The notes below the pieces were generated by a model. The model was not told the DNA's origin. It was given only the letters and a program-made list of their open reading frames with translations, and did not search any database. Made by a program: the position numbers and the translations under genes. A DNA stretch of 36,427 bases from a virus: IMG/VR virus record IMGVR_UViG_3300021247_000288, positions 1-36,427 of that record; one strand, given 5' to 3'. Positions 1 to 36,427 of the stretch are shown in pieces (the stretch's first letter is position 1; each line of letters begins with the position of its first letter).

Positions 1-509
1 ATAGCACCATTACGGAAACGGGCTATCCTACCGAGCCGGTGACACTTGACGAGGCGAAAGCCTATGCGCGCGTACAGGTGGATGACGCAACACAGAACGC
101 ACTGTTTGGGTTGTGGATTCAATCGGCCCGTGAATACATAGAAGCCTCTACGGGCTTGTCATTGGTGCCAAAGGCTATCGTAGCCACACTAAGCAACCCA
201 CAGGGCGGTATTGAACTACCTTACGGGCCAGTGACAGGTACGGTGACTTGGGAAGATGTTAACGGCAATGTGCCAACCGTGATTACTAGGGGCAATGCGT
301 TCCCAATGGTACCGGTACCGTTTGACATTTACATTGCTACTTATACGGCGGGATATACCACAGATACCATCCCGCGCGACCTGAAGGTTGCCATCCTTAA
401 CATGGTAGTATCATGGTACGAGAATAGAGGTGATGAGGCCATCATGAATGCGCCTGCATCCGTTGTTAGCATTTGTCAAAAGTATAGTAGGATTGGATTA
501 ATAGCATAG
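1..509 (+). CDS. Head-tail connector protein (gp6-like), 3' portion; 5' end is at 36406-36427
   Basis: The frame is open from the first base (codons begin at base 3) and ends with TAG at 507-509. The GTG at 39 is only an internal valine. If the window is circular, translation starts at ATG 36406 and crosses the edge in frame, giving 176 residues. The VTLDEAKAYARV segment followed by a helical body is characteristic of the phage connector family (gp6-like, phiE125 gp8-like), whose members form a ring under the portal at the DNA exit channel. The adaptor gene follows after 2 bases, as expected for a head-completion operon. The family call rests on pattern and position. Confidence 0.85.
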   Translation, partial: STITETGYPTEPVTLDEAKAYARVQVDDATQNALFGLWIQSAREYIEASTGLSLVPKAIVATLSNPQGGIELPYGPVTGTVTWEDVNGNVPTVITRGNAFPMVPVPFDIYIATYTAGYTTDTIPRDLKVAILNMVVSWYENRGDEAIMNAPASVVSICQKYSRIGLIA

Positions 510-511
510 TT

Positions 512-859
512 ATGAAGATACGCAACACACCACGCGAACTGACCGCCGCAGCACTTAAAGACCGTTGCACCATTAAGGCACCTATAAGCACGCCCGATGG
601 TAGGGGCGGTAGCGTAACCACTTATACGGCGGGTACAGAGGTTTGGTGTTGCACTGACCCGAAGGCTAAAACCAGGTTGCTACAAGTTGAACAGTTGATT
701 AACCAAGACTTTGTTTACTTGTACATTCGTTATGGCATAACCATTGACGCAAGCTACATAGTCACGTTTCAAGGGGCTGACTATGTGATAAACAACCTCA
801 CCAATGTTGATAATAGGTTTCAATATTATTTGATTGAAATGTATACTAAGAAGTTATAA
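512..859 (+). CDS. Head-tail adaptor / head closure protein
   Basis: 115 residues. It has the N-terminal pattern of phage head-tail joining proteins (SPP1 gp16 / HK97-type adaptor family): a segment LKDRCTIKAP, then DGRGG, a conserved tryptophan in EVWCC, and a beta-rich C-terminus around residues 70-105. Such proteins close the capsid exit and dock the tail. It starts 2 bases after the connector gene stop and lies in the canonical order connector, adaptor, gp10-like, tail completion. The only departure is one accessory gene inserted just downstream. Confidence 0.8.
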   Translation: MKIRNTPRELTAAALKDRCTIKAPISTPDGRGGSVTTYTAGTEVWCCTDPKAKTRLLQVEQLINQDFVYLYIRYGITIDASYIVTFQGADYVINNLTNVDNRFQYYLIEMYTKKL

Positions 860-870
860 ACACAAACACT

Positions 871-1281
871 ATGATAGACGCTAAAGATTTACGGATTGGG
901 AATTGGATTAATTTAAGTTTAAGACAAGATTTACCTATTTATGGAAAGGTGTTATCTATTGGTAGTTTAGAACAGGAATTTGAACAAGTCTATTGTGAAT
1001 GTGAAGAATCGTTTGAATGGGCTTTTAAAGATAACTACACAGGAATCCCCCTAACACCTGAGATATTAGAGAAATGCGGGTTTGAAAGAGGTATTAAATC
1101 TATAAATGAAGGTTTAGAATTACAAATAGATTTTTATAAAAATAGTATAGATGCAAGAATAACATTGTTAGACAATTTTGACGGTGATAGAAGTGCTGAT
1201 ATAATAGAAACCAAATACCTCCACGAACTACAAAACCTATACTACGCCCTAACCAAACAAGAACTAAACTATCAACCATGA
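871..1281 (+). CDS. Small accessory protein of unknown function (RIGNW type)
   Basis: 136 residues, beginning MIDAKDLRIGNWI and containing GIPLTPEILEKCGFE near the middle and a YLHELQNLYYALT-like C-terminus. I recognise this layout from small hypothetical proteins common in Bacteroidota phages and mobile elements, but know no function. The DNA is visibly more AT-rich than the neighbouring structural genes. The start has the signature acaaacactATG, and the stop overlaps the next ATG by four bases. It behaves like an inserted accessory gene (moron) within the head-tail joining operon. Confidence 0.75.
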   Translation: MIDAKDLRIGNWINLSLRQDLPIYGKVLSIGSLEQEFEQVYCECEESFEWAFKDNYTGIPLTPEILEKCGFERGIKSINEGLELQIDFYKNSIDARITLLDNFDGDRSADIIETKYLHELQNLYYALTKQELNYQP

Positions 1282-1688
1282 TCCGCGTATCCGTTGTAGG
1301 CACTGACAAACTATTGGCCGCTTTGCAGAAAGCAGAAAAGAAGCTGCAAGACGGTGTTAATAGGGAAATGGATGCGGCGGTAATTGAGATTAATGCAAAG
1401 CAGATAGCAGCCGCCCATGTTGACAATGGTACATTAAAAGCGGGTAACAGATACGACATAACGCGCTCATTGAACAAGGTTTTATTTAATAAGGTTGAAT
1501 ATGCACCCTACCAAGAGTTTGGAACAGGCGGATTAGTTTCTATCCCCGATGGCTTACGAGATGAAGCCTCAATATTCAAAGGCCGTGGCATCCGTGAGGT
1601 GAACATGCGCCCACAACCATTCTTTTACCGCCCTTATTTTGAAGAAATCCCGAAATTATTAAAAGCCGTTGAAAATATTCTCAAATAA
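1278..1688 (+). CDS. HK97 gp10-like head-tail component
   Basis: 136 residues: an N-terminal helix with LLAALQKAEKKL, a central helix AAVIEINAKQIAAAHV, then the loop EYAPYQEFGTGG that marks the HK97 gp10 / minor tail component family, and MRPQPFFYRPYFEE near the end. The family sits at the head-tail junction or contributes to tail assembly. The start overlaps the preceding stop by four bases (ATGA at 1278). Order and length fit the family. Confidence 0.85.
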   Translation: MIRVSVVGTDKLLAALQKAEKKLQDGVNREMDAAVIEINAKQIAAAHVDNGTLKAGNRYDITRSLNKVLFNKVEYAPYQEFGTGGLVSIPDGLRDEASIFKGRGIREVNMRPQPFFYRPYFEEIPKLLKAVENILK

Positions 1689-1698
1689 CTTATCTTTG
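1668..1698 (+). promoter_or_regulatory. Bacteroidota-type promoter, near-leaderless
   Basis: GTTG at 1668-1671, 19 bases, then TATCTTTG at 1691-1698. This matches the TTTG / TAnnTTTG pattern known for the main sigma factor of Bacteroidota. The start codon is at 1707, so a transcript starting 5-7 bases after the box would have almost no leader. It lies at the end of the preceding gene. Confidence 0.55.
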
Positions 1699-1706
1699 GG
1701 TAAGAG

Positions 1707-2141
1707 ATGAAATATTTTTGGAAATACGGCATACCTGCATATTACAACACGCTCAATGGGGCCATATATTACAATGGCAGCTACTCAAGTGTGAAGATAT
1801 ATGACGGCATGGTACCACCAACGGCAACGAGTGAACCGATATACATTGTACTTGGTGAACGCCTGAGCAATCAGACGGCCAACAAAACAATGTCACAGTT
1901 TGACGCTTCTTTGCTTATTGACATAGTGGCAAAGACAGGTAGCTTCGGTTTCAAAGATAGTGAGGACATAGCAAGTCAAATACTTGGATTGATTAATCAG
2001 AATGCAAACCCTAACTGCTCACCAGATTTTCAGGTAGCAACAACTAGGGTGTCAACGTTTAATTTATCAGGTATTAACCCAACAGATAATATTTTTAGAA
2101 CGCTTATACGATTTGAACATAAAGTTTTACAACAACAATAA
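1707..2141 (+). CDS. Tail completion / tail terminator protein
   Basis: 144 residues. The protein begins with a helix, has a beta-rich middle (PIYIVLGERLSNQTANKT), then SQFDASLLIDIVAKTG and a helix SEDIASQILGLI. These features resemble DUF3168-type tail terminator proteins that cap the tail tube at the head end. The position, directly before the tail tube gene and after the gp10-like gene, supports this. It appears to have its own promoter. Confidence 0.65.
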   Translation: MKYFWKYGIPAYYNTLNGAIYYNGSYSSVKIYDGMVPPTATSEPIYIVLGERLSNQTANKTMSQFDASLLIDIVAKTGSFGFKDSEDIASQILGLINQNANPNCSPDFQVATTRVSTFNLSGINPTDNIFRTLIRFEHKVLQQQ

Positions 2142-2153
2142 AAACCAACACAA

Positions 2154-2594
2154 ATGGCACAATCAGTAATTAACGGATCTGACATTCTTGTACTAATTGA
2201 CAGAACAGGTTCTGGCACGTTTGTACCAATGGCTTGTCTAAAGTCCAACACCCTAAGCGCATCCCTTACCGAATTGGATGCTTCAAGCAAATGCGGTAAC
2301 TCATGGGTTCCCGGTAGTAAGTTTGAAGATACCATCACAGGCGAAGGAAACGCTATTGACCAAGACGGCGCAAACACCGTAAACGGTTACACGCAACTGT
2401 ATGACCTGTTTGCCCAGAAGGTACAGTTCCCCGTTAAGTTCGGTAAGGCAAGCCCTACAAGTGGCGATGTGGTGTACAGTGGTACATGCTTCATCACTAA
2501 GTTTGAACTTGTTGCACCGTTTGACGAACTGCAAACCTTTAGCATCACATTCAGAAACATTGCGCCACCATTTACACAAACAATGACATATTAA
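2154..2594 (+). CDS. Major tail tube protein
   Basis: 146 residues, beginning MAQSVINGSDILVLID, with the LKSNTLSASLTELDASSK segment that resembles TP901-1-type major tail proteins (a small beta-sandwich that polymerises into the tail tube). It is followed by the frameshifted chaperone pair and the tape measure gene, the standard siphovirus order. A second protein with similar features is encoded at 8318. Confidence 0.8.
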   Translation: MAQSVINGSDILVLIDRTGSGTFVPMACLKSNTLSASLTELDASSKCGNSWVPGSKFEDTITGEGNAIDQDGANTVNGYTQLYDLFAQKVQFPVKFGKASPTSGDVVYSGTCFITKFELVAPFDELQTFSITFRNIAPPFTQTMTY

Positions 2595-2595
2595 T

Positions 2596-2976
2596 ATGTT
2601 TAACCTAGAACTGCAAAACAAAACTATCCCCTTAAAATGGGGAACATGGGCAATGCGCCGAGCATGTGAACTGGCGGGAACACCTGGCAATCCGTTGCCA
2701 TTGGAAGAGTTCTTCACTTCACTACTTGGCGCATCCTTTGACTTCAAGAAAATATCCATCTTCCTGCAGGCCGCAGCCGAGAGTGCCAACCGTGGGCCGG
2801 TAGAATATACCGAACACGATTATGGCGATTGGCTAGACGAGTGCGGGGGCATACTAGCAACCGATGGGCCTATTGTGGACTTTTTCAACTACGTTATTAA
2901 GGCAACAACTAACAACGTGACACCGTTGCCGGGCGATACTAAGGATGAAAAAAAAAGCGAAAGCCAACCCGCTTAA
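2596..2976 (+). CDS. Tail assembly chaperone, short form (gpG-like)
   Basis: 126 residues; it starts one base after the tail tube stop. It begins MFNLELQNKTIPLKWGTWAMRR and has an acidic, charged C-terminus rich in K, E and S. In long-tailed phages the protein in this position binds the tape measure, and a fraction of ribosomes shift frame near its 3' end. A run of nine A lies at 2948-2956, ten codons before the stop. The terminal part is therefore expected to exist in two versions. Confidence 0.8.
   Translation: MFNLELQNKTIPLKWGTWAMRRACELAGTPGNPLPLEEFFTSLLGASFDFKKISIFLQAAAESANRGPVEYTEHDYGDWLDECGGILATDGPIVDFFNYVIKATTNNVTPLPGDTKDEKKSESQPA
2948..2956 (+). promoter_or_regulatory. Slippery A9 run for programmed -1 frameshift
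   Basis: Nine A bases with the zero-frame codons AAA at 2950 and 2953. The heptamer 2949-2955 fits the A_AAA_AAA form of the X_XXY_YYZ rule, and re-pairing one base back enters the frame of the T-like extension. The G-like gene ends only 21 bases downstream of the run. Confidence 0.75.
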
Positions 2977-3275
2977 CGTGGGATGACGTGCTAGTACAGG
3001 CCGTGCAATGTGGATTGACTATTGAGCAGTTTTGGGAAATGACTTGGCGGGATTGGAGTATATATTCCATTGCCCACCAAAGACAAGAGTTAAACGAATG
3101 GGCTAGGACAAGGCGATTGGCCTACATGGTTTATGTCATGGGTAGCAGTGAGAAAATAAAGATGAAAGAGGATAGGTTTCACCCGTTGCCTATCGACGAA
3201 CCAGAATACAGGGGCGAGCCTATTTCAATGGATCAGTTCAAAAAAACAGTAGCTTTATATACGTCAAAAAATTAA
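2949..3275 (+). CDS. -1 frameshift extension of the tail chaperone (gpGT-like)
   Basis: After slippage on the A run at 2948-2956, the -1 frame reads KRKPTRLTWDDVLVQAVQCG and continues open to TAA at 3273-3275. LTWDDVL...GLTIEQFWEMTWRDW is what a T-domain looks like (TWDEVL..., EEFW.MT). It begins upstream of the only candidate initiator (GTG 2988), which is itself an internal valine, so independent initiation is unlikely. The fusion product is about 226 residues. By analogy with lambda gpG/gpGT, it helps wind tail protein around the tape measure. Confidence 0.8.
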   Translation, partial: KKKRKPTRLTWDDVLVQAVQCGLTIEQFWEMTWRDWSIYSIAHQRQELNEWARTRRLAYMVYVMGSSEKIKMKEDRFHPLPIDEPEYRGEPISMDQFKKTVALYTSKN

Positions 3276-3278
3276 CCC

Positions 3279-5273
3279 ATGCCTAAAGAGTTTTTAGAGA
3301 TAGTCATTACCGCCGATAATGCGAAGGCTATTGCGGAATTGAATGAAATGGGCGAAAAGGTTAAAAGTTTTGAACGTCTATTACAAAAATCTACTGACCC
3401 AACAATTTTACAAAGGCTTCAAAAGGCTTTATCTGAGACTAAGGCAAAAATGGAAGTTTTAAATAATTCCATTGCGCCATTAGGGAAAAATACGGAAAAC
3501 TTTGCCAAAGGTAGCAACCAAGCAGCGCAAGCCCTAACCAACGTGGGCCGTGTTGCTCAGGATTTACCGTTTGGCTTCATGGGTATTCAGAATAACTTGA
3601 ACCCATTACTTGAATCGTTCCAAAGGTTAAAGGCAGAAAGCGGCTCAACGAGTGGGGCATTGAAAGCACTTGGTGCATCTATGTTAGGCGCAGGCGGGTT
3701 AGGTCTTGCAGTTTCTATTGCTTCGAGCGCATTTCTTTTGTTTGGTGACAGGCTATTTGATAGCAAGAAAAAAACAGAAGAAGCAAAAACAGAAATAGAC
3801 AATTATAGGCGTTCTTTACTTGAGGCCAATAAAGAGGCTGCTCAGTCTATTAAAACCGTTGCGAACCTCATTGCAGCCGATAGTTTACAGACTACATCAC
3901 TAAAGCAAAAGCAAAAAATAATTGAGGAACTACAAGGTATTTCTAAAGAATACTTTGGCAACCTTACAATTGAAAAAGGCGAAATTACAGGCCTTGCAAA
4001 CGCCTATCAATTATACGCGGATAATATCTTTAGGGTTGCTGAGGCTAAACTTGCATCTAAGAAAATTGAGGAACTAGGGGCTAAACTTGCAGAAGTTACA
4101 AGGTTATCTAATAACCTCAATAATGCTTTTATGCAAGGTGGTAAGCAGGCTTTTATCAATCCTGCTAAAAGCCTAAAAGAATTAGAAAAACTTACTAGCG
4201 GAAGTTATTTTGAAAGCATCCAAAATGTACAAAGGATTGTACAATTAACAGGGAAAAGCGAAAAGCAAGTATTAGATTATTTAGGGGAAAAGAATTTACT
4301 TAGAACCCAAGAACTACAACTATCTGGACAGATTTATGGCTTTGCATTAAAAACTGCAAGGGTAGAAGGGAATAAAGGTATTAATGGAGTTAAAGAAGAT
4401 AAAGTAAAAGAATCTCCACTTGCCAAACTAGCAGAACAATACAAGGCAGATATTCGCAGCCTTGTACAAATGCTAATGGAAGGCGGTATGTCATTTAGTG
4501 AGTTTAGGAAAGAACTAGACAAGCTAAATGTAGATACTTTAAAGAACTTTTTTAAGCAAGGCGGTGACGCTGCAAGTGAGTTTGGAAGGGAATTAATTTC
4601 TTTGCAGCCCGCATTTAATGAGTTTGGAAAAGTTATTGAAAGAGGTCAAGTAATACGCAGCGAAAAAAAGAACACTCAAACGCCCGGTCTTGTAGGTGTT
4701 CAAAAACTAGAGGACAAAGGATTAAAGAAAGATCAATTAGCTGAACCTGTAAATAATTTGAACGGCGCATTAATGCAGACTGAACAGATTATGAGCGTCA
4801 TTGGGCCGCAAATAGATAATTTATTTACTGCTTTAGAAAAAGGAACATCAATAGGCGAAGCGGTGGGAGATATGTTTAAAAACCTTGCAGCCGATATAGC
4901 AAAAGCAGCTATCAAAGCGGCGGTATTTAGTGCCATCCTTTCCGTTGTTTCAGGTGGCGCAAGTACCGCAGCCGGGGGCGGTGGCTTCTTTAAAATATTT
5001 GGTAAGCTATTAGGCGGCGGCTTCGCAAAGGGCGGGGTATCATACGGTCCGCAAGGTGGCCACATGGAACTTTTACACGGTACTGAGGCGGTATTGACAC
5101 CAGCGCAGATGAGCGGCCTTGTGCGTAATAGCATGAACGCAGGGGCTATTCAGTCAATGGGTTCTAATGGCGGTCAGGATATGAATATTAGCGGCGAATT
5201 TGTGGCGCGCGGTCAAGACCTTGTACTAGCTTTGCAGCGTTCTAATTATAGTTTGAACCTTCGTAGGGGGTAA
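3279..5273 (+). CDS. Tape measure protein
   Basis: 664 residues, starting 3 bases after the chaperone extension. The N-terminus is charged and predicted to be coiled-coil (residues 10-75). A glycine/alanine-rich hydrophobic stretch near 130-160 and another near 540-590 could cross or insert in membranes. The C-terminus has the GGFAKGGVSYGPQGGHMELLH and GTEAVLTPAQM motifs common at the ends of tape measure proteins. The protein sets tail length and is ejected before the DNA. Its length predicts a modest tail of roughly 100 nm by the usual 0.15 nm-per-residue rule. Confidence 0.88.
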   Translation: MPKEFLEIVITADNAKAIAELNEMGEKVKSFERLLQKSTDPTILQRLQKALSETKAKMEVLNNSIAPLGKNTENFAKGSNQAAQALTNVGRVAQDLPFGFMGIQNNLNPLLESFQRLKAESGSTSGALKALGASMLGAGGLGLAVSIASSAFLLFGDRLFDSKKKTEEAKTEIDNYRRSLLEANKEAAQSIKTVANLIAADSLQTTSLKQKQKIIEELQGISKEYFGNLTIEKGEITGLANAYQLYADNIFRVAEAKLASKKIEELGAKLAEVTRLSNNLNNAFMQGGKQAFINPAKSLKELEKLTSGSYFESIQNVQRIVQLTGKSEKQVLDYLGEKNLLRTQELQLSGQIYGFALKTARVEGNKGINGVKEDKVKESPLAKLAEQYKADIRSLVQMLMEGGMSFSEFRKELDKLNVDTLKNFFKQGGDAASEFGRELISLQPAFNEFGKVIERGQVIRSEKKNTQTPGLVGVQKLEDKGLKKDQLAEPVNNLNGALMQTEQIMSVIGPQIDNLFTALEKGTSIGEAVGDMFKNLAADIAKAAIKAAVFSAILSVVSGGASTAAGGGGFFKIFGKLLGGGFAKGGVSYGPQGGHMELLHGTEAVLTPAQMSGLVRNSMNAGAIQSMGSNGGQDMNISGEFVARGQDLVLALQRSNYSLNLRRG

Positions 5274-5305
5274 TTTGGTAGTATCAATAATAGTTTGTAA
5301 GTTAG
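5274..5305 (+). promoter_or_regulatory. Promoter with TTTG-N20-TAAGTTAG
   Basis: TTTG at 5274-5277, exactly 20 bases, then TAAGTTAG at 5298-5305. The same two boxes, spacing and flanking bases (GTAGT after TTTG, GTTTG before TAAG) recur at 12649-12680. The transcript would run into the inverted repeat and the 43-base hairpin that follow. Confidence 0.5.
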
Positions 5306-5308
5306 CAC

Positions 5309-5479
5309 TCAATGAGAACCGCAAAAAACTGCTTTCTAAATCGGGCGGGTTTTGTGTTTAGCATTTAGAAAGCACTAGGGCAAATGGAAACTAGAGGTAT
5401 GGACTAATCCTATAATGTATCGCGTTATGTTAATTAACTTGAAGGCCTTGAGCGAGGCAAAAATATTTAAGAAAAAAAA
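5309..5479 (+). repeat. Left arm of a long imperfect inverted repeat
   Basis: The 22 bases at 5309-5330 are perfectly repeated in reverse complement at 5901-5922. After an extra 46-base segment the similarity continues in the same order: AGGGCAAATG, ATGGACTA-TCCTATAAT, CGTTATGTTAA-TAAC and AAAATATTTAAGAAAAAA. The arms have diverged outside the first 22 bases. The arm precedes a minus-strand gene at 5509-5775. Confidence 0.75.
5331..5373 (+). repeat. Palindromic 43-base hairpin element with flanking ACT
   Basis: Arms GCTTTCTAAAT (5331-5341) and ATTTAGAAAGC (5363-5373) are perfectly complementary over 11 bases around a 21-base loop. The element is bounded by ACT on each side (5328-5330 and 5374-5376). 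The other inverted-repeat arm lacks this segment and has a single ACT at the matching point. This is what a small insertion with a 3-base target duplication would look like, although a deletion in the other arm is also possible. Confidence 0.6.
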
Positions 5480-5508
5480 GAATAGCGAAGCGAGAGCAAC
5501 GAGCCAAA

Positions 5509-5775
5509 CTAGTGCTTCTTTGTGGAGTCTTTTTTTATACCAATTACATTTGTTTTTTTCTGACTATCGGGTGCAGAGAGTTGTATTGTATCTTGTACTA
5601 TCTTTGTTTTTTGCTTATTTGATTCTGTTTTATATTGTAGCCAAAGCGAAAGGGTTGCTATAACTATTGGAATTAATGCCAATCCTATAGGTAAATAAAA
5701 CTTTTTTTTCTTGTCAAATTTCATTTTTGACAATGTGCTTTTATAAATTTCTGCTGCGTTTTGATTATCTCCCAT
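5509..5775 (-). CDS. Small membrane protein, function unknown
   Basis: 88 residues read leftward: a charged lysine-rich N-terminus, one strong transmembrane segment (LPIGLALIPIVIATLSLWLQ, about 28-47), then a polar tail. The start has the same aataaacactATG signature as many plus-strand genes, which favours this reading over the antisense frame at 5415-5663. It lies inside the inverted-repeat block between the tape measure and the distal tail gene, transcribed against its neighbours. I recognise no family. Confidence 0.6.
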   Translation of the reverse strand: MGDNQNAAEIYKSTLSKMKFDKKKKFYLPIGLALIPIVIATLSLWLQYKTESNKQKTKIVQDTIQLSAPDSQKKTNVIGIKKDSTKKH

Positions 5776-5823
5776 AGTGTTTATTTCCCTCTAATATACT
5801 TCTCCTTTACAGAAGCGTGAGCC

Positions 5824-5922
5824 TTTTTTCTTAAATATTTTCGTGGTTATTTAACATAACGACTAATTATAGGAATAGTCCATTTCCTTGCATTTGCCCT
5901 AGTTTTTTGCGGTTCTCATTGA
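5824..5922 (-). repeat. Right arm of the long imperfect inverted repeat
   Basis: Read on the minus strand it parallels the arm at 5309-5479: 22 identical bases (5901-5922), then AGGGCAAATG, GGACTATTCCTATAAT, CGTTATGTTAAATAAC and a poly-A-like stretch at 5824-5841. In this orientation it forms the upstream region of the minus gene starting at 5775. It may therefore be its promoter and leader, duplicated and inverted on the other side. Confidence 0.7.
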
Positions 5923-5949
5923 CGGTCCCATACTTTTTTACTAACTTAG
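5918..5949 (+). promoter_or_regulatory. Promoter of the distal tail gene, leaderless spacing
   Basis: ATTG at 5918-5921, 20 bases, TAACTTAG at 5942-5949, then four bases to ATG 5954. A start 5-7 bases after the -7 box would fall on the start codon. Read on the minus strand, 5941-5948 is TAAGTTAG, so the -7 region could also serve the opposite direction. Confidence 0.5.
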
Positions 5950-5953
5950 CAGT

Positions 5954-8308
5954 ATGGCATACGGTCTAAGATACACCACCCAAGCATATAGTAAAGCAAG
6001 CAAGCTATTCACGGCCTATATCTATGAAAAAGACTACACAGGCCCATCGGAATACATTGCCGCAGGGTTCAGGCCATTTGAGCAGAACGTTCTAGCTAGT
6101 AGTGATGATCCGTTTGAACCTGTATTGAGCAGCGACCTAACGGCCATCCTAGACATTACGGACTTTACAGGTACAATACCCGATTTGACTACTAGAAATG
6201 ACAAGAAATACCATATTAAGCTAAAAGCGGGTGCCGCACCTGAATACACGCAGTCTACTATTTTATGGAAGAACTACCAAACGGGTTATCCTGAATATTT
6301 AGATTGTAATATCCAAATAAAGGTTAACGGGCAATCCCAAGTGTTTGAGTTTTTCAATAATGAAGGCGAATTGCAAGTTAATGCTACGGATAATGTATTG
6401 ATTGAATTAGCCGTATTTCCACCATTGCCGCCAATACTACCCATCGTAGGCGCGGGATGGCGTTTGATTATTAAAGAGGATGGAACTACTATTTTTGACA
6501 ACTTTACGCAAGACCCGCCCGCTATTAGTGCGATAAACTATACATTTACCGCAGGCTACCAAAAGGTTTACACCGTCTTAGCGTATTCCTATCAGATAGG
6601 CGATGACAGTACAACCATTCCGGTCAATACTATTTATGATATATTCCAGGGGTATCTTCTAACCGATTCAGCTACATTGGGCTTTAATACAGGCCGCACG
6701 TTCTTGCAGCTACCGTTTAGTGATGGCATGGGTATGCTCAAGTCAATACCCTACGAACAGAATTATGCCACACCAACACCGTCAAGCGAGAACGGGGCCG
6801 TATTGGTGGATATCAATACAACGCAAACGCTATTGGAAGTGATATTGCAGTGTTTAAACAAGTTGGAACTACCAGACGGCTTTGGGTTGAATATTGCCGT
6901 AAACATATACGCAAGCGGCATGGATGAATCGCAAGACGTATTTAGTCAGATTCAATACTACCGCCGCAATTGGCAGAACGCCGACCTTACATGGCAGGAT
7001 TGCCATACGGTACTAACAACTATTTGCCGCGACTTTGGGGCTAAGATATTCCAAGCGAATAATGAATACTGGATAGTCAATACCACAGACGCGGCAACGG
7101 GAACATTGCGCCGCTTCAAGTATTTGCAAGACGGTACATTTGTAGGATTGTTTAGTGGTGATGCTACCCGCACCGTGGTGCCTTACACTAGCAGCGCAGC
7201 GCATTACTTTGTCAACGGTGACCAACAAAAGATTATTCGCAAAGGCTATCCAGTCATTGAGATTAATAGCCCATTTACTTATGCGCCTAATTTGATTGAT
7301 AATGGCAACCTTAGACGGCCAAACGTGGCAACGGATGAGATAGCCTATAATTGGAGCAAATCAGTGCCAACGTTGGGAAGTATGTCAACGGCTGAGATAG
7401 ATGGTACATTCTACATAGAAATGTCAACAGGGGCAAGCGCAGCATCAACAACCATAAGGCCGCTTAGTGTGGCTAATGTGTTCCAAGACGACAAAATAAC
7501 CATTTCATTTGACTACCGCGATACAGTTTTAACACCTACAACCAATCCTATATTGCAGATGCGTTGTGAGATATATGAGTATGGTGGATTGGGTTACTAT
7601 CAATTGAACCAAGACCGCGATTGGAAAACATTCACACCAATACCGGCAAACTATATTTGGGTGAACATTGAAAGCGGTGGCACTTATCTTTCAGGTAGGC
7701 AAACGCAAACTTTGACTTTGCCGCGCAGCCCTGTAAGTGGTAATATTTACCTAGAGTTTAGGATTAACAACCCTGCAACGCAATTACAGGCAACCGTAGG
7801 CAATTTCTCAATGAGGTTTGAAACTAGCAACGACTTTAAGCAGGCGCGCGGTTATTTTGACTTCCTAAGCCAATACAAGCGCACTCAGGAGATGCAGCTA
7901 GGAATGCAACAGTATATCTATTCTCAGGTAGGTTCTATGTTACGCGAGAACATATACGAACCTACGCAGCCGTCAGTATGGACAGGATGGTATAGGTATG
8001 GAACGGCAACGACATTCACCAACCTTCCGCGTCTTATCCTGCAAGAATACATTAACATCCAATCAGCCGCGCAGATAAACATGCAAGGCACTATAATGAG
8101 CATTTTTGGGGCAGCGGGGCCATTGTCACCCGTCAATACGTTCTACTTCCAAGACGGTACAACCACATTGCCCGTTCAGGGGTTGCCGTATATCGTAGGC
8201 AATATGCGTATCAACTTCACAGATGATGAATGGAGTGGCACATGGCTGCAAGTAAGCGACACGGAAATACCTGAGGACATAACGGACATTGTAATTCAAA
8301 AAACTTAA
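5954..8308 (+). CDS. Large distal tail / minor tail protein
   Basis: 784 residues, mostly predicted beta structure with few charged helices. It is the first large gene after the tape measure, the usual place for distal tail and baseplate hub proteins. It begins MAYGLRYTTQAYSKASKLF; blocks such as WQDCHTVLTTICRDFGAKIF and NEYWIVN in the middle resemble the tail-hub-like proteins of Bacteroidota siphophages. A predicted carbohydrate-binding-like beta region covers about residues 450-640 (NLIDNGNLRRPNVA..., F.MRFETS). No catalytic motif was seen. Confidence 0.65.
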   Translation: MAYGLRYTTQAYSKASKLFTAYIYEKDYTGPSEYIAAGFRPFEQNVLASSDDPFEPVLSSDLTAILDITDFTGTIPDLTTRNDKKYHIKLKAGAAPEYTQSTILWKNYQTGYPEYLDCNIQIKVNGQSQVFEFFNNEGELQVNATDNVLIELAVFPPLPPILPIVGAGWRLIIKEDGTTIFDNFTQDPPAISAINYTFTAGYQKVYTVLAYSYQIGDDSTTIPVNTIYDIFQGYLLTDSATLGFNTGRTFLQLPFSDGMGMLKSIPYEQNYATPTPSSENGAVLVDINTTQTLLEVILQCLNKLELPDGFGLNIAVNIYASGMDESQDVFSQIQYYRRNWQNADLTWQDCHTVLTTICRDFGAKIFQANNEYWIVNTTDAATGTLRRFKYLQDGTFVGLFSGDATRTVVPYTSSAAHYFVNGDQQKIIRKGYPVIEINSPFTYAPNLIDNGNLRRPNVATDEIAYNWSKSVPTLGSMSTAEIDGTFYIEMSTGASAASTTIRPLSVANVFQDDKITISFDYRDTVLTPTTNPILQMRCEIYEYGGLGYYQLNQDRDWKTFTPIPANYIWVNIESGGTYLSGRQTQTLTLPRSPVSGNIYLEFRINNPATQLQATVGNFSMRFETSNDFKQARGYFDFLSQYKRTQEMQLGMQQYIYSQVGSMLRENIYEPTQPSVWTGWYRYGTATTFTNLPRLILQEYINIQSAAQINMQGTIMSIFGAAGPLSPVNTFYFQDGTTTLPVQGLPYIVGNMRINFTDDEWSGTWLQVSDTEIPEDITDIVIQKT

Positions 8309-8313
8309 CTTTG
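8306..8313 (+). promoter_or_regulatory. -7 box TAACTTTG four bases before ATG
   Basis: TAACTTTG is followed by GTTT and ATG 8318, the same spacing as at 5942, 9608 and 25247. No good TTTG lies 19-20 bases upstream, so it is weaker than those. Confidence 0.35.
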
Positions 8314-8317
8314 GTTT

Positions 8318-8998
8318 ATGAGTACACCCGTCAACGGTTCAAATATAACAATGTGGAAGGATGATGCAACCTATGGGCAAATATCCTTTGCCTGTGGGCG
8401 TAGTTGTACGTTCCAAGCAACGCAAAGCCTAAAGGAAGTCACCAACTACCAATCAAACTATTGGAACGAGTATAAGGCCGATATGCTTGGATGGGAAATG
8501 TCAGTAGAGGGCCTTGTCATCAATGGGGATTATTCCTACATTAGACAATTGGCAGATCAAAAGAACAGACAATCGTTTTACATATCGTTTATGGTTGACA
8601 ATGGCCAAGACTTTGCCGTATATTCTGGATATGCTTTCTTTACATCCATAAGCATACAAGGCACCTACGATAGTATGGCCGTGACCAATGCCACGCTACA
8701 AGGAACAGGGTCCTATACCGTATCGGCTACACCTATTTCACCTAATCCAGGTTCAGATATGACATACAAAACTTATTATCAAGGCGTTGGCGGTGAAACA
8801 AGTTTCATCGTTTCCGATTTAATCGGGTGCAATGCACTATTGTATTTTAGCCGTGGCGGAATTGATGGCACTAATATTATTGAAACGGGAACACCAACGG
8901 GAGCAGAAGTGAAAATAGATAGAACAACAGGTACTATTTATTTGGATGCTAGTAATCCTTTAGTTCCTTTAGAATGGTGTAATTTTCTTTTTCGCTAA
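8318..8998 (+). CDS. Second tail-tube-like structural protein
   Basis: 226 residues. Residues 1-135 resemble the TP901-1-type tail tube fold: CGRSCTFQATQSLKEVTNYQ, then WNEYKADMLGWEMSVEGLV and a terminal QGTGSYTVS strand. A C-terminal domain (about 150-226; SDLIGCNALLYFSRGGIDG, TGTIYLDASNPL) looks like a small beta appendage. It follows the distal tail gene, not the tape measure, so it may be a decoration or distal ring subunit. Its last 50 bases overlap the end of the convergent HNH gene. Confidence 0.6.
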   Translation: MSTPVNGSNITMWKDDATYGQISFACGRSCTFQATQSLKEVTNYQSNYWNEYKADMLGWEMSVEGLVINGDYSYIRQLADQKNRQSFYISFMVDNGQDFAVYSGYAFFTSISIQGTYDSMAVTNATLQGTGSYTVSATPISPNPGSDMTYKTYYQGVGGETSFIVSDLIGCNALLYFSRGGIDGTNIIETGTPTGAEVKIDRTTGTIYLDASNPLVPLEWCNFLFR

Positions 8999-9494
8999 GT
9001 GCATTTTGGTATGCGTTATGTGCGTCTATTTCAGATGTGAATTTTCCTAAATGTTTAGTTTTACAGTTAATAGAAATACATGCTGACCATTTGTTTTTAT
9101 ATTTATCCCAACTAACGCCTGTGTATTGGCTAGATTTTTTAGTTGTTAACCTATGTTTAGATACATTTTGCCTTAACGTTATTGCTTGCAAATTACAAAG
9201 TCTGTTATCTGTTTTATTGCCTTCTATTATATGGTCAATTTGAAGATTGGTTTTACCGTTAAAAGTCTCGTATACAAGACGGTGAACTGTTTTACTTAAC
9301 CCCTTACCATTTTTGCGTAAACTAACACTTAAATAACCGCAACTATTTGCATTTTCTTTAAGTATTGTATCAGGTTTTATCATTAAAGCACCATTCCCAC
9401 CTACCCAACTTTTTGCTAATGATTTAATCCTGCCCAAATTAGATGCTTGGTATAAGCCTTCATAATCGGGAATATCTTTCCAAATTTCTGTCAT
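8949..9494 (-). CDS. NUMOD4-HNH-AP2 homing endonuclease (copy D)
   Basis: 181 residues on the minus strand. Residues 1-50 (TEIWKDIPDYEGLYQASNLG) form a NUMOD4 DNA-binding motif. About 70-115 is the HNH nuclease core: VHRLVYETF, QIDHIIEGN, then DNR and NLQ. About 120-168 is an AP2-type DNA-binding domain (SQYTGVSWDKYKNKW..., LGKFTSEIDAHNAYQ). Such free-standing enzymes cut phage DNA at specific sites and spread their own gene. Copies A and C share the architecture. It faces the structural genes and has the structured leader described at 9495-9596. Confidence 0.92.
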   Translation of the reverse strand: MTEIWKDIPDYEGLYQASNLGRIKSLAKSWVGGNGALMIKPDTILKENANSCGYLSVSLRKNGKGLSKTVHRLVYETFNGKTNLQIDHIIEGNKTDNRLCNLQAITLRQNVSKHRLTTKKSSQYTGVSWDKYKNKWSACISINCKTKHLGKFTSEIDAHNAYQNALSEKENYTILKELKDY

Positions 9495-9596
9495 ATTGTT
9501 AAAATAGTGAAGCCTATCCCAAAAAAGCGGTTACGACACTTTAATAGAATAGGCTTCAATTTCTTTATTGCTATCGTAACTAGCATTGCAAATATA
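9495..9596 (-). ncRNA. Kissing-loop leader of HNH copy D
   Basis: On the minus strand: TATATTTG (9596-9589), then hairpin 1 with stem TGCTA/TAGCA (9585-9581 and 9573-9569) and 7-base loop GTTACGA (9580-9574). Hairpin 2 has an outer 9-bp stem GAAGCCTAT/ATAGGCTTC (9557-9549 and 9517-9509) and an inner 6-bp stem (9542-9537 with 9529-9524, one G-U) closing the 7-base loop TCGTAAC. The two loops are exact complements. ATG follows 14 bases after the outer stem. Confidence 0.7.
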
Positions 9597-9615
9597 CAAA
9601 AGTTTCCTAACTTTA
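9585..9615 (+). promoter_or_regulatory. Tail fibre promoter overlapping the HNH box
   Basis: ATTG at 9585-9588, 19 bases, TAACTTTA at 9608-9615, then four bases to ATG 9620. The minus-strand TATATTTG of HNH copy D (9589-9596) lies within the spacer, so the two signals are divergent and overlapping. Confidence 0.45.
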
Positions 9616-9619
9616 CTAC

Positions 9620-10939
9620 ATGAAACAGTTAATACTTTTCTTATTATTGCTAGTTAGCGGGATAGCATCCGCACAGTTCACTCCAACAGGGAGTAAGACC
9701 CGCTTTGTCAATGGTATTGGCTTGGGTACCAAGTCAGACGCGGCCTTTGGTACGGTGGATAGCCTTGTATTATATGCAAGCCCAGACAGTACACTAAAGT
9801 TCAAATATAAAGGAACGGCTAGGGCATTGGCTTATGCTAGTCAAATTCCTAACGATTCATTGGGTGTACTTGTAAGGCTTAAAGCGGGTACAAGTGCGGG
9901 GGTAGGATTATATGCTAATAACTGGACACAGATTGCTCAATTCGGGGCAGGGGGTTCTAGTTCAGCTACGTTCTACGGCTTTGCAGGATATGACGCTAAC
10001 CGTTCTGCATCTTACACGGCTATGTCGTTTACTGATAAGGGGTATGTTGATAGTATAGGGGCATTAAAATTAAAGATTAGCGATACCGCAACAATGCTAT
10101 CCCCTTATCAAAGGTCATACAATGCAGTCACTTTAACAGGAACGCAAACAATTACAGGGGCTAAGACATTTAGTTCAATACTTACTACATCAAGTAGGGT
10201 TAATATCAATGGCGCATCAGACAATGCAACATACCCGCTTAACGTCACAGGTAACGCTTTATTTAGCGGCAACAGTTACGCCAATAGGGTTATCATGAAT
10301 AATTCAACTGAATCACAAGGGGAGTTTTGGGGGTGGAGTAGTATAAGAGGTGCAGACGTTGCAACAGGTGAAATAAGAATAGGCGGAACTGCCGCATTGC
10401 AGGGTAGATTGATTTATAGTAACGGGGGAAATACGGCCCTTTATTTAGAAAATACTTTTGATGACGCAACGGCTGAAGTAAAGGTGAGAACTAGGTCATT
10501 TGGTACACCCGTTGATATACTGACTATGAATGCTACTACTAGCAAGTTCCATGCGTTAGGAACAGGAACACTGTACACAAATGCGGGTGTTCTAACCAAT
10601 ACAAACCCATCCGATAGCACTTTAAAAAATACCATCAAGCCATTGGGCTATGGTTTGGCAGAAGTATTGAAACTAAAACCAAAGACGTTCTACTATAATT
10701 CAGATAGCACTAAATCAAGCCTTAAATATGGTTTTATTGCTCAAGAAGTTCGTTCGATAATGCCAGATGTTGTAAGAGAATTTTCTGTATTTAAGAAAGT
10801 AAACGGTAAGAATGTTGAAGAAAAAAAGTTAGGTCTTGAGTCTGATGGCATTTATGTGACTTTGGTAAAGGCTATACAAGAGCAACAAGCCATCATTGAT
10901 GACCTTAAAAAACGCATCATTGCGCTAGAGAACAAATGA
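9620..10939 (+). CDS. Tail fibre with C-terminal S74 chaperone domain and N-terminal signal-like sequence
   Basis: 439 residues. Residues 1-19 look like a signal peptide (hydrophobic LILFLLLLVSGIASA, then Q). The middle is a beta-rich fibre region with repeated short strands. The last roughly 110 residues are a peptidase S74 intramolecular chaperone: PSDSTLKNTIKPLGYGLAEV, KPKTFYYN, YGFIAQEVRSIMPDVV and a terminal helix IQEQQAIIDDLKKRI. In this family the chaperone trimerises the fibre and cleaves itself off at a conserved serine-aspartate region near its start (NPSDS). Fibres of this type bind the host surface. Confidence 0.85.
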   Translation: MKQLILFLLLLVSGIASAQFTPTGSKTRFVNGIGLGTKSDAAFGTVDSLVLYASPDSTLKFKYKGTARALAYASQIPNDSLGVLVRLKAGTSAGVGLYANNWTQIAQFGAGGSSSATFYGFAGYDANRSASYTAMSFTDKGYVDSIGALKLKISDTATMLSPYQRSYNAVTLTGTQTITGAKTFSSILTTSSRVNINGASDNATYPLNVTGNALFSGNSYANRVIMNNSTESQGEFWGWSSIRGADVATGEIRIGGTAALQGRLIYSNGGNTALYLENTFDDATAEVKVRTRSFGTPVDILTMNATTSKFHALGTGTLYTNAGVLTNTNPSDSTLKNTIKPLGYGLAEVLKLKPKTFYYNSDSTKSSLKYGFIAQEVRSIMPDVVREFSVFKKVNGKNVEEKKLGLESDGIYVTLVKAIQEQQAIIDDLKKRIIALENK

Positions 10940-11007
10940 CAAAGACAGAAAAAATAATAGCAATAATGTGGGCGTTAATTTTAGCGGCATTAATAATATT
11001 CCTATAA
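10936..11007 (+). CDS. 23-residue single-span membrane peptide
   Basis: ATG at 10936 overlaps the fibre stop by four bases and gives MTKTEKIIAIMWALILAALI followed by IFL and TAA. It is a charged hexapeptide followed by one hydrophobic span. The ATGA coupling and position at the head of the lysis region suggest a real small gene; holin accessory is a guess. Confidence 0.5.
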   Translation: MTKTEKIIAIMWALILAALIIFL

Positions 11008-11039
11008 AATTTCGGTGTTTTTCACATATTTTTTTAAAT

Positions 11040-11047
11040 TAAATTTG
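11040..11047 (+). promoter_or_regulatory. -7 box TAAATTTG before the lysis cassette
   Basis: TAAATTTG matches TAnnTTTG exactly, nine bases before ATG 11056, in an AT-rich non-coding gap. The upstream -33 box is not clear. Confidence 0.45.
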
Positions 11048-11055
11048 CTTATATT

Positions 11056-11328
11056 ATGAAACAGACAAGCGGACTATTCAAGATTGATTGGCAAGATACC
11101 CTAAAAGGGGTATTAGTTGCCGCTATTGGGGCCATCATTACCCCTATAAGCGAATCATTGAACGCAGGTATTTTGACCTTTGATTGGAAGCACATCCTTG
11201 CAGGTGGTATCACGGCGGGATTGGCTTACATTGTAAAGAACTTTTTCACACCTGCAAAGGTGGTGCAACCTTTGAATGAAGATGCACCAAGCGATCCGGA
11301 TAAACCAAGACCAAAACCAGGTCAATAA
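11056..11328 (+). CDS. Putative holin
   Basis: 90 residues with two hydrophobic segments (about 17-36, LKGVLVAAIGAIITPISESL, and 47-64, HILAGGITAGLAYIVKNF) and a proline-rich charged C-terminus ending DPDKPRPKPGQ. Small two-span proteins like this beside an endolysin are typical class II holins, which perforate the inner membrane at a set time. Similar short proteins with a central tryptophan-aspartate motif are known in Bacteroidota phages. The next gene starts on its last base. Confidence 0.6.
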   Translation: MKQTSGLFKIDWQDTLKGVLVAAIGAIITPISESLNAGILTFDWKHILAGGITAGLAYIVKNFFTPAKVVQPLNEDAPSDPDKPRPKPGQ

Positions 11329-11705
11329 TGCAAAGGCAATCAATCATATTACCAGTGGTTATGCTGCTCACTCTGTTTATGGGTGAGTTGCATGGCTTTT
11401 TTGGCTCTATCTACCTAGATGAGCGGGCATGGTTTTGGTTTATTGACTTGAAGCAGGATATACAATGGTATATCAAAGACACCGCCGAAGGTGTTACATG
11501 GATTGTGTTTTTGTCTGTTTGGTGGTGTAGAGAGCGGAAACGCTCACATTTTTGGGCAAATTTCATACTAGCATTCTTTATATTTAGGGTCATTGACCTA
11601 ACTTTGTATTGGGCCAACCACAGACATGCGGGAGCCTTGTATTTAGTTTCTTATCTATCAATCACCCTTTATGGAAGTATCATGTATGGAAAGTACCGAA
11701 AATAA
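11328..11705 (+). CDS. Multi-span membrane protein of the lysis region
   Basis: 125 residues with four probable membrane segments (about 5-25, 55-68, 75-95 and 101-120) and many aromatic residues (ERAWFWFIDL, LTLYWANH). The start overlaps the previous stop by one base. I know no family. It may be a holin or antiholin partner, but this rests only on location and topology. Confidence 0.6.
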   Translation: MQRQSIILPVVMLLTLFMGELHGFFGSIYLDERAWFWFIDLKQDIQWYIKDTAEGVTWIVFLSVWWCRERKRSHFWANFILAFFIFRVIDLTLYWANHRHAGALYLVSYLSITLYGSIMYGKYRK

Positions 11706-11970
11706 CCAAGACATGAAAAAACCCGTTGAAATTTGGCAATTAATAATAGCCGTTGTAGCGGTATTTATAAGTTTAGTAACGCTTACAAGCATGATGAATA
11801 CATCAATGCGTGAAGATGCAGCTAAACAAGCGTCCACAACAGAAAACCTAAAGGTTCGTGTTGGGCAATTAGAGCAAGATAGAGCAGAAACAAAAGAAGA
11901 TATAAAAGATATCAAGAAGGATAATAGAGAAATTTTATTGATTTTAAAAGATAAAGCAGATAGAAAATAG
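11671..11970 (+). CDS. Membrane-anchored coiled-coil protein
   Basis: 99 residues from ATG 11671 (or 94 from ATG 11686), overlapping the previous gene. A transmembrane segment (about 20-41, IWQLIIAVVAVFISLVTLTS) is followed by a long charged coiled coil to the end (LKVRVGQLEQDRAETKEDIK). An N-terminal anchor plus periplasmic coiled coil resembles inner-membrane spanin subunits, and also some phage tail-membrane or XhlA-like proteins. Its TAG stop at 11968-11970 directly abuts the TATCTTTG box of HNH copy A. Confidence 0.65.
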   Translation: MEVSCMESTENNQDMKKPVEIWQLIIAVVAVFISLVTLTSMMNTSMREDAAKQASTTENLKVRVGQLEQDRAETKEDIKDIKKDNREILLILKDKADRK

Positions 11971-12066
11971 TATCTTTGCATTGCCGTTGCAGGGCAAAAC
12001 AAAAATATTAAAGACCTTTTACAGTGCGGAGCTGCAACCTCCAATCTGTGAAAGGCTTTTTAATTT
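11971..12066 (+). ncRNA. Kissing-loop leader of HNH copy A
   Basis: TATCTTTG at 11971-11978, then hairpin 1: stem TTGCC/GGCAA (11981-11985 and 11993-11997) with 7-base loop GTTGCAG. Hairpin 2 has an outer stem of about 14 bp with one bulge (12010-12024 with 12046-12059) and an apical stem GGAG/CTCC (12028-12031 and 12039-12042) closing the 7-base loop CTGCAAC. The loops are exact complements. ATG 12067 follows the outer stem by about 7 bases. Confidence 0.7.
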
Positions 12067-12609
12067 ATGGTTATGCAAGAAGTTTGGAAAGACGTTTTGG
12101 ATTATGAAGGACTGTACCAAGTTAGTGATTTGGGTAGAATTAAGTCATTGCCAAAAACTTGGGTAGGTGGGAATGGTTGTGTTAGAGTTAAAAAGGAAAC
12201 AATTTTATCTCCAGTTTTAGATAGTAGGCGCTACTATAATGTATTGTTATCTAAAAATGGCATACAAAAAAGATTTAAAATACATAGGTTAGTTTATGAG
12301 GCATTTAACGGAAAAACAACATTACAAATAGATCATATTGTTGAGGGAAATAGATGGGATAACCGCTTACTCAATCTTCAGACTTTGACACAAAGACAAA
12401 ATTCTACTAAATATTTTTTAACTACAAAAAAGGCTAGTAAATATACAGGTGTTTATTGGCATAAACAAAGGCTTAAATGGTATTCAAAAATACAAATTAA
12501 TGGGAAAAATAAAAATCTAGGTTTATTTGCAAATGAAATAGACGCTCATAATGCCTACCAATCCGAGCTAACTAGCTTACAACTACCTTATAGCATTAAA
12601 GTAAACTAA
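12067..12609 (+). CDS. NUMOD4-HNH-AP2 homing endonuclease (copy A)
   Basis: 180 residues; ATG 12073 is an alternative start that matches the other copies better (MQEVWKD). NUMOD4 spans about 3-50 (EVWKDVLDYEGLYQVSDLG), HNH about 70-115 (IHRLVYEAF, QIDHIVEGN, DNRLLNLQ), and AP2 about 122-170 (SKYTGVYWHKQRLKW, LGLFANEIDAHNAYQ). It interrupts the lysis region. Two copies of AAACTAAATAA lie just after its coding end, at 12603 and 12618. Confidence 0.92.
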   Translation: MVMQEVWKDVLDYEGLYQVSDLGRIKSLPKTWVGGNGCVRVKKETILSPVLDSRRYYNVLLSKNGIQKRFKIHRLVYEAFNGKTTLQIDHIVEGNRWDNRLLNLQTLTQRQNSTKYFLTTKKASKYTGVYWHKQRLKWYSKIQINGKNKNLGLFANEIDAHNAYQSELTSLQLPYSIKVN

Positions 12610-12648
12610 ATAAAACTAAACTAAATAAGGGGTTCGCTTGCGCTCAGA

Positions 12649-12680
12649 TTTGGTAGTTTGGGAAATGGTTTGTAAGTTAG
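12649..12680 (+). promoter_or_regulatory. Promoter with TTTG-N20-TAAGTTAG
   Basis: TTTG at 12649-12652, 20 bases, TAAGTTAG at 12673-12680, and 16 bases to ATG 12697. Boxes, spacing and immediate flanks equal those at 5274-5305, while the ten central spacer bases differ. It restarts transcription after the HNH insertion. Confidence 0.6.
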
Positions 12681-12696
12681 CCGTAAACTTAACACT

Positions 12697-12930
12697 ATGA
12701 CAAACTTTTTAGAGGTATTAGGATTTATCTTTTTATCAGTATCGGTAATTATTTTATTTTATAGTATTTACCAATTATTTAGGAATGAGAAAGTTTATAA
12801 AATTAGAATTAAATGGATTGATAATGATAAATGGGAAGTACATAAAAAATATTCTTATGACGATATGATGTGTGCTAATAAAAAAAATTGGTATGGCTTA
12901 AAATGGCCTAATGAAAACGACTACAAATAA
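12697..12930 (+). CDS. Small membrane protein, function unknown
   Basis: 77 residues: one membrane segment (about 6-28, EVLGFIFLSVSVIILFYSIY) then a basic, aromatic soluble tail (KWIDNDKWEVHKKYSYDD). It starts at the aacactATG signature downstream of a clear promoter and precedes the spanin-like gene by 5 bases. No family is recognised; location suggests a lysis or superinfection role. Confidence 0.55.
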   Translation: MTNFLEVLGFIFLSVSVIILFYSIYQLFRNEKVYKIRIKWIDNDKWEVHKKYSYDDMMCANKKNWYGLKWPNENDYK

Positions 12931-12935
12931 ACACC

Positions 12936-13463
12936 ATGAGAAAATACAACGACGGACAAGGCGCAGCATATACGGCAATGGTAGCATTGTGTATTATTAT
13001 TTTTGCTATGCTTTGCGGCTGCAACGTCCAGAAACGCATCGAACAGGCTAAGATTGACGCGGTGACGTTAGACCATGCGCTTTTCCCTTGCGCCAATGAT
13101 ACAACCATCCTCACCACACCTGGCGAAACTTTGGTATTGATTGACACGGTGCGAACTCATACCACCGATACCCTAGCAGCAACACCCGACACATTGAGAG
13201 AAACCATTACCATAACCAAGCACCGAACAGATACCGTTATGGCCGTTGTGGTTGATAAACGTTTGGTGAATGACTTTAAAGACAGTGTTGCAAGATATAA
13301 GCTAATATCGGCTAAATTAGACGGTGTAAATACCCAACTAAGACAAACACTAGCCGAGAGTCAGAAAAGGGCAACAAGGCTACTTATTTGGCTATTATCG
13401 CTATGTGTGGCTATTGTTATAGGTATCGTACTTTGGATAGTTATTAAAATTAGGCCGTTATGA
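12936..13463 (+). CDS. Candidate unimolecular spanin (lipoprotein with C-terminal membrane anchor)
   Basis: 175 residues. Hydrophobic residues 13-28 end in a lipobox-like LCGC, giving an acylatable Cys29. A threonine-rich periplasmic stretch and a coiled-coil region follow (about 110-145, DGVNTQLRQTLAESQKRA), then a strong C-terminal span (148-170, LLIWLLSLCVAIVIGIVLWI). An outer-membrane lipid anchor plus an inner-membrane C-terminal anchor in one polypeptide is the u-spanin architecture known from phage T1 gp11. It would fuse the two membranes at the last step of lysis. It sits with holin-like genes and the endolysin. Confidence 0.65.
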   Translation: MRKYNDGQGAAYTAMVALCIIIFAMLCGCNVQKRIEQAKIDAVTLDHALFPCANDTTILTTPGETLVLIDTVRTHTTDTLAATPDTLRETITITKHRTDTVMAVVVDKRLVNDFKDSVARYKLISAKLDGVNTQLRQTLAESQKRATRLLIWLLSLCVAIVIGIVLWIVIKIRPL

Positions 13464-13612
13464 AAAAGCAAAAGATTTCTTTAAAATGGCGGTTTTATAA
13501 TTTTCTTGACGATGCAATGTATCCTTCTTTAATTTTTGGATATGCAATTCTTGGATTATTGCTTTTATACATAGCTTCAACTATTATATACCGTTTTATT
13601 ACTAATACATGA
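13460..13612 (+). CDS. 50-residue membrane protein
   Basis: ATG 13460 overlaps the previous stop (ATGA). The product begins MKKQKISLKWRFYNF and has a hydrophobic segment at about 23-45 (LIFGYAILGLLLLYIASTII). It is AT-rich. Translational coupling to both neighbours supports it; function unknown. Confidence 0.6.
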   Translation: MKKQKISLKWRFYNFLDDAMYPSLIFGYAILGLLLLYIASTIIYRFITNT

Positions 13613-13728
13613 CCACCATCAACACCATCCTAAACCGAACCAAGGCCGTAGGTGTTCAATACTACTACCGCGGCACGTGCAAAAGGGCATGGAAAATATT
13701 AGCTAAAGATTTTAACCATAAGATATGA
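13609..13728 (+). CDS. 39-residue basic protein
   Basis: ATG 13609 overlaps the preceding stop and the TGA at 13726-13728 overlaps the endolysin ATG. The product contains TILNRTKAVGVQYYYRGTCK and ends KILAKDFNHKI. It is basic, without a membrane segment. Coupled on both sides, so probably translated; no family known. Confidence 0.5.
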   Translation: MTTINTILNRTKAVGVQYYYRGTCKRAWKILAKDFNHKI

Positions 13729-14288
13729 ACGTACAAGCAAAACTAAATCAGTACACAGACCTATTTGAACAAATGGAAATTAACCCGTCTGTTAAAGTAG
13801 AGGTTAATCTTGTGGCGGGTAGGATGCGAAGCAATGAGCAACGCTATCAAGAAGTATCTGACGCAATGGGCGGACTTATCCCGTGGTACTTTATTGCCTG
13901 TATTCATAACATGGAATGCTCATTGAACTTTAATAAGCACTTACATAATGGTGATCCGTTGACCAAGCGCACTGTATTAGTTCCGGCGGGTAGGCCAATT
14001 GAACCGCCAAAGAACGCAACAGGATATACGTTTTTGGAATCGGCGGTGGATGCCCTTACCATGAAAGGATATGACAAAAAAGAATCTTGGACTTTAGAGG
14101 AAATGCTTTACCGTCTTGAAAAATACAACGGTTGGGGCTACCATTACAAAGGTATTAATAGCCCTTATTTGTGGGCTGGTAGTAATCTTTACACCAAAGG
14201 GAAATATGTTGCCGATGGTGTTTTTGATGAAGATGCAGTTAGTAAGCAATTAGGTAGCGCATTATTTATAAAATTGCTACAAGTTTAG
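13725..14288 (+). CDS. Endolysin, lysozyme-family glycosidase
   Basis: 187 residues with the pattern of COG5526-type lysozyme-family proteins of phages and cyanobacteria: IPWYFIACIHNMECSLNF (about 51-68), then KHLHNGDPLTKRTV and VPAGRP, a W-TLEEMLYRLEKYNGWGY block (about 123-141) and SPYLWAGSNLYTKGKYVADG. The glutamate in HNMECS is a plausible catalytic acid. The enzyme cleaves peptidoglycan after holin opening. There is no signal peptide, which fits holin-dependent release. Confidence 0.8.
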   Translation: MNVQAKLNQYTDLFEQMEINPSVKVEVNLVAGRMRSNEQRYQEVSDAMGGLIPWYFIACIHNMECSLNFNKHLHNGDPLTKRTVLVPAGRPIEPPKNATGYTFLESAVDALTMKGYDKKESWTLEEMLYRLEKYNGWGYHYKGINSPYLWAGSNLYTKGKYVADGVFDEDAVSKQLGSALFIKLLQV

Positions 14289-14390
14289 TATATTTGTATT
14301 GTGTCTGCAAGCACAATTTAATAACTTTTTTAGGCTATTCTAATTAGTTCGTCTTGCAGCGGATTAATTGGTTTAGCCTATTTTATTTTT
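14289..14390 (+). ncRNA. Kissing-loop leader of HNH copy B
   Basis: TATATTTG at 14289-14296 abuts the endolysin TAG. Hairpin 1 is ATTGTG/CACAAT (14298-14303 and 14312-14317) with 8-base loop TCTGCAAG. Hairpin 2 has an outer stem TAGGCTA/TAGCCTA (14331-14337 and 14374-14380), an inner 10-bp stem (14342-14351 with 14360-14369, two G-U pairs), and 8-base loop TCTTGCAG. CTGCAAG and CTTGCAG are exact complements. ATG follows by 10 bases. Confidence 0.7.
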
Positions 14391-14966
14391 ATGGAAATTT
14401 GGAAAGACGTTAAAGGCTATGAGGGCCTGTATCAAGTGTCAAACAAAGGAAATGTAAAAGCATATCCTAGAACAAGTATTGGCGGTTTTGGCGCAGTAAA
14501 TTATAGGCCAGAACATTACATGAAGCAATATCAAACTAAAATTGGTTATTTGACTGTTAGGCTTAGTAAAAATCAAAAAGGGAAAAATATAACTGTTCAC
14601 CGTTTAGTTGCTGAGGCGTTTTTGGATAATCCTGAAAACAAAATAACTGTTAATCATATTAATGGCATTAAAAATGATAACAATTTAATCAACCTAGAAT
14701 GGGCAACGTATAAAGAAAATAACAACCATGCTTATGAAAATGGTTTAAATACTAGATTAAAAGGTAAAGATCACCCGTTTTTTGGTGGCAATAATCCTAA
14801 AATGATAAAAGTAAAACCAAAACAAATTAGGTGCTATTGTACTAAAAATGACATTTATTTTGATACAATAATAGAAGCGGCTATATATGCAAAAAGGCCA
14901 AGAACGGTATTAGTAAGTATGTTAAATGGCAAAAGAACAAACACAACTTCTATTGCTAAGGTTTAA
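14391..14966 (+). CDS. NUMOD4-HNH homing endonuclease with NUMOD1-like tail (copy B)
   Basis: 191 residues. NUMOD4 covers about 1-50 (MEIWKDVKGYEGLYQVSNKG) and HNH about 65-110 (VHRLVAEAF, NHINGIKNDN, NLEWATYKENNNHA). Instead of AP2, the C-terminus (about 140-188) looks like an intron-encoded nuclease repeat or NUMOD1 helix-turn-helix: YFDTIIEAAIYAKRP...LNGKR. This copy therefore belongs to a different subfamily from A, C and D, yet has the same kind of leader. It follows the endolysin. Confidence 0.9.
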   Translation: MEIWKDVKGYEGLYQVSNKGNVKAYPRTSIGGFGAVNYRPEHYMKQYQTKIGYLTVRLSKNQKGKNITVHRLVAEAFLDNPENKITVNHINGIKNDNNLINLEWATYKENNNHAYENGLNTRLKGKDHPFFGGNNPKMIKVKPKQIRCYCTKNDIYFDTIIEAAIYAKRPRTVLVSMLNGKRTNTTSIAKV

Positions 14967-15099
14967 CCTTATACAATTCCAGAAGTTTAGCAAGCAGGGC
15001 CTTACGTCTATCTTCGGCCCTTTGTTCCTCAAATATACATTTGGTAATGCGCGGCATGGCTTCGGCTATGTATATGCGTAGTATTTGCTCTATGTCCAT
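14956..15099 (-). CDS. Small minus-strand helical protein
   Basis: 47 residues from ATG 15099 to TAG 14956: MDIEQILRIYIAEAMPRITK, then a charged helix KCIFEEQRAEDRRKALLAKL. It is divergent from the early genes and shares a promoter region with them. Upstream on its own strand there is TTTTTGCAAC...GTTGCATTTAT, then TAACTTTA, nearly identical to the upstream region of the capsid protease gene. It overlaps the end of HNH copy B tail to tail. A regulatory role is only a guess from position. Confidence 0.5.
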   Translation of the reverse strand: MDIEQILRIYIAEAMPRITKCIFEEQRAEDRRKALLAKLLELYKVKP

Positions 15100-15116
15100 A
15101 GGGTAAAGTTAATAAA

Positions 15117-15131
15117 TGCAACATTGTTGCA
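15117..15131. promoter_or_regulatory. Operator-like palindrome, copy 1
   Basis: TGCAACATTGTTGCA, a near-perfect palindrome GCAAC-N3-GTTGC, lies in the divergent region between the minus gene at 15099 and the plus gene at 15204. On the plus side it is followed by AAAAATA and a -7-like AATATTTG at 15148-15155, so it would overlap the -33 box of that promoter. Confidence 0.6.
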
Positions 15132-15203
15132 AAAATAAATATCAATAAATATTTGGTGGGTAAATTTATCCGAAATAAATTTGAGGTATTAAAGACAAAC
15201 ACT

Positions 15204-15416
15204 ATGAACGCTCTAACTACAAAAATCGTTTTTTCCCTAGATTCTAATTTAAAAGAAACTGCAACAATTGAACAAGATTGTAACGGTCTTTGGGGGTTTA
15301 CCACAACTAGAGGTTATAACTCTTGGGAAGGTCAACCTTACAAGTCTTTTGATAAAGCGTATTCAGCTTTAAAAACATACGAAAAAAACGAATTGATAAA
15401 CCTTAAATTTAATTAA
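15204..15416 (+). CDS. Early hypothetical protein
   Basis: 70 residues from ATG 15204, chosen because it follows the acaaacactATG signature (an upstream GTG at 15153 is in the promoter). It is soluble and beta-like: MNALTTKIVFSLDSNLKETA, WGFTTTRGYNSW, FDKAYSALKTY. First gene of the rightward early operon after operator copy 1. No family recognised. Confidence 0.6.
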   Translation: MNALTTKIVFSLDSNLKETATIEQDCNGLWGFTTTRGYNSWEGQPYKSFDKAYSALKTYEKNELINLKFN

Positions 15417-15417
15417 A

Positions 15418-15603
15418 ATGGGAACTTTAGTACAAATCAGCTTTGACAGTGAAGAACAACAAGAACTATTTTCAGAATGGTTTAGAAAATATGGTTTTGA
15501 TATTTTTATTGGAACTAAAGAAAATGAAGAAAGTTGTGAACAAATGACTTGTCTTTCTAGTGATGAAAAAATGGAATGGGGAACTTATTTTGAATTACAA
15601 TAA
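15418..15603 (+). CDS. Early hypothetical protein
   Basis: 61 residues, very acidic: LVQISFDSEEQQELFSEWF, FIGTKENEESCEQ, SSDEKMEWGTYFE. It begins one base after the previous stop. Small acidic early proteins of phages often act by binding host proteins or as DNA mimics, but nothing specific is recognised. Confidence 0.6.
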   Translation: MGTLVQISFDSEEQQELFSEWFRKYGFDIFIGTKENEESCEQMTCLSSDEKMEWGTYFELQ

Positions 15604-15613
15604 ACCTATAACT

Positions 15614-15808
15614 ATGCGCACCCCCATCACCTTTACCGAAGCCGCAGAACTACTCTTAGACGGCGGCAAAATACTCTTCACCGCTGAGAACAACAGGCAG
15701 CCAGAGCAGCCGTCATTCAGGTTTGAGATAGATGACTTCCAAGACCTATGCGCTGAGTATAGGAAGTTAAGGATTGATTATTTTAACATTCAACTTTATA
15801 AAATTTAA
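15614..15808 (+). CDS. Early hypothetical protein
   Basis: 64 residues from ATG 15614 (context cctataactATG). It begins MRTPITFTEAAELLLDGGKI, followed by a strand-rich middle and FEIDDFQDLCAEYRKLRIDY. Resembles small phage proteins that have one helix and a beta sheet; function unknown. Confidence 0.6.
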   Translation: MRTPITFTEAAELLLDGGKILFTAENNRQPEQPSFRFEIDDFQDLCAEYRKLRIDYFNIQLYKI

Positions 15809-15811
15809 GTT

Positions 15812-16000
15812 ATGACACGGAAACAAAAATATGCCCTATTTGTAAGTTTATCAGTTACCCTAGTTTATTGGGGCTTTTACAATTGGGTTACTTACGGTAT
15901 AATTACAGACCCATTCGGTAAAGGATTTGCAGCGTTTATGTATGTGTTTTTTACACTTCCTGCAATTGGTATGACTTACGATAACACTTCAAACGACTAA
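15812..16000 (+). CDS. Small two-span membrane protein
   Basis: 62 residues with two hydrophobic segments, about 8-24 (LFVSLSVTLVYWGFYNW) and 38-54 (FAAFMYVFFTLPAIGMT). Begins 3 bases after the previous stop. Function unknown. Confidence 0.6.
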   Translation: MTRKQKYALFVSLSVTLVYWGFYNWVTYGIITDPFGKGFAAFMYVFFTLPAIGMTYDNTSND

Positions 16001-16003
16001 CCT

Positions 16004-16219
16004 ATGCCCTACTCAGACTGCTGCGGCTACCACACCAACGAAACCGATTTAGGTATTTGCCCACGATGCAAAGAGCATTGCGATTGGGAACCAGATGAAG
16101 ATGACGAACCACAACCACAAACTATGAAAGCCAACCTCACCCGCACCGACCGCATTATCATTGCCGCATACCTTGTGGCGCAGATTGTATTGTTAATAGT
16201 GTTAAACTATACCAAATGA
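16004..16219 (+). CDS. Zinc-ribbon-like protein with membrane tail
   Basis: 71 residues. The N-terminus has CC at 6-7 and a CPRCKEHC cluster (about 19-26), suggestive of a small metal site. An acidic linker (DEDDEPQPQ) leads to a C-terminal span (about 50-67, RIIIAAYLVAQIVLLIVL). A start at Met 41 would yield only the membrane part. The next gene overlaps its stop. Confidence 0.55.
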   Translation: MPYSDCCGYHTNETDLGICPRCKEHCDWEPDEDDEPQPQTMKANLTRTDRIIIAAYLVAQIVLLIVLNYTK

Positions 16220-16611
16220 ACCAAACAGAAAAGCTAGTGGAAGCACTAAAAGGATTTTTAGATTTCCCAAAAGAAGATATTCAAGGATGGATTGAAATGG
16301 GCAGACCTGTTACAATGACCGTACCTATATCGTTAATAATCAACGCCCAACAAGCCCTAGAATCATACAATGATGGATGGATTAGTGTGGAGGAAAGGTT
16401 GCCTGAAGCAACAAGTATTGAACATCAAGATTCTGAATGGGTGTTATGTATACAAGGAATTGATGGCAAATTTCCTCAACCTGCATTTGTAGCATGGTAC
16501 AATTATAAAGTAAACCAATTTACAGTTGCTCATCATTATGCACATTCTAATGCCGCAACCGTCACCCATTGGCAACCCCTACCCACACCACCTCAAACCA
16601 AAACTGTATGA
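16216..16611 (+). CDS. DUF551 domain protein
   Basis: 131 residues. The C-terminal half (about 54-127) carries DGWISVEERLP, then VLCIQ, AWYNY and THWQPLPTPP, the conserved frame of DUF551, a short domain common in phages and prophages with unknown function. The N-terminal half is a helical extension. ATG overlaps the previous stop. Confidence 0.8.
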   Translation: MNQTEKLVEALKGFLDFPKEDIQGWIEMGRPVTMTVPISLIINAQQALESYNDGWISVEERLPEATSIEHQDSEWVLCIQGIDGKFPQPAFVAWYNYKVNQFTVAHHYAHSNAATVTHWQPLPTPPQTKTV

Positions 16612-16763
16612 TCTACTCATTCATTCAACACACCGGATGGCTCGCCGCCCTTATCTGTTATGCCGCTTTTATCCTTTGGCTGACTTATGAAGCACACATA
16701 GCACCAACCGAAACCGAATCAGATGACTACCCTAAAATAGACGACTTTTATGACCATATTTAA
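16608..16763 (+). CDS. Small membrane protein
   Basis: 51 residues from ATG 16608, which overlaps the DUF551 stop (ATGA), so this start is preferred over the in-frame ATG at 16569. One span at about 9-27 (GWLAALICYAAFILWLTYE) then an acidic tail. Function unknown. Confidence 0.5.
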   Translation: MIYSFIQHTGWLAALICYAAFILWLTYEAHIAPTETESDDYPKIDDFYDHI

Positions 16764-16941
16764 ATACCTCAAAGCATCCCGCTTCTTTCCATCCTACGCG
16801 CCGACCGTACGCCAGTGGGGAAACAAACTAGCGGGAACCGATGGCCGTAAGCCGGTAACGTTCACCAACAACGATCTGAAAGCGATTAAGGAAGGGTTGA
16901 AGGTAATGATTAAAGAGAATGCAACACTGTTGCAAAAATAG
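16750..16941 (+). CDS. Early hypothetical basic protein
   Basis: 63 residues, basic: MTIFKYLKASRFFPSYAPTV, WGNKLAGTDGRKPVTF and a helix NNDLKAIKEGLKVMIKENAT. It overlaps the previous gene by 14 bases. Its last codons contain operator copy 2. No family recognised. Confidence 0.55.
   Translation: MTIFKYLKASRFFPSYAPTVRQWGNKLAGTDGRKPVTFTNNDLKAIKEGLKVMIKENATLLQK
16920..16934. promoter_or_regulatory. Operator-like palindrome, copy 2
   Basis: TGCAACACTGTTGCA, followed by AAAAATA as at copy 1, and by a perfect -7 box TAAATTTG at 16949-16956. Its right half overlaps the expected -33 region of the promoter for the gene at 17016. Confidence 0.6.
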
Positions 16942-16948
16942 TTTAAAA

Positions 16949-16956
16949 TAAATTTG
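16949..16956 (+). promoter_or_regulatory. -7 box TAAATTTG
   Basis: Exact match to TAnnTTTG, 16 bases after GTTG of operator copy 2, and about 60 bases before ATG 17016. It likely starts a second early transcription unit. Confidence 0.5.
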
Positions 16957-17015
16957 GTGCGGATAAAAATATCCACGTATCTTTATTCTATCAATAACAA
17001 CAAAAACTATCAAAA

Positions 17016-17186
17016 ATGTCACAAGCTAAGTATTATGGGGCTTACCTAAGTTCTACTCTTTTTAATGGTCAAAGAATGTGGATGGTAATGTATATAAGTG
17101 GCGGGTATGTATATGACCGCTTATTTAATGATTGCCCATTTTCAGTAAAAAGACAAATTGCCGAATCTAAAGACTTTAGAAAATAA
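17016..17186 (+). CDS. Early hypothetical protein
   Basis: 56 residues: MSQAKYYGAYLSSTLFNGQR, then a hydrophobic strand MWMVMYISGGYVYD and a basic tail. ATG follows caaaaactatcaaaa. The gene is the first after the operator-controlled promoter. Function unknown. Confidence 0.5.
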   Translation: MSQAKYYGAYLSSTLFNGQRMWMVMYISGGYVYDRLFNDCPFSVKRQIAESKDFRK

Positions 17187-17198
17187 ACCTTCCTGTTT

Positions 17199-17280
17199 CC
17201 TGATAGTTCAGGCCGCCCCGCTACCGTAAATGGAGCGGGGATTGACGGTGGGAGTCATTCCCAATTATTAAAAACTATCA
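17199..17280 (+). ncRNA. Structured leader 1 with short ORF
   Basis: Contains CCTGA/TCAGG with a TAGT loop (17199-17212), CCCCGCT/AGCGGGG with loop ACCGTAAATGG (17216-17240), and GGGA/TCCC (17250-17262). TGATAGTT at 17201-17208 is perfectly complementary to AACTATCA at 17273-17280, three bases before ATG 17284, so an alternative fold could cover the start. A 13-codon ORF (MERGLTVGVIPNY) spans 17230-17271. Confidence 0.45.
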
Positions 17281-17283
17281 ATT

Positions 17284-17496
17284 ATGCGCAAACATCACGC
17301 CCGCCTCAACCGCATTATGGAAGGCATCCTCAAATGTGACAGAATTTTAAGGATTGACAAACAATGGACTAACGGTGAAGGTACGCCCAACTTCCAACAC
17401 AAGTATAGCCGCATCCGTGAACGCTTATACATGAGTTATGCTAACCAACTGCAACGTATGACCGAATTAATTATTCCGTATGCAGACAGAGCCTAA
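17284..17496 (+). CDS. Early basic helical protein
   Basis: 70 residues, strongly basic and helical: KHHARLNRIMEGILKCDRIL, KYSRIRERLYMSYANQLQRM. Preceded by a structured leader. It could bind nucleic acid, but no motif is diagnostic. Confidence 0.55.
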   Translation: MRKHHARLNRIMEGILKCDRILRIDKQWTNGEGTPNFQHKYSRIRERLYMSYANQLQRMTELIIPYADRA

Positions 17497-17509
17497 CCTT
17501 TGCCGCACC

Positions 17510-17569
17510 ATGATAGTCAATATACTTGGCTGGATTGCAGTATATTACCTTATTCGATTATTTATTTAA
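17510..17569 (+). CDS. Possible 19-residue membrane peptide
   Basis: ATG 17510 to TAA 17567-17569, product MIVNILGWIAVYYLIRLFI, entirely a membrane span. The start context caccATG resembles other genes here. Ends 10 bases before the ERF gene. It could be chance. Confidence 0.3.
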   Translation: MIVNILGWIAVYYLIRLFI

Positions 17570-17579
17570 AACAAACACT

Positions 17580-18140
17580 ATGAACCGCTCAGAAACAATT
17601 ATTAAACTAGCCTCAGCACTTGTAAAGGCGCAATCTGAAATGGGGAATGCCGTTAAGGATGCAAACAACCCATTTTTTAAGTCTAAATATGCAGACCTTA
17701 ACAGTGTTCGCGAAGCATCTTTACCTATCCTTAACAAGCATGGTATTAGCGTTATTCAGCCTACTTGTGTAGTGGATAACATTAACTATGTAGAAACAAT
17801 CCTATTGCACGAATCTGGCGAATATATTAGCAGCCTTACACAAATCATTGCGGCCAAACCTAATGACGCGCAATCGCATGGCAGTGGCCTTAGTTACGCT
17901 AGACGCTACGCGCTGCAATCTATTTGCAACATTGGGGCTGAGGATGATGACGCTAATAAGGCGGTAGGTAATAAACCTATTGATCCGACACCAACCGTAA
18001 AAGCTATTGAAGCGGCAAAGTCTAGGGCCGAACTAGAGAAAGTATGGGCGGGTATTGATACCCCAACCAGGTGCAATGAATTAGTTGTTGAATCATTCAA
18101 AAAAGCGGCTGAGAAATATCCGGCTGCTGCTAAAAAATAG
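17580..18140 (+). CDS. erf: ERF-family single-strand annealing recombinase
   Basis: 186 residues from ATG 17580, chosen for its acaaacactATG context. The ERF domain covers about 3-125: LASALVKAQSEMGNAVKDAN, NPFFKSKYADLNSVREAS, HGISVIQPT, then HGSGLSYARRYALQSI and GAEDDDAN near its end, all family hallmarks. ERF proteins anneal complementary single strands in phage recombination and genome circularisation. The alanine- and lysine-rich C-terminus is variable. An SSB-like gene downstream fits. Confidence 0.93.
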   Translation: MNRSETIIKLASALVKAQSEMGNAVKDANNPFFKSKYADLNSVREASLPILNKHGISVIQPTCVVDNINYVETILLHESGEYISSLTQIIAAKPNDAQSHGSGLSYARRYALQSICNIGAEDDDANKAVGNKPIDPTPTVKAIEAAKSRAELEKVWAGIDTPTRCNELVVESFKKAAEKYPAAAKK

Positions 18141-18165
18141 TAACTTACATTCCCCCTATGACCCG

Positions 18166-18255
18166 CCTCGCATCGTAAATGGTGCGGGGCATTTTGGGTG
18201 CAAGGCAGTCAGGTGCAACCTAACTCCTTTCTCGCAAATCGTGAGGGCTGCCTTG
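18166..18255 (+). ncRNA. Structured leader 2 with short ORF
   Basis: Stem CCTCGCA/TGCGGGG with loop TCGTAAATGG (18166-18189) parallels leader 1, sharing CGTAAATGG in the loop. It is followed by CAAGGCAG/CTGCCTTG (18201-18208 and 18248-18255) enclosing AGGT/ACCT. A 14-codon ORF (MVRGILGARQSGAT) spans 18179-18223. It ends about 28 bases before ATG 18283. Confidence 0.45.
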
Positions 18256-18282
18256 TTATTAAAAAATACAAAATCAAACAAC

Positions 18283-18492
18283 ATGGAACAAGTTACCCGC
18301 CTAGACATTGAACGTGACGGCCTTAACCAACCCGCCCCTCTAGCGTCTGCAAGGCCCGAAGCCGAGCAGCGGAATAAGGAATACCAAGCGCACTTGGAAC
18401 GCATGGAAGTTGACCAAGAATATCGGATGAAATGGGAAGCTAGGGAAAAGGAATTTGAAGAAGCTAAAGCAAGAGGTTATGAGCATATATAA
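18283..18492 (+). CDS. Early charged helical protein
   Basis: 69 residues from ATG 18283 (context caaacaacATG): MEQVTRLDIERDGLNQP, a short alanine/proline part, then a long charged helix EYQAHLERMEVDQEYRMKWE and AREKEFEEAKARG. No family recognised. The next gene overlaps its end. Confidence 0.6.
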   Translation: MEQVTRLDIERDGLNQPAPLASARPEAEQRNKEYQAHLERMEVDQEYRMKWEAREKEFEEAKARGYEHI

Positions 18493-18691
18493 TGATGCCC
18501 AACAATACCGAATCGCACTTAACCGCGAGATAACCAATGCCCTTGACATTGTGCCACATGATACGATGTTCCGCACTCAGTTATACAAGTCCATTTGCAG
18601 CATTGCTCACGGATTGCCGTTGGATGTGGCGGCAAAGATTAGAGATGAGGCATTTGAAATAGTTAATAAACGTTTAAACCAAATACAATAA
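18479..18691 (+). CDS. Early hypothetical helical protein
   Basis: 70 residues from ATG 18479 (overlapping the previous gene by 14 bases; an upstream TTG at 18455 is less likely): MSIYNDAQQYRIALNREITN, then SICSIAHGLPLDVAAKIRDE. Helical throughout. Unknown function. The tRNA-like gene follows after 4 bases. Confidence 0.6.
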   Translation: MSIYNDAQQYRIALNREITNALDIVPHDTMFRTQLYKSICSIAHGLPLDVAAKIRDEAFEIVNKRLNQIQ

Positions 18692-18695
18692 ATAC

Positions 18696-18799
18696 AGTCA
18701 GGTGGCGGAATGGTAGACGCCCATGCTTAGGCGGAGTAACACATATTGATAAGTACATTCTTTGGTGTGTTAATACAGGTTCAAATCCTGTCCTGACTA
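18696..18799 (+). tRNA. tRNA-Leu-like gene, anticodon probably UAG, degenerate anticodon arm
   Basis: Acceptor stem AGTCAGG/CCTGACT (18696-18702 and 18792-18798) is a perfect 7 bp. The D arm is GCG-GAATGGTAGA-CGC, the T arm ACAGG-TTCAAAT-CCTGT, and the long variable arm TAACACA/TGTGTTA (18737-18743 and 18766-18772) indicates class II, with a Leu-like GGTGGCGGAATGGTAGACGC start. CTTAGGC at 18726-18732 would be the anticodon loop with TAG, but the flanking bases do not form a stem. The variable arm is unusually long and CCA is not encoded. It may be nonfunctional or specialised. Confidence 0.65.
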
Positions 18800-18815
18800 C
18801 TAAAATTTAAAAACC

Positions 18816-19100
18816 ATGAGTGAAAACAAACTGCCGGAAGGCATTAGGTACTTTGAGAAACACGCAAATGCACCTGACTTTGTGATTGATTCGTTAGTCA
18901 TTACCATTGATGACTTCAACGCATTTGTAGAAAACAATCCCGATCTTTTGACCGAGTACAACGGCAAAAAGCAATTGAAGCTGCAAAGGCTTAAATCTAA
19001 GCAGGGTAAAATCTATTTGTCAGTGGACACGTTTAAGCCGCAGGCGAAAATTGCAGAAGGGAACTACTTGAACGACACACCAACGGACCTTCCTTTCTAA
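18816..19100 (+). CDS. Putative single-strand DNA-binding protein with SSB-like tip
   Basis: 94 residues. Strand-rich core: RYFEKHANAPDFVIDSLVIT, then GKKQLKLQRLKSKQGKIYLS and VDTFKP, and a C-terminus ending NDTPTDLPF. The terminal DLPF resembles the acidic-hydrophobic tip by which bacterial SSB recruits partners. Located between ERF and the replication genes. The core is too short and different for a standard SSB OB-fold call by eye, so this remains an inference. Confidence 0.5.
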   Translation: MSENKLPEGIRYFEKHANAPDFVIDSLVITIDDFNAFVENNPDLLTEYNGKKQLKLQRLKSKQGKIYLSVDTFKPQAKIAEGNYLNDTPTDLPF

Positions 19101-19108
19101 CATTCTTG

Positions 19109-19194
19109 CTCGATTGACCAGACGAGGGTAATATGAAGGTCAACAGGGGGCGGGGCATTAACCGTTCTGGGTAAAGAATAACTAACCCGCTCCC
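19109..19194 (+). ncRNA. Structured leader 3 with short ORF
   Basis: Hairpin CTCG/CGAG (19109-19126) has a loop containing TTGACC (19114-19119), perfectly complementary to GGTCAA at 19138-19143. A longer pairing GGGGCGGG with CCCGCTCC (19147-19193, one G-U) closes the next domain. A 13-codon ORF (MKVNRGRGINRSG) covers 19133-19174. GCGGGGCATT is shared with leader 2. ATG 19225 lies 31 bases beyond. Confidence 0.4.
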
Positions 19195-19224
19195 TTTAAC
19201 TTACACACGATTAAAACAAAAACT

Positions 19225-19611
19225 ATGAACAGAGAAATTAAGTTTAGGGCATGGGATGGCGAAAAGATGGTATCTGTAAATGATATTGTTTTTAGCGGTA
19301 AAGAACCAAAAGCATATTGGAGAGAAAATTCAGTAACAGAAACATCTTCAATTATTAATCAATTCACAGGCTTACACGATAAGAACGGTAAAGAGATTTA
19401 TGAGGGGGATATATTGAAATGGAAATGCTCTAAATCTGGTAGTAACAAAGTGAAAGTCCACTTGGTTACTATTGAATGGTGTAGGCATCATTATCAACTT
19501 ACTATTTATGATAACAAAGAAAAATGGGCTACTCAAAAAAGTTTTTGGAATGCTAGTGATAGAGAACTTATAGGCAATATATACGAAAACCCTGAATTAC
19601 TAAAGCCATGA
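19225..19611 (+). CDS. YopX family protein
   Basis: 128 residues beginning NREIKFRAWDGEKMVSV, with SIINQFTGLHDKNGKEIYEG, DILKWK, and a terminal IGNIYENPELL. These are the defining blocks of the YopX family, small beta-rich phage and prophage proteins of unknown function. Preceded by structured leader 3. Confidence 0.9.
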   Translation: MNREIKFRAWDGEKMVSVNDIVFSGKEPKAYWRENSVTETSSIINQFTGLHDKNGKEIYEGDILKWKCSKSGSNKVKVHLVTIEWCRHHYQLTIYDNKEKWATQKSFWNASDRELIGNIYENPELLKP

Positions 19612-19805
19612 CAGTCGCAGCCTACCTACACACCAAGAACCTACTACTCAACACCACCGATATACGCAAGAACGGCGCAACGTACATCCTACATGAGGGT
19701 AAAGAATACCCATTGAAGCAGTGGGAACAGATGCACTTCTTGCCGGATAGGTTGGTGCAGTGTAAGGAGAATCCGGACCGTAGAAAGCAATTCCTAATAC
19801 CATGA
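19608..19805 (+). CDS. Early hypothetical protein
   Basis: 65 residues; ATG overlaps the YopX stop and the next ATG overlaps its stop. MTVAAYLHTKNLLLNTTDIR, GATYILHEGKEYPLKQWEQM. Function unknown. Confidence 0.6.
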   Translation: MTVAAYLHTKNLLLNTTDIRKNGATYILHEGKEYPLKQWEQMHFLPDRLVQCKENPDRRKQFLIP

Positions 19806-19996
19806 CATACAATACTTACGCTCACGTTTTTATAAACGGATCAATAGAGCGCATACAAAGATTAGATGGTAAGGCAAATACTAAATCAGAGCGCAAAAGA
19901 GTATTAAAATCAATATTCAGCGAACTGAAACCACTAGCAGCACGAAACCCACAAAACACATATTATGTTGAAATTAGACGCGTGGAAAACTTGTAA
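19802..19996 (+). CDS. Early hypothetical basic protein
   Basis: 64 residues: MTYNTYAHVFINGSIERIQR, a basic helix RKRVLKSIFSELKPL, then YYVEIRRVENL. Four-base overlap with the previous gene. Function unknown. Confidence 0.55.
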   Translation: MTYNTYAHVFINGSIERIQRLDGKANTKSERKRVLKSIFSELKPLAARNPQNTYYVEIRRVENL

Positions 19997-20051
19997 GATT
20001 TGCAAAGACTGCCGCAAAGAACAAATTAAAGCAACAAAGTTGCAAAAATAA
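19965..20051 (+). CDS. Possible 28-residue cysteine-containing peptide
   Basis: ATG 19965 to TAA 20049-20051 with CKICKDC near the middle; overlaps the previous gene by 32 bases. The cysteines suggest a half zinc knuckle. Its end overlaps operator copy 3. It may be real or chance. Confidence 0.3.
   Translation: MLKLDAWKTCKICKDCRKEQIKATKLQK
20031..20043. promoter_or_regulatory. Operator-like palindrome, copy 3
   Basis: GCAACAAAGTTGC, again GCAAC-N3-GTTGC, followed by AAAAATAAT as in copies 1 and 2. TTTGG at 20064-20068 lies 21 bases beyond the right half, compared with 22 and 20 at copies 1 and 2. It sits 56 bases before ATG 20099. Confidence 0.5.
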
Positions 20052-20098
20052 TCCCGGCGCGTATTTGGGGAATTACTAATTTTAAATAAACAAAACAC

Positions 20099-21487
20099 AT
20101 GAAAGCACAAACACTATTTGAGGACAAAATTGAATTTGAAAACGTTACTAGCGTTATTGGCTCAGGCTATGAGGTTGCAGTTGCAAAACTAGCCCTAGAG
20201 GACAAAGTTGCATATCGTGCAGCGCGTAAGAATATGCAGATACATTCTGCTATCATTCTTAAAATTAATGATGAATTTGCGGGCTTTTTTACTTACCAGA
20301 TTAACCACGATGCAAAAGAATTTTGCCTACTTCAATCTGCAATGGATTTAAACCGTAAGGATAAAAAAATCTATTCAGACATGGTTCGTGAAATTGTAAA
20401 ACAAAACACATTTGGTTACCCGATGGTTATGACCGTTTCACAAAAACATGATCTTGAAAACCCTAAAGTATTTGCAGCCATTGGGTTTAAAGAATATCTA
20501 AACCTGTCTGGATATTCTTACATGGTACATGGCGAACTTGAGCAGGTAAGAATGAAACGTCTTGCACACGCAACCATGACAAACGTTTGGAACTCAACAA
20601 AGGGCGATTGGCTTAAGATGAAAAAAGAATGGAACGCAAAAATTGAAGCAGCAGGTGAAAGAAATGGAGTCAAAAATCCAAAATTTGCATCACGTGAGGG
20701 CGCATGGCAGGGTGAGTCTGGAATGGCAAATGTTGTTCTTGCTAAACAAACAGTTGAAGCAGGTGAGATAAAAAATGACATGACAAAATCATTAAACGCA
20801 AATGTATCTGTACTTGATCCAGTTGCTTGTGAGATTATTTTGCGTTTCTTTATGCCATTGGATGGATGCCGCGTTTACAATCCATTTGGCGGTGGTGTTC
20901 AATTTGGATTTGTTACTGGTGATTGCGGCTATGAATACCTTTCAAGTGAAATAAGACAAAACCAGGCAGACGCAAACAATGCTATTTGTCAAGATTTCTA
21001 CAATACAAAATGGCTTGTTTCTGATAGTTCTAAGTTCAAACCAAAACAAAAATACGATCTTGTATTTACTTGCCCACCTTACTACCAAGTAGAGGATTAT
21101 CTTGACTACGATGGGAAACCACCGGTGGGTGAATTAAATTCATTGCCAACTTACGAGGAGTTTAGAGATACACTTTTTCAAGGTTACAAAAATGCAATTG
21201 AAGCCCTTAATGATAATTGCTTCTTTGTTGTTATGACAGGTGATAGTAGGGATAAAAATGGTGCTTACTACGGATGCGAAGCTGAACACGAATTGTTTTT
21301 TAAAGAGCAAGGATTGCATATTTATAACAAAATTGTTTACTTAGAATGTGAGTTCACTAGACTTGCACACGCTAAAAGAACATTGCACTATCGTAAGTTT
21401 CCAAAACGTGAACAAAAGATTTTGATTTTTTACAAAGGGGATATGTCTAAGATTAAAGACCGTCATGTAAATATTGGACGTTTGTGA
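20099..21487 (+). CDS. GNAT-like domain fused to a DNA methyltransferase domain
   Basis: 462 residues. The N-terminal ~150 look like a GNAT acyltransferase fold (FAGFFTYQINHD, then AMDLNRKDKKIYSDMVREIV and NPKVFAAIGFKEYL), a fold also used by the Mu Mom DNA-modifying protein. A linker (150-235) precedes an amino-methyltransferase domain: motif I NPFGGG near 260, an SSEIRQNQADANN acidic-loop region, and motif IV TCPPYY near 323, then FFVVMTGDSRDKNG. It probably modifies adenine or another base of phage DNA. A cysteine-rich enzyme gene overlaps its end. Confidence 0.65.
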   Translation: MKAQTLFEDKIEFENVTSVIGSGYEVAVAKLALEDKVAYRAARKNMQIHSAIILKINDEFAGFFTYQINHDAKEFCLLQSAMDLNRKDKKIYSDMVREIVKQNTFGYPMVMTVSQKHDLENPKVFAAIGFKEYLNLSGYSYMVHGELEQVRMKRLAHATMTNVWNSTKGDWLKMKKEWNAKIEAAGERNGVKNPKFASREGAWQGESGMANVVLAKQTVEAGEIKNDMTKSLNANVSVLDPVACEIILRFFMPLDGCRVYNPFGGGVQFGFVTGDCGYEYLSSEIRQNQADANNAICQDFYNTKWLVSDSSKFKPKQKYDLVFTCPPYYQVEDYLDYDGKPPVGELNSLPTYEEFRDTLFQGYKNAIEALNDNCFFVVMTGDSRDKNGAYYGCEAEHELFFKEQGLHIYNKIVYLECEFTRLAHAKRTLHYRKFPKREQKILIFYKGDMSKIKDRHVNIGRL

Positions 21488-22278
21488 GAACCTATGAGCC
21501 ATATATTACACTAAACAAAAACGCGCGAGGTATTTATATACTTGACACTACGATGGGTTGCCAAAGTGGTGTCAAGGCCACGCCGGGCGGATGTTATAAC
21601 GATTGCTACTCAGCACGGGCAGCAAAGATTTACGGCTACGATTTTGGTACAACAGTTATTAGGAAGTTTAGGAATAAGCAACACGAGCAAGAAATAAGAA
21701 ACCAAGTAAAAAAGATACCTTTAGGTTTTGTTCGTATTGGTAGCAGCGGTGATCCATCCGAAGCATGGCAGCACACAATTGATGTATGTAAGTCATTGCA
21801 AGATGTTCAACTTAGTTTGTTTGACATAAGAACAGAAATTGTTATTATAACTAAGCATTGGCAAACACTTACAAAAATCCAACTTGAACAAATTAAACTG
21901 CTACCGATTTGCATTAATACTTCTGTTTCTGCATTGGATGAAATGACAATAATGGAAAAAAACGTTGAACAATACCAGATACTTAAAAATTATTGTAAGT
22001 CTGTTTTGCGTGTTGTCACTTGTGATTTTAATACAAAAAATGTAACTGGATTTGGCTACTCAATAATTCAGGACATGCTTCTAAAAAATGAAAACGTAAT
22101 TGATACTGTATTTAGGCCATCAAAGAAAAACCAGCTTGTAATCAATGAAATTATTAATATTCACAAAACCAAGTTTCTTGGAAAAAATGCAATTGTTAGT
22201 AAATTCAATAAAAAAACTTATTTTGGCAAATGCGATACTTGCATTGAGAAATGCGGTGTTGGTAAACTATCACTATGA
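21484..22278 (+). CDS. Cysteine-rich radical-SAM-like enzyme
   Basis: 264 residues from GTG 21484 overlapping the previous stop (GTGA). N-terminal cysteines occur at 26, 37 and 41 (TMGCQSG, GGCYNDCYSARAAK), then FVRIGSSGDPSEAWQHT, a pattern like phage radical SAM proteins, though the canonical CxxxCxxC is not exact. A C-terminal cluster CDTCIEKCG could hold a second iron-sulfur or zinc site. Tight coupling with the GNAT-methyltransferase suggests joint base modification. Confidence 0.55.
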   Translation: MRTYEPYITLNKNARGIYILDTTMGCQSGVKATPGGCYNDCYSARAAKIYGYDFGTTVIRKFRNKQHEQEIRNQVKKIPLGFVRIGSSGDPSEAWQHTIDVCKSLQDVQLSLFDIRTEIVIITKHWQTLTKIQLEQIKLLPICINTSVSALDEMTIMEKNVEQYQILKNYCKSVLRVVTCDFNTKNVTGFGYSIIQDMLLKNENVIDTVFRPSKKNQLVINEIINIHKTKFLGKNAIVSKFNKKTYFGKCDTCIEKCGVGKLSL

Positions 22279-22733
22279 CACCCAAAGAACGCTACAACGC
22301 AGCCCATAAATACAATTTCGAGCGTGCATACCCAAAGGCATACAAAGACGGTCACTACGCGCCGCCGCCTTATCCAAAAGTTAAAACAGCGAACGGCCTC
22401 ACGAAGTTTATATGTCAGTTCCTCATGTGGCACGAACACCGCGCAACGAGGATAAGCAGTGCAGGCCGATTGATTGACGGACTTGAGAAACAACCAAGCG
22501 GGGCAATACTTACAACAAAGAAATGGATACCAGGTAGCACCCGCAAAGGTAGCGCAGATATTTCGGCCACCATACGGGGTCGTAGCGTAATGATGGAAAT
22601 AAAAATTGGCAAAGACCGTGCAAGTGAATACCAATTAAAGGAACAAGAACGCGAACGTAAAGCAGGTGGTGTCTACGAATTTATCTCAACACCTGAGCAG
22701 TTTTTTGAATTGTATGACAGTTTAATAAAATAA
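22275..22733 (+). CDS. VRR-NUC type nuclease / resolvase
   Basis: 152 residues. The catalytic core is at about 85-140: GSADISATIRGRSVMMEIKI and then YQLKEQERERKAGGVYEFIS. The D of GSAD, the E-I-K triad and the glutamine of the following helix match the PD-(D/E)XK pattern of VRR-NUC domains. These act on branched or flapped DNA in phage replication. ATG overlaps the previous stop by four bases. Confidence 0.8.
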   Translation: MTPKERYNAAHKYNFERAYPKAYKDGHYAPPPYPKVKTANGLTKFICQFLMWHEHRATRISSAGRLIDGLEKQPSGAILTTKKWIPGSTRKGSADISATIRGRSVMMEIKIGKDRASEYQLKEQERERKAGGVYEFISTPEQFFELYDSLIK

Positions 22734-22737
22734 CACT

Positions 22738-23121
22738 ATGGAAAAACAATCTTACTATTTTAGCCATGACAGCAATGCGCGAAATGATGTTAAAATAATC
22801 AAACTACGCCGACAGTTGGGGCTAGAGGGTTATGGTCTTTATTGGTGTCTTATCGAAATGCTACGCGATGCGCCCGAAAACAAACTACCCATTGACGCCA
22901 TTGATGACATTGCTTTTAGCTTGAATATTAGCAAAGAAAAGATTGAAACCGTCATAAATAACTACGGACTATTCACCGTTGATCAATGCAACTTCTTCAG
23001 CCAACGACTTATACGCTCAATGGAACAGTACAAAGAGATTAAGCTGAAACTATCTGAGGGGGGCAAAAAGGGAATGATTAACCGTTATCAGAAACCTAAA
23101 AAGCCAGAAGTAGTGCTATGA
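22738..23121 (+). CDS. DUF4373 / Lin1244-type replication protein
   Basis: 127 residues. It has SYYFSHDSNARNDVKIIKLR, then LGLEGYGLYWCLIEMLRDA and a recognition-helix-like SLNISKEKIETVINNY. This is the DUF4373 winged-helix-like domain seen in Firmicutes and Bacteroidota phage proteins near replication genes. Full-length relatives carry a C-terminal extension; here only the N-terminal domain is present. It starts at the aacactATG signature and overlaps the primase start. Confidence 0.8.
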   Translation: MEKQSYYFSHDSNARNDVKIIKLRRQLGLEGYGLYWCLIEMLRDAPENKLPIDAIDDIAFSLNISKEKIETVINNYGLFTVDQCNFFSQRLIRSMEQYKEIKLKLSEGGKKGMINRYQKPKKPEVVL

Positions 23122-24890
23122 TAAGTCAAGACAGTATAAACGAACTAAAGGGCATTGCTAAAATGTCTGAGATATTAGGATTGTTTGCAACGGTTAAACG
23201 AGCCGGCACAAATTACCAAGCTAAATGTCCTATCCACAATGAAAAGACACCATCATTTACCGTACCGGCAAACAATGACACGTTTGGTAAATGTTTTGGG
23301 TGTGGATTTAGTGGTGATGTGTTTGACCTAGTGATAAAGCAAAACAATTGCACCTTTTACGAAGCCGTTGAATTTGTTGCAGCGCATTACAATTTCCAAC
23401 TAGAGCAAGATGGTGCGCCACCCGTGCCACCAGTGCCACGTCTTGAGAAACTAGAAACAAAGTTCATAGAATGGTTTGAAAATAGGGGCATAAGCAACAA
23501 CACCCTGCTTAGGTTTAATGTCACGCAATCCGTTGAATGGATGCCAAAGGCGCAAAAGGAAATACCTGTTCTTTGCTTTAACTATTACCGTGATGACAAA
23601 CTTGTCAACATCAAATACCGTGGGGCGCAAAAGGACTTTAGACTAAACAAAGCCAGTGAGTTAATCTTTTACAATATTGACGCGATCAAGGATGAAGATA
23701 CCTGTATAATCGTAGAGGGTGAAATTGACGCGCTCAGTATGTACGAAGCAGGCATTTACAACGTGGTAAGCGTTCCCAATGGCACCACACCAAAAGGCAA
23801 TATGCGCCTGCAATACCTTGACAACTGCTACGAATACTTTGTAGGTAAGACCAAGATTATCATTGCCACCGATAATGACACCGTAGGTAAAGCCCTTAAA
23901 GAAGAACTATCCCGCCGCTTGGGCAAAGACCGATGTTATGAAATAACCCTACCCGATGGATGCAAGGATGCTAACGATGTGTTAAAATTGCACGGCAAAG
24001 CAACCTTAGCCCTATTGGTTGAACAAGCGCGGGAACTACCGATTGACGGCGTAGTGAACCATGATGACCTTGCCGCCGATATTATGGACTACTACGAGAA
24101 CGGATATCCACAAGGAACCAAGGTAGGCATTGAGGGCTTTGACGAATACCTACAACTTATGCCGGGCCAGTTTACCACCGTCACCGGCGCACCAGGACAC
24201 GGTAAGTCCGAATGGGTTGACAACATGATAGCACACACGGCGGTTAAGTCTGGTTGGAAGTGGGCAGTATGTTCATTTGAGAATACACCTGCCGCGCTAC
24301 ATGGCACCAAGATAGCTGAGAAAATAGGCGGCAAAGCATTTGATTTCAGGCGCGATCCGCAAAATAGACTAGCCCCAAGTGACATGAAAATGATTTTGTC
24401 ATTTATAGGCTCAAATTTCGCCTTTATAAATACTTCCAATACAGATATCACATTGGATGGGATATTGGCTAAAACAGCCGAATTAGTGGCAAGAAAGGGT
24501 ATAAATGGATTATTGATAGACCCGTGGAACTACATTGAGCATAAAATACCCAACGGCACACCCGAAACATTGTACATATCCGACTGCTTGACCAAGCTAA
24601 AACACGCAGCCATGAAACTAGGCATCCACATAATTTTGATAGCCCACCCTGCAAAATTGCAAAAGCCAATGGGCCAAAAAAAGTACGAAGTTCCCACCAT
24701 GTATTCCATTTCTGGAAGCGCACATTTTAACAATAAAACGGACAACGGATTGACAGTTTATAGGGATTTTGAGACGGGAATTGTTGAAATTCACATTCAG
24801 AAGGTCAGGTACTCTTGGTTGGGTAAAATTGGATGTGTGCAATATAATTATAATACATACACACGTCAATATGAGTATATTAATAACTAG
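23118..24890 (+). CDS. Bifunctional DNA primase-helicase
   Basis: 590 residues. CHC2-type zinc domain at about 35-65 (CPIHNEKTPSF and CFGCGFSGDVF). TOPRIM primase core at about 195-290: IIVEGEIDALSMYEAG, IIATDNDTVGK and DANDVLK. C-terminal DnaB-like helicase from about 340, Walker A GAPGHGKS at 356-363 and hydrophobic Walker B GINGLLIDPWNYIEH. It would unwind and prime the phage DNA at the fork, as T7 gp4 does. The stop lies in the first repeat of the iteron-like array. Confidence 0.92.
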   Translation: MISQDSINELKGIAKMSEILGLFATVKRAGTNYQAKCPIHNEKTPSFTVPANNDTFGKCFGCGFSGDVFDLVIKQNNCTFYEAVEFVAAHYNFQLEQDGAPPVPPVPRLEKLETKFIEWFENRGISNNTLLRFNVTQSVEWMPKAQKEIPVLCFNYYRDDKLVNIKYRGAQKDFRLNKASELIFYNIDAIKDEDTCIIVEGEIDALSMYEAGIYNVVSVPNGTTPKGNMRLQYLDNCYEYFVGKTKIIIATDNDTVGKALKEELSRRLGKDRCYEITLPDGCKDANDVLKLHGKATLALLVEQARELPIDGVVNHDDLAADIMDYYENGYPQGTKVGIEGFDEYLQLMPGQFTTVTGAPGHGKSEWVDNMIAHTAVKSGWKWAVCSFENTPAALHGTKIAEKIGGKAFDFRRDPQNRLAPSDMKMILSFIGSNFAFINTSNTDITLDGILAKTAELVARKGINGLLIDPWNYIEHKIPNGTPETLYISDCLTKLKHAAMKLGIHIILIAHPAKLQKPMGQKKYEVPTMYSISGSAHFNNKTDNGLTVYRDFETGIVEIHIQKVRYSWLGKIGCVQYNYNTYTRQYEYINN

Positions 24891-24929
24891 GTTATAACTA
24901 GGTTATTAAGGTAGTTAGAACTAGGTAAT
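24885..24929 (+). repeat. Iteron-like direct repeats; possible replication origin
   Basis: AACTAGGTTAT occurs in tandem at 24885-24895 and 24896-24906, and AACTAGGTAAT at 24919-24929. The spacings are 11 and 23 bases, about one and two helical turns. A TTCGC-TTC-GCGAA hairpin follows at 24966-24978 in an AT-rich gap (24891-25027) directly after the primase-helicase. This could be an origin or a regulator-binding array. Confidence 0.4.
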
Positions 24930-25005
24930 AGCATTAAAGGAAATGAAATGAAATATAAAGAGATTTTCGCTTCGCGAATAAGTAGGAAAATAAAAATAAA
25001 AATAG

Positions 25006-25013
25006 TATATTTG
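25006..25013 (+). promoter_or_regulatory. -7 box TATATTTG
   Basis: Exact TAnnTTTG match 14 bases before ATG 25028, after an A-rich stretch. No clear -33 box. Confidence 0.4.
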
Positions 25014-25027
25014 AGAAAAATATAACT

Positions 25028-25249
25028 ATGGAAATCGTAAAAGTTACCGACCAAATGAAAGACAGAATTGTTGACAAAGCAAAAAAATTGCACACGCTAA
25101 ACCCTACCGAATGGGTGCATGTAGTTTCTGACGATGCTTTGAAGATTGTTCAAACTTTGAGAACTTACATGCGAATGGGGTATCTTGAAAAAAGGAAGTT
25201 GAAACTACTTACTGGCAAAGACGGTAAAATTTTCGTAAAGTTTTCATAA
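25028..25249 (+). CDS. Small hypothetical protein before terminase
   Basis: 73 residues: MEIVKVTDQMKDRIVDKAKK, then EWVHVVSDDALKIVQTLRTY and a terminal strand GKIFVKFS. Basic and helical at first. Sits between the iteron-like repeats and the small terminase, with its own likely promoter. Function unknown. Confidence 0.55.
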   Translation: MEIVKVTDQMKDRIVDKAKKLHTLNPTEWVHVVSDDALKIVQTLRTYMRMGYLEKRKLKLLTGKDGKIFVKFS

Positions 25250-25254
25250 CTTAG
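25247..25254 (+). promoter_or_regulatory. -7 box TAACTTAG, leaderless spacing
   Basis: TAACTTAG-CACC-ATG: the box ends four bases before the TerS start codon at 25259, the same as at 5942. It overlaps the stop of the previous gene. No TTTG at the standard distance. Confidence 0.4.
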
Positions 25255-25258
25255 CACC

Positions 25259-25702
25259 ATGCCAGGAGGAAGACCAGATATTTACACCGTAGAACTCGCA
25301 GAGAAAGTCTGTGAGCAGATAGCTACTACCACATTCAGCCTACGGACAATTTGCAAACAGGATGGGATGCCATCAGTAGGAACTATTTTGAAGTGGTTAA
25401 GGGAAAAGGATGAGTTTCTTGCATTGTACACGCGCGCGAAGGAAGAGCAGGCCGACATGCTTATCGAGGAAATGATAGATATTTCAGACGATGGAAGCAA
25501 CGACTTTATGACCGTGACTAAGGGCGATGTGGAATACGAACAGGAAAACAAGGAAGTTACCAACCGATCTAAACTGAGGGTAGAAACACGCAAATGGATA
25601 GCTTCCAAACTTAAGCCTAAGAAATACGGCGATAAGATTACACAAGAACTTACCGGCAAAGACGGTGGGCCGATAACTGTAACTGGAATGCAAATAATCT
25701 AA
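25259..25702 (+). CDS. terS: Terminase small subunit (Sf6 gp1-like)
   Basis: 147 residues. Helix-turn-helix region at about 14-55 (AEKVCEQIATTTFSLRTICK, GMPSVGTILKWLREKDEF), helical middle RAKEEQADMLIEEMIDIS, and a C-terminal RVETRKWIASKLKPKKYGDK followed by GKDGG. This closely follows the Sf6 gp1 family. It recognises the packaging site and presents DNA to the large subunit. Here the large subunit is 3.5 kb away because accessory genes are inserted. Confidence 0.9.
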   Translation: MPGGRPDIYTVELAEKVCEQIATTTFSLRTICKQDGMPSVGTILKWLREKDEFLALYTRAKEEQADMLIEEMIDISDDGSNDFMTVTKGDVEYEQENKEVTNRSKLRVETRKWIASKLKPKKYGDKITQELTGKDGGPITVTGMQII

Positions 25703-25706
25703 CACT

Positions 25707-26369
25707 ATGCTACTCTACAAATTCGCCACCCGCTCACGCCCTGACAAGTTCAAGGCGGCTATTGACAACATAGCCAAACTATCTACGCAACCCTACCATG
25801 TGCGCATATCGGCGGACGCGGATGATACAACGATGTTCAACTTTGCCATGATGCGTTGGATAGGGGAACGGCCTGAACTGTCTATCCGCTACGGTACTAA
25901 GGTTAGTAAGATTGAAGCGGTCAACCGTGACATGGATATATTACCCGATTGGGATATTGTTGTGGGTATGAGCGATGACATGGAATTTACTGTCAAGGGT
26001 TTTGACGAACAGATAGTTAACGCATTTGGTGGGGATTATGACCAGTTGGTACATTTCCCGGATGGGTATGTCAATGAGAAGTTAGTTACACTACCGATAA
26101 TGGGTAGGGCTTACTATGATCGATTTGGGTATATCTACCATCCTACATACAAATCCCTTTGGGCAGATAATGACCAAATGGAAACCGCTATTATGTTAGG
26201 AAAATATAAATACGTAAATAAAAATATCTACAAACACCAACATCCTGCATGGACTGGGGCAGCAGTTGATTCTTTACTTAAAGAAACACAAGCCTTTTAC
26301 AGGGAAGACGAAATAAATTATTTGCGCCGCAAAAAACATGGATTTCCAAAAGAAAATGTGTATATTTGA
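25707..26369 (+). CDS. Glycosyltransferase-like protein
   Basis: 220 residues. Begins LLYKFATRSRPDKFKAAIDN, typical for viral nucleotide-sugar transferase-like proteins, with WDIVVGMSDDMEF holding a DD metal-binding-like pair near 89-95, and SLWADNDQMETAIMLGKY later. It starts at the aacactATG signature. The final codons (GTG TAT ATT TGA) contain the TATATTTG box of the following HNH element. Confidence 0.6.
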   Translation: MLLYKFATRSRPDKFKAAIDNIAKLSTQPYHVRISADADDTTMFNFAMMRWIGERPELSIRYGTKVSKIEAVNRDMDILPDWDIVVGMSDDMEFTVKGFDEQIVNAFGGDYDQLVHFPDGYVNEKLVTLPIMGRAYYDRFGYIYHPTYKSLWADNDQMETAIMLGKYKYVNKNIYKHQHPAWTGAAVDSLLKETQAFYREDEINYLRRKKHGFPKENVYI

Positions 26370-26476
26370 AGTGCTCAATCACTAAAATGAAAACATTTAA
26401 AACTTTCCCCGAAACAGATTGTCCACGCGCAAATGCGCTAGTGGTTGAGCCTTTCTGTCTAGGGGATTTTTTTATT
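26361..26476 (+). ncRNA. Structured leader of HNH copy C (divergent form)
   Basis: TATATTTG at 26361-26368 overlaps the preceding stop. Hairpin 1 is AGTG/CACT (26370-26373 and 26380-26383) with loop CTCAAT. Hairpin 2 is CCCC...GGGG (26407-26410 and 26462-26465) plus ACAG/CTGT, with apical CCAC-GCGC-AAAT-GCGC-TA-GTGG. GCTCAATCACT (26373-26383) is complementary to AGTGGTTGAGC (26440-26450) apart from one G-U. The partner is not in the apical loop, so this copy differs. ATG follows the stem by 11 bases. Confidence 0.55.
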
Positions 26477-26989
26477 ATGGAAACAGAAATATGGAAAGAC
26501 GTAGAAGGATTTGAAGGTTTATATCAGGTGTCAAATTTTGGTATGGTAAAAAGCCTTGCTAGGTTTTTTATAGGTGGTAATGGTTCTATTATTCAAAAAA
26601 AAGATACATTTATAAAATTTGGTAAAGATACTAGCGGTTATTATCAAATAGCTTTGTATAAAAACGGGAAAGTGAAGAGAGTTAAAGTGCACAGGTTAGT
26701 ATATGAAACATTTATAGGGAAAACTAATCTGCAAATAGATCATATTATTGAGGGTAATAAGTTGGATAATAGGATAGAAAATTTACAACCTGTAACTAAT
26801 AGAGAAAACATATCTAAGCATAAATTGACAAAAAATAAATCTAGCCAATACACAGGTGTTTGTCTTAATAAAAAGACAAATAGATGGGGTGCTAGAATTT
26901 ATATGAATGGGAAATACAAGCATATTGGTTATTTTTCAACAGAAATAGAAGCCGCACAAGCATACCAAGATAAACTTAACACACTATGA
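26477..26989 (+). CDS. NUMOD4-HNH-AP2 homing endonuclease (copy C)
   Basis: 170 residues from ATG 26477; upstream in-frame codons lie in the leader. NUMOD4 (METEIWKDVEGFEGLYQVSN), HNH core (VHRLVYETF, QIDHIIEGN, DNRIENLQ) and AP2 (SQYTGVCLNKKTNRW, GYFSTEIEAAQAYQ) are all present. It is inserted between two glycosyltransferase genes inside the terminase interval. Its TGA overlaps the next ATG by four bases. Confidence 0.92.
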   Translation: METEIWKDVEGFEGLYQVSNFGMVKSLARFFIGGNGSIIQKKDTFIKFGKDTSGYYQIALYKNGKVKRVKVHRLVYETFIGKTNLQIDHIIEGNKLDNRIENLQPVTNRENISKHKLTKNKSSQYTGVCLNKKTNRWGARIYMNGKYKHIGYFSTEIEAAQAYQDKLNTL

Positions 26990-27543
26990 TAGTCTTATCC
27001 ATCCTAATACCATCACTCCACAAACGCACAGGACTATTGGGCGCACTGCTCAAAGACTTGCAAGCGCAGGCAACGGATGAGGTGGAAATACTCACGTCTG
27101 TTGACGGTGGCGAAATATCCACAGGCAACAAGAGAAACAACCTAGTCAACGCAGCTAAAGGAAAGTATACCGTATTCGTAGATGACGATGACTGCGTATC
27201 TAGTGACTACATCCCATCCATACTCGAAGCAGCCAAGCAAGACGCAGACGTGATAGTATTCAACGGTATCATGACCACAGACGGACGCAACCCTAAGAAA
27301 TGGTACATAAGCAAAGACTTGCCGTACAAGTCTGAGATAATGAACGGTGAAGAGATTTACCTACGCTATCCCAACCACATAGTACCTATCAAACGCGACA
27401 TAGCTTTACAGGTACCGTTCCCGAACAAGTACCGTGAAGAGGACTTTGACTATGCTACCAAGCTGCATAACATGGGGCTGATTAAGACCGAAGCAAAGAT
27501 TGACAAATATTTGTACACTTACAGATTTATACAAGGGAAATAA
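26986..27543 (+). CDS. GT2-family glycosyltransferase
   Basis: 185 residues. LSILIPSLHKR opens the nucleotide-binding fold, SVDGGEISTGNKRNN follows, and YTVFVDDDDC (about 60-69) holds the DxD metal-binding motif. A conserved REEDFDYATKLHN (about 149-161) resembles the catalytic ED block of GT2 enzymes. It transfers a sugar from a nucleotide donor to an unknown acceptor. Confidence 0.85.
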   Translation: MIVLSILIPSLHKRTGLLGALLKDLQAQATDEVEILTSVDGGEISTGNKRNNLVNAAKGKYTVFVDDDDCVSSDYIPSILEAAKQDADVIVFNGIMTTDGRNPKKWYISKDLPYKSEIMNGEEIYLRYPNHIVPIKRDIALQVPFPNKYREEDFDYATKLHNMGLIKTEAKIDKYLYTYRFIQGK

Positions 27544-27553
27544 ACAGAACACT

Positions 27554-27883
27554 ATGAAAAAAGTAATATTATCCTTTATGCTTTTAGGCGCAATCAAAAG
27601 CAATGCACAAAACAAAACAGATGGCATTTATTTAGGTCAATCTAACAATTTCAATCTTATTAAGATTGGCGGTAATTCTGAAGTAGCACGTTTAAAAGCT
27701 GGAAGTGATACATTAGAAGTGTTTTACGGTAAAATTAAATTTATTAAGATTGGAGATGATGTATTTGAAATTACTAGTCCATCATTGAAAAAGGTTGAAC
27801 CATTAAGCATTGGAACATACTATAAACAATTTTGGCCCAATAACGTTCAACCAGCATTTAACACAAGAACTGAAAAACTATGA
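27554..27883 (+). CDS. Small exported protein
   Basis: 109 residues from ATG 27554 (context cagaacactATG; the upstream in-frame ATG at 27500 is inside the previous gene). The N-terminal signal peptide is KKVILSFMLLGAIKSNAQ with cleavage likely after NA. The mature part is beta-rich with repeated IKIGGNSE / FIKIGDD phrases. It may be periplasmic, surface-exposed or virion-associated. No family recognised. Confidence 0.6.
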   Translation: MKKVILSFMLLGAIKSNAQNKTDGIYLGQSNNFNLIKIGGNSEVARLKAGSDTLEVFYGKIKFIKIGDDVFEITSPSLKKVEPLSIGTYYKQFWPNNVQPAFNTRTEKL

Positions 27884-28482
27884 CCAAATACTCCCAAAAC
27901 ACCGAAGACATTGCCATCCGCAACTACTTCAACGGATACACAGGCCGCTTACTGTCAATCGGTGAGAATGACGGTATTACGCTGAGCAATGCCCGCGCAT
28001 TAATCGAGTTAGGATGGGAAGCCGACCTAGTAGAACCAAGCCCAACCGCATACGCTATGTTGGAAATGTTGTACAAGGGCAATGACAAGGTAAAGACGCA
28101 TAAGCTAGCCATTGCGGATAAAAACGGATCAGTTGAACTGTTAGATATGGGTAGTCACTTAGGCCGTGGCGATACTTCGCTATTGGCTACCATTGTACCA
28201 AGTGAAACAAGCCGTTGGGTAGGTACTGACTTCACACCTGTTAAGGTTAAGGCTATGACTTTGACTAAGTTTGTCAAGGATAAGCAGCCTTACGACTTCA
28301 TTAGCATTGATGCTGAGGGTATGGACGTGACCATCTTGCAACAAGTGGACTTTAGTCATGTGAAATGTATTTGCATTGAGTGGAATAACAAACCAGAGAT
28401 AGCCGCAGCGATTAGAGCCGTAGTGCCTGAAAGGTTTAGGGAAATATATCGGTCATTGGAAAATCTTATCTATGCGCTCTAA
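27880..28482 (+). CDS. FkbM-family methyltransferase
   Basis: 200 residues. SQNTEDIAIRNYF, then LLSIGENDGITLSNARAL (SAM-binding loop), WEADLVEPSPTAYAML, and DFISIDAEGMDVTILQ, all standard FkbM blocks. Family members methylate sugars, peptides or polyketides. Adjacent sugar transferases suggest a glycan substrate. Overlaps the neighbouring genes on both sides. Confidence 0.88.
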   Translation: MTKYSQNTEDIAIRNYFNGYTGRLLSIGENDGITLSNARALIELGWEADLVEPSPTAYAMLEMLYKGNDKVKTHKLAIADKNGSVELLDMGSHLGRGDTSLLATIVPSETSRWVGTDFTPVKVKAMTLTKFVKDKQPYDFISIDAEGMDVTILQQVDFSHVKCICIEWNNKPEIAAAIRAVVPERFREIYRSLENLIYAL

Positions 28483-29176
28483 AGTATTGGTATCGGTTGC
28501 GTCTAAAGGTAGGGAAGACTATCGTAAAGCACAGTTAGCTTTAATCCAATCCACGCACGCACACAAGTTCAGGCTATCGCATGACTACATGATGCGAAGC
28601 GTTGACGGATATTGCGATAACTATTACGGTGTTGACATTAAGCTAGGCAGTTGGCCTGTAACCGAAAAATACGGTGTATCATGGCAACATGCAGACATGC
28701 CCTATCAGTTCAAGCCATTTGCCATCCAAGAAGCTATTGAAGCGGGTTATAAACAAATACTTTGGTGCGATAGTACGATTAGACTAATGGCCAACCCTGA
28801 GCCATTGTGGGAACAGTGCGCTACGCATGGCATACTAGCATGGGATAACGAAGGCCATCCGCTCAAGCCGTGGATAGCACCGCACGCAGCTAAAGCGATA
28901 AAGATAGATACCGATGGTGTAAAACAGATAATGGCCTGTTGTATCATGTTTGACTTTAACCATCCCATAACCCAAGTAGTATTTGACGAATGGATAGAGT
29001 GCAGCCGTAACGGATCATTCCTTAACAAGGGTTTTGATAACCACAGGCATGACCAAGCCTGTTTGTCTGCTATACTGTACAAGCATGGCGTGCCCATTCA
29101 ACCATACGGGGCATTGGCTTATCCGCATTATACACCGATACAACCGACATTCCTAAACGTAGGCGTACCACAATGA
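28472..29176 (+). CDS. Putative glycosyltransferase / nucleotide-sugar-binding protein
   Basis: 234 residues. LVSVASKGREDYRKAQLALI opens; AGYKQILWCDSTIRL at about 90-104 resembles the D-x-S/D region of nucleotide-sugar transferases. DNHRHDQACLSAILYKHG follows near 190, as in many viral and bacterial transferases that act on glycans. It overlaps the FkbM gene by 11 bases and TerL by four. Confidence 0.55.
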   Translation: MRSKVLVSVASKGREDYRKAQLALIQSTHAHKFRLSHDYMMRSVDGYCDNYYGVDIKLGSWPVTEKYGVSWQHADMPYQFKPFAIQEAIEAGYKQILWCDSTIRLMANPEPLWEQCATHGILAWDNEGHPLKPWIAPHAAKAIKIDTDGVKQIMACCIMFDFNHPITQVVFDEWIECSRNGSFLNKGFDNHRHDQACLSAILYKHGVPIQPYGALAYPHYTPIQPTFLNVGVPQ

Positions 29177-30537
29177 CCATAACATTTAATACACATGGTA
29201 ATGATAAGCAAAAGCATGTTTGCAGGCTTTGGATTGACAGAGAGACAAGCGAGATTGTTTACGGTGGTAGCAAGGGTAGTGGCAAATCTTTTTTAGGCGT
29301 TTCACTTATTTTCGGTGACGCTTTTTTACATCCAGGTACTCAGTATTTTATTGCTCGTAATTCTCTTACCAACCTTAGAAAGTTTACAATACCGTCTATT
29401 CACGAAGTATTTGGTATTTGGGGGATAACGCAAAGCATGTGGAAATTTAACGGTCAGGATAGTTACTTTTTGCTAAATAATGGCAGCAAAGTATTTTTAT
29501 TGGATTGTTCCTACCAACCAAGCGACCCACAATATTACAGATTTGGGTCTATCCAAATGACAAGGGGATTTATTGAGGAAGCGGGCGAGGTTGACCACGG
29601 CGCAAAAAACAACCTTGCAGCATCAATAGGTAGGTGGCGTAATAATGAATACAATCTTACACCTAAATTATTGATGACATGCAACCCATCAAAAAACTTT
29701 CTTTATAGGGATTATTACATTCCACATAAAAACAACACATTAGAAAAGTGGCGCAAATTTGTGCAAGCATTCCCAGAGGATAACAAAATGCTAGATGATG
29801 GCTATTTGGAAAACCTTAAACGGTCATTGACGCTAAACGAGCAACAAAGACTTTTATACGGGAATTGGGAGTTTGACGATGACCCTTCAGCACTAATAGA
29901 CTACAACAAGATTATAGACACATTCAGCAACACGCACGTACCAGAGGGCCGCAAGTGCATCACGGGTGACATGGCGCGGCTTGGTGGGGATAAGATTGTG
30001 ATCGTTGAATGGAACGGTTTTAGGGGCCATGTTCGGTTCTACCAAAAACAAGACCTAGCAACAACGGCATCACTGATAGAAGCGGCCCGCTCGCGGATGG
30101 GATGCGGCAAGTCTGACATTCTGATAGACGAGGATGGATTGGGCGGTGGTGTTGTGGACTTCTACGGCTGCAAGGGGTTCGTTAACAATGCCCGACCGTT
30201 GCCATCACCTACCAACCCGCAGAAAGACCAAAAGGGTAACATTAAGCCTGAGAACTTTGACCACCAAAAGTCGCAATGTTACTATAAACTAGCGGAACGG
30301 ATCAACGCAAACGGACTGTATATCACCTATGACGATGACCGCGTAAGGGAATGGATAATACAGGAACTAGAGCAAGTAAAGCAAAAGAAACTAGATAGCG
30401 ACATGAAAAAAGGTGTCTTACCCAAAGACCAAGTAAAGGAACTAATAGGCCGTTCACCTGACTTTGCCGATGCCCTAATGATGCGGGAAGCGTTTGAACT
30501 TATGCCTAAATTTGTTTTGACGCCGCAAGATGACTAA
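29173..30537 (+). CDS. terL: Terminase large subunit
   Basis: 454 residues. ATPase: Walker A GGSKGSGKS (31-39), Walker B hydrophobic plus acidic RGFIEEAGEV (about 134-143), motif III LLMTCNPS. RNase H-like nuclease: GDMARLGGDK (near 265), LIDEDGLGGGV (near 316) and SPDFADALMM (near 427) provide the acidic metal ligands. It pumps DNA into the prohead and cuts it. The N-terminus is short but complete. Confidence 0.95.
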   Translation: MTITFNTHGNDKQKHVCRLWIDRETSEIVYGGSKGSGKSFLGVSLIFGDAFLHPGTQYFIARNSLTNLRKFTIPSIHEVFGIWGITQSMWKFNGQDSYFLLNNGSKVFLLDCSYQPSDPQYYRFGSIQMTRGFIEEAGEVDHGAKNNLAASIGRWRNNEYNLTPKLLMTCNPSKNFLYRDYYIPHKNNTLEKWRKFVQAFPEDNKMLDDGYLENLKRSLTLNEQQRLLYGNWEFDDDPSALIDYNKIIDTFSNTHVPEGRKCITGDMARLGGDKIVIVEWNGFRGHVRFYQKQDLATTASLIEAARSRMGCGKSDILIDEDGLGGGVVDFYGCKGFVNNARPLPSPTNPQKDQKGNIKPENFDHQKSQCYYKLAERINANGLYITYDDDRVREWIIQELEQVKQKKLDSDMKKGVLPKDQVKELIGRSPDFADALMMREAFELMPKFVLTPQDD

Positions 30538-30542
30538 CTTTG
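30511..30542 (+). promoter_or_regulatory. Portal gene promoter
   Basis: TTTG at 30511-30514, exactly 20 bases, TAACTTTG at 30535-30542, and ATG 30562 after 19 bases. This is one of the best matches to the Bacteroidota consensus here. It overlaps the end of terL. Confidence 0.6.
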
Positions 30543-30561
30543 AATACAAACCACGCAACCC

Positions 30562-31995
30562 ATGAATATAATTGATAGGTTCTTGCAGAAGCGCATTGAC
30601 CGCTTAGTAGGTACGGCCCAGATGCTACCCGCCACGGGAAGGGCTTACATAGGGCCGCAATCACTACCAACATACGGAAACCTTGTGACATGGCAAGGGC
30701 AGAACGGTGTTGAACAGGTCAAGAAAGGATATTGCGGTAACGATATAGTTTACAGTATTGTTAGGTTGATTCAAGAGAAATGCAAGCAAGCACCGTGGGC
30801 GGAGTTCGAGGTGGTGGATGACAAGAAATACAAGCAATACAAAGGCATGCTCGCGCGGCCTGATTTGATTGATAATTGGGATAAGGTGCAAGAGTTGAAA
30901 GACGCAGCCCTAAAGTTAGTCAAGACACCAAGCAAGATAACTGACCTGTTATTAGCACCCAATGACCAAGACAGTTGGGGCGACCTTATCGAAGAAATGG
31001 TAGGCTTTAAACTTATCACGGGAAATACTTACGTCTACGGTAAAAAAATATTAGCCGGTAAGAACGAGGGCATGCCTAATAGCCTACACATCATGCCGTC
31101 ACAGTACATGAGTGTCATTGCCAACCTTAACGAGTTCCCTATTGAGATTACGGCCTATCAATTGTACATGCAATACATCCAAATGTTCACAAAGGATGAG
31201 ATTCTGCATGATAAATACTTCAACCCTGAATGGTCAGTAATTGGTATTCAGTTGTATGGCCTTTCACCATTGCAAGCGGCCGCAAAGGTACTGACTAGGT
31301 CTAACGAGGGTAAGAACGCGAGCGTATCGGCCTATAAGAACGGTGGGCCTGCGGGTGTTATATTTGTGGATGACCAAAGATATGACGGCAATGTAACTGT
31401 ACAAGAAGCGGTTAGCTTGCGTAAGAAATTAGCACAAAATCAAGGTTCTGATAATGTTAACCAAGCAGTAGCCACAGGTTACAAGGTAGGCTACACACCT
31501 TTGGGCCTTTCGCCTGTTGACCTTGATTTGTTGAACGCTGAGAATATGGACTTACGCGCCTTGTGCAATGTGTACCAAGTGCCATCACAACTACTAAACG
31601 ACCCCGATAACAAGACATTCAGCAACACAAAAGAGGGTGAAAAAGCCCTAACAGTACGTTGTGCCATCCCTGCCCTTGCTTCCATCCGTGAACAGTTTAA
31701 TCGTAAGTTTCAGAAGGATTGGAACGGTAAAGGGCGTATCATTGACTTTGATACTAGCGTTTATACTGAATTGCAAGAGGGTAAGCTTGACACGGTTAAT
31801 TGGCTTGAAAAGTCTTGCCTAACCTTAGAGCGTAGGTATGAGATATTGGGCGAAAAGATACCCGATTGGATGGACGAGGAAACCAAGCGCACTATCTTGG
31901 TGCCAGGTTCTTTGACTACGCTCGAGAATATCCAAACACCGATAAACCTACCTGCAGGACTTAACCCATACGGCGATCCGTCAGCCAAGCCATAA
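30562..31995 (+). CDS. Portal protein
   Basis: 477 residues between terL and a gpF-like gene. An N-terminal NDIVYSIVRLIQEKCKQAPW, then NTYVYGKKI, HIMPSQYMSVIA, and the PLQAAAKVLTRSNEGKNASV-AYKNGGPAGV block. VYQVPSQLLNDPDNKTFSN follows. These are conserved HK97-type portal features. Twelve subunits form the vertex through which DNA passes. Confidence 0.92.
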   Translation: MNIIDRFLQKRIDRLVGTAQMLPATGRAYIGPQSLPTYGNLVTWQGQNGVEQVKKGYCGNDIVYSIVRLIQEKCKQAPWAEFEVVDDKKYKQYKGMLARPDLIDNWDKVQELKDAALKLVKTPSKITDLLLAPNDQDSWGDLIEEMVGFKLITGNTYVYGKKILAGKNEGMPNSLHIMPSQYMSVIANLNEFPIEITAYQLYMQYIQMFTKDEILHDKYFNPEWSVIGIQLYGLSPLQAAAKVLTRSNEGKNASVSAYKNGGPAGVIFVDDQRYDGNVTVQEAVSLRKKLAQNQGSDNVNQAVATGYKVGYTPLGLSPVDLDLLNAENMDLRALCNVYQVPSQLLNDPDNKTFSNTKEGEKALTVRCAIPALASIREQFNRKFQKDWNGKGRIIDFDTSVYTELQEGKLDTVNWLEKSCLTLERRYEILGEKIPDWMDEETKRTILVPGSLTTLENIQTPINLPAGLNPYGDPSAKP

Positions 31996-32858
31996 TGAGT
32001 TACTACTCAAAATATAAAGCTATCAATCTAAAGGTGCAGAACACATTTCGCGCACCTATTTTTGATTGCTTGCAAGGTCAGATTGATTCCTTTGTTGCAG
32101 CCTACAAGCGCACCGGCATTGCCGTACCTGTTGACCTACCAACGCAGCCCATGTACAACACTTTAATGGCTATGTACCAAGTGGGCGGTATTGCGATGGC
32201 TAACGTAACAAGCAAGGCCATTAAACGTGACGTTGCTAAGGGTGATGCTGAAGAAGAGTCGTTGTGGGATTATGTGATACGCAGGTATTACGAGACTTTC
32301 CTAATGGATAAAATAGTCCAACCCATTACAGAAACAACCTTTGAGCAGATACGCCGCGTTATGCTGCAAGCCAACGATGAAGGATGGGGCGTAGATAAGA
32401 CCGTGAGGGCATTAAAGACTAGCGACATCACACGCATGCGGGCTGAATTGATTGTACGCACCGAAAGCATGAGGGCATCCAATACAGGGGCCATGATAGC
32501 CGCCGCCGGTTCGAGTGTTGCCGTGATGAAGAAGTGGAACAGTGCGCAGGATAACCGCACCCGCCGCATACCGCGTGACCAGTTTGACCATTTGCACCTT
32601 GACGGTAAATTAGTAGGTTTTGACCAACCGTTTATACCACCATCCACCGCCGCGCTTGATGCGTTACAGTTCCCCGGCGATCCGTCAGGCTCAGCGGGCG
32701 ATATTTGCAATTGTCGCTGCGTGGTGTCATTCGTTCCTATGCGTGACGGTAACGGAAGGCCTGTGCCTGTTGAAGAATATAGGCCGCAGTTTACATCACA
32801 GTTTAGGAAGTTGTACGAGGATGGGCTTGTGCAGCGGAATGTGTTTCAGAAGATTTAA
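31995..32858 (+). CDS. Minor head protein (Mu gpF-like)
   Basis: 287 residues. Starts on the last base of the portal stop. C-terminal MuF domain (about 140-260) includes RAELIVRTESMRASNTGAM, KKWNSAQDNRTR, DQFDHLHLDGKLV and GDICNCRCVVSF, with the histidine/aspartate and cysteine pairs typical of the family. It takes part in head assembly and may be packaged. Confidence 0.9.
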   Translation: MSYYSKYKAINLKVQNTFRAPIFDCLQGQIDSFVAAYKRTGIAVPVDLPTQPMYNTLMAMYQVGGIAMANVTSKAIKRDVAKGDAEEESLWDYVIRRYYETFLMDKIVQPITETTFEQIRRVMLQANDEGWGVDKTVRALKTSDITRMRAELIVRTESMRASNTGAMIAAAGSSVAVMKKWNSAQDNRTRRIPRDQFDHLHLDGKLVGFDQPFIPPSTAALDALQFPGDPSGSAGDICNCRCVVSFVPMRDGNGRPVPVEEYRPQFTSQFRKLYEDGLVQRNVFQKI

Positions 32859-32860
32859 AA

Positions 32861-32880
32861 AAGCCCCAATTAAGGGGCTT
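32861..32880. terminator. Bidirectional terminator
   Basis: AAGCCCC (32861-32867) and GGGGCTT (32874-32880) form a 7-bp stem. On the minus strand it is followed by a run of six U, a strong terminator for the gene at 32886-33236; on the plus strand the tail is weaker. It lies between the two convergent genes. Confidence 0.8.
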
Positions 32881-32885
32881 AGTTA

Positions 32886-33236
32886 TTATTGAATGTTTTT
32901 TCTATTTGTTAAAAAAACATACTTAAAAAAGTCAGGCGTTTCTAATTCATGTAAACGCTCATTTTCTAATTGCTGAAGATGCTCTTCGGCTTTAACAAGT
33001 GCCTCAGCCCATTCGTCTAATTCATTCCCATTTTCGGCCTCTACCAATACAATTTTTACTGTTCTTCTGTAAGAATCAATAAAGGATTCTGTTTTTACAA
33101 TTCCATCCCTGCCACTTCTTTGTTTTGCTTCTTCTTTTCTATACATAGAAATGTCTATGTATTTAGAAAAATTAGTAGTTAATTGCTCGATAAAATTTGC
33201 AATTTTTCTTTGCTTTTCTGTAAATCTTTGGTTCAT
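32886..33236 (-). CDS. Minus-strand helical protein of unknown function
   Basis: 116 residues, almost entirely helical and charged: MNQRFTEKQRKIANFIEQLT, SFIDSYRRTVKIVLVEAENG, LVKAEEHLQQLENERLHELE. Start context aaaacaaacactATG. It has its own terminator and shares a divergent control region (operator copy 4) with the capsid protease gene. A four-helix or regulatory protein is possible. No family recognised. Confidence 0.7.
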   Translation of the reverse strand: MNQRFTEKQRKIANFIEQLTTNFSKYIDISMYRKEEAKQRSGRDGIVKTESFIDSYRRTVKIVLVEAENGNELDEWAEALVKAEEHLQQLENERLHELETPDFFKYVFLTNRKNIQ

Positions 33237-33292
33237 AGTGTTTGTTTTAGGCGTCTAATTTAACACCATTATATTTACTGTAAAAATAATTT

Positions 33293-33324
33293 TTTGCAAC
33301 AATGTTGCATTTATTGTAAATTTG
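33293..33324 (+). promoter_or_regulatory. Capsid protease promoter containing the operator
   Basis: TTTG at 33293-33296, 20 bases, TAAATTTG at 33317-33324, and 15 bases to ATG 33340. The palindrome at 33295-33309 fills the spacer, so a bound protein would block the promoter. Confidence 0.65.
33295..33309. promoter_or_regulatory. Operator-like palindrome, copy 4
   Basis: TGCAACAATGTTGCA: the reverse complement of copy 1, and the flanks match too (TTTTT before, TTTATT after). It lies between the divergent genes starting at 33236 (minus) and 33340 (plus). Confidence 0.65.
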
Positions 33325-33339
33325 ACAAAACAAAGTCAA

Positions 33340-34029
33340 ATGCGTCAATACGAATATAAAGACATGACGGGTATGGTGGCCGATGTGGACACACAAGCCC
33401 GAAAGGTTAAGGCCGTTTGGTCACGCATGAACAACGTAGACTTAGACAGTGACATCATACTACCTGGAGCATTTACCAAGACCATAGCCGAATGCGGCCC
33501 ACGCGGTAAGAATCAAATATGGTCATTAATTGACCACAAAGCCGTCATGGGTTGCGTAATCGGCAAACCTATTGAACTATACGAGGAAGGTGACGCACTT
33601 ATAGCCATTACACCCATCCTAGACACTGAAACAGGTGAGGATGTACTTAAAATGTACATGGCAGGCTTAATCAATCAGCACTCAATCGGATTCAGCACCA
33701 TCAAATCGGATTGGCAAGACCAAGAGCAAACCGTTAGGCTTATCAAAGAGGTTAAACTTTATGAGGGTAGCGCGGTATTGTGGGGGGCCAATCCAATGAC
33801 CCCAACGCTTGACATAACCAAGAGTTACCAACAAAGAGTAGAAGCCCTTGAACATGCCGTGAATAATGGCACATTCACCGATAAAACCGCATCACGACTA
33901 GAAATCGAGATACAACAACTTAAGACCGCACTTGCAGCAATCACTCCACCCGCAGAAGCAGTAGAGCCGAATAGCGAGTTATTGGACTTTTTCAAGCAAA
34001 CCAATCACAAACTAAAAAATCTATTGTAA
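33340..34029 (+). CDS. Prohead protease (HK97 gp4-like)
   Basis: 229 residues from ATG 33340, chosen because the -7 box ends at 33324; a TTG at 33322 overlaps that box and is unlikely. Catalytic His in SLIDHK (about 65) and Ser in NQHSIGF (about 115) fit serine proteases of the U35/HK97 prohead type. LDSDIILPGAFTKTI, KMYMAGLINQHSIG and LYEGSAVLWGAN are family blocks. It trims the capsid protein during maturation. Confidence 0.92.
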   Translation: MRQYEYKDMTGMVADVDTQARKVKAVWSRMNNVDLDSDIILPGAFTKTIAECGPRGKNQIWSLIDHKAVMGCVIGKPIELYEEGDALIAITPILDTETGEDVLKMYMAGLINQHSIGFSTIKSDWQDQEQTVRLIKEVKLYEGSAVLWGANPMTPTLDITKSYQQRVEALEHAVNNGTFTDKTASRLEIEIQQLKTALAAITPPAEAVEPNSELLDFFKQTNHKLKNLL

Positions 34030-34030
34030 A

Positions 34031-35209
34031 ATGGAAAACAAAGAAATCTTAGCCGAAGTAGGTAAAATGACCGAAATGGTATCTGCTATTAAAGCAGAAG
34101 CAGAAAAACAATCTAGGGATTACGGTGCATTAACCGCTCAGATTGACCAAAAGATGGCCGAATTTGCCGCTAATTCAGAAGGTAAATCAGCCGCAGAAAT
34201 CACTGCATTTAAGAAAGAAATGCAGGATCAGTTTGACGCACTTGCTACTAAAGCAGCCGTTAAGCCACAAGAAAAAAGCCAAACCATTGCAGAAGGTATT
34301 GCCGAAGCATTGGGCGGTATTCAGTTCAAAGAAGGATTGGATAATGAGTTGACTACCAAGTTACGCTCAGACCGTAAGTTCCGCATCGAACTACCCAACG
34401 TGAAAGCAATGGGCTTGAACAACCTTACAGGCGATCCGGTTGCAACCTATTCAACCCGTCAGGCCATCCAACCTGCACAGAAGTTGAATTTCCGCGACCT
34501 TATCCCAACTGTAAACAGTGAAACAGGTTTGTATGTGTTCTACCGTGAACCAGTGAACGCAAATAACATTGCCGTTCAGTCCGAAGGTTCTACCAAAGCA
34601 GAAAATACCTACAACTTCTCTGAGGTTAAAGTGGTACAAAATTACTTGGCAGGTTTTGCAACCTTCACCAAGCAAATGGCTACTAGCTTGCCTTGGTTAC
34701 AGAACACCTTACCAAGATTGTTAATGCGTGACTTCTTCAAGAAAGAAAACGCCGCGTTTTTCTCTACCGTTTCAAGTGCTGCAACTGCCGTTACTTCTAG
34801 CGAAACAGATAACGTGAAAAAAATAATTGACATGGTTGCCGCTCAGTTAGATGCTAACTTCAATGTTAGTTTTGGCTTGGTGAGCAATGCAATGATGGCA
34901 TCTTTGCTTAAATCTACTTACACCAATGGTTATTACTCTGGTGCGGGTGGATTAACCTTGAACGCTAGCGGTACAGGCGTAACCATCTATGGTGTTCCTG
35001 TATTACCTGCATCTTGGGTTACTAACAACAAGATTCTGTTGATTGACAGTGACTACCTTGAGCGCGTACAGGTTAAAGGTTTGGCAATCGAATTGAGTTA
35101 CGAGAATGGAACGAACTTCGTTCAGAACTTGGTGACTGCTCGTATAGAATGCCAGGAGGAAATTAATCTTATGTTAGCGACTTCTGCTGCGTACGGCACT
35201 CTAGCTTAA
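34031..35209 (+). CDS. Major capsid protein (HK97 fold)
   Basis: 392 residues. The N-terminal ~80 residues are a charged coiled coil (the scaffold-like delta domain), expected to be removed by the protease. From about 100 the HK97 fold: LRSDRKFRIELPNVKAMGLN, RDLIPTVNSETGLYVFYREP, EVKVVQNYLAGFATFTKQMA, and the C-terminal IYGVPVLPASWV with NKILLIDSDYLERV. It directly follows the protease. Confidence 0.93.
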   Translation: MENKEILAEVGKMTEMVSAIKAEAEKQSRDYGALTAQIDQKMAEFAANSEGKSAAEITAFKKEMQDQFDALATKAAVKPQEKSQTIAEGIAEALGGIQFKEGLDNELTTKLRSDRKFRIELPNVKAMGLNNLTGDPVATYSTRQAIQPAQKLNFRDLIPTVNSETGLYVFYREPVNANNIAVQSEGSTKAENTYNFSEVKVVQNYLAGFATFTKQMATSLPWLQNTLPRLLMRDFFKKENAAFFSTVSSAATAVTSSETDNVKKIIDMVAAQLDANFNVSFGLVSNAMMASLLKSTYTNGYYSGAGGLTLNASGTGVTIYGVPVLPASWVTNNKILLIDSDYLERVQVKGLAIELSYENGTNFVQNLVTARIECQEEINLMLATSAAYGTLA

Positions 35210-35229
35210 TGAATACCAATAACTTAGAA

Positions 35230-35257
35230 GCCCTATACTTTTGTATGGGGCTTTTTT
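35230..35257 (+). terminator. Terminator after the capsid gene
   Basis: GCCCTATAC (35230-35238) and GTATGGGGC (35243-35251) form a 9-bp stem with loop TTTT, followed by TTTTTT (35252-35257). A strong Rho-independent terminator 20 bases after the capsid stop. Confidence 0.9.
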
Positions 35258-35283
35258 GTTACTAGATTATGTAGAAAGTTATG

Positions 35284-35355
35284 TATCTTCACCACCTAGC
35301 AGTTCTCATAGTGTTTAATTAAGGGCCTGACGTTTCTACGTTGGGCTATTTTTTT
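35284..35355 (+). ncRNA. Possible small RNA complementary to start sites
   Basis: Between two terminators lies a -7-like TATCTTCA (35284-35291), then CATAGTGTTT at 35307-35316, which is the exact complement of AAACACTATG, and a terminator hairpin at 35325-35355. It may be a small antisense RNA. It may instead be a remnant of a minus-strand gene whose start was lost (a 5-codon ORF follows the ATG on that strand). Confidence 0.25.
35325..35355 (+). terminator. Second terminator
   Basis: GCCTGACG (35325-35332) and CGTTGGGC (35339-35346) pair over 8 bp with two G-U, loop TTTCTA, followed by TA and TTTTTTT (35349-35355). It precedes the glycosyltransferase gene by 50 bases. No gene is seen in the 196 bases between 35210 and 35405. 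Confidence 0.7.
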
Positions 35356-35405
35356 GGATATATGGTTTGGGTTTTGTAGGTTTGAAGACACTAAACACAA
35401 ACACT

Positions 35406-36427
35406 ATGGGCATGACATTTGAGCAATTCATGAACACCTATGGGCCTGTTAGGGCTAATCAATACCCATGCCCGCCAATGAGAATCCTCTATTCAGCCAA
35501 AAACTACCTACCCGACTACCGCGCAGGCGATAGCGTGAACGCGCACGAGATACACAAATGGCTTATTGAGCGAGGCCATGAAGTTGTTGTTATGCGTGGG
35601 CGATTGCAAACACCGTATACCTTAGACGGCGTAAAGGTAGAACCGCGCAATAGTATTTGGTATCATTGGGCCGATGTGGTGACTACCGCGCTAGACTTTA
35701 CGCAAGTCACTATTGATGATGTGCAACACGAGCGGCCTATACTGTTTTACATGCACAACACATTCTACGAGGTAACACTTAACCGCAACCCGCATGTATC
35801 AATAATCTATAATAACCCGGTTGCTCAAAGGGATGGGAACTACCAGAATGACGGCTATGTGTTAACGCCGCCCGTTGACCCGTTGTATTACCAGGTAGAA
35901 CGCCCCAACGCTGAATACATTACCCTTATCAACTGCAACCGCAACAAAGGGGCTGCAATGCTTGGCAAAATAGCCGCAGAGATGCCCGATAAACAGTTTT
36001 TGGCCATATTGGGCGGTTATGGTGTACAAGAGCCGCCTAATGCGCCTAACGTGACCGTATGGCCTATTCAAGAGGATATAAGGGAAGTGTATAAGGTAAC
36101 GCGCTTGCTGCTTATGCCATCGGCCTATGAATCATGGGGCCGTACGGCAACAGAGGCGGCATGTAGTGGCATCCCTGTACTTTGTAGCGATACATGGGGC
36201 TTGCGTGAAAATCTTGGTGAAAATGGAATATATTGTACTAACTTAGCATCATACATCCAAGCAATAAACGACATGAGCGAGAAAGCCAACTATGACAAAG
36301 CAAGTGAGCGCATACGCAAGGCGGTAATATCACCGGCTACCAAGTTGGAAGGGCTTGAACAGTTTATGGTTAAGAAAGTACAAGAACACAAGAAAAAAAA
36401 GGAATATGGCATACAACCTAGTAATAG
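35406..36427 (+). CDS. GT4-type (group 1) glycosyltransferase; stop lies across the circular junction
   Basis: Open from ATG 35406 (acaaacactATG) to the window end, 340 codons, and its stop TAG is at bases 2-4 if the window is circular. The N-terminal Rossmann fold begins MRILYSAKNYLPDYRAGDSV. The C-terminal domain has LLMPSAYESWGRTATEAACS followed by GIPVLCSDTWGLRE, the EX7E-type region of GT4 enzymes. The window end falls in a variable lysine-rich tail. It probably decorates a phage or host glycan. Confidence 0.85.
   Translation, partial: MGMTFEQFMNTYGPVRANQYPCPPMRILYSAKNYLPDYRAGDSVNAHEIHKWLIERGHEVVVMRGRLQTPYTLDGVKVEPRNSIWYHWADVVTTALDFTQVTIDDVQHERPILFYMHNTFYEVTLNRNPHVSIIYNNPVAQRDGNYQNDGYVLTPPVDPLYYQVERPNAEYITLINCNRNKGAAMLGKIAAEMPDKQFLAILGGYGVQEPPNAPNVTVWPIQEDIREVYKVTRLLLMPSAYESWGRTATEAACSGIPVLCSDTWGLRENLGENGIYCTNLASYIQAINDMSEKANYDKASERIRKAVISPATKLEGLEQFMVKKVQEHKKKKEYGIQPSN
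36406..36427 (+). CDS. Head-tail connector, 5' end
   Basis: ATG GCA TAC AAC CTA GTA ATA G, reading MAYNLVI. The final G plus AT of bases 1-2 make GAT (Asp), after which the frame is that of the connector at 3-509. The start overlaps the glycosyltransferase 3' end. A 531-base gene of 177 codons results. Confidence 0.75.

Follow-up and report, generated by a model that had tools for sequence, protein, structure and literature searches.

The viral DNA studied here (the window, a stretch of 36,427 nt taken as a whole) carries four genes for homing endonucleases, in all of which NUMOD4 and HNH_3 domains were found. A first-pass annotation had proposed that each of them is preceded by an RNA leader in which the loops of two hairpins pair with each other. 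This locus raises the question of whether such a kissing-loop fold is maintained by selection, whether it is peculiar to endonuclease genes, and what it might do for the transcripts that carry it.

Leaders of the four endonuclease genes in the window

We refer to the 7-10 nt loop of hairpin 1 as K, and to its reverse complement in the apical loop of hairpin 2 as K'. Copy D lies on the minus strand and comprises the -7 promoter box TATATTTG (9596-9589; box position according to PMC9723704), hairpin 1 (TGCTA-GTTACGA-TAGCA, 9569..9585, whose first base is the predicted +1; K GTTACGA, 9580-9574), and hairpin 2 (9509..9557; K' TCGTAAC in the apical loop, 9536-9530). It precedes a gene for a NUMOD4-HNH_3-AP2 homing endonuclease of 181 aa (8949..9494, ATG at 9494) that is inserted between a tail-tube-like gene and, on the other strand, a Peptidase_S74 gene. 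The remaining copies are on the plus strand. The -7 box of copy A (TATCTTTG, 11971..11978) is positioned immediately 3' of the stop codon of the upstream ORF and is followed by hairpin 1 (TTGCC-GTTGCAG-GGCAA, 11981..11997; K GTTGCAG, 11986-11992) and by hairpin 2 (12015..12055; K' CTGCAAC, 12032-12038), which possesses a 3x3 internal loop and precedes a T run; the NUMOD4-HNH_3 gene (180 aa, 12067..12609) has an in-frame ATG at 12073 as an alternative to the annotated start at 12067. In copy B, the -7 box TATATTTG (14289..14296) likewise abuts the upstream stop codon, and hairpin 1 (ATTGTG/CACAAT, 14298..14317; K CTGCAAG, 14305-14311), hairpin 2 (14331..14380; K' CTTGCAG, 14353-14359), a T-rich spacer, and a NUMOD4-HNH_3 gene of 191 aa (14391..14966) follow. 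The -7 box of copy C (TATATTTG, 26361..26368) overlaps the upstream stop codon; downstream of it are a weak hairpin 1 (AGTG/CACT, 26370..26383; K GCTCAA, 26373-26378), a hairpin 2 with an extra inner hairpin (26407..26465) in which K' (TTGAGC) is displaced to 26445-26450, and a NUMOD4-HNH_3-AP2 gene of 170 aa (26477..26989), whose reading frame has no stop codon across the leader either. The distance from box to ATG is 96, 102, 116, and 102 nt in copies A, B, C, and D, respectively; the gap between upstream stop codon and box, zero in A and B, has a median of 11 nt in relatives.

The exact 7-base K/K' complements claimed for copies A, B, and D proved correct in every letter and coordinate. Minimum-energy RNA folds of these copies, calculated without pseudoknots, consist of hairpin 1 and hairpin 2 with the 7-mers in or at the loops, and the z-scores of the folds were -4.4 (A), -6.1 (B), and -5.8 (D), with -2.8 for copy C. 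In a scan anchored to the TAnnTTT box, copies A, B, and D scored 28.6, 29.8, and 29.0, while the noise had its maximum at 22.8 over ten shuffles and at 21.6 among the other sites of the window; the sites above the shuffle maximum (A, B, and D) were all located directly 5' of NUMOD4-HNH genes. When the 36 kb were searched without this anchor for a hairpin, its loop, and a complement in a second hairpin, chance sites scored equally high, so that without the promoter anchor the finding would be weak and the scan is unusable.

Copy C had been described as keeping the complementarity with its partner displaced from the apical loop. A pairing off the apical loop is indeed present, but it comprises just 6 bp (GCTCAA/TTGAGC), pushed aside by the extra inner hairpin, and its score of 18.6 falls within the noise. 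It is only because of its position and the gene behind it that we consider copy C as a probably degenerate or decayed copy of the leader. Our covariance model R1 matched copy A at 11971-12069 (E 1.3e-5) and copy C at 26361-26479 (E 0.21) and missed copies B and D in the window; hence, R1 covers only part of the leader diversity.

The other genes of the window are without a leader, and the kissing-loop fold is confined to HNH genes there. We rejected a candidate fifth leader at 35268, since it has a 7-bp match but neither a TAnnTTTG box nor a stem 1. At this site (35268-35352, plus strand), GTAGAAA ... TTTCTAC are complementary, a GCCTGACG/CGTTGGGC hairpin is present, and a glycosyltransferase-like ORF lies downstream; the site represents either a decayed leader or a chance match.

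The first-pass annotation did not recognize the two-loop architecture, and Rfam searches agree with this: there was no leader match above the gathering cut-off for the window, for 20 loci, or for one leader at a loose threshold, where chance matches alone appeared. We found no published description of the fold in the open-access literature. A separate observation from the Rfam search concerns positions 18696-18799 (plus strand) of the window, which match the tRNA family with 41.7 bits; the acceptor, D, and T arms are intact, the anticodon arm contains about 36 extra bases, and ARAGORN makes no call. This is possibly an interrupted tRNA gene.

Pairing between loops and stems among relatives

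To score the leader beyond the window, NUMOD4-HNH relatives were collected from viral contigs and cultured phages, which yielded 208 distinct upstream regions. Scores of at least 18 were attained by 47 of the 208, compared with 1.1 expected from dinucleotide shuffles, and scores of at least 20 by 26 (0.2 expected); where a TAnnTTTG box is present 85-128 nt before the ATG, 39 of 51 upstream regions passed. The geometry of these HNH leaders is tight: K mostly lies 9-10 nt past the box, K' 44-55 nt past K, the linker between the hairpins is A-rich, and hairpin 2 mostly ends 8-14 nt before the ATG. In one subfamily, hairpin 2 possesses a symmetric internal loop UGAU/UGAU with a recurrent tandem UGA/UGA, as exemplified by a contig leader with the arrangement CCCACTT-TGAT-AAG-A[CGACGAC]-CTT-TGAT-AAGTGGG (L132). 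In 3.0 Mb of fetched DNA, 78 distinct matches scored at least 24, against 4 in an equal amount of shuffled DNA, and 68 of the 78 have the start of a same-strand ORF downstream.

Two further kinds of upstream region were encountered. Three contigs (L263, L326, and L369) carry a subtype with TAAGTTTGCA-type boxes and an 8-nt K such as GGTTCGAC or GGTCTCAC, which in L263 is located 5' of a 93-aa ORF. A second leader type upstream of HNH genes (L005, L080, L431, L083, L151, L114, and L115) has K at its 5' end, followed by a covarying hairpin with a TAATTA-containing loop (GATGT-CTAATTA-ACATC versus GAAGT-CTAATTA-ACTTC) and, further on, by a hairpin whose loop contains K'.

The claim that the loops change in sequence while their pairing is kept, as expected from compensatory change, was borne out among the homologous HNH leaders. 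Thirty-four diverged representatives carry 30 distinct K sequences; each K (34/34) is complementary to the apical window of its own leader, which is so by selection since they were chosen by score and pairing, and reaches 6 bp with the windows of other leaders in only 3.3%. In an HNH subfamily of 8 sequences (A5), 172/172 cells hold standard pairs and 11 pairs have changed on both sides; the covariation score was reached by 0 of 500 shuffles and was lost when the partners were slid by 1-3 columns. A group of 5 leaders of native phage genes (A8) behaved alike, with 140/140 cells paired, 12 double-changed pairs, 0/500 shuffles reaching the score, and all signal lost in the sliding control. Covariation is found in all four helices of both A5 and A8, as judged against shuffles that ignore phylogeny. 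Since MAFFT misaligns distant subfamilies, we counted broad covariation on anchored K/K' positions. Orthologous genes for a 70-aa protein in phages tooticki, morran, and Cellulophaga phi18:3 and in a metagenome phage differ in K and keep the complement.

Two scans that were blind to the K/K' pairing still recovered it. A hairpin-2 pattern returned 7 matches that possessed the outer stem and had K on the 5' side, each of them in front of a nuclease-like ORF; a few unrelated chance matches accompanied them, and the background amounted to about 110 unrelated matches. The second pattern, consisting of the box and hairpin 1, found FCV-1, the Moomin phages, and the contigs L521, L525/L541, and L545; every match with a TAnnTTTG box and an early-gene context possessed a perfect 8-nt complement, while matches outside that context were unrelated coding sequence.

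Chance complementarity chosen by the search, or shared ancestry, could in principle mimic such a pattern: the representatives were picked by score, the shuffles contain no tree model, and some K recur (GTCGTCG, GGTCTGAC), which indicates common descent of those leaders. However, this explanation is hardly credible in view of the excesses over shuffled sequence (47, 26, and 78 matches), the diversity of K, the sliding controls, and the scans blind to pairing. Taken together, these comparisons argue that the two-hairpin, loop-loop-paired fold is real and selected.

Genes and cassettes that carry the leader

A covariance-model search of phage DNA, advised earlier as a check, recovered the same fold, including in front of genes other than endonucleases. 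The view of the leader as a device specific for HNH genes, which was also our impression from the first samples, was dropped once native genes with the same fold had been found. The non-HNH occurrences, detected with the covariance model and a descriptor, precede genes for a replication initiator (Polaribacter phage P12002L, 34477, minus strand), a DnaD-like helicase loader (L404), DNA helicases (L405 and L539), a Dda-like helicase and an AAA_24/Sak4-like protein (both L521), an N6/N4 DNA methyltransferase (L541), a 69-aa protein of FCV-1 (phrog_7002), a family of 70-aa proteins (tooticki, morran, Cellulophaga phi18:3, L545, and G004), and a small gene of Flavobacterium phage 11b. The fold is also present before a GIY-YIG gene (L301); no second example was found among the GIY-YIG relatives checked. 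Cultured phages with the fold are Flavobacterium phages FCV-1 and 11b and the Moomin phages, Polaribacter phage P12002L, and Cellulophaga phage phi18:3. Since the loci were fetched mostly via HNH proteins, the share of endonuclease genes is overestimated.

Several individual contigs deserve mention. The 9.5-kb viral contig L541 carries five leaders on the minus strand (1939, 2909, 4008, 5381, and 9170), with the methyltransferase, a 146-aa protein, an HNH gene, a member of the 70-aa family, and a small ORF downstream of them. The Dda-like helicase ORF of L521 (2127-3737, minus strand; 537 aa) has an HNH domain at its C-terminus; a tblastn search with the Dda-like helicase gave no matches. A match assigned to 'Methylophaga' (L451) has 32% GC and may stem from a misbinned phage contig.

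In the first halves of crAss001 and phi14:2, all scores were within the noise. About 800 Bacteroidota host genomes gave, under stringent filters, one R1 match, a weak negative as ten candidates were scored per genome; this match (L507, Bacteroidota) lies before a 118-aa cysteine-rich ORF and is probably a prophage. Near absence from host genomes would suit a landing site at which a phage protein or, as with the put RNAs of phage HK022, RNA polymerase itself recognizes the nascent leader and alters the elongation or timing of a gene set, and so would the occurrence of several copies in one phage, at the transcript start of a coherent set of DNA-replication and endonuclease genes, and the recurrent tandem UGA/UGA loop of one subfamily. 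Yet the subfamilies share almost no sequence, whereas factor-binding RNAs usually keep some, and we hold this explanation to be distinctly improbable.

Comparison of filled and empty sites shows what the endonuclease cassettes comprise. At filled sites, the additional DNA begins near the stop codon of the upstream gene and ends at the downstream gene, and the box, the leader, and the HNH gene all lie within it. This was seen in the Flavobacterium columnare phages FCV-1 (filled) and FCL-2 (empty), in the Moomin phages tooticki and filifjonk, and in the Polaribacter phages P12002L and P12002S. Empty sites were established for three relatives; none was found for the window copies themselves. On one side of the cassettes, the flanking sequence has diverged, which is what co-conversion would produce. 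The leader belongs to the inserted endonuclease cassette; judged by sequence, the promoter and leader that the cassettes bring along are of the type found on genes native to the phages.

It is conceivable that the inverted repeats act as DNA, as promoter operators through which the endonuclease represses its own gene: stem 1 overlaps the start site, and autorepression is known from I-TevI (PMC2988022). An operator would, however, need neither the G-U pairs in the covarying stems, nor the freely varying arms, nor a K-K' match over 45-55 nt; non-endonuclease genes have the same fold, and its orientation is always sense to the gene. The G-U stem pairs, the sense orientation, and the remoteness of K' point to RNA, and a DNA operator is a very improbable explanation.

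Possible roles of the leader and comparison with known systems

The TAnnTTTG box of Flavobacterium psychrophilum promoters is located at -12 to -5 (PMC9723704), which would place +1 at the first bases of stem 1. This answers the earlier concern that transcription might begin inside hairpin 1: the predicted start is not in the loop, and stem 1 is short by 1-4 bp in some copies when the transcript begins at the predicted +1. Stem 1 most often begins at +1; its starts mostly fall between -2 and +2, with a deviation of no more than about 3 nt in the majority of copies. The promoter consensus thus suggests that RNA from the leader's own promoter would include hairpin 1. The layout of the class is a host-type TAnnTTTG box, hairpin 1 at the predicted +1, a linker, and a stronger hairpin 2 with K'. 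For leaders cut at +1, the median energies are -2.5 kcal/mol for hairpin 1, -10.2 for K-K', and -13.3 for hairpin 2. In about a quarter of the leaders, truncation at this point leaves no stable hairpin 1, so that their 5' end may be single-stranded and pair as such with loop 2.

The reading that we favor, with a confidence somewhat short of even, is that of a cis-acting 5' leader RNA in phages of Flavobacterium-like bacteria, whose closed kissing-loop 5' end tunes the stability or expression of the mRNA. The first 80 nt or so would fold into one closed unit. Since hairpin 1 is weak alone and the K-K' helix strong, the loop-loop helix would keep hairpin 1 shut and lock the 5' end onto hairpin 2. 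This closure would most likely shield the mRNA from 5'-dependent decay and separate the transcript from upstream sequence; the argument for 5'-end protection comes from two features, the strict +1 position and the cooperative energetics. A leader type shared with phage replication genes would provide an inserted gene with its own promoter and a regulated mRNA. It is also possible, and we put this forward tentatively, that the leader is a phage regulatory RNA of a new class, by which replication, methyltransferase, and small early-protein transcripts are tagged for a common control step exerted by host or phage machinery, and that the cassettes acquired this tag and follow that programme.

The position of hairpin 2 relative to the ATG bears on the proposal that folding gates translation. 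A gate in which hairpin 2, inside the 30S footprint, blocks endonuclease translation from read-through or early RNA, with the kissing interaction setting its stability, fits the spacing of 8-14 nt in most HNH leaders and an A-U extension toward the ATG in some folds, and it has precedents in I-TevI, segB, and Aeh1 mobE of T-even phages (PMC2988022). Against it, some native genes have 26-54 nt between the end of hairpin 2 and the ATG, so that gating of the ribosome binding site is not the common function; the start codon and spacer are unpaired in the core fold, there is no Shine-Dalgarno sequence to hide, and own-promoter and read-through RNA fold alike, unlike in I-TevI. We consider a gate unlikely as the general explanation. 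The proposal stands as a possibility for the HNH genes: within the favored stability reading, hairpin 2 of the endonuclease cassettes would lie inside the expected ribosome footprint and probably also lower translation there.

The spacer behind hairpin 2 invites another explanation, namely that hairpin 2 and the T run form an intrinsic terminator before the gene, an attenuator or insulator whose read-through is set by the kissing helix. The spacer is 72% T, against 27% T before other window genes; at least TTTT is present within 8 nt in 33/46 HNH leaders, which would also fit a terminator, and the outer stems often are CCC/GGG. But native copies vary in this respect, and native-type leaders such as FCV-1 35865 are without an immediate T run; a terminator scanner does not call the long interrupted stems, and strong termination within an operon would exert polarity on the phage genes that follow. 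We regard this explanation as quite unlikely.

Structured 5' leaders are little described in phages of Bacteroidota. The hosts are without Shine-Dalgarno signals, which gives weight to the question of how phage genes are timed and tuned in them, and the leader offers a defined RNA fold, absent from Rfam, that occurs in cultured phages. Its free sequence and strict pairing permit a direct test: break K, break K', and restore both.

Among known systems, the closest setting is that of the T-even homing endonucleases, which are controlled by hairpins at the ribosome binding site and nested promoters (PMC2988022). The hairpins of I-TevI, I-TevII, I-TevIII, segB, and Aeh1 mobE likewise place structured RNA just 5' of an endonuclease gene, and that of seg43 from Aeromonas phage 25 ends just before the initiation site (PMC2988022), as in the kissing-loop leaders. 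In contrast, the T-even structures are single hairpins that mostly hide a Shine-Dalgarno site and contain a late promoter, so that late RNA has no fold (PMC2988022), whereas our leaders have two loop-joined hairpins, no Shine-Dalgarno site, and the promoter box before hairpin 1. In the minimum-energy core of the leaders, neither the ATG nor its spacer is part of hairpin 1 or 2, and, unlike the T-even hairpins, the fold is common to endonuclease and non-endonuclease genes. With the setting shared but pairing of the ribosome binding site and a promoter within the hairpin absent, the leaders are not members of the T-even group. Rfam gave no match to the HEARO/IscB omega RNA or another RNA of RNA-guided nucleases, and the ORFs downstream of the leaders encode NUMOD4-HNH_3, GIY-YIG, or replication proteins, not IscB-type proteins.

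By architecture, as deduced from their sequences, the leaders are intramolecular kissing-loop RNAs. In ColE1 RNAI-RNAII and in P2-P3 of the purine riboswitch, hairpin loops of about 7-8 nt are nearly fully paired with each other; by comparison, the leader pairs within one RNA, its loops vary freely, and neither a ligand core nor an antisense partner was seen in the leaders. E. coli ompA represents mRNAs with a stabilizing stem-loop at the very 5' end; stem 1 of the leader, in contrast, has too little stability by itself and seems to rely on the kissing helix. The put RNAs of phage HK022 also place two hairpins at the start of early transcripts, but their sequence is conserved for polymerase binding, whereas the leaders conserve the pairing only.
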